In this document: positions 1 through 64,000 of the stretch, piece by piece
How positions within the stretch are numbered: position 1 is the first letter of the stretch
Layout of the letters: each line of letters begins with the position of its first letter
Source: Grifola frondosa
Taxonomy: Eukaryota; Basidiomycota; Agaricomycetes; Polyporales; Grifolaceae
Reading direction: 5' to 3'
DNA length: 64,000 nucleotides
Assembly: GCA_001683735.1 (NCBI GenBank)
Contig: LUGG01000004.1
Span: forward strand, 1,550,001-1,614,000
The notes under the pieces: model-generated
Told to the model about the DNA's origin: nothing
The model's input: the letters and a program-made list of their open reading frames with translations, nothing else
Databases searched by the model: none
Position numbers and translations under genes: made by a program

Positions 1-586
1 AAAATGCAAGTCAACACATGACCTGTAGCAACTAAGGAGATGGGAGCGGCGGTCAGGTGAGAGAAGGCAAACACTTACAGCAATATCCCGCAGAGAGTCG
101 CTCTTGTGCGTTTCACGAAGGGCGATGGCGACAGCTGCTCCTGCAGCTCGCTTCGCCTTACGTCCCCATCGGTAACGCCCTCGAGACATAGCTTGGTCGA
201 ATATGCCTTGTGCTCGAGGGGTCAATCCGGGACTGGACAGCTGTGTCGCGACAGATCGAATGAATTCGTGCATTGCTATCTGCATGAGAACTGTGGTTAT
301 AACCCCGCACGCGAAGAGACAGGAGGCGACTCACTGTGTTCTTCCTATCCCGCGCCTCCTTGCCCTGCCCAGCAAGTGCCCAGCCATTTCGACCCCTTAG
401 AGTGCTGCCGCCCTGCACAGTGCTCCAGAAAGAAAAGTCGCGGCCGGACGTGTCGGTGGTTTCCAAGTGCGATGTGAGCACGCTCTGGGATGGGTCAGCA
501 AGTGTCCCGCATTGCGTGCAGATGGCCGAACCGAGGTCCTGATCCCATATCGTCGGTTCTCCGCATTCCTCACATCTCGCATTCAT
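1..586 (-). CDS. TFIIB/Brf1-like transcription factor, N-terminal part (partial)
   Basis: The start codon is at 586 on the minus strand and the gene runs off the left edge of the window. The first exon opens with a zinc ribbon: a CEECG knuckle about 17 residues before CTQCG, followed by the segment LADPSQSVLTSHL. An intron (donor near 313, acceptor near 286) follows. The next exon holds a cyclin-fold-like stretch with FIRSVATQLSSPGLTPRAQ, then GRYRWGRKAKRAAGAA and ALRETHKSDSLRDIA. Zinc ribbon plus cyclin fold is the architecture of TFIIB and of Brf1, the RNA polymerase III initiation factor; such proteins bridge promoter, TBP and polymerase in the nucleus. The cyclin part is divergent, so TFIIB, Brf1 or a related paralogue cannot be separated here. 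It is divergent from SEN34, with start codons 166 bp apart. Confidence 0.72.
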
Positions 587-752
587 CCAGGGCAGCGTAG
601 TCTATGCAACTAGAGTATGTTGGAGCGAACCAAGATAATGGGACGTGGTGGGCTTGTTCAACCCATCGGGTTCGCGTGACGTTTAGTACGCGCTGTGACA
701 AAACGCGTGACGAATAGATCTGTATTGTCACGCATCGATCTTGGAAGCGACC
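587..752. promoter_or_regulatory. Short bidirectional promoter region
   Basis: These 166 bases separate the divergent start codons of the TFIIB-like gene (-) and SEN34 (+). No clear TATA box is visible. It must hold both 5' leaders and the core promoters of two RNA-metabolism genes, so shared regulation is plausible but inferred. Confidence 0.4.
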
Positions 753-1862
753 ATGAGCTCTGAGTCTGACCGCAAGATTCAGCTCAGGGTATCCAACCAA
801 AAGGCATACGTTTGGGACGTGGACGGTAAGCGTCCAAGTAAAAATTTAACCTATAATGCTCTCACATAAATCTTGAAGGATAGATATTGCCGTGCTGCGC
901 TCCCAACATCATATATGTGGTGTCCTCGCCGGCACTCTTCCGCATCTCTCTCAACAAAATGTATTCCTCGGCCTACCGCTACTGCTCATGCCGGAGGAGG
1001 TAGTTCTCCTTCTTGAAAATCGTGCGGTCTATTTCCCATGCCGCACAGTTCTCAGCTGATCCTCGGTGCAGAAATTGCCGTTCTAATTGATGACCCCAAC
1101 GCCCATCGTGTGCCCAGTACGAAAGCCCTACAGAGCTGGAATGCAGAACGGCAGGCTTCTATCCAATGGCAGATTGCCACAGCTGAGGCCAAGGAGGCCT
1201 CCGAGAAGGCAACAAAACTGTCGACGACGGACGAAGCGCTCCGCAAGCGAAAGGAGCGCGAGGAAAAAAGAGCCGCAGCTGCCCGAGCAAAGGCTTTGGC
1301 AGAGGGCTTGGAACCAGAGGTTGTGGTCGCTCCAAATCCTCCTGTTCCTGCGGAAGACCGGTCTTCTACGCCTAGCGTCGCAGCTACACCATCGTACACT
1401 GTGACCATCCCGGCCAGCTCGTCTTCACTAGAGTGGTACGCACCCGATGCGTCTGCTTATGCATCTCTTGAGGCTGCACGGGCAGCGGGGATTTGGAACT
1501 ATCCGTCCGACCTCCACGAACGAGCAAAATGTGCCGTGTTTAGGACCTGTGGGAGCAGGGTAGATTTATGGGAGGTGGTATCAAATTTGGAGGAGACTTT
1601 CTTGTTTACCCCGGTTCGTATTACACTCTTTTCTGCAAGATTTCACAATATAATTTATGTTTGCACAGGCGATCCGACGAGATACCACTCGCATTTCGTG
1701 GCAAGTGTAATCAATTCGCCTACAACGCCCATTAGACCGATGGAGGTAGTTGCTCATGGCCGTTTGGGTACTGCCACCAAGAAGTCACATTTGTTTTGTG
1801 AGTGGGACAATGAGAAACAAGAAGTATCATATCTCTCCGTTGAGTGGGCTGGATTCGGTTAA
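753..1862 (+). CDS. SEN34: tRNA-splicing endonuclease subunit Sen34 (with an apparent frameshift)
   Basis: Catalytic subunit of the heterotetrameric tRNA-splicing endonuclease, which cuts the 3' splice site of intron-containing pre-tRNAs. The start at 753 gives RKIQLRVSNQKAYVWDVD; introns at 826-883 and 1022-1071 lead into IAVLRSQHHICGVLAGTLPH and then IAVLIDDPNAHRVPS. A charged Lys/Glu/Ala linker follows. The nuclease domain has AGIWNYPSDLHERAKCAVFR, then GGGIKFGGDFLVYPG before a 55-nt intron (1614-1668), then DPTRYHSHFVAS and a TATKKSHLFC segment near the C-terminus. By family comparison the catalytic Tyr is in LVY, the His in HSH and the Lys in TKK. One base is missing near 1543 (GGG expected, GG seen), so the Tyr-bearing segment is out of frame with the rest. 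This is probably a sequence error. Identity is secure. Confidence 0.9.
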
Positions 1863-2113
1863 TGAAACGAATTTATGCAAGTCGCATTTGATTTTCCTTG
1901 CGTGATAGCTTGAGAATTGCAGCAAGGCCTTTTTGGAACCTCAGATTCTGCCAGGTAGAGCGATTTCATTTGACGGGTATCAGTAGATAGTGAAATTAGC
2001 AGGCACTTTTCATCAACACACACATCGTCCCAAGCCCCTCAGGGGGTACATAACATGCGCTCTCGTCAACATCATAGGTACTTTTCGTCACGCCTCATGA
2101 CGGAGGCCGAGCT

Positions 2114-2941
2114 TCACTTCAATTTCTTCGTCTCCTCCACGGGCGACTTCTCCCTGCGGCGCTTCCCTGCTCGTGCCTTCTCCTTTTCTTGCTCGGGATC
2201 CTCTGTGTCTTCGTCGCGCTCCCCATGCATCTCGCCGTCCACCTGGTCATCCTCATCTACATCAGCCTGCTCGGCCCACCAGCGCCCCGCCTGCAGGGCG
2301 AGCACACCCGTGAGCACGACACTGCACACTAGGTGGGAAGAGGCGAGGTCAAGTGTCGGTTCCTTGAGGGTCGATGGGAAGGGCAGGAGGCCATCATGCG
2401 TGGATGTGAAGGGCAAGGGAAGGGAAGAAAAGTTGGCGAACAGATCTGTGTGGGCGTTCAGAACGTGTGACGTGGAGAGGCGGTGCAAGAGGGCTTACTG
2501 GGGAGAACAGAGTATATATACACAGCTATCGCCGTCAGATACAAGACTGCAACATGAAATGCTCAGTTAATATTCATAACAGAGAACAAGGACGAAACGT
2601 ACATATACTACCGCCATCAAACATCAAATTCCCTGCACGTCCGTCCCGCAGACTCCAAAGAATCGTCACGCCCCCAGCAGTGCGACTGCAGCATAGACAT
2701 ATGCGAGCTGCACGGGCATGTGCATGAGGACGGCATAGTAGGTGGCGGACGTCCACAGTCGTGGGTCAGTCTGGGTCTCAGGAGATTTCCAGAGCGTGAG
2801 GGAGTCTGCGATCCAGTGTGTGAAGAGCAGGCCTGTCCGGTGGCGTTAAAATAAGTTCACCCTCGTCTGAGATATCGAGTGATACATACCGAGGAGGAAC
2901 GCTGTTGCGCTGACCACGACGCTCATGCGCAGACCAGCCAT
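2114..2941 (-). CDS. SHR3: Shr3-type ER chaperone for amino-acid permeases (with an apparent frameshift)
   Basis: Shr3 is an ER membrane chaperone that packages amino-acid permeases into COPII vesicles. The start at 2941 gives MAGLRMSVVVSATAFLLG, and an intron (2833-2889) leads to LLFTHWIADSLTLWKSPE. The family hallmark GGVTILWSLRDGRAG and NLMFDGGSI follow, then, across two more introns, LYLTAIAVYIYSVLP and the last membrane helix SSHLVCSVVLTGVLALQAG. About four hydrophobic segments are visible. The tail is rich in Asp/Glu and Lys/Arg and ends KKLK, an ER-retrieval-like dilysine signal as expected for this family. A run of five C at 2671-2675 (G on the coding strand) should be six to keep the frame between AAVALLG and GVTILW. 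The gene is otherwise intact, so I read this as a likely sequence indel. It is head-to-head with the RsfS-like gene. Confidence 0.88.
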
Positions 2942-3167
2942 GGTGTAGATGAAGGGGAGGGAGAGTGGCTGAGGGTATCAGCGCTGTAGTGCTACAGCAC
3001 ACGCTTGTGATAAAAAAGATTGGCAGCGAACCATTACATACAAGCGCCCGTCCGCACATCCCCCTTTTGCACGATAAGCAGGCGCCCGCAACTTGCCCTC
3101 ACCGTCGACGTTCCCAGCGGCGTGCTCCTCGTCTCGGTCGATGTTCTCAGGCGCGGTCTTTGGTGAG
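2942..3167. promoter_or_regulatory. Bidirectional promoter between SHR3 and the RsfS-like gene
   Basis: This 226-base gap lies between two divergent start codons. No unambiguous TATA element was seen. The length depends on the RsfS-like start chosen at 3168; an upstream in-frame ATG at 3093 would shorten the gap. Confidence 0.35.
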
Positions 3168-3971
3168 ATGCACGCACTCAAGGCATGCTCGAGGCGCTGT
3201 CGTCTTCACTCATACTATGACCTCCCGAGACGCGGTCTTGCCACCGCATCCGACACCTCAGCAACACCGACTCCTGCCCCGTCCCTGCCTTGGTTCGTCG
3301 ACCCTTCCGAGGTCCTTCCCAAGTCCAAAACCACTCCATCCTCGCTCTCTCCAAGAGTACCACCGCCTCATCTTCAGGCTCGGCTCGCTCCTTTACCCAC
3401 TTCCATACCGTCGGACAGTCCCATCGCCCGCCTACATGCCGCTCTGAGGCCCTCCCCGCACTTAGAGCCTGGCGAACTGCTCGTGAGAGAGCCCATTTAT
3501 ACTGCTATTGGTCCGCCACTCCCAAAAGCACTGCCCAAGGGTAAGCGAAAGAGGGGTGGGACATATGCAGGAGAGGGCATCATGGAGAACAACGGGGGCA
3601 TTTGGAACTGGATTGTCGTTGCACAGGTAAGCAACCACTAGAGAACTCGCGGTGCGCTGTACCTTACGATATCATGTCTCTTGTCATAAAGGTCAAGGAA
3701 GGCACCGAGAAGCGAGGTGCAATCGAGTCGGTCATGAGGGTAGTTCGCAAGGCAGTGAGTAGGTTTTCTACGCTCGTTTAAGATGTTGCTAAGCAGTGCT
3801 CCTGCCTTTACTTCCCAGCTATTGACCGCTAATCCCCCATTGGCGCTGCCGCCAAACCACAAAAGACGCGACCACGATGGCTGGGCAATGATAGATGCCG
3901 GCGACTTTGCGGTACACATAGTGAGCAAAGACGCGCGACAGAAGTTTTTCCCGGATAGAAGAGAGTGGTAA
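3168..3971 (+). CDS. RsfS/iojap-family mitochondrial ribosome-silencing factor
   Basis: RsfS (YbeB, iojap, C7orf30/MALSU1) binds the large ribosomal subunit protein uL14 and controls subunit joining or assembly; fungal versions are mitochondrial and related to the N-terminal half of Atp25. I chose the ATG at 3168 because it starts an Arg-rich, acid-free leader (MHALKACSRRCRLHSYYDLP) typical of mitochondrial import; ATGs at 3093 and 3135 are in the same frame. A Pro/Ser-rich spacer contains LPWFVDPSEV. Introns at 3627-3691 and 3755-3818 lead into the conserved end of the domain, DGWAMIDAGDFAVHIVSKDA followed by RQKFFPDRREW and stop, which is the family's typical terminal block. Reading frame is intact. 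About 225 residues after splicing. Confidence 0.8.
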
Positions 3972-6158
3972 TTTGTCGCTGTGGCTCCCCATCGCAAGGC
4001 GCTCTCTTGACTGGTGAGTGCGATGTGTTGCTATATGTGATGGCGCTGACACCGCGTTAGCATCGTTTAGAATCTTGTTAAAGGCTAATCGTACGAACAA
4101 AATATTATTCACCTCTGCCGATTCTCGATGTCTGCATGCTCGTGCCATGTAACGTTTCAGCATTCAAATTGCGACATGTGTAAGTCCAAAACGGGCAGGT
4201 GACATACCAAATAAGGCAAGTGTGCCATGCCAGCGAGAACCTGCCGTATCCACCTCCCATACTCTCAGCCTCCACTTGCTCCCACATGGAATATGTCGTA
4301 TAGAAATCGCATCCTTGGCACTATGGAACACTTATTGAACTCGATAAAAGATCATAGACGGGGGCAGGAGCGAAGAGGACCACAGCATTCAATCTTCGCC
4401 CGTCCCCTCACGATTCTCCAACACAGACCAGTATGATATATTCCGCATCGTCCTTCTCGTCGCGCAGATTCATGAGCAGCAGATTGGGGACGTATTATGG
4501 TGCGAACGGTCCTCCGTCGCCTTCTTCGTTCCCTTCTCTGCTGCTTCCTTTACGTCCTCCTCATTTTACGTCCTCCTCACTGAAATGCGGTGTTGGTAGA
4601 CGCGGCTTGTTCTGTAACGTGGAACGGGCGGATCTGGAACTGTGCACACCGTAGTTCAACAACTCAAAGACACGCGCTGTACACGCACATCTCTGAACTC
4701 TTCGTACCATTGTTTCCACACTCCACTTAATTACTTTGTCATTGAACGACAAGGATAGTTCCTTCGGCGGCGCAAAGACCATTATTGTCGCCAACCAGTC
4801 TGCTTCTTCTACCCATGCTAATCCTCTGGAGGCCAACTTCGTACGTCATGATAAAAGCCTCCCTTCGAGTTCGTAATAACAACGCATAGGCTCTACAGAT
4901 GACAGCTCCAACAACCGAGCAGCGCAGTGCCGGAGTGGGAAGCAGCTTCGCAGGCCACCGCAACGCTGCGCGAGTCCTCGGTCTCATCATGGATGCCAGT
5001 ACTCGATGCACAGATCTAATAGGCGTCGATCACCGATCATGATCGACATGCTTTGATCGCGAGTTCGTTCAGGTTCACTACATATATATTTCCTCCGCGA
5101 ACCTTTCCCTCCAAACATATCCTCATCTCTTACAACTGAGTACTGACCTCCACAGGGCTTTGCCTACGCGGGTTCCTGTTTGACAAATTCGCCTACCTGA
5201 GACAGGCGGTCTCCGCGCTGCCAATTCTCGTTGACTTCGAGATGACATATTCTGGGTGCTTTCAGACCACCAATTATCATTTCCGCGACCACCCTTGGTT
5301 ATCTGCCATGAAGGACTTCATCACGTCCTGAAGCTGGATCGTGAAGACCCCGTCTATCCAGTCGCTCATTTCACGTAGATATCTACGACCTCCTTTTGTT
5401 TTTTGATGAGAGGTCTTGCAGTGCAGGATTCCTCATAAGTGCTCATGATGTTCTGCCTAATGCAATCTCCCAACGTGCCGCCCTCACAGAGGATGTCATA
5501 ACACCAATCTTAGCTCGCTCGAGATTCATTGCAGCAACGGCTCTTTTGACAAGATCAGAGTCCAATTCGAGAGACTTGCAAATATGATATCCCAGGTCAT
5601 CTCGCCACTACGCGATCAGGATCGAGGACATACCCAACAAGGACAACATAGATTTCGTCTGGGGTGGGAACTCTAATGGATACGTGTTTGACTGTTCCGA
5701 TATCGACTTGGTCAGTGCAGTCCTGTAGGGAGGGTTCGACGACGAGCTCGAAAAGGTGAACGTGGTACTACTCTTTTGCCTGCTGTTTACACGGTCAATA
5801 CCGGACGGGATCATTGAACTAGATACACGCAGTGGGTTGGGATGCCTACAGGCGCGAGGTACTCGCGCGATTACAGCTGAGGAGGACTGGTAAATATCCA
5901 TGCATAATAGGCCACAATCGTGAGGTAGTTCTTCATTATTTAACACATTGAGTGGCACAGCATCTGATTTCGATCCAGGTTGATTCCTCGGCACACGCAA
6001 TCCCAAAAATCCAAATCTCGTGCCGACATCATCCCCCGCCAGCATGTCTGCCTTCAAATATACATCGTCGTATGTGTTGTACACTATCCAAGCGTAGAAC
6101 TCTGCTTGAAGATATTTATCGATGTCTATGAAATAAAAACCAAAGTCCGCTCACTGTT
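3972..6158. other. Gap with degenerate, unassigned coding-like fragments
   Basis: No intact gene could be built here. Short open stretches look protein-like but are broken by stops: on the plus strand around 4440-4600, 4740-5030 (including AARVLGLIMDASTRCTDLIG), 5190-5330 (including FEMTYSGCFQTTNYHFRDHP) and 5400-5700. On the minus strand 5608-6084 is open for 158 codons but its composition looks like an antisense shadow. A short direct repeat of ACGTCCTCCTCA lies at about 4550-4580. The most economical reading is one or two decayed genes of unknown family. I assign no function. Confidence 0.35.
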
Positions 6159-7236
6159 TCATGCCAAAGTGTCTTTCCAACCCTCTAGGGTAATCCCCAT
6201 GTAAATAGGAAGCTGTTGCCATATGATTCTTCGGGCTTCCAAATCTCGGCGAAGAAACATATCCTCGCAAGTCTTGCACAGCTTCCTCGCCACCCACGAT
6301 GATGGTATACTTTGACAATAAGTCTTCCACGACCTCGGCGTGAGTGGAGTGTAGTTCGTGACTAAATCGACCCTAGTGGAGAGGCGCGAGTATACAGATT
6401 CCAGAGAAGACTCGCACTGAGAAGAACTTTTGCAACCGTTGACAGACCGGATCTTGCAATTATCCCACGCAGTTTGTGTACTGGCCCGCATGAGTAAGGT
6501 TTTCCCCGCCAAGCACCGCTCGACATCGTCTATGGCCAATGTCTCCTGAATATCCCCTCGCGGAATGCCCTTAACGAGTTCGATGTCGAGCTGACAACAC
6601 AAGTAGAGCGCGGTGGGAAGGGTAGAGACTGTGCCTGTGAGACGGGATAAATTTACAACGGCGATACCATCTGTAGGTGTCATTTCCAAGAGCGGATGAC
6701 CATGCAGTTCGGAATTTCTCTCCCAGACTGCGAAATCATCGGTGAAAATCATCTTCAGGTAAGACATGGCCTGCTCCTGTAAATTCTCGATATGATATTT
6801 GTGTCCGAGTCGGACAAGAGCTGCAATCTCAGCAAAGGGGATCTTCTCGTCCCGTGCAAGAAATCTGTAGGACTCGTAAGATCGAGATGAACGTAGGCGG
6901 AAAGAAAATGTACGTCCTCACACCGCAGAGAACACGCAGAAGATATCTGAGGTCAACAGGAGAGTCGTGTAGGCGAACTACTGGACAGCCATCCATGGTT
7001 TCAGCTGCATCCTCCCGGGACACTGTAAACAAATCACTAAAGACTGTGGAATGACGTATGAGGGCTCCGCGATACACGCGAAATGCAGTCTGCATTGCAA
7101 CGAGAACAATATTTCCATCTTCGAACCACAGCTCCTCATCCCTCTCTTGGTCTACGTCGTTTGACCAGTAAAACCGCTCTTCGGCTCCGCCTCCAGGCAG
7201 TTGCGGGTGTACCTTGCCACCGTGATTGTCAGTCAT
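6159..7236 (-). CDS. BTB/POZ domain protein
   Basis: Typical Agaricomycete BTB/POZ protein, a large expanded group whose members are mostly of unknown function; the BTB fold mediates dimerisation or Cullin-3 adaptor binding. The start at 7236 gives a short Gly-rich leader, then the domain core FEDGNIVLVAMQTAFRVYRG, ALIRHSTVFSDLF, a middle with VVRLHDSPVDLRYLLRVLCG, and after a 49-nt intron (6873-6921) the block ARDEKIPFAEIAALVRLGHK with YHIENLQEQAMSYL. The remaining roughly 190 residues are family-specific and include a possible metal-binding pair CKTCEDMF near the end. Both splice sites preserve frame, so this copy appears functional. It stands 390 bp from the outer end of the transposon island. 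The substrate or partner cannot be predicted. Confidence 0.8.
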
Positions 7237-7618
7237 CGAATATATTCTGTAGGATAATTCGGACAAGGTCGAATTAAGAGAGGAAGCAAAGAATTGCGTC
7301 CTGTGATACAATTGGTGAACAGATGATGGACAGAGACTCGAGGTGCTTATCCGTTCGGTTGCGACATTTCGATCGTCTGTCACACAAAGCTGTCACGTGT
7401 TTCTTGTCAACAACGGTCGGTTCACGCTTTGGCCCTGAGGCCTGAGTCCTCAGCTACTTATGTAGCAAAGAAGTACGAAAATTCACTGACGTGGCACTAC
7501 ATGCTAATCAGCACCACCATGGTATAGAATAATCGCCATGGAACTCCACTCTCATAATGGCGGCGCCGCTCCAAAATTTTCGCCTCCAGCTTGTGCCAAT
7601 CATCACGGCGGTTACGCC
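7237..7618. other. Gap between the BTB gene and the transposon island
   Basis: This holds the BTB gene's upstream region and then host DNA that was the target of the left Mutator-like insertion. An open frame begins at about 7538 on the plus strand (MELHSHNGG...) and runs into the transposon. If both elements are removed and the core is re-inverted, that frame continues for roughly 60 further codons into the core. Whether it was ever a gene is uncertain. Confidence 0.3.
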
Positions 7619-7627
7619 ACGGCGACG
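7619..7627 (+). repeat. 9-bp target-site duplication, left outer (ACGGCGACG)
   Basis: ACGGCGACG directly abuts the terminal TAGGCTCG of element copy 1. Its exact reverse complement, CGTCGCCGT, abuts copy 2 at 9001-9009. After re-inverting the core the two would be direct repeats flanking copy 1, as a 9-bp target duplication should be. Confidence 0.85.
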
Positions 7628-8672
7628 TAGGCTCGAACGTCGTGTGAGGGGCCACTGAGAGGTCCCCCGTGGGAACGCTGAGTTTCAATATGCCGGCGGC
7701 AATTCGATCACCTGATCGCGACGCGGGCGAAGGAGGCAAGACGCGTCGGGACTCGGTAGCTGTACTTCTTCCTATTTACACACTTTGTAACTGAATTTCA
7801 TTGTCTGAATGCTCTCGGGACTCTCTCGACTGTATGGCGTGAAAAATGTCATCTTCCGACCGTCCAACTGTTCCAACTGGATCAAGAACCTCTTTCTTGT
7901 TGGGTATATAAGTAATCGTCAAAGTGGCAGGAACTGCATGCAAAAGATATCCCGACGGCAAAGCTGGAAGAAACCAGAGGTAAAAGTATACTGTGATTCA
8001 GAAGGGCTGAAAATTAGGTACAAGATTGAAATGTATCCGTGAGGTGAGGAAGGAAGTTGTCCGTGACACCATAGCTTCACGGGCAAGGTAGCATTCATGC
8101 CATAAGAATGGATTTGATGAACAACGGGGTTCAACCGAGGTGTAGCGCATGGTACGAAAACATCGTGCGCTTCAGCTGATTCGACAAATTAGTGGGTTCA
8201 TTTACACCGCTGTAAATGGACTTCAAGTCAACTTGGACTAAAATCTGCATGATGAGCTTTGGACCTACCATGGATTGCTCACCCCCTTCTGACTACCCTG
8301 AATTCGTCTTCAAGTTCTGGTTAAGTTTAATTGTCGGTCGCATCTTCGCTAAACAGCTGCATTGACAATCATCCGGTCTTCCTGCAGTACGTCTGTAACG
8401 GGTATTGACACTTCCGAGAGCCTGAGAAGTCCCTCAGTGATGTAGATAATCTCATGGTGGCTCATTTTAAGCAAAGTAGCAGAATATGAGTGAGATGCAG
8501 TGTGCGCACGACAGGATCGTAGTATTTCAATACTCCGTGCGCGATCGTGCCGTCGGCACGTTCAATCTCCGCGTTCCCATGGGGGACCTCTCAGTGGCCT
8601 CTCACACGACAATCCAGCCTCTATACAGAGGAACGACTGTCTTCCGCATATAGAGGCTGGCTAGCGAGCCTA
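7628..8672 (+). mobile_element. Mutator-like non-autonomous DNA transposon, copy 1
   Basis: A 1,045-bp element beginning TAGGCTCG (7628-7635) and ending in the inverse CGAGCCTA (8665-8672). Its own terminal inverted repeats run about 80-90 bp and share GTCGTGTGAG, GGCCACTGAGAGGTCCCCC and GGGAACGC. The inner end additionally carries a segment of about 53 bp with a 12-bp-stem hairpin (8614-8625 with 8649-8660). It matches copy 2 in reverse complement almost base for base; I counted about seven small differences. The 9-bp target duplications and long inverted ends are characteristic of Mutator-like elements (established for that superfamily). No transposase is visible; the longest minus-strand frame, 7919-8134, resembles no known protein. 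It would have to be mobilised by an enzyme encoded elsewhere. Confidence 0.82.
8614..8660 (+). repeat. Subterminal hairpin of element copy 1
   Basis: CCAGCCTCTATA (8614-8625) pairs perfectly with TATAGAGGCTGG (8649-8660) around a 23-nt loop. The same structure is present in copy 2 near 9022-9068, but only at the inner ends, so it is an asymmetric part of the element. Confidence 0.75.
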
Positions 8673-8681
8673 GATGAGACA
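8673..8681 (+). repeat. 9-bp target-site duplication, left end of core (GATGAGACA)
   Basis: This abuts the inner end of copy 1. Its exact reverse complement, TGTCTCATC, abuts the outer end of copy 2 at 13802-13810. In the original orientation both would be direct copies flanking copy 2. Confidence 0.85.
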
Positions 8682-9000
8682 GTACCGCCGAGCTGACCTA
8701 TCGTCAGGAGCAATAATGTCCTGCTCAATACCCTCAAAACGGCAGGCTAGGAGGACTTTCGCCATCATATTTGGAATCGAACTGGATTCAAATTCTGTTC
8801 CCCAAAAATGGCCGAATACATTAAAAGGCAGGACTTCTAGCAAGTTGGTACCAGTGTCGTTCGCAAGCGGTGGGTCTGTCAATGATATAGGAATCACAAG
8901 TTTGAGGTATGTAGAGGGTGAGATAGGTCCAATCATAGCCATTTGCCAAAGGGAGTATTGATGCGGAGCGTATACTACGTGATGCTCTCTTTATAGTCCA
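8682..9000. other. Core between the two Mutator-like copies, apparently inverted
   Basis: The core including its flanking 9-mers spans 8673-9009 (337 bp). It is host DNA lying between two oppositely oriented transposon copies. The 9-mers at its two ends match, in inverted form, the 9-mers outside the elements, which is what inversion by recombination between the copies would give. Frames open on both strands (8674-8961 plus, 8670-8942 minus) but neither resembles a known family. Confidence 0.7.
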
Positions 9001-9009
9001 CGTCGCCGT
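9001..9009 (+). repeat. 9-bp target-site duplication, right end of core (CGTCGCCGT)
   Basis: Exact reverse complement of the 9-mer at 7619-7627; abuts TAGGCTCG (9010-9017) of element copy 2. Confidence 0.85.
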
Positions 9010-10206
9010 TAGGCTCGCTAGCCAGCCTCTATATGCGGAAGACAGTCGTTCCTCTGTATAGAGGCTGGATTGTCATGTGAGAGGCCACTGAGAGGTCCCC
9101 CGTGGGAACGCGGAGATTGAACGTGCCGACGGCACGATCGCGCACGGAGTATTGAAATACTACGATCCTGTCGTGCGCACACTGCATCTCACTCATATTC
9201 TGCTACTTTGCTTAAAATGAGCCACCATGAGATTATCTACATCACTGAGGGACTTCTCAGGCTCTCGGAAGTGTCAATACCCGTTACAGACGTACTGCAG
9301 GAAGACCGGATGATTGTCAATGCAGCTGTTTAGCGAAGATGCGACCGACAATTAAACTTAACCAGAACTTGAAGACGAATTCAGGGTAGTCAGAAGGGGG
9401 GTGAGCAATCCATGGTAGGTCCAAAGCTCATCATGCAGATTTTAGTCCAAGTTGACTTGAAGTCCATTTACAGCGGTGTAAATGAACCCACTAATTTGTC
9501 GATATCAGCTGAAGCGCACGATGTTTTCGTACCATGCGCTACACCTCGGTTGAACCCCGTTGTTCATCAAATCCATTCTTATGGCATGAATGCTACCTTG
9601 CCCGTGAAGCTATGGTGTCACGGACAACTTCCTTCCTCACCTCACGGATACATTTCAATCTTGTACCTAATTTTCAGCCCTTCTGAATCACAGTATACTT
9701 TTACCTCTGGTTTCTTCCAGCTTTGCCGTCGGGATATCTTTTGCATGCAGTTCCTGCCACTTTGACGATTACTTATATACCCAACAAGAAAGAGGTTCTT
9801 GATCCAGTTCATCAGCAAAACTCGAAACACTCTGATTTCCTCTGAATGACTCTGTTTCATCTGAGTGTCTGAACCATCAGACCATTCCAGACGTAACAGA
9901 GGTTTCATAAGCCCTTGTCATCTGAAAGCTCTGAAGCCTCTTGATGGTCTTCAGCAGAAGCTTCAGAGCTTCAGAACAATAAGAATATCCAGACACAGCT
10001 CAGATTTCAGATGGAATAGAGCCTCAAGATTTATTTACAGACTGCTCAGAGCTTACAGATTGCCTAGATTATAATTTAGCTACTTGTACATAATGTCTGA
10101 CAGCACCTCCGCAATCAGCACCGAAACACAAAGTGCTCCAACACGTACGTGCGCCGCCTGTTAGCCACGGTATGTTTGCGTCCGACGGCGTGATACGAGC
10201 GGCTGC

Positions 10207-11645
10207 CTAAGTACGTCGTAGTCCCGCGCAGATGAATGCCTCGTTCGCACCGGCATTGCAGCTGATAACGGAGCCCGCAACATAGAGCAGCGTGTCCATG
10301 AAGATCGGGTGAATGACGTACGCACCCTTAGAAGCGCCGCAGGCAGCTGCACAACTGCGTACGCGTCGATGCCATTTGCCTAGATAGCAATAGACTTCAT
10401 GCTGTGGAAGATCGGTGAGTAGGCGACGATACGCGAGAAGACAAGGTCGTACGCTGTGCACGTGTAGAATATTTCCGCAGCGCGGGAGTTGAGCACGGCC
10501 TGCCGGCGCCGCTGGACCATCGTGCTCGCAAGCGTAAGCTTCGACGCACGCTCCGAGCTGCCTCTGACGTCGAAGACGCCTGTGCAGCACGGTTGGCGTT
10601 CGCCGCCTGTAGTGTACGAGCTGATGGTAAATGTGTAAGCATACTTCTCGCCAGATGCTTGAGTGTGATGTCCGTGCGTACCATGCTTGCGACATCTCGA
10701 GAGTAGACGAGGGAGTTCGAGTAGGTGATCCCGGCAAGGTTGAGCACAACGTCCGCTGGCATGCGCGCGAGGTGCTCAAGCATGAGCTGTGCGCCGGCCG
10801 CTGTGAGTTCGTGGTATACCGAGGCTGGGCACAACGCGAAGCCAGATACCTTATGGCCTTCGACTAGGTCCGCAAGGAGGCTGAAAGGCGTCTCGAACAC
10901 ACCGTCGACGCCCTCCGCAGAAGGCAAGCCAACACAGGAGTCAAGCAGGGAAAAGCGGGGCTTGGGGAGTGTCGAAGCGAGCTGGCAGCAGCGGGCGTTC
11001 TCCTCGAAGGTCACCCAATAGCGCATGCCGGCGAAAGGATACAGCGGGAGGTCCACGAGATAGACGCGAGGGCATTGAAGACCTTGTGCCACGCGATATC
11101 ATTGGCAACGGGGAGCGCGTACAGTCCAGCTAGGGCAGCACAAAGCACGGCGAAGTCGGAGGTATCCATACGTAGCGAGGGGAGGAGCAAGGGTGTGCCC
11201 ACGCATCCCTGGAGGCAGCGCAGCATCGGGAACGTCGTGGGGTGCGGACCGATCTCGATGCATGCTGTGACCTAGTCGTGAATTCGGGGCCGCGCACAGC
11301 AACCAGCCATAGTGCATCATCCGGTTTCAGCACCCCGACGGTGACCAGCCCAAGGCTAGTCAAAAAGAGAAAAAACACACTCACAAACGGCACGCGCTCA
11401 TGCAGCTCCACGCCCATCCCGATGTACTACCCGCCCTGCCCGCTGAACGCAAACAGCACCTTCGCCCGCTCCCTGCCCTTCTGCAGCACGACCTCCACTA
11501 TCTGTGTGTTGTGCAGGTTCCCGAGGAGCTCCACGGAAGAGCAGCGTGACTGCCACGCGGTGCGGGAAGAGCTTGCGCCGCACAGTGTTGGAGTATGCAG
11601 TGTCCATGAGCGCGAGCACATCGTGCGGAGCATCCTCAAGTTGAG
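10207..11645 (-). pseudogene. Non-reducing polyketide synthase fragment (AT remnants and product-template domain)
   Basis: Read on the minus strand this is a stretch of a fungal iterative NR-PKS in several frames. In order: the KS-AT linker with RRKLFPHRVAVT (about 11570), the AT start FAFSGQGGQYIGMG (about 11420-11450), a short piece GVLKPDDALWLVAVRG (about 11290-11335), and the AT end IEIGPHPTTFPML (about 11220-11260). The product-template domain follows with LYPFAGMRYWV, the catalytic-His motif EGHKVSGFALCPASVYHE (about 10805-10860) and HPIFMDTLLYVAG with the catalytic Asp (about 10270-10310). The SAT, KS, ACP and thioesterase domains are absent. The AT has lost the GHSxG active-site region and most of its middle. 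Stops and frame changes exclude activity. It lies inside a transposon and was probably captured. Confidence 0.8.
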
Positions 11646-11659
11646 CAATGGGTGCCGCT

Positions 11660-12800
11660 AAGGCCGCTGGAACAACCTAGTGATAAGTGATGGGAAGTGG
11701 GGAGAGTGGATGAGAGAACGAGGTGCGCGATGCAGCCTAAGGTGAGTGAGAGCGTGAGAGTACGAAACGAAGTTGAACTTGCGCGCTTCGAACTTCTCAG
11801 TTCTGGCGTTCGGTGGCTGCCGCCTCACGTTCGAGTCCACTTCCACCTCCATGACTCGCTGTCATACCTTGGCTCTCAGGCGTGTCTCTCTACTTGCTCT
11901 TGGTCTCCGTCGGTTGGTCTTATTTACCTGGTCTGTCACCCCTGCATATCCCTACGAGCGTACATGCCTGCGCCCGTTGCCAACACCCCGCACTGCGCTC
12001 CTTACACCCACCTCTCGTCCACGCTCCATGTCTGCGCCCCACTGCACTGCAGTGCACGCCTGTGCCAGTGCTCGTGCCTGACCCATGCCCGCCCGACTCA
12101 TCCGCGCTCACACCCCGCGCGCACCCATCGTACGTGCCCGCCCTGCGCACTGCACCCCTCGTAAGTATTAGCTCTGATATCATCCGCCATCACACCATTT
12201 TATATCGTGTGCGCATATCCAGGCAGACGCATCTTACCTCCCCCGCGTCCTGCGCTGTAGATGAGCAGCCCCGTCCGCACCGTCTCTGTCGTTCTCGTCG
12301 TTCCCGTTTATCACCTGTCTGCCTTCCTAAGACCCGGCACCGGCCATTCACCCTGCGGTCGTGCACATCCCGTGTGCTCGTTCTAGTCCAGCCCGCATCC
12401 CCGTCCACATTCGATGAGCGCAGTCCTCAACCCGACGAGTAGAGTTGTTCGACATCATGCTGAACTCGCCAAACGCAACGCGGACACCTCATTGGCCGGC
12501 TTCTTCCTTTCCCCCACTGACACAGCTTGAAAGCTGCCATTCGGGCAAGCATTCCGTGCGACCCGCATCCACACATTTTCAACTCCTCCACGCAAACCGT
12601 CGATCGATGCGCGTCCTGCACATACCCCATCCTAGATGCATCTGACCGCACGATCAAAACCCCCCGCGTGTGTACTATCTCTGTCGTTCTCCTCGTTCCC
12701 TCACCTGTCCGCCGACCTGAGACCTGGCACCACGCATCCACGCTACACCCGTGCACACAGGGTGCGTATGTTCTAGTCCAATCCACGTTTGTGTTTGCGT
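11660..12800. other. GC-rich interior of the nested transposon, unassigned
   Basis: This stretch has long but compositionally biased frames (Pro, Ser, Cys, His, Arg rich) and no recognisable domain. Two segments, about 12270-12400 and 12670-12790, are similar to each other (CTCTGTCGTTCTC, TCACCTGTC, GGCACC, GTTCTAGTCCA in the same order), suggesting an internal duplication of about 400 bp spacing. A protein-like stretch containing HHAELAKRNADTSLAGFFLS lies near 12450-12520; its source is unknown. Confidence 0.4.
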
Positions 12801-12809
12801 TCACTTCGT

Positions 12810-13025
12810 CGGTGCGCTGCAGACGGCGGAGGAGAACGAGATCCAGGGTGGCGTCGCGGACGTCGTGTCGCACTTCGACTCGCGCTTTCGACTCTTACAT
12901 ACCAACCTGTGTATTCTTATATATGCAGGACCTTACATTTAGCCAATACCTCGCGCTGCTGACTGTCGCTGATGCATTCGTGGTGACGAGTCTGAGAGAT
13001 GCCATGGCGCTGAGGCCCTGCGCAT
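12810..13025 (+). pseudogene. Trehalose-phosphate synthase (GT20) fragment
   Basis: Two blocks typical of fungal trehalose-6-phosphate synthase family proteins: QTAEENEIQGGVADVVSHF (12819-12875) and, in a different frame, QDLTFSQYLALLTVADAFVV followed by TSLRDAMALRP (12930-13020). The second block is the nucleotide-sugar-binding part of the GT20 fold, where intact proteins continue with EGM/HEF residues; here it runs into a stop within a few codons. The frame change between the blocks and the missing remainder make it non-functional. It sits in the same transposon as the PKS fragment but on the opposite strand, so the two pieces come from different source genes. Confidence 0.75.
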
Positions 13026-13801
13026 GATTTGGCGGACACTGGTACCCGCCCATGCCTGCCGATAACCCACGCTTCGTGCGCCCCGCCCAGATCTCCCCGC
13101 TATCTCGCCCGCAGCGGCCTATGCGCACCTGCAGGAGGCCTGTAGTCCTACGGTTGCGACTCGTGCTTCACCGTCACCAACGCGGCATGTGTCCACCTCT
13201 GGCACACTGTCTGAGTTGTATGGAATTTGATGTGAGTTCATGAGTCGATCGACGTGACAAGAAGATCCATACAGAATTGAGATGTTCTTATTGTTTGGAC
13301 AGTCTGGATTGTCTTAAAATTCTTATGGAATGAGTGCTGAAATTCTGGTCTGGATTAGCTGATTGCTCTGTACCCTCTGTAATCTGGACTTGTCTGGACT
13401 GTAGATATGTAATAATACATTTGTTCTGGTTATCTTAAATGTCGAATCCCTCTGATTTTTCTGAGAGATTTTCATCTTAAATAAGACACTCCAGACACAT
13501 TCAGACGAATTCAGACGAATTCAGACGAACTCAGACACACTCGAGTTTTCCTGATGTTGAACAGTTGGACGGTCGGAAGATGACATTTTTCACGCCATAC
13601 AGTCGAGAGAGTCCCGAGAGCATTCAGACAATGAAATTCAGTTACAAAGTGTGTAAATAGGAAGAAGTACAGCTACGAGTCCCGACGCGTCTTGCCTCCT
13701 TCGCCGCGTCGCGATCAGGTGATCGAATTGCCGCCGGCATATTGAAACTCAGCGTTCCCACGGGGACCTCTCAGTGGCCCCTCACACGACGTTCGAGCCT
13801 A

Positions 13802-13810
13802 TGTCTCATC
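13802..13810 (+). repeat. 9-bp target-site duplication, right outer (TGTCTCATC)
   Basis: Exact reverse complement of the 9-mer at 8673-8681; abuts the outer end of element copy 2. Confidence 0.85.
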
Positions 13811-14976
13811 AAGGCTTTCCAAGTTCGATTGACGTAGAAAGTTTCGTCAACAGCCCCGAGAAGAAATACCTACAACCTGCCCTTGATGTTGCCAATTGAA
13901 ACTTTGTGGTGGCTGCTTGTCCACGGCTTGAATACTCCTCCTTGACATCCAAATATGGTCAGAGTGGTTAGCGAAGTGGCTTGACTTCGACATTTTCTAA
14001 TCTGTTTGCATTTCCAGGTCCATGGATGACCACAACATGCAGTGTCAATATTTCAGATGACATTGAAGATACTGTGGAAAAGATTTGGCGTGTTCCAGGT
14101 GCATGGAGGAGATGTTCTACAAGGAAGGGCTGCCGGGAGTCGTACAACAAGGCATTCTGTGTTGTCATTTTTCTTGTAAGTTTTCTGTTATGATCACTGT
14201 CATAGAGATTGTTCATATAAATTTTTATCTAGCCGCCTAAAACACTCAAGGCTGATGAATTTCACATCCCCACTATGGGGTCAAAAGACCGCCGCTTGCT
14301 CCTACCATCCATCTTGTGTAATGCGATCAAAGACTTGATCGAGGCAACTGATCTTTGATCTCAGACGCGATGCCATCTGTCTGCAGGTCCTTCCTGCAAA
14401 CGACTTCCCTCTACGGATGGTTCTTGCCATATTGCTCTGCAAAGAGTATATGGAGTCATCGTTGTGTCCTTTGACCGGACAGCCGCCACTTCTCCAACGT
14501 CAAGGTGTCCTATCACAATTCTGCGAGACTAGTGGTCTCCAACGTAACATTCTAGAATAATCTGTCTCAGGGACTTCGACCGATTTACCATGGAGTACTC
14601 CGCTACAGAATGGAAGCTATTTAAGGTGTGGAAAGCTGCGGCCGAAGAGAGGCCCTGGCTATCGACTATACCTGGGACAATCCTCCATTCGGAACTGAAG
14701 TCAGTGGCTTTCATCTGAAATCCTTACATTTCTTCATTCCAAACAACCCCTACCCGGGAAGTTGCACTCTTTGCCGGATCCTTCAACAATGATACCAAGT
14801 TCGTAGATTTAAGCCCGTTGTCAAACCAGAGAGACGCAATCGAAGCGCGGAGGTGGACGGCCTATTGAACAATAGATTCGAGAAGTTCTCGTTCCACGTC
14901 ACCACCACGGAACATACTGGTAAAAATCAGTACTCCCAAGTTTTTTTTGGAATGCTGAACAACTGCCATTTATTCT
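13811..14976 (+). pseudogene. Degenerate host gene upstream of the kinase-like remnant
   Basis: Protein-like pieces on the plus strand are separated by stops: GFPSSIDVESFVNSPEKKYL at about 13813-13872, followed by FVVAACPRLEYSSLTSKYGQ at about 13900-13960, then about 13990-14200 and 14590-14720 (YSATEWKLFKVWKAAAEERP). They lie directly before the kinase-like block and could be its decayed N-terminal exons. The Mutator-like insertions lie at the 5' side of this sequence. I cannot name the family. Confidence 0.35.
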
Positions 14977-15032
14977 ACAATTTCAGGCAAATGATTTCCG
15001 CACAGTTGCGGAAATCATTTGCCTGAAATTGT
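14977..15032 (+). repeat. Perfect 26-bp hairpin with a 4-nt loop
   Basis: Arms 14977-15002 and 15007-15032 are exact reverse complements, with loop CAGT. The right arm is in frame with downstream kinase-like coding sequence (TVAEIICLKLYDEF), so the left arm is the inverted duplicate. Confidence 0.9.
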
Positions 15033-15778
15033 ACGACGAGTTTCCATGTCCTCCATTTGAGGATTACGATCGGGAGGTGTCCTACATCGATGACGACGAA
15101 GACGAGGATGATAACCTCTATTATGCTCACTTCACTCAGCAGTTGCGTCTTTGGCGCTGACATTGTGAAGTGTGAAGAGGCGGTGTACACTCGGTTGGAG
15201 GATCTACAAGGAGGCATTATTCCGCAGTCCTATGGATTCTATCTGGTACAGTGCCAACATGGTATCGCCTTCGTTTATCCTCTGATGTTATTGCGTGCAG
15301 TTCACATTACGCGTTGACGTGAAGATATACGACCATCTTATGGAACATGTAGCTGGACCCACACCCGCACAGAGCGGGGTCGCACAGATGTCGGAAGAGA
15401 AGCAAGTCAAATTGGTGCGTTGATCACTATTCACTCGTACCTATTCTTATCAAACAGAGGTATTTAGATTCATCGCGTGCAGGAAGCGGCCAGAGCTATC
15501 AAACTCGCGGGCGTGCATAAGGCAGACGCAATGATCATAGGTCGTCATATGCCATGACAACCTATGATCATTGCGTCTGCCTCCTGGATCCGTCGATATG
15601 CCTGAAACCGTCTTCACAGACTTTGACATGGCTCTCCAATGGATCGGTCACGAAAACGGAACACCGTGTCTAGACGAACCATATGACGAGAAGCTCAAGC
15701 TGGCACTCCTTGGTTCTGGCATATCAGAGGAAATTCTTGATAAGAATTGGTCGCCGAGACTGGAGCCTGAGCTGTGAT
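15005..15778 (+). pseudogene. Protein-kinase-like domain remnant
   Basis: Coding-like pieces on the plus strand resemble the fungal kinase-like proteins common in Agaricomycetes. In order: AEIICLKLYDEFPCPPFEDY and an acidic loop, then CEEAVYTRLEDLQGGIIPQS (about 15170-15228), which matches the segment between the kinase N- and C-lobes. FTLRVDVKIYDHLMEHVAG is the hinge-like stretch. AARAIKLAGVHKADAMI (about 15490-15540) is the position of the catalytic HxD loop but reads HKAD, and VFTDFDMALQWIG (about 15610-15650) corresponds to the DFG region. The final frame ends at 15778. Stops, a frame change around 15150 and two inverted duplications break it, so it is almost certainly inactive. Family assignment is moderate. 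Confidence 0.5.
15520..15582 (+). repeat. Perfect 23-bp hairpin with an extended loop stem
   Basis: Arms 15520-15542 and 15560-15582 are exact reverse complements. After one mismatch the loop pairs further (GTCAT 15544-15548 with ATGAC 15554-15558). It interrupts the kinase-like remnant right at the catalytic-loop region and is the second such structure within 600 bp. Confidence 0.9.
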
Positions 15779-16350
15779 TATGACTGTTTTCCAGTGATTA
15801 GCGGATAGAACTTCTCGCGCTTGGTTGGAATTGGAATATATCGCTGTTCATATCTTTCGTGATCAATAAATCAATCAAGCAACTGTGCGACAAAATACTT
15901 GAACCAAGTAGCGTGACCTGCACAAATGACAGATGAAAGACCGTCAACAAGAGCATACTCAAAGCCGCAAGTTCGAAAATGCGTAAAGGAACACCAGATC
16001 TATGGCCAAAGGTGTCAGATAATATCCAAGTCGGTAAACGAAAGGCAGAACGGCTTGCGTATGGCACAAGTGGATGTTCCTATATGACAAGAAATTGGGA
16101 GTTCGACGGAAGGTAAGTGTGTGAAGGTAAAAGATCGGATGAAAATCTCCAAAGTTTGGCAATAACCATTCAAGGGTCAAAGAACGTCTCCCGAACGGGG
16201 GATCATTCGGCGTTCCATGCGTACCGCATTTTCCATGTCACAAACACCACTTACAATAACTCACTGGTCTCGCTGGCGTTGCTTTTGCGGATATGTGGGT
16301 CTGTCAGAAGATAGACTCTAAAATAGGTGTAGAATAGAAGTATGGCTACA
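15779..16350. other. Gap without a recognisable gene
   Basis: This lies between the kinase-like remnant and the 3' end of LETM1. Frames are short (under 90 codons), on both strands, and show no motif. It presumably includes the LETM1 3' untranslated region. Confidence 0.4.
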
Positions 16351-18655
<2,305 letters not shown>

Positions 18656-18814
18656 GAATACGGGGAGCGACGAAACAGACGGTGGTCAAGAGAAGCGGGA
18701 TGGGCTGCTCATGCAAATTCGCTCGGAATGTCGCTCTCGTCGATGACGCCAAAGTCCGGCAAGAAAATTCCCCACACTCGTATTTGCCCGTATTTGCGCC
18801 GGCGACTAAGTACC
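18656..18814. promoter_or_regulatory. Short bidirectional promoter, LETM1/ALKBH1
   Basis: These 159 bases lie between divergent start codons (18655 minus, 18815 plus). An alternative ALKBH1 start at 18728 would shorten it to 72 bases, which argues for 18815. Confidence 0.4.
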
Positions 18815-20466
18815 ATGCAATCGACTTCAACCACCTCTGCTTCAGATTTACACGATCCTACCAGCGCAGCATATAAGAAAGCCAGGAGAAAGTATCTCAA
18901 GACCACACGGAACAGGGCCAACAATGCAGATCCCGACTGGACACCATTCAGAGCGGCGGAAAAGAAGTACAAGGCACGCTTTCCACCTCCCGATCTATCC
19001 GACGTTCTGGATATAGCGGTGCTGGACGCGTCCAGGGCCGAGGAAGTGGGTCGAGGCGGCTTGGAAAGGAAGGCCGGACGCTGTTCAGTACAAGAAGATT
19101 GCGCTGAAGGGCGTCGCTGAGGGCAGGAAGGCATATGTCTTTCCGAGCACACCTGGTGCGATCTTTGCCGTGCTGTAGCTGAAATGTATGTATTCATCTT
19201 CTGGATACTTGGAATGAACAGGGCTCGTCCTTTTGCCATCATTTATCTCTCCTGATGAGCAAAGAGATCTTGTGTGGTGGGCATTGTGCGACCAAGCACG
19301 ATGTCCGAACGAGACCAACCTTGACACGCACTATGTCTTGCCGGAGGAAGGACTTTGGAATAAATTCCTCCAGGTGAGAAGTAGTGCCTGCGATGATGAA
19401 GTCGTCCTACCCCGTGCCTTGGCGGATCCTTCCGCTTCACAAGCAGTGAAGGTTTCAGAACCGCCTGGTCCGCGCAAACTCGTCTCAAACGAAGCCGTTG
19501 ATAAACACAACTACTTGACACTAACCAGCGCGGAGAAATTACCTCCTGCCCCCTCTGCTTCTTTACGTCCGGTCACTACATCCAGTCTTATCCCGAAGCT
19601 ACGTTGGGCAAATATCGGCTGGTCTTACCATTGGGGAACGAAACAGTATGATTTCACCAAGGGCAGAGGTGATATCAGCAGCAAGGTTCGGAATATATGC
19701 AAGAGAGCAGTAGAGCTGGTTAGATGGGATGAGGTTGTCCAGGGAACAAACGAGGACCACATCTGGGGAGAAGAATCTGACTGGGCATTATGGGACAGCA
19801 CATATGGTATCTTTCCCTCTTGTTCATTGCAATAGTATGTTGACATCCACGACTTGTTCACCAGAACCAGACGCAGGGATTGTGAATTTTTACCAAACAA
19901 AAGTTTGCAATCTACTTTTTTCCCGCTTGCCGATGGGATGCACTAAAATATCAATGAACCCAGGATACACTCATGGCACATGTTGACCGCTCGGAGGTTT
20001 GTGCGACATCGCCTCTTGTATCGATTTCGTAAGTTTTCAAGACTCCCTTCACAGCACGATTAAGCTTACTATTTCTACAGGCTCGGATGCGCTGCCGTAT
20101 TTCTAATTGGCGGCCTCACACGAGATGTCGAGCCGATACCCATCCTCCTTCGCTCCGGAGACGTTGTCATCATGTCAGGGCCTGCATGTCGACGAGCATA
20201 CCATGGTGTGCAATTCTCCATCGCGCGTCATCCAATTTGCAACTAACTTAGTTTCCTGGTACGAATATTGTCAGGCGTTCCTCGGATACTCGAGGAGACT
20301 CTCCCGCCTCATCTAGAAGAAAAAGAGCAACGAGGTCAGCGATTGGGAACCATACGAAAAATATCTGCGTACAACCCGTATCAACATCAACGTACGCCAA
20401 GTATTCCCTAAAGGTTTCAATCCTGCAATAGACTCGGAACCACGGAAGATAAATGAGGATTCCTAA
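18815..20466 (+). CDS. ALKBH1: AlkB homologue 1, Fe(II)/2-oxoglutarate dioxygenase (apparent frameshift)
   Basis: ALKBH1-type dioxygenases oxidatively demethylate DNA or tRNA bases. The start at 18815 leads to DPTSAAYKKARRKYLKTTRN and a linker. Conserved blocks then follow: FISPDEQRDLVWWALCDQAR, CPNETNLDTHYVLPEEGLW, LRWANIGWSYHWGTKQYDFT, IVNFYQTK, and after an intron DTLMAHVDRSEVCATSPLVS with the iron-binding HxD (HVD). ISLGCAAVFLIGG comes next, then RSGDVVIMSGPACRRAYHGV with the distal iron-ligand His, and finally INVNVRQVFPKGFNPA ending at 20466. The 2-oxoglutarate-binding Arg of the family's RxxxxxR motif is expected near VNVRQV. A frame change is needed near 19046 (between VLDASRAEE and WVEAAWKGRPDAVQYKK). 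At least five introns. Confidence 0.9.
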
Positions 20467-20653
20467 CTCCAAGTCCATCGTTAGTTTTCATGTTATGGAA
20501 TTAATATTGTGGTGTAGATTTGACCCTGACCCTAATTTCGGTGCGATAGTTTAATTCGATATTTAAAATATTGCAATGATCAGTTCCATTCGATCCTTCC
20601 AACGAAGACAGTGCATGAGAGTGCGGAATATAGCCATAGCATTATATCCTATT

Positions 20654-21776
20654 TTACAAATTTGACAGAAGACATGAAGCACTTCCGAGTTGCCTCCGAA
20701 TATCATGGAAGTCCACGTCGTGAGCTGGAGAAAGCGGGCAACCTCAGTTTCTATATTTCAGAAGACTGCTGTAAGACTCACTATCTTCTACCTCGCCCCA
20801 CCGTGCTATTTGGCTATTGACCTCAACGTGCGCCGCCAAAGCGGCTTGCTCTACGGTGATCTGTCTCTTGACCAGCGCTAGAGCAATGAGGAGCGATTTC
20901 GACGTGTACGTAGAACGCTCCATGGCTGAAAACCTGGTTGAGAAAAATTCAACATGACATTGTAGCGTAGAAAACCCACCGGCCATCTCCCATTGGTCAA
21001 ATTTTGACATAACCTCATCCAGCTTCCGTAGGGTATCCGGCGGTTGCGAGCTGAACAAGAAGGAGTCGGATACATTGATCTCAATATCGAACGTGGAGCG
21101 GGACCAATCGAGTAGAGGTTTCCAATGTTTTTCCTGCAAGGAGACCAGAGCAGCGGGCTCATCTGCGTGATAGCTGGATATTATCAGATCGAGGAACCAC
21201 ACAGAAGCATAAAAATGCGCTGACCATATTGTATCCGTTTCCAGATATTGCAACAATTGTGCACGCACTTCCTTGTGTGTCTTCTCTTCTCCAAACGCGT
21301 CAATAGCTCTCGACGCAAGCGAAGTCTGCGCAAAGTCAAGAACAATAAGTAACTTGCATAGAACTAGTAGGACATACCATTGGAAGCGCGTGAGGTTTTA
21401 GCAATGTCTCCTGATTCTCCCACTCTGCCGCGATCAATGTCGCGACCAGCGACTTGTGCGGGGGTATTAATAGATGCTTTCCGGACGGGGTTTTGAGGGA
21501 CGTTTGTCAAGAGTAATAGCATAGCCTCCCTCACGCTGTTCAATCCCTACTGTCTTCCAGAATCGCTTCAACGTCGCCTCAGCACCTGTTGGTTCCCATC
21601 CATGACTTTTCGGTCAGTGTACAGAGACAACGACGGCACTCACGGTTCGTTGCGGTCACGGCTGGCCCAGACTCGGGGACGGTTGCAAGTGTTCGTACAT
21701 TCCATAGTCTCCGGTGTACGAGTGCTGGCCTACATGTTGACCTGAGCAGGGGAAGAACAGCCCGAGCAGCGTACAT
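20654..21776 (-). CDS. ATP12: ATP12-type F1-ATPase assembly chaperone (apparent frameshift)
   Basis: Atp12 (ATPAF2) is a mitochondrial matrix chaperone that holds the F1 alpha subunit before assembly into ATP synthase. The start at 21776 gives an acid-free leader, MYAARAVLPLLRSTCRPALV followed by HRRLWNVRTLATVP, typical of mitochondrial import. Then come FWKTVGIEQREGGYAITLDK, a piece in a shifted frame (SLKTPSGKHLLIP, ATLIAAEWENQETLLKPHAL), EVRAQLLQYLETDTIW, HWKPLLDWSRSTFDIEIN and the signature block ALVKRQITVEQAALAAHVEV, NSQIARWGEVEDS, ending HDVDFHDIRRQLGSASC. One base appears missing near 21500 (after LDK). The gene is otherwise complete with short introns. Head-to-head with MSH3. Confidence 0.92.
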
Positions 21777-21976
21777 GATCGACGCAAGGAAAGAGAGTAA
21801 AGATGCGGCACGTGATGGAGACGCGTAATGCTCGGTGTGACTGGACGCGTTATTTCTGTGACGGCGATCGGCAAGTCGGCGGCTTGAATCGCGGCACACC
21901 ATCCAACTTTTGGTCCTCGTCACCAATTGGTTTCACGGCTTCATTTCTTGGTTCTGTATCTCTCAACCCTCAGGAT
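21777..21976. promoter_or_regulatory. Short bidirectional promoter, ATP12/MSH3
   Basis: These 200 bases lie between divergent start codons. The plus-strand reading frame is open through most of it (from 21803), but the MSH3-like sequence begins at the ATG at 21977. Confidence 0.4.
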
Positions 21977-24900
21977 ATGTCAAGGAATAGGAATAGTACC
22001 TCCACTCCGTCAAAGAATCAGGCCACATTATCCTCTTTCTTTTCTCAGACCTCTCCAAGGAAAGACGATCGACCTACAGGGAACGCGCACAAAAGACCAA
22101 ATTCTCCTATCGACTTGACAGTCGATTCTGATAATGAAGTACCACGTAAAAGAGCGCGGACTACCAGTACCTTCTTCGAAAGTACTGCAGGGCCATCTAC
22201 GCAGGGCAGAGAAGCGGGCTCATCTGCTAGCGGGGGTGTTGCAGAACAGTGGCGGTTCAATCCGGCTGTACCTTCGGCTCCCAATTCGTCAGGTGCTCCG
22301 GATGAGGAAGAACAACGTCGACGTCGAGATAAAGCGAAAAGGATACTTCTCGGTGAACATAATTTCTTCCTAAGGAACGAGTCAAACGACCGTGAGCCTG
22401 GCAGAGCGGATGGCTCCTCAGAAGTGGAGGGGAAGGGTGAAGAGGCTGCGACATCCGGCAATGAGTCGGACGAACAATTTAGCGAGCTAATGAAGATGTT
22501 TGCGAACTCAAAGAGCAAGAAAGGTGCTAAGGGGAGCAAAAAGACCGCGAGTACACAGGCTGCACCCAGAACTCGCAAAAGAAAGGATGAGGAGATAGGC
22601 CCAAGCGGACAGCCATACACGCCCTTTGAACTCCAAGTAAGTGTCACTCCCATTTGATAGCATTTGTGCTCATTAAGGATTTAGGTAAGAGAATTGAAGG
22701 CTAAACATCCTGGTGTACTACTCATGGTACAAGCTGGATACAAGCTCACCTTTTTCGAAGAAGACGCGAAGGTTAGCTCATTGCCGGAAGTTTGGTCCCC
22801 TTATTGACAACAACAATCAGATTGCGTCTCAAGAACTCGGGATTGTGTGTTTTCTCAAGAGGAACCTGTTCACAGCCATGATACCGCTGCACCGGAAGCA
22901 TGTCCATCTTAAAAAGTGGATCTTATTCTAGCTATCATTGATGCATCTCACACCTGTTCAGACTTCTGTCACAGGGATACAAGGTCGGCATAGTCGAGCA
23001 GACGGAGACCGCTGCATTGAAGAAAGTGGGCGATAATCGGAACGAACTATTCGATCGCGAGTTGACTCATCTCTACACTGCAGCCACGTGGGTTCAGCTA
23101 TCTACGCATCCTCTACATTGTTCAACGCGTATAATTCTAGATATGTCGATGAACTGAATTCGACAGATGACCTCGATCCGACCTCCCCTCCCCCGCTCAT
23201 GTGTTTGGTGGAACAGCCGATGGGTGGGATGGGCACAGATGAACGAGTGTCCATCGCGATGATCGCAATATCACCCAGCACAGGTGATGTCGTCTGGGAT
23301 ATTTTTGAAGGTAGCTATGCGTAAAATCTGAGGAACAGACTGGGCTTATATTTTCAATTCCAGATAACCACATGCGTACAGAACTCGAGGTCAGTCATGG
23401 CCGCTTGCAGTCGCCTTCACATCTGAATGCTATAGACAGACGAGAATGGTGCATACCAAGCCTTACGAGCTCCTGCTACCGGAAGATAAATTAAGTCAAC
23501 CGAGTGAAAAGATGATCAAATATTTCACGGAGTATGTAACATTTTGTTAATATCTTTGTGCGTTCGGAGTTGAAGTTGAGCAATGTTTAGGCACACGCAC
23601 ATGGACCATAAAGTGCGCATAGAGCGCCTCAAGAAAGAACTATCATTTACACAAGCCTTCTCGCTATTATCAAAGTTTTACACTGACAAGACGAGATCAG
23701 CAGTCTCTTCGGAGACCTTTAAGTCCGGTATGCTGCCCTTTTTTTTTGTTCCTAGGTCGTGATATTCAATGGTTGTAACATAGGGAAGTTGATGGCTGCT
23801 GTTGCTGACTTCCCTAAGTTGGTGGTCTTAGCTCTTGCACAAACGGTGAAATACCTGTCGGATTTTAATGTAGAGGATGCCTTGCGGGAGACGAAGTTCT
23901 CGCAAAGTTCACCCAGCGCACGCACATGCTATTGAATGCCAATACCCTAACTAACCTGTGCGCCTCAATTTAGCTCATTAATGAAATTATGCTCACTTTT
24001 CAATAGTGAAATATACCAGAACGGCACTGACTTCACGATCAAAGGCTCTCTGATGTGGATTCTTGATCATACCTCAACGAAATTCGGGGCTAGATTACTC
24101 CGGAGTTGGGTGGGTAGACCCTTGATTGACCTAAAGTAAGCATTCGCCGAGCTGTCAAACCCTAACGAAGCATTCTGATACGTTGACTTCTCAGGGTGCT
24201 ACAGGAGAGGACAGATGCTGTGGAGGAAATTCTAGCAGATATATCACCGAAACTGGCTATGTTACGTGATCTTCTGAAGCGCCTTCCTGATCTCGCGAAA
24301 GGCCTATGCAGGATACAGTACGGCAAGGTAGCGTCTTGCCATCTTTGAATATCTTGAGATGCTGATGTCCATACTATGATCTATTCAGTGCACCCCTCAG
24401 GAGCTCGCTGTCCTTCTTTCAGCGTTTAAGAAGGTTGCAGACACGTTTAACACTGTTGAAGGAACCCCGGATACCTTCCGGTCAAGCATCCTCAACGATG
24501 TCGTGACTACTCTGCCACGGCTTAAAGGCCCTATTAATGGCTTGATTAATGATATTTCGCTCAAGATGGCATCCGATGCTAAGAAAGAATCGCTGTGGAC
24601 AGATCCTGACAAGTATCCCGACATAGACGCGCTCGCGGCGGTAAGTCTGTCGTCTTCAGAATGTTTCTCGAGCTGATTTGATGCCTAATATCAGTCAATT
24701 CAAGTCGTCGAATCTGAGCTTACCGATGAACTGAAATCTAGTAAGCAGGCCTTCTGCGACGCTCCACATTCCAGACTGATCAATGTTAACAGTTCGTAAA
24801 ATCTTAAAGAAACCCGCGTTAAAGTATAGCACTTGGAGAGATGAGGAGGTCAGAACATTCTGATTTCCGGTTGTATCTGTCTGATGAGGTGTATAGTACG

Positions 24901-26381
24901 TTATAGAAGTTATGAGAAACGAAAACCGCGAAATACCTCCCACATGGTCGCTACTGTCGAGGTGTCTATCTCCATTTCTATAGTCTCTGACGAATGCTGA
25001 TATACTACCTATAGCACGAAGCAATTGCGGCGATATCATCCGCCGGCAGTCAAAACAAAGCTTCAGCAGCGCGCACAATGGAAAGAGGCGCTTGATGCGG
25101 CAGCAAACAAAGCCTTCCTGTGCTTCTTGCAGGAGATTACGCAGAATCACTATGGGATTTTGCGTGACTCGGTGAACAAGCTGGCCACTGCGGATTGCCT
25201 TCTAAGTCTCGCACTCGTGGCTGTACAAGAAGGCTACGTCAAGCCGGACTTTACGGAAGACGATACCCTTGAAATCGTTGCAGGCAGGCATGCAATGATC
25301 GAAGCGCTCAGGTCTGAGCCCTTCGTTCCAAATTCCATACACATGGGCGGGGGTAAGCCGGGAAGCAAAATCATTACAGGTCCGTTGGTGTCGAGTTGCG
25401 CATGGCATTTTGAAATTTATGTATTGAATGTGAAGGACCTAACATGGGTGGTAAAAGTTCTGTTGTGCGAATGATTGCATTATGTGCTATTGTAAGTCGC
25501 TCTTGATTTTACATAACCTTCTACTCATATGATTTCATGTCGTTCAGATGTCTCAAGTGGGCTCGTACGTACCTGCTAAGTACATGAAGACTCGCTTGCT
25601 CGACGGCATACTAACCAGGATGGGCGGTGAGTTCGCAAGGTATGACGTTGACAGCATGGACTGAACCTCGTGTCTTCACAGCTTCGGATGATTTAGCCCG
25701 CGGTCGATCAACTTTCATGGTTGAGATGCAAGAAACAAGTGATATTTTACAGATGGCTACGTCGAAGACACTGGTTATCTTAGATGAGCTTGGCCGTGGA
25801 ACTTCTACATTCGACGGGGTGAGTTTTTTCCGCCATTTGGTACATCACAGGTCTCAGGAATGCATCCCCAGATGGCTATTGCCGGAGCGGTACTGCAACA
25901 CCTCATTCAAGTTGTCAAATGCAAGACATTATTTATCACACACTATCCTCAAGTGGCTACGGAGCTAGAACGAAAATTTCCTTCTGACGTGGAGAATCTT
26001 CATATGGGCTTCACCGAGGACACTCGCGTCGATGGGACGAGAGAAGTGACATTCCTGTATCGCTTGGCCGCTGGAATCACTGCCGAATCGTTTGGCGTGG
26101 AATGTGCGCGACTGGCAGGCCTCCCCGAATCTGTGTTGCGAACGGCCAGCGATGAAGCTCAGCGCATGAAGGCTCTCATAGAAGCGCGTGTCAGGCGAAA
26201 TAAGTGCGTTAGCATTACTCCGCTAGACTCTCACTCACACGCACCCAGAACCCGCAAATGTGTCAGGCTGCTCCATCAGTGTCAGGATTCTTCTCACATT
26301 GGACAAGTACTCAAGCTCGAAGAGCTCCAAGCAATGGCAGAATCGATGGGAATATATGACAGATCTACATACAGCACCTAA
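21977..26381 (+). CDS. MSH3: DNA mismatch repair protein Msh3 (apparent frameshift)
   Basis: Msh3 pairs with Msh2 (MutS-beta) to recognise insertion/deletion loops. The start at 21977 is supported by the N-terminal PCNA-interacting box QATLSSFF about 17 residues in. A disordered region with a basic segment follows. The mismatch-binding domain begins [20 protein letters not shown] with [15 protein letters not shown]. Connector and lever pieces include [37 protein letters not shown] and [20 protein letters not shown]. The ATPase has Walker A as GPNMGGKSS once an intron is removed, [30 protein letters not shown], Walker [17 protein letters not shown], and [10 protein letters not shown]. The helix-turn-helix end includes [18 protein letters not shown]. 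One base appears missing near 23899 ([18 protein letters not shown]). More than a dozen introns. Its stop overlaps that of POL5. Confidence 0.95.
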
Positions 26382-29300
26382 GGCTTAGCTTTTCTCGCCT
26401 TCTTATGCTTCGGCTTCTTCGGTTCTGTGACGCCATCCTCTTCATCGAGTGTATCTACCTTCCGTTTCGCGGCTACGTTTTTCGTCTTGGCGCCTTCCTG
26501 GGGCCCGGAAGTTTTAGAGTTGGCAGCAGGAGCTTCGCGGACCATGTTCATGATCTGCTTGCACATAGCTTGCAGCCCGGTCGAAGTTTTGAAACGCTCG
26601 CTTCCCGCCAATTTAGTAGCCAACGTTTCCCAACTTGATGGTTCCCAAATCGTGGCGACCTCTTTCCCTGCGGACGACACGCGCTTGGTTTGGCGGACTG
26701 CAACCAGCCCCAACTTCAAGACCTCCTTCACCTGCGCCGGTATCAGTGTAGGCTCACTGTCGCATTCCTTCGACACCACATCGTAGACGGCCTGACGAAG
26801 AACTGGCATGACGGCTAGAATCTCAGGTCCACGATCGCCCTAAAGTATAATCAGTAAAACGACTCATTAATAGAATATTTGACACCCACTATTGCAGGCA
26901 GCTGATTAATCAGTGTGTGCAGGAGATGGAAACTTTGGGTTTGTCGGTAGCCATTCATCGCCTTGCCGGTGATGCCAACTAGATCATCTCGCAATCCCCA
27001 TGCCGCTTGTGGATGACGACGAAGGAAGCCGTCGAAGAACGCGATGTTAAGTTTCGAGCTCTTCCGCGTGGCGAAGTCTTCTAGCGAGCCGCGGTAGGCG
27101 GACAAGATAGGCTCGGTGATACCGGCATGCAGTAGTAACCTGCACAGGTACAGACTGCATTGATTCAGTGTGGCGAGCACGTCGGAGGACGGCGCCTTCC
27201 GCGCCCGCGTGTGTAGTTCTTCCAAGACTCGAGCCGCTTCGGCCGTGTCAACGGCCGAAGGAAGTTCCTTCAGCTTGCCTATACGAGATCGCAGGATCCC
27301 AGTGGCCTTATCGGCTAATTGCTTCTCATCGGGACCCGTGCTGACGATTAGTTCGACTAGAGGCAAGATGAGACGGATGACGAGAGGGTTAGTGGGCTGT
27401 TTCTTGATAAATATCTCGAGAAGGTCCAGGACCCGGTTTTTGAAATGAGTGGCTTCCCTTTGGGCATCGACATCTGTGGCACAGATATGAGTAAGATCGT
27501 CGTGCTGCTGGATTATGAACCTTACCTTTGCCGGGCTTTCTCTCACCCGCCCGGGCCTTGAACGCAGCCGCTAACTGTTCATCAATGGCAAGCATTTGTT
27601 CGTCGTCCATGAGGTCCTCATCGGAATCAGAATCGGAGTCGCCCGTCGCAGCCTCGATACCGTTGACACGAAGAGCCTCTTCGATCTTGCGTCGAAGTTC
27701 TAAATCTTCTTCCTCGCTGATGTCCTCCTCTTCGTCCGCTTCTTCGTCATCGTCTTCCGATGACTCGTCGGCCTCTTCCTCATCCTCCTCCTCGTCAACA
27801 TCCTCCATATCTTCATCCTCATCTGCCATAAGCTCGGCGGGATCGCGCCGCTCCAATTGCTAAGAAAACAGATATCATCAATCGATCAACCATTGATCTT
27901 AGTGTCTATGCAGTTCACGCACTGTTAGGATAAGATCGATGGTACTCTCCTGCACAGCACCAGAGATCAACGAAAAGACCTGGTTTGCCACAGCCCGCAT
28001 ATACGAAGTCGCATTTTCGAGGAAGCCGATGATAGTATCTACAAGGACATCTACCGGTTCAGGGAGCTCCTTCTCCTTGCCCTTGTCCTGTTCACCGATA
28101 GACTTGCGCGATTTCTTGCTCTTCTTTGTTTCCACAGGGAACATGCGAGAAGCGCCGTCAATGCAGCTCTACACAATCCTGTGTGAGTAACGTCAAAGAC
28201 CAATTTTCAGAAGGATATTACCTCCAGTGGCTCGGAATCGGCATCCTCATCAGCACAGTAATAATGAAGCAGCGTCGCAGAGACCAACAGCTCCGCTCCT
28301 CTCGCCGCTTCGCGCCGGTCGTCAGAAACCTAACAGGCTGCATCAGAGCAGTCACTAGCAGTAATTCACCCAACTTACATTTCTCAAACGCTCAGCCAAT
28401 TGCCGAGCCTTCGTGCGCAGCTCCTGCTCCTCCTCATCGACGTCCGCAAGCAGACGCACATGTTTCGTGTCCTTCTCCAACAGCTCGACGGTGTGCAGCA
28501 CCTTCGAGACCCAGAACTGCCCGTCCGAAGCCACAGCCGAAGTCTTCGACGTCTTATTATCCTCTGCACAAGCACATCAGCAGCCACCTCTCTTAAACCC
28601 AGCATTCCGTACCTTTCACGAGCGTCGACTGCGCGGTGAGCTCTGCCAGGCAGCCAAGGAGGCGCTCGCGGCAGTTCTTCCGCAATTCCTCCGAGAACGC
28701 GGGTGTGGGAGCGCTGCGGATCTGTGGGGGTGGAGATTCCACGGCGTAAGTATATATAGACGGGCCGAAGTAGGGTGCCTCAACACGTGCACGCACCGCA
28801 CGGATTGCGCTCTTCTCGGACTTCTTGGTGATGAGGAATATGCCGTGCACGGCGAGCCAGTCCAAGACGGACTCGATCCATGCGTCGCTTTTGGGTATCG
28901 CGCCGTTGCGCACCAGCGCCGCGAGCTGGTCGATTATCCAGGCCCGCCGCGCGTTCAATGCTTGGATGTCCCTGCAGATCATGACGAGGGATCAGCGCTC
29001 TACGAATGAAGAAACAGAAACGGCGACGAACGACGCGGCAGAAGGCTCTTCGTCGACTTGTTCTAGCAGATGATCAATGAAACTCTGGATGCCTTCATTA
29101 TCCATAGACGTCAGTATCGACTCGACCGTCTTCGTCCTGGTCAGCTTGTCAAACTGGCGGCTTCCGTTGACGCCCGTCAGCTGCAGAATGAGCGTGAACC
29201 CGATGGTCGGATTTTTTAGCACGACGGTTTGAATCTCCGTAGCCTATCGCAAAAAATGCTATCAACGCCGTATCTCACAATGAACGAGATACGAGACTGG

Positions 29301-30683
29301 ACGTACAACCTGCCTGGCGGCCTTGTGGAGATACCGGTCGCTGTTTGACAAATGATTGATCCACGTACGCATGAAGTTCTTCGTGAACAGCATCGGCAGG
29401 TCGCCCGCGCCGACGCGCGATAAAGCCTTCTGGAACACCTGGAAGCCCCAATACTTGCGCTCTGGCGACGCAGTAGATGCGAACAGCGATTCTGATAGAC
29501 GGGACCCCGTCAGCTCCCGCTTGGGCGACGATGACGCTATAATGAACGCACCATCTACGACGATCCGGAAGAACTCAGGGAACGAGCTCTTCGCGGTGCG
29601 CTCTGCCCCCGAAACAGACAGGACCTGGTCGAGAAGCATGTCCCATACGAAGTGCACCTGCGGCTTCCACGAGCCCGATTTTGGCAAATCAGACTCCTCG
29701 TCATCGTCCACATTAGATTCCTATATATACGGAGATTTGCAGGGTTGAGCGGTGATAGTGTCAAGCACGCGATAAGAACGCACCTTCAGGATCTTCGCCA
29801 ACGTGGTCAGATTTCCCGTGCTGAGCATCTCCGCGCTCTTGAACGTCGGCGCGAGCAATTTCCGCCAATCCTGCGGCGGGCACAGATTTTGCAGCTTGAG
29901 CGCTAGTGCGACCTTTTCGGGCGTCCATGTCTTGTTTTCTACGAACAGAGCTGTTATCGTGGCCTTGATGGCATCGTCTTTCCAAGAAACTTGAGAGGTG
30001 GCCAGAGCATCTATAGCAAGGCCGATTGTCCACCACGCGCTCTCGCGAAGCCATGATTTTTTCTCGCCCAGGATGAGTAGTTCGGAGAGGACATCTGTAA
30101 AACTAGATAGACTAGAAGCGAGCGTCGAGGAGGACGCAGACGATGGCAGCGGGGCATCGCGCAGCAGGAGACCAGACTGGATGACTGATGTGATACCGAA
30201 GAGGCGCGCGAAGAGCATGTCCCGTTCTTCCTGCCCGGTCATCGAGCCCTGCGTCTTTGAAGAATCTAAAATTAATGCAAGAATTTGCGCGCATGTGACA
30301 GTATCTATGCGGGATAACAACTGTGGATGGAATGCGGACATGAAGTCAGCATTAAGGGAACTAAAGCGGCACTCGAGGTCACAAACCTCCGTCAACGCGA
30401 CGGCGAACCCCAGCCGGCTGCTCTCCCTCGGGCTCGCCAAGCCGCGCACGAGCCTGCGTATTGAATACGACACATCCTGCGCGTTCAGCGCGTTCAGACC
30501 ATCAGACTTTGGCCTCTCCTTATCCTGCGGCTCGTCATCCTCAGAAGTGTCCGAGGACGAGTCCTTTGGAGCGAATTGCGCCTGGAAATGCTCGAGCGCG
30601 CCGACGAGCTTGACGGACGCTTCTACACGCTCCTTTTTCGAGGCAGACGACAGGTGCCAGAAGAGCGGAAGCGTGGTAGACAT
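26378..30683 (-). CDS. POL5: DNA polymerase phi/Pol5-type nucleolar protein (MYBBP1A family)
   Basis: Pol5/MYBBP1A is a large HEAT-repeat nucleolar protein required for rRNA synthesis and ribosome assembly, despite its polymerase name. The start at 30683 gives MSTTLPLFWHLSSASKKERV, then SYSIRRLVRGLASPRESSRL with GFAVALTEVC, the family's N-terminal signature. Helical repeats follow through exons at about 29720-30683, 29310-29720, 28992-29240, 28610-28982 and further left. A highly acidic tract of about 50 residues (27700-27835, D/E with Ser) precedes KIEEALRVNGIE. Next come DAQREATHFKNRVLDLLEIF and a C-terminal half ending in a basic tail, [12 protein letters not shown], suited to nucleolar targeting. 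Frames join cleanly at every intron examined, with no indel seen. Its TAG stop overlaps the MSH3 TAA on the other strand. Confidence 0.9.
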
Positions 30684-33111
30684 GTCCTTTGCACGCCTCC
30701 CGATTCCAAAAAACTTGGATGAAGCGGTAGATGCGCCACGTGATCTTGTTTGAGGTTGTTTGATCTAGGCGCCCGTTGCGCGCTGCTTGATCTTATCTCT
30801 CCGAGTCTCTTAATACAACAATTGAACGTTTGAACAATTTGCCTGCAGGCTACCGCACGGTCTGTATCATTGCTGACGTCGACCTCAACGTCCCACCCAA
30901 TCGCTTCAATGAACGAAACAACCGTTCAGGCTTTCATAGATAAGCATCTCGAGGCGTACTCGAGGCCGTATGGAATGACACCGGAATACCACCGTGCGCC
31001 CACCGTGCGCATCCTCTTTCTGCGCGAAATTTCTCGGGCAGCCCTATCAGCGTGCGCGCACGGCGATAGACGTCGCCACGAAGCAAACTAGCAGCTATCG
31101 CGAGAAGGGCGATGACGCAACGCGAAGCCAATGCCGCAGTCTGGTCTCGCCTGCGTCCCAGGAGCGAGCGAGCGCGGACAAAACGGGCGAACGCACATCA
31201 TGCATCATCGCCTGCTAGCTGGTTTCTGCGACTTCTGTGAATTCTCCCATTCTCTCATCATCAGAGCCGCCTTCTCCAGTCCCACCCTTGCGGCGGATCG
31301 CATCGCATCGAAGAATCTGCACGCTGGCGTCGACGTCAGCGTCCGTATTTGTGGGCAGAACGATCTGCAGCTGTCGTCATAGTAGAGGTTGCGATGGGAG
31401 GCACTCGATTGCATCTCTGCTGCTTTGAATTGTCTTCTGTTCCCTGCGGAGTCCCGCGGGCCATGGACGCCATCTCGACCGTCCGCATCTCAGCGGACGA
31501 TGGACGAGATGCGCAGTCCGTGTTACTCCTTGTGTTATAATTTTCTTTTCCGGCTAAACATGATAAACGTACTTTCTGGGGCTCAACTTAGGCTCCACTG
31601 CGATGATCTCTGTCTCGTTCGTCTCTGAGTAACCTGTGGATCATTGAACAAGCTGGGTGACAAATGCCGCTCCGCCACGGAGAGCACCCTCTTTACTGGC
31701 AATGAGGATACGTGTGCACAAAGTCCAGATACAGCTAACACGCAGACATGTATATCGAGCAGCACCCCCATGATCATGTCTACGGGACGCCCGGGTCGTG
31801 CACTAGCTGATGTCGGTTCATTCATGCCTATACGATCCCGGACCACTGTAAAGCTTGGTAATCCCGCGTTCTCGGTGTCAGTCCTGCTGTCTAGCAGCGT
31901 TAGAAGATACAGGATGCTAACACGACAATCGCCACTCTCATGCCTGCGTCTCTTGGTCCGTCCGAGTTTACGATAGGATAACAGTGGACAGGGAACACAT
32001 GATGCGGCGGTGTCTTTGAAAGATGACTGCGAGTTTACCTATAAGCTTCTTCCGGCGCGCGGTACTGCTATTATAAGGCGCCAGACAGACGTTTCCGGCG
32101 CGCGTGAGAGGGAATTCGTATGCTTTACTGGAAGGTTACTTGAAGGAGCAGGCGTCGACATCCCGCTTTTACAGCATATCCCAGGCTGGCGTCCGAAGTG
32201 CTCAGGCTCCGGGAGACCCATGACTGATGTGCAGTAACGGCGTACATAAGAGGGTGAGCCATAACGGTCAAGAGGAAGCAGATTGTTTTCAGCTGAAGCC
32301 GGAGTGGGACGAAGGTGATCTCGTTATGTCAAAGCGATCTACACGTGTTCGCGTGCGATTAACTTTGCAAACGCGGGGAAACGCGATGGGGGTTCGTTTC
32401 ATCGCACTTGAGCTCAATTCTCGTAACCGCATGTCGCAAAGGGTGCTTCCCGGCGAGCGGCTGGGTCAAAATCGGTGCGACATGAACGGACGCAGGTCGT
32501 AAGACAGACACCTGCAGGCGGAGAGAGGCACGATCAGGGCATCGAAGACGTCGAGGGCGTCGAAAGCATGTCCCAAACATACGTGGTCGGAGAAACGGCA
32601 GGAGAAATGAACGACAGCTGGGAGAACACAAGGACAGATTTGAGGGGACGGTGGTTCCGAACCTCGTTGCAGAGGATGTGTTACGAGAAGGGGAATCGGC
32701 GCATTTCGGCGAAATATGTATCGCAGATTTGCACCGCTGCCATGGTGGCCGAAATTGAATCAGCAGCATAGATATTGCGGGTGGCGGCAACGGTGCAGTG
32801 GCGGCAGCAAAGTACTTGCAGGTGGCGCGGGTGCTGGTGGCGCAAAAGCGGAGAATGCCGAACGGGTGCGGGGTGCAGAAACACATGATCGTCTGCCTGA
32901 ATTGAAACTCCGAGATCCAGTGGATACCGCAGATTCGCCGGCTCTCCTCCACTGTTTCTGTCTTTCGGTTTTGCTATATAACCCTTCCTATTTTTCCCTA
33001 TGTTTCACAAACTTTTCCGCAACACACAGGCCTATCTGCCACACACTCCCCACTCCTGCCACATTTAAGCCCTCTCTCAAAATATTTCCCCACCCCACCC
33101 CCGCACACAAT
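30684..33111. other. Intergenic region with no confident gene
   Basis: This includes the POL5 upstream region. A 60-codon frame at 30912-31091 (+) begins MNETTVQAFIDKHLEAYSRP and looks protein-like at first but ends without a domain; it could be the first exon of an unrecognised gene. Frames from 31130 to 32950 are short and Ser/Arg/Cys-rich on both strands, with no motif. A TATA-like element near 32975 belongs to the next gene. Confidence 0.4.
32975..32980 (+). promoter_or_regulatory. TATA-like element upstream of the small Ser/Pro protein
   Basis: TATATA within TTGCTATATAACCC lies 132 bp before the ATG at 33112. It is followed by a long pyrimidine-rich leader (CCCTCTCTC, CACCCCACCCCC), as often seen before highly expressed basidiomycete genes. 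Function is inferred. Confidence 0.45.
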
Positions 33112-33519
33112 ATGTCTCAATCTGTCTTCTCCTCCTTCGACCCCCTCGCCACCCACCCCTTCACCAACAACTCCGGCCTCCTCCCAAAGCCTACCCGCCC
33201 TTCCCAATTTCCCCACTCCATCGTATCCAATGCCAGTGCAAACCGCTCCCCATCCTCCACCACATTCTCCGCGACCTCCCTTCAGTCGCCCCAGCCAAAG
33301 CGTCCGTCCTCGAGCTTCAAGTCCACCTCGGGTGCGCCCCGCCCCGTCTTCGTCCCCTTTCGGCCGGAGCGCTCCTCACCCGACCTCGACGACATCTTGC
33401 TGAAGAAGAAGTTCTCCGACGTGTTCGCAAATAAGAAGTCCTGGAGCATTGATCAGTCCGTCGTGCCCCTCCCTTCAGCCATCGCGTCGGCGGGCAGACA
33501 GGGCGGAAAGGCACAATGA
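33112..33519 (+). CDS. Small Ser/Pro-rich hypothetical protein
   Basis: A single-exon frame of 135 codons starting MSQSVFSSFDPLATHPF. The first two thirds are disordered Ser/Thr/Pro-rich sequence. The last third is more ordered and charged: PVFVPFRPERSSPDLDDILL followed by KKKFSDVFANKKSWSI. Third-position C richness across the frame (TCC, CCC, ACC, CTC) is strong codon bias, unlike neighbouring intergenic frames, and supports real expression. The TATA-like element and CT-rich leader upstream agree. I recognise no domain. The acidic DLDDILLKKKFSDVF stretch could be a short linear binding motif, but that is speculation. Confidence 0.65.
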   Translation: MSQSVFSSFDPLATHPFTNNSGLLPKPTRPSQFPHSIVSNASANRSPSSTTFSATSLQSPQPKRPSSSFKSTSGAPRPVFVPFRPERSSPDLDDILLKKKFSDVFANKKSWSIDQSVVPLPSAIASAGRQGGKAQ

Positions 33520-33848
33520 TGTAATCCCCAAATACCCATGTGATGTCCTATACCCATAGTACGTCCTCCGGGTCCCAGTGTGTCCGCTTTTACTGATTGC
33601 GGCACCGCAGATCATGTACTAACGAATCTGCCGCTACGTCGAAGGGATCTCTCCGCTCTACCACCTCTTCGGTTGTTGGGAGCAATGGCTGCTGCATTGT
33701 ATTATAGGGTCAGTGTGAGCGCATAGGATAATTGCCATCGTCGTCTAGCCTATCACGCTTGTCCACATTCCGTTTACGCTGCTTTCCTCACTCCGCACTC
33801 TTCTAATCAATCAGTCATCTGTCTCTTAACTCTGTTCACTCTAATAAT
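33520..33848. other. Gap between the small protein gene and NTAQ1
   Basis: About 330 bases hold the 3' region of the small gene and the NTAQ1 promoter. There is nothing else recognisable. The segment just before 33849 is TC-rich. Confidence 0.4.
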
Positions 33849-35171
33849 ATGACTCCGAGCGTTTCTCCTCCCCCGCTGCCTCCGGGCAGCGTGTACACCA
33901 GCTGCTACTGTGAAGAAAACATATACCTTCTCGCACAAGCGTTCTATGCAGAAGCCCAAAATTGCCCGGAGAAGTGGCCTTGGGAGATCTTCGTGGTATT
34001 CATCTCCAACAGCGGGCAAACGGTCCGCATTGTTCTTCGATAATTGAATCGCGACCCCTCAGCTGCAGGCCTCAGGCCGCAGACTCCCGTCCTCTCTTCT
34101 TTTCGGCGGTTAGCCCAAACTCTCGCCAGTCTCACATGCACAACCCCTCTCTACTCTAGGTCGCTCTCTGGAAACAGAAGGCTCGCCAGGACGTCGTCGT
34201 CTGGGACTATCATGTCGTGCTCATTCTGTCGCCTGGCACACGACCACCCATACAGGACCCAGGTGGACCCGCCCCACTGGCGCGGACTCAAGTAGCAGCG
34301 GAGTGTGGGGCTTGGGTGTACGACTTTGACACCGTGCTGCCTTCTCCGTGCGGCTGGCTGGGCAAGTGGTCTTGTGTTTGGCTCTATCGCAGCTGATGTG
34401 GTCTTCCGCTTTTTCTGCTGTCCTTGCGCGGATCTCTCGGTGGGTGCTGCACCTCGTCGCACGCAGACTACATCTCTGGGACGTTCCCGTATGCGTTTGA
34501 CGTCGCTCGAGCCGCGCGATTGGACGAGGCCTACCGCAGGTACGCCCCGCCTCACTGCCTTGCGCTCGGATCTTGACATAAGGCGCCTCCACTCCCCTGC
34601 AGTCTATTCAGGATAGTCCCAGCAGAGGTGTACCTTGACCATTTCGCCTCCGATCGCTCTCACATGGTATGTGCGCCCCTCAGTGCCACTCCTGTCTGCA
34701 GGCGCGGATCTGACATACTGTATCCCCCTGTATCGCATGTCTTGGCTGGCTTGACCGCGGATCCCTCGTAGCTCGCGCCGGGGACCGAACATAGCGAAGG
34801 GCACACTCCGGACGCCCAAGGTGAGTGCTTGATGGCCGCTGGCGCGCCTCCGCGGCTGTATGACACACGCGTCTCAACCGGTCTTCTTCCCCTCCCCTGC
34901 TTCGAACGCAGAAGCGCGGTTTAGGTCACCTCCACCGCCCTACCCGGCGATTTGCGGGCGCAGAGCGAGGCAGATGGGGGTCAAGCACAACCTGATGGAG
35001 GCGTTCGTGCAGATGTCCGAATCCGAGTGCGTGCCGGCTCCTCGTGCCGCGCTTCGCGGGGGAGAGGGGGCTGTGGGGCCTGAAGAAGGAAAAGGAGAGG
35101 ACGGATACGGGAAGGTCCTGGATATGGAGCGGTTCCTGAAGTGGATCTCCGGTGGTATAGATGAAGAGTGA
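33849..35171 (+). CDS. NTAQ1: Protein N-terminal glutamine amidohydrolase
   Basis: NTAQ1 deamidates N-terminal Gln to Glu, creating a destabilising residue for the Arg/N-degron pathway. The start at 33849 gives a short Pro-rich leader, then YTSCYCEENIYLLAQAFY with the catalytic Cys, WPWEIFVVFISNSGQT, and after an intron VALWKQKARQDVVVWDYHVV with the catalytic His. LARTQVAAECGAWVYDFDTV carries the Asp of the triad. Further blocks are SGTFPYAFDVARA, LFRIVPAEVYLDHFASDRSH and, after the last introns, PPPPYPAICG and MGVKHNLMEAFVQM. The tail ends MERFLKWISGGIDEE. The triad and terminal blocks are all present. The exon between 34335 and 34460 is not resolved; an intron there needs transcript support. 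Basidiomycete versions usually have such a Gly/Glu insert before the final helix. Confidence 0.88.
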
Positions 35172-35575
35172 CTGCAATAACTTCTTCTACCGCACATATC
35201 ATCTGAACGCCCTATAAACGAACATACTGCTGCCAAACATCAGTTCCCCATGTATCCGCATACCATCTCTTTCAGAATTTTCCTTCTATTCAGCAGGCGC
35301 ACCACTACATAGCGATCCCCCATGCTGTATCCTCCCGGCTCCATTCCAATACATGGGCGCTTAACAAACGCGCGTACGTGACCGCAACTGAGTCACGAAT
35401 CCGTGACGGAAGCGAAATCCTCGCTCCTCAACGTGCCCGACGGTGGCACCGGCGCTCGCGACGCTTCTTCTTCTGTTGTGCATCTTCGAGCCTCTGTTTT
35501 CCCCCGCCTCGACGCCCCCACGCCCCTCTCACTTCTGACGCCACGTTGCGGACGCTGACACTGCAGAGCGACATC
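35172..35575. other. Gap between NTAQ1 and the BTB gene
   Basis: About 400 bases contain the NTAQ1 3' end and the promoter of the next gene. A palindrome-like CGTGACCGCAACTGAGTCACG (about 35376-35396) is visible, and an upstream frame from 35378 is in phase with the BTB start but lacks conserved sequence. Confidence 0.35.
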
Positions 35576-37317
35576 ATGAATGGCCACGGCGGACCCAGCA
35601 ACGGCGTGGTGGACACGCGGGAGGGCGAGTCGTACGCGCATCATACGGGGCCCTCGACCAGCGCAGGTGCAGGGGGTGCTCCTGGCCTAAATGGATATGT
35701 GCAGTGAGTGTCTGATGTCGTGCGTGGTGGGTGCGGCGTCGCGACTGCGGTGACTTGCATATTGACACCCCAGTTGTTGCGGGATTGCGTGGGTACGCAA
35801 GCCCTTTGAACTGCCACGAAGAGTGGGGATTGGGTGTGTTATACTTGATAGCGTACAGGCGCGTGTTTGTACGTTTTGGTGTGCACACACAGTTGTTCTA
35901 TGACGCTAGTGCCTTGCACGTCACTTCACAGAACTAGGGAACTTCTGCGATGTTGAAACGCATCCCAGAACGTTCATTGTAGCGCGCCGGACGTGCCACG
36001 GCGCCGCATTGGCGTCTTGGATTGGGCTGAGGTTTTCATGGTTCATTTCTGCGAATCTTATCCCATACGTACATGTCACTTTGGAACTGCATGCTGATGC
36101 ATTGTGCAGAACACCATCGCCATATCAGTTGCACAACGAAGAGATCGTGAATCACCTCTATCATGCAGGATTCCAGACTGGCGTGAGTCACTGCTCCTCT
36201 GCGGCTTCCTCGCCATCCGACTGATGCTCGCCGTTTACAGCACTACGCCGATACCATCTTGGTATGTGTCCTTGATACTGCCGATCGCGACCTGGAAATG
36301 CGTTCTTACGGTACTGTGGCCCCGGTGCAGCATGTCCACCAAAATGCGTACCGCCTGCACGCAATCATCCTCTCTCGTTCTCCATTCCTCGCTCACTTGA
36401 TGTCCACATCACCACAATCGGGTGGTCAGCGCACCATATTCGTACACCTCGAACACGAACCGGAGGTCACAGAAGAGGTGCGTGTGGTATCGTCTGCATT
36501 GCTCGTTCGGATCTCAGTGTTCAACTTTATTTGGCAGGGATTCGCGATAGGTAACTAGATTGTTTCGAAACCGTATTTGACACTTACCTTCCTCTCCAGC
36601 CCTCGGCTATCTATATTCATCCGTATCGCTCGGCCTAATCCGCCCGGAAAATGCCCGCAGCGTACTCGCAGGGGGCTGCCTCCTCGGAGGCATGGATGAC
36701 CTATGCGGGTACGCGTACGAGGTGTGCAAGCAATCCATCACCGTCGACAACATCTCCGCATGGCTCGAGTTCGTCGACGCGATCCCCCTCCCTCGGACGG
36801 CACCACGACGCCGATCGAGCAGCAACCGCTCCCGCCTCCACGCACGGCCGTCTTCGGATCGTACGCAGACCGCTTGCGCCGCGATGTCTTCCAGTTCCTG
36901 GTCGTCACACTGCCGCATATGCTCAACGTCGGCAGTGCCGCAACGCCGACGACGCCGAGTGCGGACGGCAGCGCGAGCGCTGATGCGGGGCGGGACACGC
37001 TGCTGCAGGTGTTCGCGCGTGTGCCGTTCGACCTGTTCAAGACCGCGGTGGAGTCGCCGACGTTCCAGATCGGTGAGCGACGCGCATCCTGCTGTGTAGT
37101 GCGCATTGGCTGATTGTGGCTGTTGTGTGCAGGGTCGGACCAGACGCGATTCAAGTTCGCGAAGGATGCGATCGAGCTGCGGAAGCGCGGGATCGCGCGG
37201 GGACAGGGCGCGGAGGAGACCGTCGTGCTCGCGTTCGGGGGGAGCAACTTCGGCGGGAGCGCGGTGCACGTCACGCGGAAGCTGCGCAGGCGGCCGCTGT
37301 GGAAGGTGAACTCGTAG
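35576..37317 (+). CDS. BTB/POZ domain protein with a 13-nt microexon
   Basis: The start at 35576 gives MNGHGGPSNGVVDTREGESY. After an unusually long first intron (about 35704-36111) come YQLHNEEIVNHLYHAGFQTG and, across a second intron, HYADTILVCVLDTADRDLEM, then AYRLHAIILSRSPFLAHLMS: the BTB core. A 13-nt exon (36538-36550) encodes GFAI and joins EE to LGYLYSSVSLGLIRPENARS. The BACK-like helical region has GMDDLCGYAYEVCKQSITVD and DRLRRDVFQFLVVTLPHML. The C-terminus contains FQIGSDQTRFKFAKDAIELR and ends RRPLWKVNS. All junctions keep frame. This differs from the lineage-expanded BTB family at 6159-7236 and looks like a conserved single-copy type. Role unknown; Cullin-3 adaptor is one possibility. 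Confidence 0.82.
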
Positions 37318-37649
37318 AGCGTGCGCCGCGCGCCTGTCGGTCTGTTGTTCATAGTGTCCTGTGATTGTCTGCTGCTCGTCCGTCGATATCTTGCATCCTA
37401 TTTTCGTCGTGTTCGTCGTCCTCGTTTGTTGTTTCGGTTCCCAATACTATCGTCGTCCCGGAAGGGCATGATCGCGCTGCATGCTTTGGTGTTCGTCTGG
37501 TTATGCTCCGAGTTGATGGATCGATCCGAAGACTTCTTGGTTGCGGGCTGGAACTCCTTTTGACGCGTTGTTCTGTTTCGACGCGAGTCTCAGCGAAGTC
37601 CGCGACGCGCACTGTGGTGGTGACAAAATTTACAATCATCCTACACGAT

Positions 37650-38640
37650 AAGTTCTGCCTAACAACAAAGAACTCTTAAATGATGTCGGACAGGCTCCAG
37701 TGGAATGAATTCAGGCATGGGAAAACGTATCTGCTGGAGATTAGCTGAAAGCTCGCCTAGGTAAAGTGTCCCAGTTATGTCGACAAGTTTCTGTTACGAC
37801 GAACATTCCTAGGCCTGCCATTCCGTGCATCTATACACACGTGTTTTGCTATCACGGTTTGGTCAGATTGTCGCACGGACAGCGTATCGACGCCAAGTTC
37901 CAAAGAGGCTCAAGTGTGCTCGGCACCTAAGGGACTAACATTCCCTCAAGGATCCATCTACTATCGGCTTCAAGCCGCGTTCCAACCACACTTGCTTTCT
38001 GAAGGATAGCACCAAGACTGTGCGACAAACCAACAATCGTAACGTCGGTAAACTTGCCCAGTCGCTGAAAATGCTGATAGCTATCTTCAAAGTAAGTATT
38101 TCGTCTAGTGCCTTAGCAGTCATTAAATCGACTTCTTTCTACGTAGCCAGTTCCGCCTAACAAAGATCTCTAGAACGACATATGATAGGCTCCCAGCAGA
38201 ATGAATCAAGACGATAGTCAGCTGAAGCCCGGCATAGTCTAGGTAAGTACACCAGTTGTATCGCCTTTCTGTTATACCGACGAACGTTCCTAGGTCTGTG
38301 CTTCCATGCATCTATCACCGTGTCTTGCTATCCTCATGGTTTGGTCATCAGATGGCTGCATGGACGACATGCTAACGTTAGTACTAGTTCATGCTAAGTT
38401 CCTAAGAGGCTCGAGTATGCTCGGAACCTAAGTTAGACAGCTTGCTTTCAGCCCTCATAGCTCCACCACTATCGGTCCCCAGCCGCGCTCCAGTTGCATT
38501 CGCCTTGTAAAGAATGGCGCGAAGATTGTGCGGCGCACGGCCGCCACTGAACTTTGGTAAGCTCGCTCAGTGGCCGCAGATGTCAATGGATATATTCTTC
38601 GAGGTGAGCGGTTAGTCCCGCGCCTTCATCGCAATCGATG
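37650..38640 (+). repeat. Diverged tandem duplication, unit about 499 bp
   Basis: Unit 1 starts AGTTCTGCCTAAC at 37650 and unit 2 starts AGTTCCGCCTAAC at 38149. Matching landmarks recur in order: GGCTCC(C)AG..GAATGAAT, CTAGGTAA..CCAGTT, GACGAAC.TTCCTAGG, CATCTAT, GGTTTGGTCA, AAGTTCC.AAGAGGCTC, CTTGCTTTC, and CACTATCGG/CTACTATCGG..CAGCCGCG/AAGCCGCG. Identity is roughly 70 percent by eye, so the duplication is old. No protein is encoded consistently in both units. Confidence 0.7.
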
Positions 38641-40372
38641 TTGACTCCGTATGATATAGGTCGAAGTGAACTCCGCGCTAAGAACGCCAGGCAATATCTG
38701 GATAGCGGCTCGACGCAATATTCCGCATTTCCCTAGTAACTGTCCTCCCGATCTGTCTGAACCACCATACGCTTCTCTAGGTTTTCGAACGGGTTTGCGA
38801 TGTGGGCTCTCTTCATCTCATATCTGTAAGCTAGTATTCCGTGTCTGATACGCTGTTGTGAACAGGCGTGCAGTACCCAACGAGCGCTCAAAGTGGATCT
38901 TTTCCGTCCAAGTTCAATTTTGCTCTGCTTTCTGGTGGCCAGTGAGGCCGTATATGTGCATGTACTGCTGCTCGTTCCCTCACGGCCTTACCCATAACAT
39001 GAAGAAACACACCGCTCTACGGAATAGTTCAAGAACAACTGGCTTGAGTTCGAGATATTCGAGTTACCTCCTGCCGTAAAGAGCCCTCGCCGTACGTTTG
39101 GTGTTTTAGTTTATGTGAAAGCTCACGGCTCCCAAGGTTCATCTCATGTAATAACCTAACATTAGCGTCATGGCGTCGAGAAATTGATTTTTCACTAGTA
39201 TTCGAGCAAGTTTGACCAAGTTGGGTTACAATGATCTCCAGTCCAGTTCATTCAACTGATGAAACAATCGCGAGAGCTTTCGCTGCGCAGTATGTTTGAA
39301 CCTTCATAATGAAGAGTCGCCGATACTGACCATAAATTCTAGTAGCTTGAAAGAAAATCCGTCCTAAGGCAACCTGTTCTCAGCGTGCCGGCGCATCTAC
39401 TTGCGAAATCGTATGCATCCTATTGTCCATCTTAGACACAACCGTGGATAAGTCTTTCTTGCCTTCTCTTCTGGAACGCAACCGAACTACCTTCTTTTCC
39501 GGCACTGCTCGTTGCAGACGGATTTGGCAAGCACATTACTCCAGAGCAATTCACTGCAATTATTCATACATTTCTTACAGAGTCCGCCCATACACGTCAA
39601 GGGTCAAGCAGATCTTGTCTACTTGACGACATCGGCTTCATCAACTTGTACTCCTTCAAGCTTTCAGCAATTTTGGAAATAGGTTCAGGTGATCGTGTTT
39701 TGGGCAAAGCTCACACGGCCGTTGCTTTATCCTCGGTCGTCATGGATCAACCAAGTCTATCTTGCTTGCAACCGGCACTGGATCTGCTCACGCACCGATG
39801 GATATCGTCTTTAAAGTGACTTCTACAACCCAGGAGGCACGTTGATTTGCCGCCTTCGTTTCAATCAAGTCGCGTCGAGACTAGTAGGGCCCATCTGCGT
39901 GTTCCAATTAGCTCGGCTCTCCAAAGGGTATCGCGCCATGTTCATGTCGAAGGATGCCAAATAGAATTGGTCCGTTACTCCACGGAATATCTCAAAAATT
40001 TATCTCGTCGTCCCGATGACCTCGCTCAACCCTGGTGTGTTTCTTCTTCGAACGATCGTGCAAAGCAGGTTGTCTCCATTTCTGGTGCAGTTTGATGTTG
40101 GTGTAGCTATATGGCGCCGAAGGAGCGTCAGAGTTAGGTCTTGTCAATTGAGTCCGCTTGTGGGACCGCAGGTATGATCGATCTCTATCCGCATCGATGC
40201 ATCGGTATTCACTCAAACAAACCCCAGCGTACAGAGAGGCCTTCTCAAGAAAAGTACTTCGAAAAGGAGACTTTCAGCATCGATGTCTTCGACCTGCTAC
40301 CCGCCGCGGCAGCCCTAATCGTACGCTCATCGTGTTCCTCTCTCCGTTTGACAAGCCCACCCCTCCTCTCTA

Positions 40373-41245
40373 GTGACAAAACACCATTTCCGCCACTTAC
40401 AAGCCGGCATTTGCAAGCATCGCCCGACAGTATCAAGCAGTCCGCCATTCAGATCAAAAGCAGCTGGCTCAATTCGTGACCACGTTACCGATTGCAGGTC
40501 CCCTGTAAGCCGTGGCACGATCAGTCCCAATCCCAGTTCCAGCTCGCAGCCAGTCGACACCTCATCGTTAACGCTTGGACGTGGTCGAATGGGAAGAAGG
40601 CAGACTGTTCCGATAATCGCCGAGCCTCCAAGAGAATATCGAAATGAGCAAGGATGGATCAGGCTCGGCATTAACACCCAGCGCACCACCGACATCCCAG
40701 AAGAGCTCACACCGCCAGGTCCGTCCCCCCTCTCGCGCTCCCCGACGTCCACTCTGCTCCGGCTCGCAGTTCAACGGGAGGCCTCCGCCGCCCCCAGCTG
40801 GACCCGCTGCTCCAGAACAAGCAACGGTCCAACGCCCATGAAGTGGCACTCCGAGAAAAGGTGGACCGCGACCGCTTGCGAGCCGAGCCAGACACACACC
40901 GAGCGGCGGCTGCCAACCTCTGCAAACGCGCTGGAGATGCCGTCCTCCTGGCCGCGCACTTCTCGCCGCCGAGGTCTGGTAAGACGGGCTCACGGCCCAG
41001 TTCGACGCCGCCGTCCCGTCGCATCCTGCCTGCCCGACGCCAAGGCGTACGCCATCTCAGCATCCGCGCATGTGCGCAATGCAGGTGTGCACGGAGCCCG
41101 TATTCGAGGAACGCCGCGGTCTTCTGGCCTGCGCGCGGAGTGTGGCGGCTGCATGGTCGTCATATCGGGGTGCCGCGCGATGGTATGCGCGTGCTCTGAG
41201 CAGCGTATGCCCGCTTTTTTGGTTTTGGTTTTGATAGATACTTAG
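40373..41245 (+). CDS. Doubtful hypothetical reading frame
   Basis: An uninterrupted 290-codon frame with no recognised domain. Within the region, a different frame around 40830-40970 reads ALREKVDRDRLRAEPDTHRA followed by AAANLCKRAGDAVLLAAHF. This is more gene-like (heptad-like Ala/Leu/Arg pattern) than the long frame itself. Competing long frames on the minus strand reflect GC-rich composition. It may be a decayed coiled-coil protein gene. I would not rely on these boundaries. Confidence 0.2.
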   Translation: MTKHHFRHLQAGICKHRPTVSSSPPFRSKAAGSIRDHVTDCRSPVSRGTISPNPSSSSQPVDTSSLTLGRGRMGRRQTVPIIAEPPREYRNEQGWIRLGINTQRTTDIPEELTPPGPSPLSRSPTSTLLRLAVQREASAAPSWTRCSRTSNGPTPMKWHSEKRWTATACEPSQTHTERRLPTSANALEMPSSWPRTSRRRGLVRRAHGPVRRRRPVASCLPDAKAYAISASAHVRNAGVHGARIRGTPRSSGLRAECGGCMVVISGCRAMVCACSEQRMPAFLVLVLIDT

Positions 41246-42342
41246 ATAGATCTTGGTCGGTCGGACGACTTCGGTACGGGATGTCCCACCAGGACTAAGA
41301 AAGCGAGCAAACGACATCAGTACGCGCCAACGAGGAGCACGAGATCGGACGTCCACCCATCCATCCATCGCCCAAATTATCCGAACAACGACTCCACTTC
41401 CTTTGGAAAGTACTCGACATGTCAGGTTGTTACTCGCATCGGCTCCCAGGCTCTACATCAGCACATACCAATACCAGTATAGTGGGCCCGATCTCTCTTT
41501 CGACTTCCCCGCATCCTCGCATCCTGGCAGTACACATCTGGGAGATAAGGAACGGAGCCACCACAGACAGTTTTTCTCCGAACGATTCGGAGCAATTTGG
41601 ATTCCCCGCAAGTACTCGCACGCCACACGATGATGTATGTATATATTCGGGCAAGCACAATGATAAGTACATTCCAAAATAGGGCACTACTTGTGGAGCA
41701 GCGGGACGCTGTCTTTGTGTATCTCGATACGAACGCGCAGCGCGCTCAGCGCCCCTTCAGACCATCACCCAACGCGCCGCCGCCGCCGCCCGCCGCCACT
41801 TAGTGCACTCGACGCTCACATCACACCTGGGCAGATACGATGGGAAGGCGTGACGGAGATGAACGTTGGTGACGGAAGTAATCGAGTCAATGATGAGATG
41901 GAACTATCCGAGTCAATGATGTGGGGTAATTGAATGATCGCATCGGTGTGGGGGTATATATATACATCGCGACTGCGGGTTTGCCTCCCCCTCCAGGCTA
42001 CAGCGCCCCAAGAGACGGGCGGCGCTGGGATCAAACGAATCATGTGTGTGTTCGTGCTGTGCGCGACGTGGATGTCACTCGTGTGTTCGAACGTGGAGCG
42101 GGGAAGTATGTGTGGGAGAAGCGAACTTCATTCCGAGTTTGCGTTCGGGTCTCGAGGGAAAGATGGAGCTTATTTGATTGATCTGGGCGTGCGGCGTGCG
42201 ATCGAGGGCACGAGATCGGAGTGCGTGGATGGGAGTGAAGCAAAAGAAGCGCATCGTGGGCGCGAACAGGCCGGAGCTTAAGTTCGAGAGCGGCAGTAGT
42301 GGCGGCGGCGGCAGCAGCAGTGGCTGTAGTGCGATGCAGGCC

Positions 42343-43207
42343 TCAGGCTTTCCACGCGCGACGTACCACCCTACGAAAGATCTGTGCCGTCTCCTGCTTA
42401 CTCTGCAACGCCGCGTTGTGACCGATGCACACGGGGCACGGAAGCATATACCTATACGAAGCGAGCGCACGTGATGAGCATGACTGGACGCGGAGAGCAG
42501 TGGATAGCGCACGTACCCCGGGCTGTCGACGAAGACGTCCGGGTACGCGAGGCTGCGTGGCGAGTGAGTCAGCAGCCGCGGCGAGAAGCAGGACGAGGGA
42601 ACGCGTACCGTAACGCCGCACTGGCGCTGCGCGCGCTGACGTTGCGCTTGCCGTCGCACGCCGAGCACGGGAAGCGGGAACGCAGGTGGGTGCCGCGCAC
42701 GCGTATGAGCTGCGCGCCGTGGCCGCAGTCGGTGTCCCAGTCGAGTGCGAGCGTGTCGTCGCGCGCGAACCACGGCTGCGGGCCGGGGTCCTCGTGTTCT
42801 GTGTTGGGGGTGTCCTGCTGCTTGCTCTCAGCGTCCGTGGTGAGCGTGCCGGGGACGCGCCAGTAATCCGGGGCGACGCGCACGTCGTCGTTCTCGACAC
42901 TGAGGGGTCCGCGGATAGACGCGTCTACGGGGGAGAACGCGAAATGCGGCTGACGCGCGTGTAGCGTAATCTCGGCGTTCTCGGCGCTGCGCACTATGTC
43001 GACGTGCGTAAGGAGGAAAAGGGCGGAATTGGAGGAGGCAAGGCAGAGAGGCGTGAAGCGGAGGGCGTCGCGGAGGTTCTGGAGGGCAACTTCGGTGCGG
43101 AGGGCGGCGTGCACTGCGCGCGAGGTGCGGAGGAGGGCGACGCGCGAGGGCGGGTCCATGTGGGACAGAATTTTGTAGCAGAGCTCGGCGGGGAGTTTTG
43201 TGTCCAT
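42343..43207 (-). CDS. F-box-like protein with paired CxxC motifs
   Basis: The start at 43207 gives KLPAELCYKILSHMDPPSRV followed by ALLRTSRAVHAALR, which fits an F-box (LP..L..IL..L.P..R..L....R). A middle region includes LTHVDIVRSAENAEITLHAR and WFARDDTLALDWDTDCGHGA. The exon ends in FPCSACDGKRN and a Ser/Ala stretch. A 157-nt intron (42452-42608) joins it in frame to YMLPCPVCIGHNAALQSKQE and RRVVRRAWKA, stop at 42343. The spliced protein therefore has CSAC and CPVC about 20 residues apart, a plausible zinc ribbon or knuckle, with a basic C-terminus. F-box proteins recruit substrates to SCF ubiquitin ligases, so a zinc-binding tail could be the substrate-recognition part (inference). No close family is recognised. 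Confidence 0.6.
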
Positions 43208-44716
43208 GAGGAGCTATGTGGGTGGGGAGGGGAGATGGGAGTGGAAAGAGAGGAGGAAGTGGGGACGAGCGACGGCATGAATATAGACGGATGGGGATGG
43301 GAAAGGGAGGGTGCGCATGACGATGTAGGTATGGGGATGGGAATAGGATGGGTAATACGGGCGGGTGAGAAGGGAAATGGACGAGCTAGTGGGGCCCACA
43401 TACCATGTGTTACGGCGCAAGTGCGCTGCTTGCGAATGCGATCTGCGTCGAAGCGGGCATCGCTGCGACCATGAACCCATCCCTTTATACAAATGAAACC
43501 GCTGTGAATCGGTGTCGGAACAGTTCTCAATGCAGCAATGCTCGGAGCAGCACAGCCCGAAAGAGTACCAGAGCCCGAAACAGCCAGGAACATGTTCGTA
43601 TCTAACTTTTGTCACGGGTTCAAATGGAAGTCCAGCCCAAAGAACTCTTCCGCTTCTGTCTCCATTTGGTCGCAACGTGGTGCCAAGGGTCCCACTCTGT
43701 AGACGCCCAATACCGCGACTCGTCACACCCATGTCACACTCGCGACCGCCGAGAATTCATCGAACCGTTTCATTCATCTAGAGTTTCCCTAAACATGCCC
43801 TCAAGCCCCTCGATGCTGCAATACGCATTCTAGCTCAACCTTGCATTTTCCCGTGAGTTTTTAGACCATTCCTTTAAGCGAGCAGTCTCCAACGCCACTA
43901 GTATTGTCGTAGGCACCACCCGGCCCGATATCGAGAGGGAGTCCCTCAAGCGAATTTGACTGTATGCACAGCCCAATCTGATTTTGTTTGACGTCTCTCT
44001 CGCCAAGGCAAACTCAAGGCACATTGTCACAAGCTCTGCAATATATTATGCATACTACGTCGTACGAGTTGACGCATGCAGCTTCAGGATCACTTCTTCA
44101 CTCACTTCTCCTTGGCTCCCAGACGGTCTAGATGGCTCAACTCGTGTGACACATACTAGTGGCCGATGTCGCACAGTTGTCTAGTGGACGTGCACTAGTC
44201 ATGTTGCAAACTCAATCTCTACGCGTTAAACCCAGTCTGTACATCTAGAGCTCCTCGCGCGCGTCCTGCTATCGCTTCCGACCTCCTCCCGAAAAATTTG
44301 GACTGGTGTCGCCTGCGCCATTGACTGATGTGGCTGTAGCGCCAGTCTCCCTGCGCTACCCGATGCCTGCGTAACCTTAATTAAAAGAGCCTGGGTTTCG
44401 CTGTGATTGAACTAGCGAAGCAAGTACCGTCGCCACTTTGTTTCACGCTGTCTCGCTCTGAAGTGACACTCGCGATTCGACTGCGGCGGTCGCCATGCTC
44501 GTCAGCATGACAGTCTCCAGGAAATTATCTCGAGATAGCAGGGCTCGAGCAATCCTTTCCAGCTCTCTCGCTGCCGAGCTTCGCTCGCGCGAGCATTACT
44601 ACGATACCTACAGCTGCCAATATCTCCCGCGATGTCTCGACATCCGATATGCTCCACGCAACCGTATACGCCACGCCGCTGACGCGGTACCCGCGCACGC
44701 CTTCCCACGTCCCCGT

Positions 44717-45240
44717 CTCTCAAAATAGTGGATAAATCACTGTCGCCGCATTTCGAATCCCCGCATGTGTAGGTATGTTACTCGGATAATAGGTGTGAAT
44801 CGCTGCCCACGGCAGGCCGACTGGAAGCCAGCGTCGTCAGTTGATCGAGGCGCCGCTCATTTACCGCGCAAAGCCTCACCCCCGGAAGAACAGTTGCGGT
44901 CCCTACAAAATCTCTGAACGCCGGTGTTGTCTCGTAAGGTACATTTTTCGGCTCGAAATAATTTGCATCTGACCTATCAGCAGCGTGATAAGTAGTCTCG
45001 CACAACACGACTGTCCTCTCAAAATAGTGGGCCAACCACAGTCCCCGCTTTTGGAGTCTCCGCATGCGTAGGTATGCTATTTGGATGATAGGTGTCGATC
45101 ACTACCCACAGCAGACCGATTGGAAGCTGGTGTCGTCAGTTGCGTGAGGCGCTGCTCGTTTACCGCGCGCAGCCTCCCCCTGGAAGAGCAGCTGTGGCCC
45201 GCAAAATACTTGCAACCGCCGGCGTTGTGTAAGTGAAGTG
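44717..45240 (+). repeat. Tandem duplication, unit about 299 bp
   Basis: CTCTCAAAATAGTGG occurs at 44717 and 45016. The order that follows is the same in both units: CCGCATG.GTAGGTATG, GGAT.ATAGGTGT, CCCAC.GCAG.CCGA.TGGAAGC, GTCGTCAGTTG, GAGGCGC.GCTC.TTTACCGCGC, CCGGCGTTGT. Unit 2 is truncated or diverges at about 45240. No coding potential is shared. Confidence 0.7.
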
Positions 45241-46603
45241 CGGAACGGAGACTGTAGGAAACAGGGTGCCCGGGGTGTCCGCATTCTCGAGACGAAGAAC
45301 AGGATATACTAAGCCTTCGTGGTTTACCCTGTGAGGATTTGCAATATACTGCAATACAATATGTCCATCAGGTAAGCTCGAATCTTACTTGTAATTCTTG
45401 GGTGCCTTTTGGCCACTTATTTCTTCAAATTTCGGGTTATCTTATTTTTTTCCAGGCATTTCAGGCGGAAAAGTAGAATTGGAGTTTGCTGATTCTCTTT
45501 CACGAGTAGCTGAAGCTATTGATGATTATTGACATCACGCGTATGCCTGCTCGACACTATAGTGGGACCTACTAACAGCGAGGACTATCTATTGCATTGC
45601 TAATAGGTCAGATGGACATCGTTCCAAGCCAAAAAGCATAACTCACGAGACAAGCATCTGCAGCTGCCGACACTTCGTCCATTCGTCCTCGCAAGCTACC
45701 CCTCGCATGTCAACATCAGGAAGCATCGCGTCGCCCTCTGGTGCCGGACGTCCAGGCTGTGCGCGTCTGTGTTTCTCGCGCCCCACAGGACCCGCGACCC
45801 GAATAGTGAGCAAATCGGAGGCTTACCTAGTCCGATCCGTCCCCTCAATGCTAGCCTGCTACTTCGATGACGGGCTGCCTGCTATCCCGACTCCATGCAT
45901 ACGGTTCCGACGATTCGCCGAAAGCCGTGCTCGACCCAAACATGGTCGCGGCTTGCAAGACACCCGGGCGCTAAATTCCAGGATTTGATATCCCCGTACC
46001 GCCATGCGCATGCTGCTCACAAATAAGGCGCGCGTGTGCACCCGGACGACTAGCTTTGCTGGACGAGAAGTCGTCGTCTCTGAGAAACAGCCCTGTTTCA
46101 TACGCAGGCTGGGAATAATGCACGTCTGATTGATCGGGAACACAACAGGTAGCACTAACACTTCGTGACTATGACAGGTGTATACTGCTCGGAGTGGAGA
46201 AGCCTTGGGAAGGAGACAGCTGTCTTCTTGCGCACACATGGACCACAAATCGTCATTCTCGTTTCACGCTGCTATGAGATCGCCACTCATCCAGCGGAGT
46301 TATTCCTCCTCCGTGGCGCGTCATCAATCGATGACCATTATTTTTAGTAAAACCGTCGGCGATGAACAACACTTCCCGTTCCAAACTGACATAGGCTCGC
46401 CATATTCAGACCCTTCCGCTCCATAGTTCGCCTCCTTCAACACGCGAATCCGAAGAACTCGCACGGGGTGCGGGATTCCCGGGGTCCGCGCAAGTGCAAC
46501 CGAAATGCCCCAAACGCCCTTGATATGATCCCTCGAAGTGATCATAAGAAGACGTTCAGATGACGGATCGAGAATGTGGCGGATATCCGGTGCGCAAATA
46601 CTG

Positions 46604-46780
46604 ACTGTTTGTGGTACTGCGTTCACATCGCAATGTTGCATTCGTGGCGCATTGTGGCTGTTTGTGGCACTACGTTCACATCGCGGAATTTGTACGTGCC
46701 ATTAATCGTTCCTTGTGGCTGTTTCTGGCATTACGTTCACATCGCAGTATTGTGCATACCATTCATGGCGCGTTGTGGCT
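46604..46780 (+). repeat. Three-copy tandem repeat, unit about 54-62 bp
   Basis: Copies start at 46604, 46658 and 46718. The shared core is CTGTTTGTGGCACTACGTTC followed by ACATCGC, then a variable part ending in CATTCGTGGCGCATTGTGG or similar. Copies differ at several positions, so this is an aged minisatellite. Confidence 0.7.
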
Positions 46781-49700
46781 CCAATGACCGTCCTTGCAAT
46801 GGTTCGTATCAAGGGGCATCTGTTGGTCTTCCACGCTCTGCCCGCTGTTTCGCCTCCTGCACACTGCCTCACACCAACATCTTCCATTCCTGCATTCCCA
46901 ACTATCATGATGCTTTCTTGATGTCCTGACGTTTCTGTGGATTGACCACTCTGGCAACAAACATGATCCTGAGAATCCGGCTTGCATGCACGCCTGCGTC
47001 AAAAAAATAAACAAACCTAAAACATGTACCTCTAGGCCCTCGCTCTCCCCACACGCACAGACAGCACCACCCAGAGACGAGCTCCATCGGCAAGTTATCG
47101 CTACCGCCCTGCCTAACACCTGACCTTCCATTCTACTCTGCAGACGTTCGCTATCTGGGTGTATCTCTGACCATCAGGGCCGCAGCAGAGGCTACCATTC
47201 CACTGCAATCCCGTGCTGGATGTGGCAGCACACGGGTTGCAGAACTGCCACTCTAGATATTGGCGAAACTGGTGTATCGGGTCGAATGCTACTCTACGCT
47301 GTCGAATCCGCGACGAGCACTGATCAAGCTCGCATGTTACTTGCGTAACATAGGGCTCTGAGCGGTGCATGTCCTATCGTGCGCGCCGGACCCACAACAT
47401 CAACTACCATTCCATGACAATCCCTACTGGACGTGATCACACACGAATCACGGAGACGACACATCCGCAGCACTTGTGCATCAGAACCGGCTTCGCTCTA
47501 TGACAGCACATGTGCAATCTGTTTCTTGTCGAATTCGTGATAGACATTAATAAGGCTTGGCGACGCCGTTCGATCGCAAGTTTTCAATTCCTTCCTGAAA
47601 ATTTACCCCAGAGTCAAACGGGCTGTCCTTCTATCGATGGGTCGGAGAATTCGTACACGGCGCAGGGGCTCAGATGGTGCGGGTTTCCTGTGTTTGAAGA
47701 TCACGACATCGTCTCCCTGATAGATTCATCACGACGTGATGTGCTTCTCCTTCAAAACCTTGGGCCATTCTGGCTACATTGCTCTTATCGAAGCCCACCT
47801 AACATCGCTCCGGGGGTGGTTGTGTTCCCATGGTCAGCTTCGCGCCGCAGCACAGTAGCAAGCTCTGTCAGTCCATCTCTCTGGTTAAGCTCGATTTCTT
47901 CATTTCTCAGCGTGCCTTGCACCAGGACATCCTACCATATCCGTATTAAACTTGCGCGGGCCGCCGAGCTTGGAACATGCGCGTCTGAGTACTTGAACCT
48001 TGTCAAGAGATGGGCGCCCGCCCAGGGTCCCAGGCTACTGCCGCGATGTCACATCGCAGCTTCTCGACATCCTTTTCTGATGCATTTCCGATGGCGCGGC
48101 CAGCATCGCGACGCCAACGCCCAATGTACGTCAAAAGCCCCCGGCCCCTCGCTCGCAGCATTGGCCCAGCCCTGCGTATGACTCGTATGGGCGACTGATG
48201 AGGGGTGCACGAGACCGCAGCGAAGCAAGGTTCTGTGCTGTGTGGCGCCGCGGCCTTCAGTTTGATATGATCTGTCTGATGTTGCCAGCGCTTCGGAGCG
48301 GTATTGGTTGCGCCAACAGGCCCGCCGTGTGCCCGGTGTACTTATGAGCTGCCGGGTACCTCATAAGGTCGTTGTGCGGGGCAACGTGATTTCTGTGTGT
48401 CAACGAGATTCGTCTTCTGGCGTTTGTTTTCCTGGGCGCTCGCCCGGAGCGCCTTTGCAAAATGCTGTTTAGGTGTTTATGACGCTAGACATACAGTAGC
48501 CGCTACATGAGCATTGCACCTCCTGCTAACCCAATGGCCCCACCACAAACTCATCTCCGCCGTATTTTATTTTTGCGATCATCACCATTGTGGCGCCCCT
48601 TTTAAGCAAGTTGTTGTATATATATCCCTTTATCCGGAAATCCAAATGATCGTGGTTCTGCGGCGGATGTGAGTAACGTCCTTGTTTAAGTTGTTTTCAC
48701 AACTCGCTCATGTCCGCGAATTAGAATTTGGTCTCAGCTTATCACAGCGGCTCCGACAGTGAAAGTGCGCTATTCCCGTATCAGGCAACTGTGATGTTTT
48801 CCATGTTGCCGTCGCCCATTGTGTTGAAACGGGGCTACAAACTTTGTGGCGGCCGCTGTGACGAGAGATGTACGTATTTGCGATAATCCGACCTACTTGT
48901 TTTGGATGGAGATGCGCCGCGTATCCGTCTCTGGCGTCCCGCCATTCATATTGGATTTCCTGCAGCTTCTTGTAGGCCGTTCTGTATGTTACGTCAAGAT
49001 CAGGGGCGAATTACATACTAGGTGTGCAATTCAGACTCTGAGAGGACCTCTTCAAGGTGGTTCAGAGGATGCACCGTTGGATGCCGTTGTCGGCGGAGAG
49101 TTATCGGGGTTAGCATTAGACGATCATGTTAAGCATTAAGTACAGATTGACGTATAAATCCAGGGTCGCATTGACCCTGAATCCGATGAAGAACCCGGGG
49201 TCGCCTTCTGAATACAACAGCTGCCAGAGCGATAGTTTTAGTGTTTCTGTGCGAATCTTAACCACAGATTCATTGTTCTCATAGAACTTGCAGATTTCAG
49301 TATCTCCCCCGCTGCGAAATCCCGGGATTGACGCTGCTATTAGTTACTTAAGTTCCCCGTGGGCCTATTTGACATTTACTAGCGGTCGAATACAATCACT
49401 CTGCACTGAGGCGTGAATTTTCACTCGTCTTACAACAACCACATCCGAAGGATTTCTACGACCTCTAGACGGGACAGCAAAGGGGACCACGCTGTCGTCA
49501 AGCACTGAGCGATGTTCAGAGATATCTGATATACATGGTGAGAATCAATGTCGGCTCAAATTTGCAAGAACACCCACAGCAGTATTGTAAACTCACCAGG
49601 CAGCGTTTAACAATCAATCCGGCTAGCTCAATCTACGTTGAGACTGCGGACGCCGAGGGGGATCACATGTATGTGAACTCGAAAACAAATGGACGGCGAT

Positions 49701-50775
49701 TGGATCCTTGATAGTGAACACGGCGCCGGATAGATCCTGTCGGATTGAAATAGGTCAATGACGGAAATGTAAGTTTACATCTTGAGCGAGGCTGAAACAT
49801 TTTGCCTCCGGAGCACTGCAGCCGCTCGATCTATAATCGTCAAGCACGGAAAGGCACCTTGAGGGCTACAATACATATCTGGAGTCCTTACATACAGCTT
49901 ATAGCTTCGAGTTCAGGGGCATCTTGGCGAGTTCAGATAGGAAACGATGATCATAATAAACGTGGCCACTCTCGAGTTCTGATGACTGAGCGTGAAATTA
50001 CAAAAGACTTGTTGGGAAAGCCGATCTGTGCGTTGGGAAAGTGAATTCCACCCAGCCGGGAGGCTACAGGACCTGGCATCCTCATGACTTGGGTTTTATA
50101 GCAAGAATATCTTCTGGAAAATTATAAGAACTCGCCCCATATGGCCATTGAAGGGAAATCTGATCTCCGGCTGACAGACACATGAAGAAGGATACCGAGA
50201 CGTTGTTGTATTATTGGTGTCCCGTAGCCGGACGGCCAACTACCACAGGAGTCTTCGACGATAGATTTTGCTTTAGCATTCGAGTTCGCAGATCCGGCAT
50301 TCCTACGTCGGGTATCGAAGATGAATCCTTGTGGGTTCACGGCCTCCACATACAGCTCTATCTTGTACCCTGTCTCTTGTACGGAAGAGAATGCCACACT
50401 TAGCGCAGGATAGAGAGTTCGGAGGTTTCCAATTTATTTCCCTGTACATCAAAAACTAAGAAGTCAAACATCGGAGATACCCGCCTTAGACTTTTAGTAT
50501 TTACGCACAACGTAGCCAATCGCGAGCAAGCAGCAAATCACGGTACCAGCAAAAATTCCTGTATGTAGCCTCTGACGCTCTTTCTCCCGAGAAAGATTTA
50601 AGGACATTCCATGAATCTGCTTCGTCGCGATAATCGATACGCTCTCATTTCCTTGCACCAGAATGCCGGGCCCATCGCAATATGGGTGAGAGATAATAAT
50701 GAAAGGTCAGGCTGGTATATAATGCCGAGGCATGATCGTACTCACGTACTCCCCACTCCGCACCCCCATTCTCAT

Positions 50776-51471
50776 ATGGCTACCAACGGAATAAACGACC
50801 TGTTTTTCACCGGCTCAGGTGATCCGCGACACGGCTGTGTCATCCTAGGCGAACACAACGACAAGCCCGTCGCGTTCCACTTTGATACGCCGCAACTGCC
50901 GACTTCGATACGGACCACAGTAAGTCCTGTCAATAAACTCTGTAAAAGAGCAGACAAGTGAGCTGTATTTTTATGCGATACTCAGATCTATCGCGACGGC
51001 AATCAACCCGTTGCATATTTCGACTGGGCGGTGGGAGTCCACCTGGGTACGATGACCAAAGGCACGAAACAGCAGCCTATGTCCTATCTCGTCATGAGAG
51101 GTTCTACACCGCAGTTGGTCCACTTGAACTGCTTCATGAATTTCCTACTGAAATGTTGTCTCAACAGAGCACGTATGTTTGAATCTGGCAAGGGAATTAG
51201 ATATGAATGGCGAAAACTTGAAGATCAGGTGGACGCATACGACGTACGGTTCACATTGACCTTCTCTAGAGGAACGGCCTTTCACTCAATTTCTATTCAG
51301 TTGTATGCCGGTCCGACCACACAGATTGCTAAGTTCCGTCGTATTGAGAAGCAGACGCCTGTGGGTCGGTCACACGCCCTGTTGGAGTATTCATTCGATG
51401 ACGAGGAACTCTTGCTTGACTGTCTGTTGGCTCTCTGTCTCAATAGGTGGATTGCCTGGCGTGGGCTGTAA
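50776..51471 (+). CDS. DUF6593-like Agaricomycete protein
   Basis: The start at 50776 (MATNGINDLFFTG) leads into a beta-rich protein of the type grouped as DUF6593, which is expanded in mushrooms and of unknown function. After intron 1 (from 50921, ending before IYRDGNQPVAYFDWAVGVHL) it reads GTMTKGTKQQPMSYLVMRG, then across two further introns FESGKGIRYEWRKLEDQVDA and LYAGPTTQIAKFRRIEKQTP. It ends with a hydrophobic acidic helix containing DDEELLLDCLLALCLNRWIA. The alternation of short strands, a K.YEWR-type strand and the C-terminal LL..C.L... helix matches the family pattern. All three introns are about 55-65 nt and keep frame, so the gene looks functional. No signal peptide. Assignment is by pattern, not by search. 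Confidence 0.6.
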
Positions 51472-51659
51472 GCGATGAGGGTATATATTGAGACAGCGAG
51501 CAGTACAGACAAAATAATTATTTACGGAACACACCATAATATCATATAATCCTGTGTCCTTACCACGGAGTGGTCCAAACAGATTATGAGCCAAGAAGTA
51601 TATGTGAATGAACGCCAGCAGAAAGATAAGGTCACAGAAAGCAGGCATACCCAAGTGCA

Positions 51660-54600
51660 TCAATGAGCTCCCATAGACCCAAGCATGTGTTCAAGCCGCT
51701 CTTCGACCGTCCAGCGCATGTCGTCAGAGCCAACGGAAGAGGATGTTGAATGGCCAACATGAGCTTGGGATCGCTCAGGTGCGATGTTGAAAGAGCCTGC
51801 ATCTGTTCCACGTGACAGGTTCTCTATGAGGCGGCCAATTTGTGCAGAGGAACTGAAGAACACCTGTATCGGAGATCAGACAGGATAGGCAAACGAGTTC
51901 TCACAATTGCGGGTACGAACCTTCGTCTCCGGACGATTTGCTCCTTTTGCATGAAGTTTCTTCCGCGATAAGAAAGACGTAGCGCTGCTTTTGGATGATG
52001 TCCGCGCGTGTTCCTTGAAGAACAGCTTTACGCCTTCGCTGTTTGATTCCCTCACCGAGTACTCCGAAATGAAGCTAGAACGATCCCCGTACAGGGACTC
52101 GCCATCCCCGTCTCTAAGCCCGTTCACAATGGACCTAAAATCCTCGTCAGGAAATCTCATGCACTTCCCTGTACCTGATACGCACCAGATGGTTTCACCG
52201 TTGGCCATTTCTATCACTTCCAATGCCGGACCGGACTCAGGAATTGTGTCAATTTGAGGTTGCTGGGAGCTCCCTGCTCCCTGCGAATCAAGATGACCGC
52301 CGTTCCTGCTCTCTCCAGTGTACATCTCATATCTACTTTCTCCCGTGAGAGATTATTACTAAGATTTAAAATATAAATCTGAGCTCACAAAGAATCGTAA
52401 GCCGAACTGGACTTCTCCATTTGACCAGGAGGAGCAAGCAAGTTTTCGGCCTGTGATGAGAATGACAACGGCAGCTGTGGCACAGGAGGAGAAGCATCTG
52501 TTGAGAATCTCCGTCCACTGGTCGATCGGTGTGGAGGAGGCGGAGTAGGTACGCGATCATGCACAGAACGATTAGAACCAACCGACAGAGCACTTGCCGA
52601 ACGACGGCGGCGTGATGAAGATTGTTTTCGCAGCAGCATGTTGAGGTCTACGGTCGACGTCCTTGAATCCGACGGGACTATGATGGTCCGTCGCACTATG
52701 GCATTTGCAGAGCCATCCGCTTGACGAGCACGCGGAGTAGCTTCAGAAACCTTAGCAACAGGGGAAGGGCGGATTTCGGCGGATGGCCTCGGAGAATAAG
52801 CCTCGATGCTCGGCCGTCCTTCTGAAGCAGATGGAGGACGAACACTATCAGGAGTACCGCTACCTCTGGCAGGAGGGGGATGACTCTTGCGGCTATCAGT
52901 GATAGATGTAACTCTGGTCAGCTTTGTCCACGCTGTTGACCGCGAGGAAGTAGAGGGAGAACGAGCGATCAACTCATTGAGCGCAACCTGGTCAAGACCA
53001 AGATTGGAAGCAGCATCAAACAGCTGTTTCAAAGCAGCTTCGTCATTATGAGGCTGAGCAACGGGTATATCGGGATTGGAAGGAGGTCTTGGTGTAGGCG
53101 ATTGGGGCGGGGGTGACACGGGCGAAGGACTCGGGCTTCTGAAATTAGTCTTGAGCGCTGGTGCAGAATGAGGGGCATGGCCGAATCCATGAGACGGCGA
53201 GGAAGAAGAAGGGGATGACGTCGCTGAAGTGGCGGAAGTAGTCGACGAAGGTCCATACTGACGAGAAGTCGGAGTCAGCGATTCAGGATTAAGGCGCGGT
53301 TTGCGGAAACGAGCCATAAATCCCTTGATACCAGGCGTGGCAGAGGCTGGCGGGCTGGGTATTACGGGAGTAGAAACCTTGTACTGCGCCTCTGTAGCAC
53401 TCACAATGAAAGGATCTGCATGGAAGGGGAGATGCGATGAGCTGAGGGTTGGTGTTCCTGCTGAAAGCGGAGTCCTTAGGTTCAAGGGATATGGTGTCAC
53501 TTCCTCTCCATTTGGCGTATGCGTCCTTGTACGCAAGGTTCCTCGAATTTTCTTGAATCGCGAGCTCATCTTGCCTGTGGTATGTGGATGTGAAGGAGAC
53601 AGATTAGCTGGAGGTAGAAGAGGGAACATGTCGACGCTCGTTGAGGCTGATACAAGAATTGGTGAGGATATTTTGTTGGGGCTGATCCGCTTGCGATGTG
53701 TTGGACTTGGCTGTCATTGATCTTAGGGATAGAGGGGGATTTCCGCAGTGCAGCTGTAGCAGCTTCAGCACGGCGCTGCACTTCGAGCGCCAGAGCTGAA
53801 GCATCGACTCTGGGCGACAGCGGGGAGAGGGAGCTTGTCAAATATGGCGAAGATGGCGAGCCGACTCCCCGTAACGAGTCCTTCCGCTTGGGAACCTGAA
53901 CGCGAGGGACCGAGCTTGATAGAACTGGCTCCGACGGTTCACTGTGGGCCTCAGCTGCATCCGGCATTACAGATATCATTGGCGTCTGTGACGGTGTGGC
54001 AGACTGCCCTCTGTCCTCGAGGCCGAACAACGCTTCAGCAAGTGCGCGATTGCGCCTCATAGGGCTCGACATCTCAGGGTCGGTGGCAGATTGTACGATA
54101 ATCGTGGGGTCCTCTGCACTCGATATTGACGCCGGGAAGGACGAGGAGATTGGATACTGTCCACAACAGCGTCGAGCAGGGCGCTAGCTTTGGCGATCTG
54201 GTCACTATTCGCCGGCCGGCTTGCAGATAATACTGGACTCTGTGGTTGCGGCGTCGAATTGGCGACCTATTATTATAAAGCATTCAATATAAGACATTAT
54301 ATATGTTATTTCGACGCTCACTCTATTGTCGTTGCCATTGTACGAGTAATTCGACTGTGAGGTGGATGGTCTTCGCCTCCTCAGTGAACCAGCACGATTG
54401 CGACCCTCAGGTGAGCTGCCTTGGTCATCGCAGTACTCACCAGCCTATCCTGTATTTCCACGAAATCAGACTTGGTCAAGCCAATCTGTCGTCGAACAAT
54501 CTCCTCCGCCTCCATTCCCTCATATGGTGATGTACCCGGAGTCGACGAGCTCGACCTGCTCGGGACTGAGGTATCATGCCATTCAGTCTGCTGTGAATCA

Positions 54601-56642
54601 AGACTGCTGAAGAGACCGAACAGTCGATCCTTCTTGTGGTCCTCGTCCCACGTGTGGTAGCTCGAGCCCGCCGACTCTAGTGAGGAACGAGAAGAATTCG
54701 CAATGGGAGACAGAAGCAACGCATTCCCCGGCCCGAGCGAGAATGTTGATGAGCTCATAGGCGCATTCTGCTTCGACGAGCGGCGACTCGGACCCGCGTC
54801 CCCGTTCGAGCTCGCATGGTCGGGGAACATCGCCGAGGAAGGTGACCGGGTGTTGTTGTGGGTAGGCGTCGGTGAGCGTAGCGGCCGGTTCGTGACCTGG
54901 ATGGGCGAACCGAGCTCCATGCCAGACATAGCTGAAGGAGGACGGTGATCTGGCTGCATTGTGAGCGACGCACTGCCGTCTATCCAAGGCGAATCTGGCA
55001 GCGCAGGCGACCGCAGAGAACGCGTAAGCGACTTAGCACGTTCGAGGGCGTCCGTATTCTGTTGCTCTGTGAGGCTCACGCTACTTCCATTTCTGCTATG
55101 ACCCGACGCGCTACCACTTTTCCCGTGGCTCTTCTGGTTGCTACCATTGGAGCTGGACGGCATGTTCCATGTCACGTTTGAAGGCGTGCCAGGACGCGAT
55201 GACGGCGACAATGGTTTGTAAGCGGGCCCCGAAAGGGGAGACAGTGGTCGTCGACGTCCGAGGACGGGTGAGTCGCCAGGATCAGTACCAGAGATACTAT
55301 CGTTAGCAGTTCGCTCGCGCTCCTCGGGGGTGAATCGTCCATTCATGGAGCGATTGAAGAAGAGAGGAGGCGTCGCTGCTGATGGCGACGTCGACTGCCT
55401 TGTGATAGAAGCACTAGAGTTGCTCCTGTACATTGTCGAAGCAAAACTCTGGGAAATCAAAGGAGATGCCTGAGTATTGATGCCGGGGAGACGGGGGGAT
55501 GTTGCGCGAGGTGTTGTAGACGGAGTCTGGTCATCCGAGTCGAAATCGCGCGGTGTCATTGGTCGAGGCATGCCAGGAATGTAACCAGGTAGTCGAGGAG
55601 TCGGCGAGGTTGTGCGAGAACCAGGATGTGGAGACATACGTTGAGGTTCTTCGGCAGCTGTGACAACTTTCTCGTCAAACGACACCGCCGTACCTGCTTC
55701 GTAGTCACCCGGTGAAGGAAACGGAGAGACGGGCTCAGGCTCAGGCTGTGACTCATAGCTGTTTAGATGATGCACTGCTAATTCATTGAAAAGACTCACA
55801 GTGGCTGCCAGACCACTACTATAAGAACTGTTGACAACGTGCGAGATTGGAGACCGCTCCATTACAATTTCGTCATCCCCTTCTTCTTCCAGTTCCCTGA
55901 TGACTTCGTCCAGAGCCAACGATGCACGCCTCAGTCCTTCCGGTGACAGCGTCCTGGAGAGTCTCTTGCCAAGTGTTTGTGTTTGTGTCTCCGAAGCATA
56001 TTCCAATTGCTGGTCGACTGAGGTAGACCTCGCACTGCGGTCCTTGGAAAGGATGCTGTTATTGTTGGGGCTGGAGGGCGCGGAGGCTGATGGCGAATAG
56101 GTGCTGCCTTCTGGTGTGACGGGTCGCATGCTCTGCGTGTCAGAATACATCGACGTGTTGTTACCTGCTCTGCTACTCCCCACCGTACTCATGCTCATTG
56201 TAGATTCCGACTGTGCCACCGACAGTGCACTGCGGCTGCTTCCGCTTCGCCGCGTTTGGTTTGAGGTACGTAGAAGATATGCCTGGTCACGAAATTTTCC
56301 GGATCCGAAGAGATTGTTGCTCATCCGCCTGCTAGAGCTGGACCCCTTCGTAGAGGAGATCGACGCGAGAGACGGGGGACTCCGTAACGTTGGCGTGCTA
56401 ACATCCTCGCGGTCACCGCCATCCTCATCTCCGCTTGTGCTGTTCCGTGACGTAGAATTCCGAGTATGTAACCTCCCCAAGGCTTCAAGGATCATATCCT
56501 CCTCCTCTTCTGATAGCTGATGTTCAGAACCGCGCGCTCGCTGTTCCGCAAACTTGTTCTTCAACTCATCCAAACCGATGGGCGTGCCAGAAGAGGTACG
56601 AAGAACACTGAACCGACGGGTGAGACTATACCATTGGAGCAT
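51660..56642 (-). CDS. Large Ser/Pro-rich basidiomycete protein of unknown function (apparent frameshift)
   Basis: The start at 56642 gives MLQWYSLTRRFSVLRTSSGT, then IGLDELKNKFAEQRARG and QLSEEEEDMILEALGRL: an ordered N-terminus followed by about 700 residues of Ser/Thr/Pro-rich disorder. After introns near 54300-54440 the frame continues through MRRNRALAEALFGLEDRGQS, PVLSSSVPRVQVPKRKDSLR, KMSSRFKKIRGTLRTRTHTP and LKQLFDAASNLGLDQVALNE. It ends in an ordered segment with ALEVIEMANGETIWCVSGTG and, past the last intron, FFSSSAQIGRLIENLSRGTD, then MRWTVEERLEHMLGSMGAH. The ordered stretches suggest scaffold or docking motifs; basic KKIRGTLRTR may bind membranes or nucleic acid (inference). A GG at 53709-53710 should probably be GGG to join KINDSP to SPTHRKRISPN. 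Roughly 1,500 residues. I do not recognise the family by name. Confidence 0.68.
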
Positions 56643-57485
56643 GATGTGAGGGAGAGAAAATTAACGCGGAAGGTGAGAGGGGGAGCTAAACATGCGTGAT
56701 CGAAGCATGGACTCACTCTGGCAAGATCAGGGACGTGCGGAAATCGCTCGCAGGTGGCAAGGATGGTAACGGTTCGCGCTGGTCGATTTGCAAAAGCTCG
56801 GGGAGTTGGTTGCGTCGCGCGTCCGATCTCTTGCTAGTTGGCAGAGAGACAGAGCCGCGGCGGGGAAATTGGCGTATAGCCTGGTTCAGCAGCGCTCAAT
56901 GGAGGATATCTAGCGACAGCTTACCGAAACCGATGCATGGATGATTGTTTCGTGCTCACTTAGTCCCTCGTTTCGGTAGCCTCGTTGTTTGCACGTTGAA
57001 AGAGCGTGACTTGTGAAGGGTGAGGCCTTGAGGATTGGCAGGCGTGGGGATGCGATATATTGGGAATATGTATCGGGAAATGTGTAATAGAGGTTTCAAA
57101 TCAGATTATCAAAAATAATAAGTTCAGTATAGATGGACAGTATTGGGCCAGTAGACCGGGGAAAGAGGGGAAACGAGCGAGCAACGTGTAGAACACGAGT
57201 TGGAGAAGCAGAGATCAGTCCTTGTTCTTTCACAGGGTCGCCCAAGCTGCCGAAAGAGGGAAAGGTTGACACTCTCTGGGATTAGAACCGCTAAGGCTTG
57301 GAAAGTTGAAGGGAAGGAGAAAGCAACGTTGAAGTTGGTCGACCACGACGAACGCGACGATGATCATCGTTCTAACTCCCGCCGTGGCCACTTCCTACTT
57401 CAGTCGGAGAGCAAAAAGAAAACAATTACTTCCGTTCATTTTCGATTATGTACTATTCAAGTTTTATAATGCACATGATTTATGG
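56643..57485. other. Upstream region of the Ser-rich gene and tRNA 5' flank
   Basis: There is no gene here; frames are under 90 codons. An AT-rich patch with AAAAATAATAAG lies at about 57110. The region presumably contains the promoter and 5' leader of the Ser-rich gene on the minus strand. Confidence 0.4.
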
Positions 57486-57557
57486 AGCAACATGGCGCAG
57501 CTGGAAGCGCGCAGGGCTCATAACCCTGAGGTCACTCGATCGAAACGAGTTGTTGCT
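57486..57557 (+). tRNA. Initiator tRNA-Met (CAT)
   Basis: 72 nt without an intron. The acceptor stem AGCAACA pairs fully with TGTTGCT. The anticodon loop CTCATAA carries CAT at 57519-57521 between the stem halves CAGGG and CCCTG. The T-arm CTCG-ATCGAAA-CGAG lacks the usual TTC and has A at positions 54 and 60. The A1:U72 pair, three G:C pairs at the bottom of the anticodon stem and the A54 T-loop are the hallmarks of a eukaryotic initiator rather than elongator tRNA. CCA is not encoded. A T6 run at 57582-57587 is a good RNA polymerase III terminator. Confidence 0.93.
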
Positions 57558-57581
57558 ATATGTATGTCTCGGAGCCACACC

Positions 57582-57587
57582 TTTTTT
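57582..57587 (+). terminator. RNA polymerase III terminator of the tRNA gene
   Basis: A run of six T starts 25 bases after the mature 3' end of tRNA-iMet, within CACACCTTTTTTG. Confidence 0.7.
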
Positions 57588-59061
57588 GTTGTCTTTTACG
57601 AACTTCTTACTTAGGATTCAAAACACTTATTCGTGCACTTGATAGCCACACCGAAAGGTCTCCCTGACTTGAATCATCTGAAGGACTCAACGATGCCCTC
57701 CGATCACTGTTTTGACTATCTTCCAAGATTTTAACACGGTAATATAATTACGGAGACACTCTTCATGCGAACGGTATGTGGACGTGTATCTAGAACGTGT
57801 ATTCTTCCATGAAACTGACCGCTACCGAAACGGCAGGATGACACTGAACAATCCTGTATTTCATTATCCAGTACGCCTCCCCGTTCGTGCCGTGCTCGCT
57901 TCAAATGGCTTTACGATATTCTACTGCTTCTTCTGGTTTATATATTAAAGTCAGTGACACACTAACCATGTTGTTAATATTCTAATATCATCTTCGCATG
58001 CCTGTAGAACCTGGCAATTTGCTGCCATGAAAGTATAATAATAATAATCTCATATAGCGGCTCACTGCATGCAGCTTCAAGACTACGTTGATCTTCAAGC
58101 TTGCGGAGCTCATATGTAGTAAGCCGGAGCTTCTGCTGTATACGGGCATATCTAAAGTACGTAACATTGTTCCTCTTCCGCGGAGAAATTTCCCGTGTAT
58201 TAGTAACGTCACAGTCTGCTGTCAACCTCACCTGATCGTGCAGGCTGCGGCCGCCAGGGACCGCCAACAGCGGCTGAACTTTCGCTATGACGTTCTGTGC
58301 GAATGTCAGCGGTCTGTTGCAGATCGATGCTGAGCGGTGATTGCTTGCGGTCGGTGTTTTCTGCAATTTCTCGGCTTGTGTGTTATTGGACATCGGCTGA
58401 AGCCTGTCTACTCCGATTGTGAGCTTATGCGTGCTCCGTGCAGTCATAAACTGACTTCTCGCGGTAACAAACAGTTCCGCTCAACAGAACATTGTTTGTT
58501 GCTATTCAGACTTCCTTGTTTGGAATGTTGTTTTCTTCGGAAGGGCTTACTGCTTTAACAAGGGACCTTCACGTCGCTTATTCCGGTGTCGGGAGCATTG
58601 CTCCGATATCGAACAAGTCTCAAAATGTGAGATCCGTGACCAGAAGCTCGCGGCAGAAGCGTTGCCAGGAGGGTAAGTGACGAAGGCTCTTCGCCTCTGT
58701 ATTGCAATCCCGTCTTCTTCCCGAATATGATGATGTTCCGAGGAGCATACACCAGGTCCACGGATTCAACTGTCGCCGGACGCTGGTGATGCATGTGTTA
58801 TGCGTGTAGTAATACGTAAATGTACCGGCACAAAGCAATGGACTCAAGAAAATCGCTGATCATTCTTAAGATCGGCTTCAACAGTAATCCATGTAGGGAC
58901 TTTGTGGGTGCTCGCTACAAGCAGCGCCCTACGCTTTACTGAATTGGCAAAGGATGGTTTGATCGTTGGGATAAGAATCAATACAATACATCTCGGATGA
59001 CTTCCAGACATGCGGACCGGACAGAATACAGGAGTTAAGGATGAATTTCCTAACTCGCCAC
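57588..59061. other. Gap between the tRNA and the E2 gene
   Basis: No gene is recognised. Frames reach at most 157 codons (57974-58447, minus) with no motif. An ATAATAATAAT microsatellite lies at about 58027-58037. Confidence 0.4.
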
Positions 59062-60137
59062 TCAGACGCTCGCAAATCTAAATATCGAAGGTTAGCAAAG
59101 GAGTCGACGAATCACTGCGATGAGCACTAACTTCTTGGTCCATTCCTTGGCTGTTGCCAAGAAATTTGGTTTGTCTTCCTTCAGTTGCTGTTACGGGTGA
59201 AATTAACATGCTGATATAGTGCCTGAAGACAGAAACTCACAGCAGCGATTTCGGGCGCGAATGGATCATCTGGGCTGGGATTATTCAGCTTCTCCTGGAT
59301 GATAACCAAAACTATGGCGTATTCCATCGTTAATGCATTGTTCTTTCGAATAGTCAATCAATACGAACCTGATGAGAGGGTAACGGAGGGCTTCCACTGT
59401 GATTTCATACATAACAGCGAATTATTAAATGACGGTAGCAAGAGCAATTAGGGACGTGATACGCGCATAGTAAGTGGTTGATAGTGGAAGGAAACAATTT
59501 ATGAGGTTACTTACCTGATCTCTTAGGACAGGGACACAAATATGGCCCTCTTCGTTAATCCCTGGGTGATATATCTTGGTCTTGAACGTAACCTGTTCAG
59601 AGATCAATTGTTTATATTAAGTATGTATCGATGACATGAAACACCAGCAGGACACGAGGTTGGGACGAGTGTCGCATGATGATGGATGGAAATGCACATA
59701 CAGAAGGAGCCTTGAATGGGAAATTCTCAGGCAATGACAGAGTGAAATGGAAAGTGCCACTCTTGTATGGACTATCTGACTGGGTGTCAAGTCATACATA
59801 TATCGGTCAGCGCCGCGGAGACCTAGATGTCGGTCGAACTAATACGTACGGCGCCCTTTATGGTACACTTCCACTCAAACAGATTGTCATCGTCTGGCTC
59901 CACGGTCAAACCCTGACATATTTGGCATACAGAGTAAGTGTATACAACACTAATATGATGGATTCAGACACGCACATCTATCGGTCTATCCCTGATGTCT
60001 TTGAGTTCCTATAAGAATGTGAACATGGTAACCATCCACAGCTCAGTGATTGCGGTACCTTCTGGATACGGCTGCGCTGAACGTCAAACACGATTTATAA
60101 CGTCAAATGAACAGGGAACATACCGCAAAGCAGTCAT
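59062..60137 (-). CDS. Ubiquitin-conjugating enzyme E2 (UBE2L3/UBE2D-like)
   Basis: A single UBC-fold E2, which takes ubiquitin (or a relative) from E1 to E3. The start at 60137 gives the five-residue first exon MTALR, then RIQKELKDIRDRPIDV, LTVEPDDDNLFEWKCTIKGA, SDSPYKSGTFHFTLSLPENF and PFKAPS. The active-site segment is VTFKTKIYHPGINEEGHICV with catalytic Cys in HICVPVLRDQ, followed by WKPSVTLSSVLVIIQEKLNN, PSPDDPFAPEIAAQL and EWTKKFASV. About 150 residues, the usual length, with at least six introns. The conserved HPN tripeptide before the active site reads HPG here. The CVPVL sequence resembles UBE2L3 (UbcH7), the rest resembles UBE2D. Head-to-head with ASH2. Confidence 0.9.
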
Positions 60138-60844
60138 GATCGTGAAACTGAAGAGAAGAGCAAGATGGGAGACAGTAGGACCTAGCAGGACTCCTTGAAG
60201 CAAGTGGCGGCGGATTGGGCGCCACATTGAGCGCTTACATCCTTGTCGATCATAATGCCGGCAACTGCCGAAGAGCGCTTTGTCGAGCTGCTGTCCTATT
60301 GTCTTTGTTTCTTGACTCTGACCACCTCCCATCTGCAGTTCCAGCGCTGTCTCTCTCGTCTGCGTCTGACGTGCTCAATAACAACATCTGGTTTTCGAAG
60401 TTGCAGTGGTAATTCTTGAATCGTCTCGAAGTGGCAAGCAAAACGACCTTCACCCTCGCTACGTCTGTGCTGCCTTTTGTCATCAGATGAAAAGCTCGAT
60501 TCTCAACCTCTTGATTATATCCTTTAGTACGTGCTTGATTGAAGCTTCAATCAAAACGCTACTTCTCCGAGGCCCTTCGTTCTGACTTTTTCGCGCTGGT
60601 GCTAGTGCGCGTTCACCGGAGACGGCGGTACTTGATACGATAATCTCTTATTAGTGTCTTAATCAGTGTCTGTAGCAGTTCAGACAGCTGCTGTTCATGT
60701 CTAGTCAGTCCAACTGCAATACGATTACGCATCGTCATATTCTCAGTCGGAGCCAAGTGATTTCAAGCTAATCGCAGCAAGGCGAGCGAGTGCAGGTGTC
60801 ACGTATCAAGCTCGCGCTAAATTTCGGCATCATATTACTCGACG
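60138..60844. promoter_or_regulatory. Divergent upstream region, E2 and ASH2
   Basis: About 700 bases lie between divergent start codons. An imperfect inverted pair TTGATTGAAGCTTCAATCAA (about 60536-60555) is a perfect 20-bp palindrome and a candidate protein-binding site. Frames at 60215-60412 and 60250-60483 lack motifs. Confidence 0.4.
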
Positions 60845-62871
60845 ATGGAAGTGCCCAGTTCTCCCCGTGAAGACTCCGTCGCTGTGGTCATACCAACCGC
60901 GATACCAACACCGGCACCAGGGGGCCATCCTAGCCGTAAACGCAAACATGCGGCCATGTCGCATGTCGCTGCCTCTTCACCAGCACCCTCCGACCCCGGT
61001 GCAACCCCAGGTCCCGACAACCTCGTCGTCCCTACACGTCACCGTGACCTAGCTGCGCGGCCCCGTCTGACTATCTCCCGCCACCCCTTATTTGTCCCCG
61101 TCTCTCCTGGCTCACTGTACTATACCACAGAGCCACTATGCAATAACCGTCTCAACTTCCGCTATATTCCCGCTGGTATTGCGCCACCAGAGTCGATTCT
61201 ACCATTTCGGACCATCGAGTCTGCGCCGACGACGTTCCGCGTCTCCTGGGAGGACAGAAGCCCGTTTGTGAAAGTTACGCAAGATGGGTTAGGATTGAAG
61301 GGCGAGAAGGGCTTCAGGAGTGCGCGATGCAACGCCCCCGTGCGCGAGGGGAAGTGGTACATGGAGATTAAAGTGGAGCTGGGCGGAGAGAAGGCGCCAG
61401 ACAGCAAGAGACGCGAGGGCAGCCATGTCCGCCTTGGTTGGGCGCGACGAGAAGCACCTTTGAACGGGCCAGCTGGGTTAGATGGCTACAGCTATGCGCT
61501 CCGCGACAAGACTGGGGAGAAGATTCACCTGTCACGCCTTCGCCCTTACGGCAGGCCGTTCGTGTCTGGGGATGTCGTTGGCATGTACATCTCTCTCCCC
61601 TCTCCGCGCCGCAAGCCAGACAAGAAAGATCCATGTGACCCGCGCACATCAAACGTGAATATATCGCCATCGACTTCAAAGGCCAGGAATACTACGAATC
61701 GCTGGAGTATACACAGTCGAAGGAGATGATCGCGCTCATGGACGCCAGTGATCGTGCCAAAGCGACGAACTCCAGCTCCCTACCTTCCTCCTCCACGAAA
61801 AAGTCTGCTACCGTCAAAAACCTGCCTTCTACGTCGCGCGGCGCTAAGAGAGGCGAGCGCGAAACTGCTCCTATGCGGCCTTTGCCCACGCTGGGCGCAG
61901 ACTCACGCATTGCCTTCTTCGTTAATGGCGAATGTCAAGGCATCGCCTTTCAAGATCTGTATGATTATCTTCCCCTTCGTGTGACTCCAGATAAATCGCA
62001 GAAGAAAAAGACTAATAAAGAAGGACTGCGCGAACACAGGGAGAACCCCTTTGACGATGGGACACTCGGCTACTACCCTTTCATCTCTCTCTTCAACGAA
62101 GCGAGGGTCAGACTAAACCCAGGGCCGGACTTCGACTTCCCACCACCGCCGGACATTGATGCTGTTCTGTCAAACTCCTCCGATATGGATATCAAACCCC
62201 CTGCGAGCAAGAGGACGTGGCGTCCCATGTGCGAACGCTATCCTGAATTCATAGCCGAACAGAAAGCCATGGACGAGCTTGAGGAGGCTGAGGCTCGGAA
62301 GGTTCAAAAGGTATGCTGACTATCTCAGCTCTCAAGCCCTTCCGACCCAATTCACCACCTACAGGTAGTAGATCCAGATCAGGAGAAAGCAGAAGCAGAT
62401 AAGGTGGAGCAGCATAGAGCAAAGCGACGTGCCCAGGCGGCTGCTCGGCGAGAAAGAAAAATAGCGCAGAAAGCGAAGGAAGAGGAAGAAGCTAGAGAAA
62501 AGAGAAGGAAGCTGGATGAAGAGCAGATCGCACTGGGCAGGGAGGAAGAAGTTCCTATGCAGGTGGATGATGACCGCTTCGGGGCACCAATATCGATGTC
62601 TGTTCCTGACACTCCCACCCTCACTGACCTTGCTGTCATGGATGGTGATACGGACCGCGCTCCCTCCCCAGCACCGAGTACGTCGACCGTTGATATCACA
62701 ATGCCGGGTTTCACCGACACGAGTGGATATAATACGGAAATCGAGGATGGAGATGGAGAGGTTGTGCTTGAAATGGATAACACAGAAGGGGAGACCGGAA
62801 TTGTCAGGACAGATCCAGAGGCATTTGATATCGTTCCAGTGACAGACTCTTTGCCGTGTGCAGGAGAATAA
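60845..62871 (+). CDS. ASH2: COMPASS subunit ASH2/Bre2, SPRY protein (apparent frameshift)
   Basis: ASH2L/Bre2 is a core subunit of the Set1/MLL histone H3-K4 methyltransferase complex. The start at 60845 gives a disordered leader with a basic SRKRKHAAM stretch, then the SPRY domain: LYYTTEPLCNNRLNFRYIPA, WEDRSPFVKVTQDGLGLKGE, GFRSARCNAPVREGKWYMEI, GSHVRLGWARREAPLNGPAG, LDGYSYALRDKTGEKIHLSR and FVSGDVVGMYISLP. The distinctive ASH2 insertion (Lys/Ser-rich) follows, then RIAFFVNGECQGIAFQDLYD, GTLGYYPFISLFNEARVRLN and WRPMCERYPEFIAEQ. An intron near 62311-62364 leads to an Arg/Lys/Glu coiled coil and an acidic tail. A CCC at 61639-61641 should be CCCC to join DPCDP to AHIKREYIAIDFKGQEYY. Otherwise complete. 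Confidence 0.92.
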
Positions 62872-63150
62872 CTTATTTGTCTGTCGTACCCGTAATTGTT
62901 CTTATTTGTCGACCCAAATACTCCTATATATGTTGAGATAAGTATCACAATTTGGATCGTGCGACGTCGGTGATGGTATCCGGGAAAAGATTTCCTGCTG
63001 GAATCATAAGCGTAAATCCAATTAAGTTGTGGGAAACACGAAAGCAGCATGAGTCACGACCCCCATGGAGTGGTCACTATTAGGGATAGGATGGATGAAT
63101 TATGCACAAGAAGACTAATTACCAAAGGATATTTAAGGTCACGAATGTCT

Positions 63151-64000
63151 TCATGAAGTCCACTGTGGAGGTGGAGCACGAACAACGTATCTGCCATTGA
63201 AGAATAAAATGAAGTCTCGAATTCGAGAGCTGTATGCTGGCACTTACCCAACGGTTTGTCCATATCCTTTTTCCTTTTCCACACGAATGTCAAACACGAG
63301 GTCACCCGTCATCTGGTCCCAATGCGCACTGCACCAGTTGCGTCTGCCCATGATGTACTTGCTTTTTGGTGCAGTTCCATTCGTATCAGTCTCAAAGATA
63401 GGGATCTAGAAGCAAATCGTCGAAAGAGGACTGCATCGTTGTGAAGAGACGGCTTACCATGCTCTCATCGGTATCGAGATGATGCAGCGTGCGATGTGTC
63501 TTCGTAGCGAGAGTAGATACCATTGTGATGACACCATTTGGGGGGCTGTGCAGATAACAATTTTTGAAAAATTGAGTAGCTGTTTTGACGACAGTGGACT
63601 CACGGTGTGTTAACAATGGCGCCTACCGATCAGAGTCAGACACAAAGTGGCAATCGCACTGAGATCTTTGACTCACTCGAAACAATATTGAGCATGTATC
63701 TGTAGTCCATTGCAGGTGAAATATCTGGTCTGTTTTTGCCCTTCTGAAGCGTCTTGAGGACGCCGACAGCCGCGCAATGGACATCGCCAGATATAAGAGA
63801 TATTCGGGCATGTTTGGCTTTGGCTAGTTGTTGCAATCTCTCAATAAACCAGTTTCGCTCCCGCTGCGTAAGCGGTATGTTAAGCTCATACGAGGATCCT
63901 CCTGTACAATGGTTCATACCTTATGCCCCTTCGCGGTCCAATGGTCATTCTGATCATCCCCGATGATTCGTGAGTATGGATAAGAACTTGTCCTGGACAA
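63151..64000 (-). CDS. PhoD-like metallophosphatase, C-terminal part (partial)
   Basis: The gene enters from the right edge; the 5' part is missing. Read on the minus strand: IIGDDQNDHWTAKGHK, then LTQRERNWFIERLQQLAKAK, ARISLISGDVHCAAVGVLKT with the metal-binding His of the GDVH motif, ISPAMDYRYMLNIVSS, NGVITMVSTLATKTHRTLHH and LDTDESM. Past introns it continues with KYIMGRRNWCSAHWDQMTGD, LVFDIRVEKEKGYGQTVG and the end YVVRAPPPQWTS, stop at 63151. This is the C-terminal half of the fungal PhoD-like group (calcineurin-like phosphoesterase fold), whose members are mostly large intracellular or membrane-associated proteins of unsettled substrate. Several short introns; the junction near 63930 is uncertain. 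Confidence 0.82.

Follow-up and report, generated by a model that had tools for sequence, protein, structure and literature searches.

How did two oppositely oriented copies of one transposable element come to flank a short piece of single-copy DNA, and why are the target duplications of these copies exchanged between them? The locus that raises this question lies in a 64-kb stretch of DNA (the window, analyzed as a whole), which contains no N. The window belongs to contig C4; the assembly totals 39.06 Mb in 64 contigs and, to judge from its size and gene content, probably comes from a fungus. A first-pass annotation of the same DNA had proposed that two Mutator-like elements inserted independently, and that homologous recombination between the inverted copies then flipped the DNA between them. 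We recomputed the structure of the locus, determined the kinship of the two copies within their family, and weighed the routes by which the arrangement could have formed.

Exchanged target duplications at the junctions

On the plus strand, the outer left junction of the locus is formed by the 9-mer ACGGCGACG (7619-7627), which we call x. It is followed by element copy 1 (7628-8672, 1,045 bp, plus strand), with its left end pointing outward and its right end towards the core. The inner junction of copy 1 carries the 9-mer GATGAGACA (8673-8681), the reverse complement of a 9-mer that we call t. Next comes a single-copy core of 319 bp (8682-9000), or 337 bp with both flanking 9-mers, which is assigned to the minus strand on the basis of the swapped duplications. 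The inner junction of copy 2 is formed by CGTCGCCGT (9001-9009), the reverse complement of x. Copy 2 is on the minus strand, again with its right end towards the core and its left end outward, and is split into a right-hand part of 800 bp (9010-9809) and a left-hand part of 245 bp (13557-13801) by a later, nested transposon of 3,747 bp (9810-13556, listed without a strand). The 9-mer t itself, TGTCTCATC (13802-13810), forms the outer right junction. The equal length of the two copies is partly coincidental, in that 1-bp indels and the nested-insertion site cancel out.

All four 9-mers directly abut element ends, and the members of the pairs ACGGCGACG/CGTCGCCGT and GATGAGACA/TGTCTCATC are exact reverse complements of each other. 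Either reverse-complement pair arose by chance in 112 of 2,000,000 random 9-mer placements in the same neighborhood, and if the two pairs are assumed to be independent, the probability of both is approximately 8e-10. Recomputation reproduced the coordinates, the opposite orientation of the copies, and the four 9-mers with their pairing, all of which had been given in the first-pass annotation.

A search of the assembly with the element returned at least 61 matches (40 of the 43 candidates scored), and among the matches listed are at least four further copies of full length, each 1,053 bp long. Copies without 9-bp duplications, which the first-pass annotation had regarded as damaging to its reading, were looked for in this set: each of the four further full-length copies found is flanked by a perfect direct 9-bp duplication, and at a family copy with a deletion, 521 bp long, the flanks agree at 8 of 9 bases. 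Judged from these flanks, 9 bp is the duplication length of this element family. Since the other full copies have direct duplications, and the two 9-bp flanks of copy 1 agree at only 4 of 9 bases, the present junctions are exchanged, and the 337-bp core now lies in the orientation opposite to the one it had when the target duplications were made. On this point, the swapped 9-mers and the family-wide direct duplications bear out the earlier reading.

Apart from this locus, a script found no pair with swapped duplications in the 64-kb window and the fetched loci. We considered whether copy 1, the core and copy 2 had moved as a single composite unit, and rejected this, since the outer 9-mers ACGGCGACG and TGTCTCATC differ. 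In a search of the assembly for an empty site or a second haplotype, the core, the left flank and the right flank each matched only themselves. Coding potential was abandoned as a guide to the orientation of the core, as the frames across the junctions are ambiguous in both the present and the flipped orientation; an 87-residue frame of the core had no relative (two candidates, none with E <= 10).

Kinship of the two copies

We aligned copies 1 and 2 with the four other full-length copies. Seven substitutions, a 3-bp insertion and an 11-bp deletion are common to copies 1 and 2 and absent from the other four. Outside the nested-insertion site, copies 1 and 2 differ from each other by 2 substitutions and 5 one-base indels, all of them private (two columns at the nested site bring the raw count to 3 substitutions and 6 gap columns). 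Both substitutions are changes of C to T at CpG, each in one copy. In a tree that includes the deleted copy, the split between copies 1 and 2 and the rest is found in 99% of 200 bootstraps; the other splits are weaker (42-72%), and the branch of the deleted 521-bp copy is very long and unreliable. Searched as a 25-base pattern with up to 3 mismatches, the junction of the 11-bp deletion has two occurrences in the assembly, one in copy 1 and one in copy 2; a more diverged third member would escape this search. On the evidence of these shared changes, copies 1 and 2 are sisters to the exclusion of the other family copies; most likely one gave rise to the other here, or the two descend from a donor that has since been lost.

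This kinship bears directly on the model of the first-pass annotation, in which two insertions from separate donors were followed by homologous recombination between the inverted copies. The model accounts for the swapped duplications, and its mechanism is documented for the transposon Galileo in the sections of PMC2775673 cited here. The private shared changes, together with a deletion junction that is present in these two copies only, make two independent insertions unlikely, however. The copies are exclusive sisters and non-chimeric, and they are separated by 2 substitutions where 14 would be expected, this figure being that of the closest pair among the other full copies (the six pairs among those four differ by 14-26 substitutions); the Poisson probability of 2 or fewer is 9e-5. 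For the copies to have arrived independently, a donor from this subfamily must have been lost, or gene conversion must have covered at least alignment positions 96-912, and we consider independent arrival highly improbable.

Among the five 1-bp indels (alignment positions 37, 98, 128, 555 and 668), which outnumber the two substitutions between the copies, four are cases in which copy 1 agrees with the other four copies or in which the change lies within short base runs of one copy. Given this pattern, the indels may possibly be sequencing errors of the assembly. Such errors would also fit an assembly artefact, in which the core was wrongly oriented between inverted repeats of 1 kb, a mistake that would yield exactly swapped duplications. 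The contiguity of the assembly and the N-free window suggest that reads or clones crossed 1 kb, and we give the artefact very little credence.

Possible routes to an inverted core

Swapped duplications alone cannot decide the mechanism, since all the models give the same arrangement: ectopic recombination would leave them just as one-step insertion of a hybrid element would. The first-pass annotation had taken the scar as the one expected from homologous recombination, but it is not specific to it, the same arrangement being expected from hybrid element insertion according to the sections of PMC2775673 used here. In a script, the hybrid-element model and the model of two insertions plus crossover both reproduced the observed arrangement; copy 1 stood in for copy 2 as well, and the ancestral orientation of the core was an input, so that the script tests the logic and provides no independent evidence. 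Swapped target duplications can be mistaken for proof of recombination between two old insertions.

What can distinguish between the models is the ancestry of the copies. Delprat and colleagues faced this ambiguity with Galileo, and in the cited sections of their paper hybrid element insertion is stated to give identical copies and ectopic recombination to give chimeric copies, with 33 + 20 diagnostic sites showing the Galileo copies to be chimeras (PMC2775673). In the present alignment, there is no site that differs between copies 1 and 2 and whose two states are both also seen among the other full copies. This absence speaks against a crossover between insertions that had already diverged. 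It is equally expected after a local hop followed by crossover between sister copies; such a crossover would leave no trace, and one step and two steps are therefore not separated by these sites.

We lean towards the hypothesis that one aberrant transposition, of the hybrid-element or sister-chromatid type, produced the second copy along with the inversion, and hold a single misfired jump to be likelier than two separate arrivals followed by recombination. The starting point would have been a single element at target x, in the order x-E-x-core-t. We infer that, after replication, a transposase brought together ends from the two sister chromatids, the left end of one element and the right end of its sister, and that this hybrid was inserted, in a single event, at t, which lies at a distance of 319 bp. 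Of the two free ends, the right one would have been joined to t on the side of the core, the left one on the far side. The predicted product, x-E-t'-core'-x'-E'-t (primes denote reverse complements), has the observed order, and the 9-bp duplication of t would arise in the same step. Afterwards, each copy would have acquired one substitution and a few 1-bp indels, and the 3.7-kb nested transposon would have inserted into copy 2.

A route in two steps is possible but doubtful in our view. In the first step, ordinary cut-and-paste would have moved the initial element, or its sister-chromatid copy, to a site 319 bp away in opposite orientation; in the second, a crossover between the identical inverted copies would have flipped the core, perhaps repeatedly. 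This accounts equally well for the sister copies and the swapped duplications, and spacer inversions are described in PMC12312487, in the sections cited, for a close pair of opposite VANDAL21 copies with a spacer of about 200 bp. The authors of that study themselves prefer alternative transposition, however, and the route requires two events where one suffices.

Replicative (Shapiro-type) intramolecular transposition, in which strand transfer to t within one molecule duplicates the element, would also produce an adjacent inversion. Both the sister copies and the same arrangement are predicted (the latter was derived by hand, and the scripted string serves both one-step models). We know of no established route of this kind for eukaryotic cut-and-paste transposons, and the element family has no linked transposase; we therefore regard replicative transposition as very improbable.

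To return to the one-step hybrid-element transposition that we favor, the locus joins an already known kind of transposon-flanked inversion. It shares with the P element of Drosophila and with Ac/Ds of maize an inversion between opposite copies with exchanged target duplications, as far as described in the cited parts of PMC2775673 and PMC8225341; the latter also mentions sister-chromatid transposition of Ac/Ds, rearrangements caused by P elements and, in fungi, non-standard transposition of impala in Fusarium. In contrast to those systems, the locus belongs to another transposon family with 9-bp duplications, the inverted segment is only 319 bp long, and the case is known from the sequence of one genome. 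Identical copies are expected from hybrid element insertion (PMC2775673, sections cited), and those found here are near-identical. The Galileo inversions of Drosophila buzzatii resemble the locus in their opposite copies, exchanged duplications and later nested insertions, according to the same sections, and differ from it in their chimeric copies.

The VANDAL21 pair is similar in layout, with two nearby MULE copies in opposite orientation around a short spacer. The cited sections of PMC12312487 describe this head-to-head pair as a source of somatic spacer inversions and deletions in Arabidopsis met1, and attribute the rearrangements to alternative transposition, to which VANDALs had not been linked before according to those authors, who mention a suggested inversion mediated by VANDAL5. 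There, a pre-existing pair generates somatic rearrangements, whereas here the structure is fixed in the assembly, the right ends of the elements point towards the core, and the swapped 9-bp duplications are intact.

The locus illustrates the need to check the history of the copies, as one faulty transposition can both multiply an element and invert nearby DNA. An event of 319 bp with four intact junction 9-mers and near-identical copies offers a clean case for asking about the frequency of such inversions in natural, probably fungal, populations, and it raises the question of whether a transposase that makes 9-bp duplications drives them.

The element family and associated insertions

The label 'Mutator-like', given to the element by the first-pass annotation, rests on the 9-bp duplication, which lies inside the range of 8-11 bp reported for target duplications of MULEs in the sections of PMC6446971 cited here, which also report MULE terminal repeats of 14 to 500 bp and MULEs without any. 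The element differs from them in having a perfect terminal repeat of 8 bp and, in addition, a 73-bp inverted repeat with 85% identity that is offset by 52 bp at the right end, and no transposase has been linked to it. As to a MULE transposase, PF10551 had no match in the assembly, in a search whose control was positive in 3 of 14 genomes and from which introns can hide exon-sized domains. PF20700 had no match in the assembly either, but its control gave none in any genome. For the hAT domain PF05699, 27 matches were found in the same assembly. We treat the Mutator-like label as a lead only. The absence of a linked transposase in this family also speaks against the hybrid-element reading, as does the restriction of the data to one assembly.

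A locus near a diverged left end of the element family (L052, G000:C21:484000-493699) was considered as an autonomous partner. It was rejected, as by eye its frames resemble a Copia-type retroelement rather than a matching transposase.

The right end of the 1-kb element also occurs in free elements of 46-53 bp that are identical or close to it (compare window 8620-8672). These mini-elements begin at TAGGCTCG, and their far end is variable in position and lacks a matching inverted repeat. We sampled 20 of the 22 short matches listed that cover the right end only. Perfect 9-bp duplications at the TAGGCTCG-type end and at the far end 46-53 bp away were found in 8 of the 20 (L032, L034, L035, L037, L039, L040, L042 and L045), and 2 more agree at 8 of 9 bases (L041 and L048); the remaining 10 agree at 7 or fewer. 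None of 380 mismatched flank pairs, used as a control, reached 8. Although they have one recognizable end only, the mini-elements probably use the same transposase as the 1-kb element. Their identification as introners was rejected by eye, the duplications having no constant GT or AG.

The nested transposon in copy 2 has CATCAG...CTGATG ends. Another full-length copy, with 97% identity, is present on contig C5, and there are many partial copies. A possible 2-bp duplication is TT in the window and TG at the contig C5 copy, although a 2-bp match easily arises by chance and one adjacent base is missing at the window insertion. A frame of the nested transposon has a weak match to a polyketide-synthase dehydratase (PF21089, 20.5 bits against a curated cut-off of 27 bits), and the transposon may possibly carry a gene fragment.

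Elsewhere in the window, at 25615-26381, some frames resemble by eye the C-terminal portion of a MutS-type mismatch repair protein.
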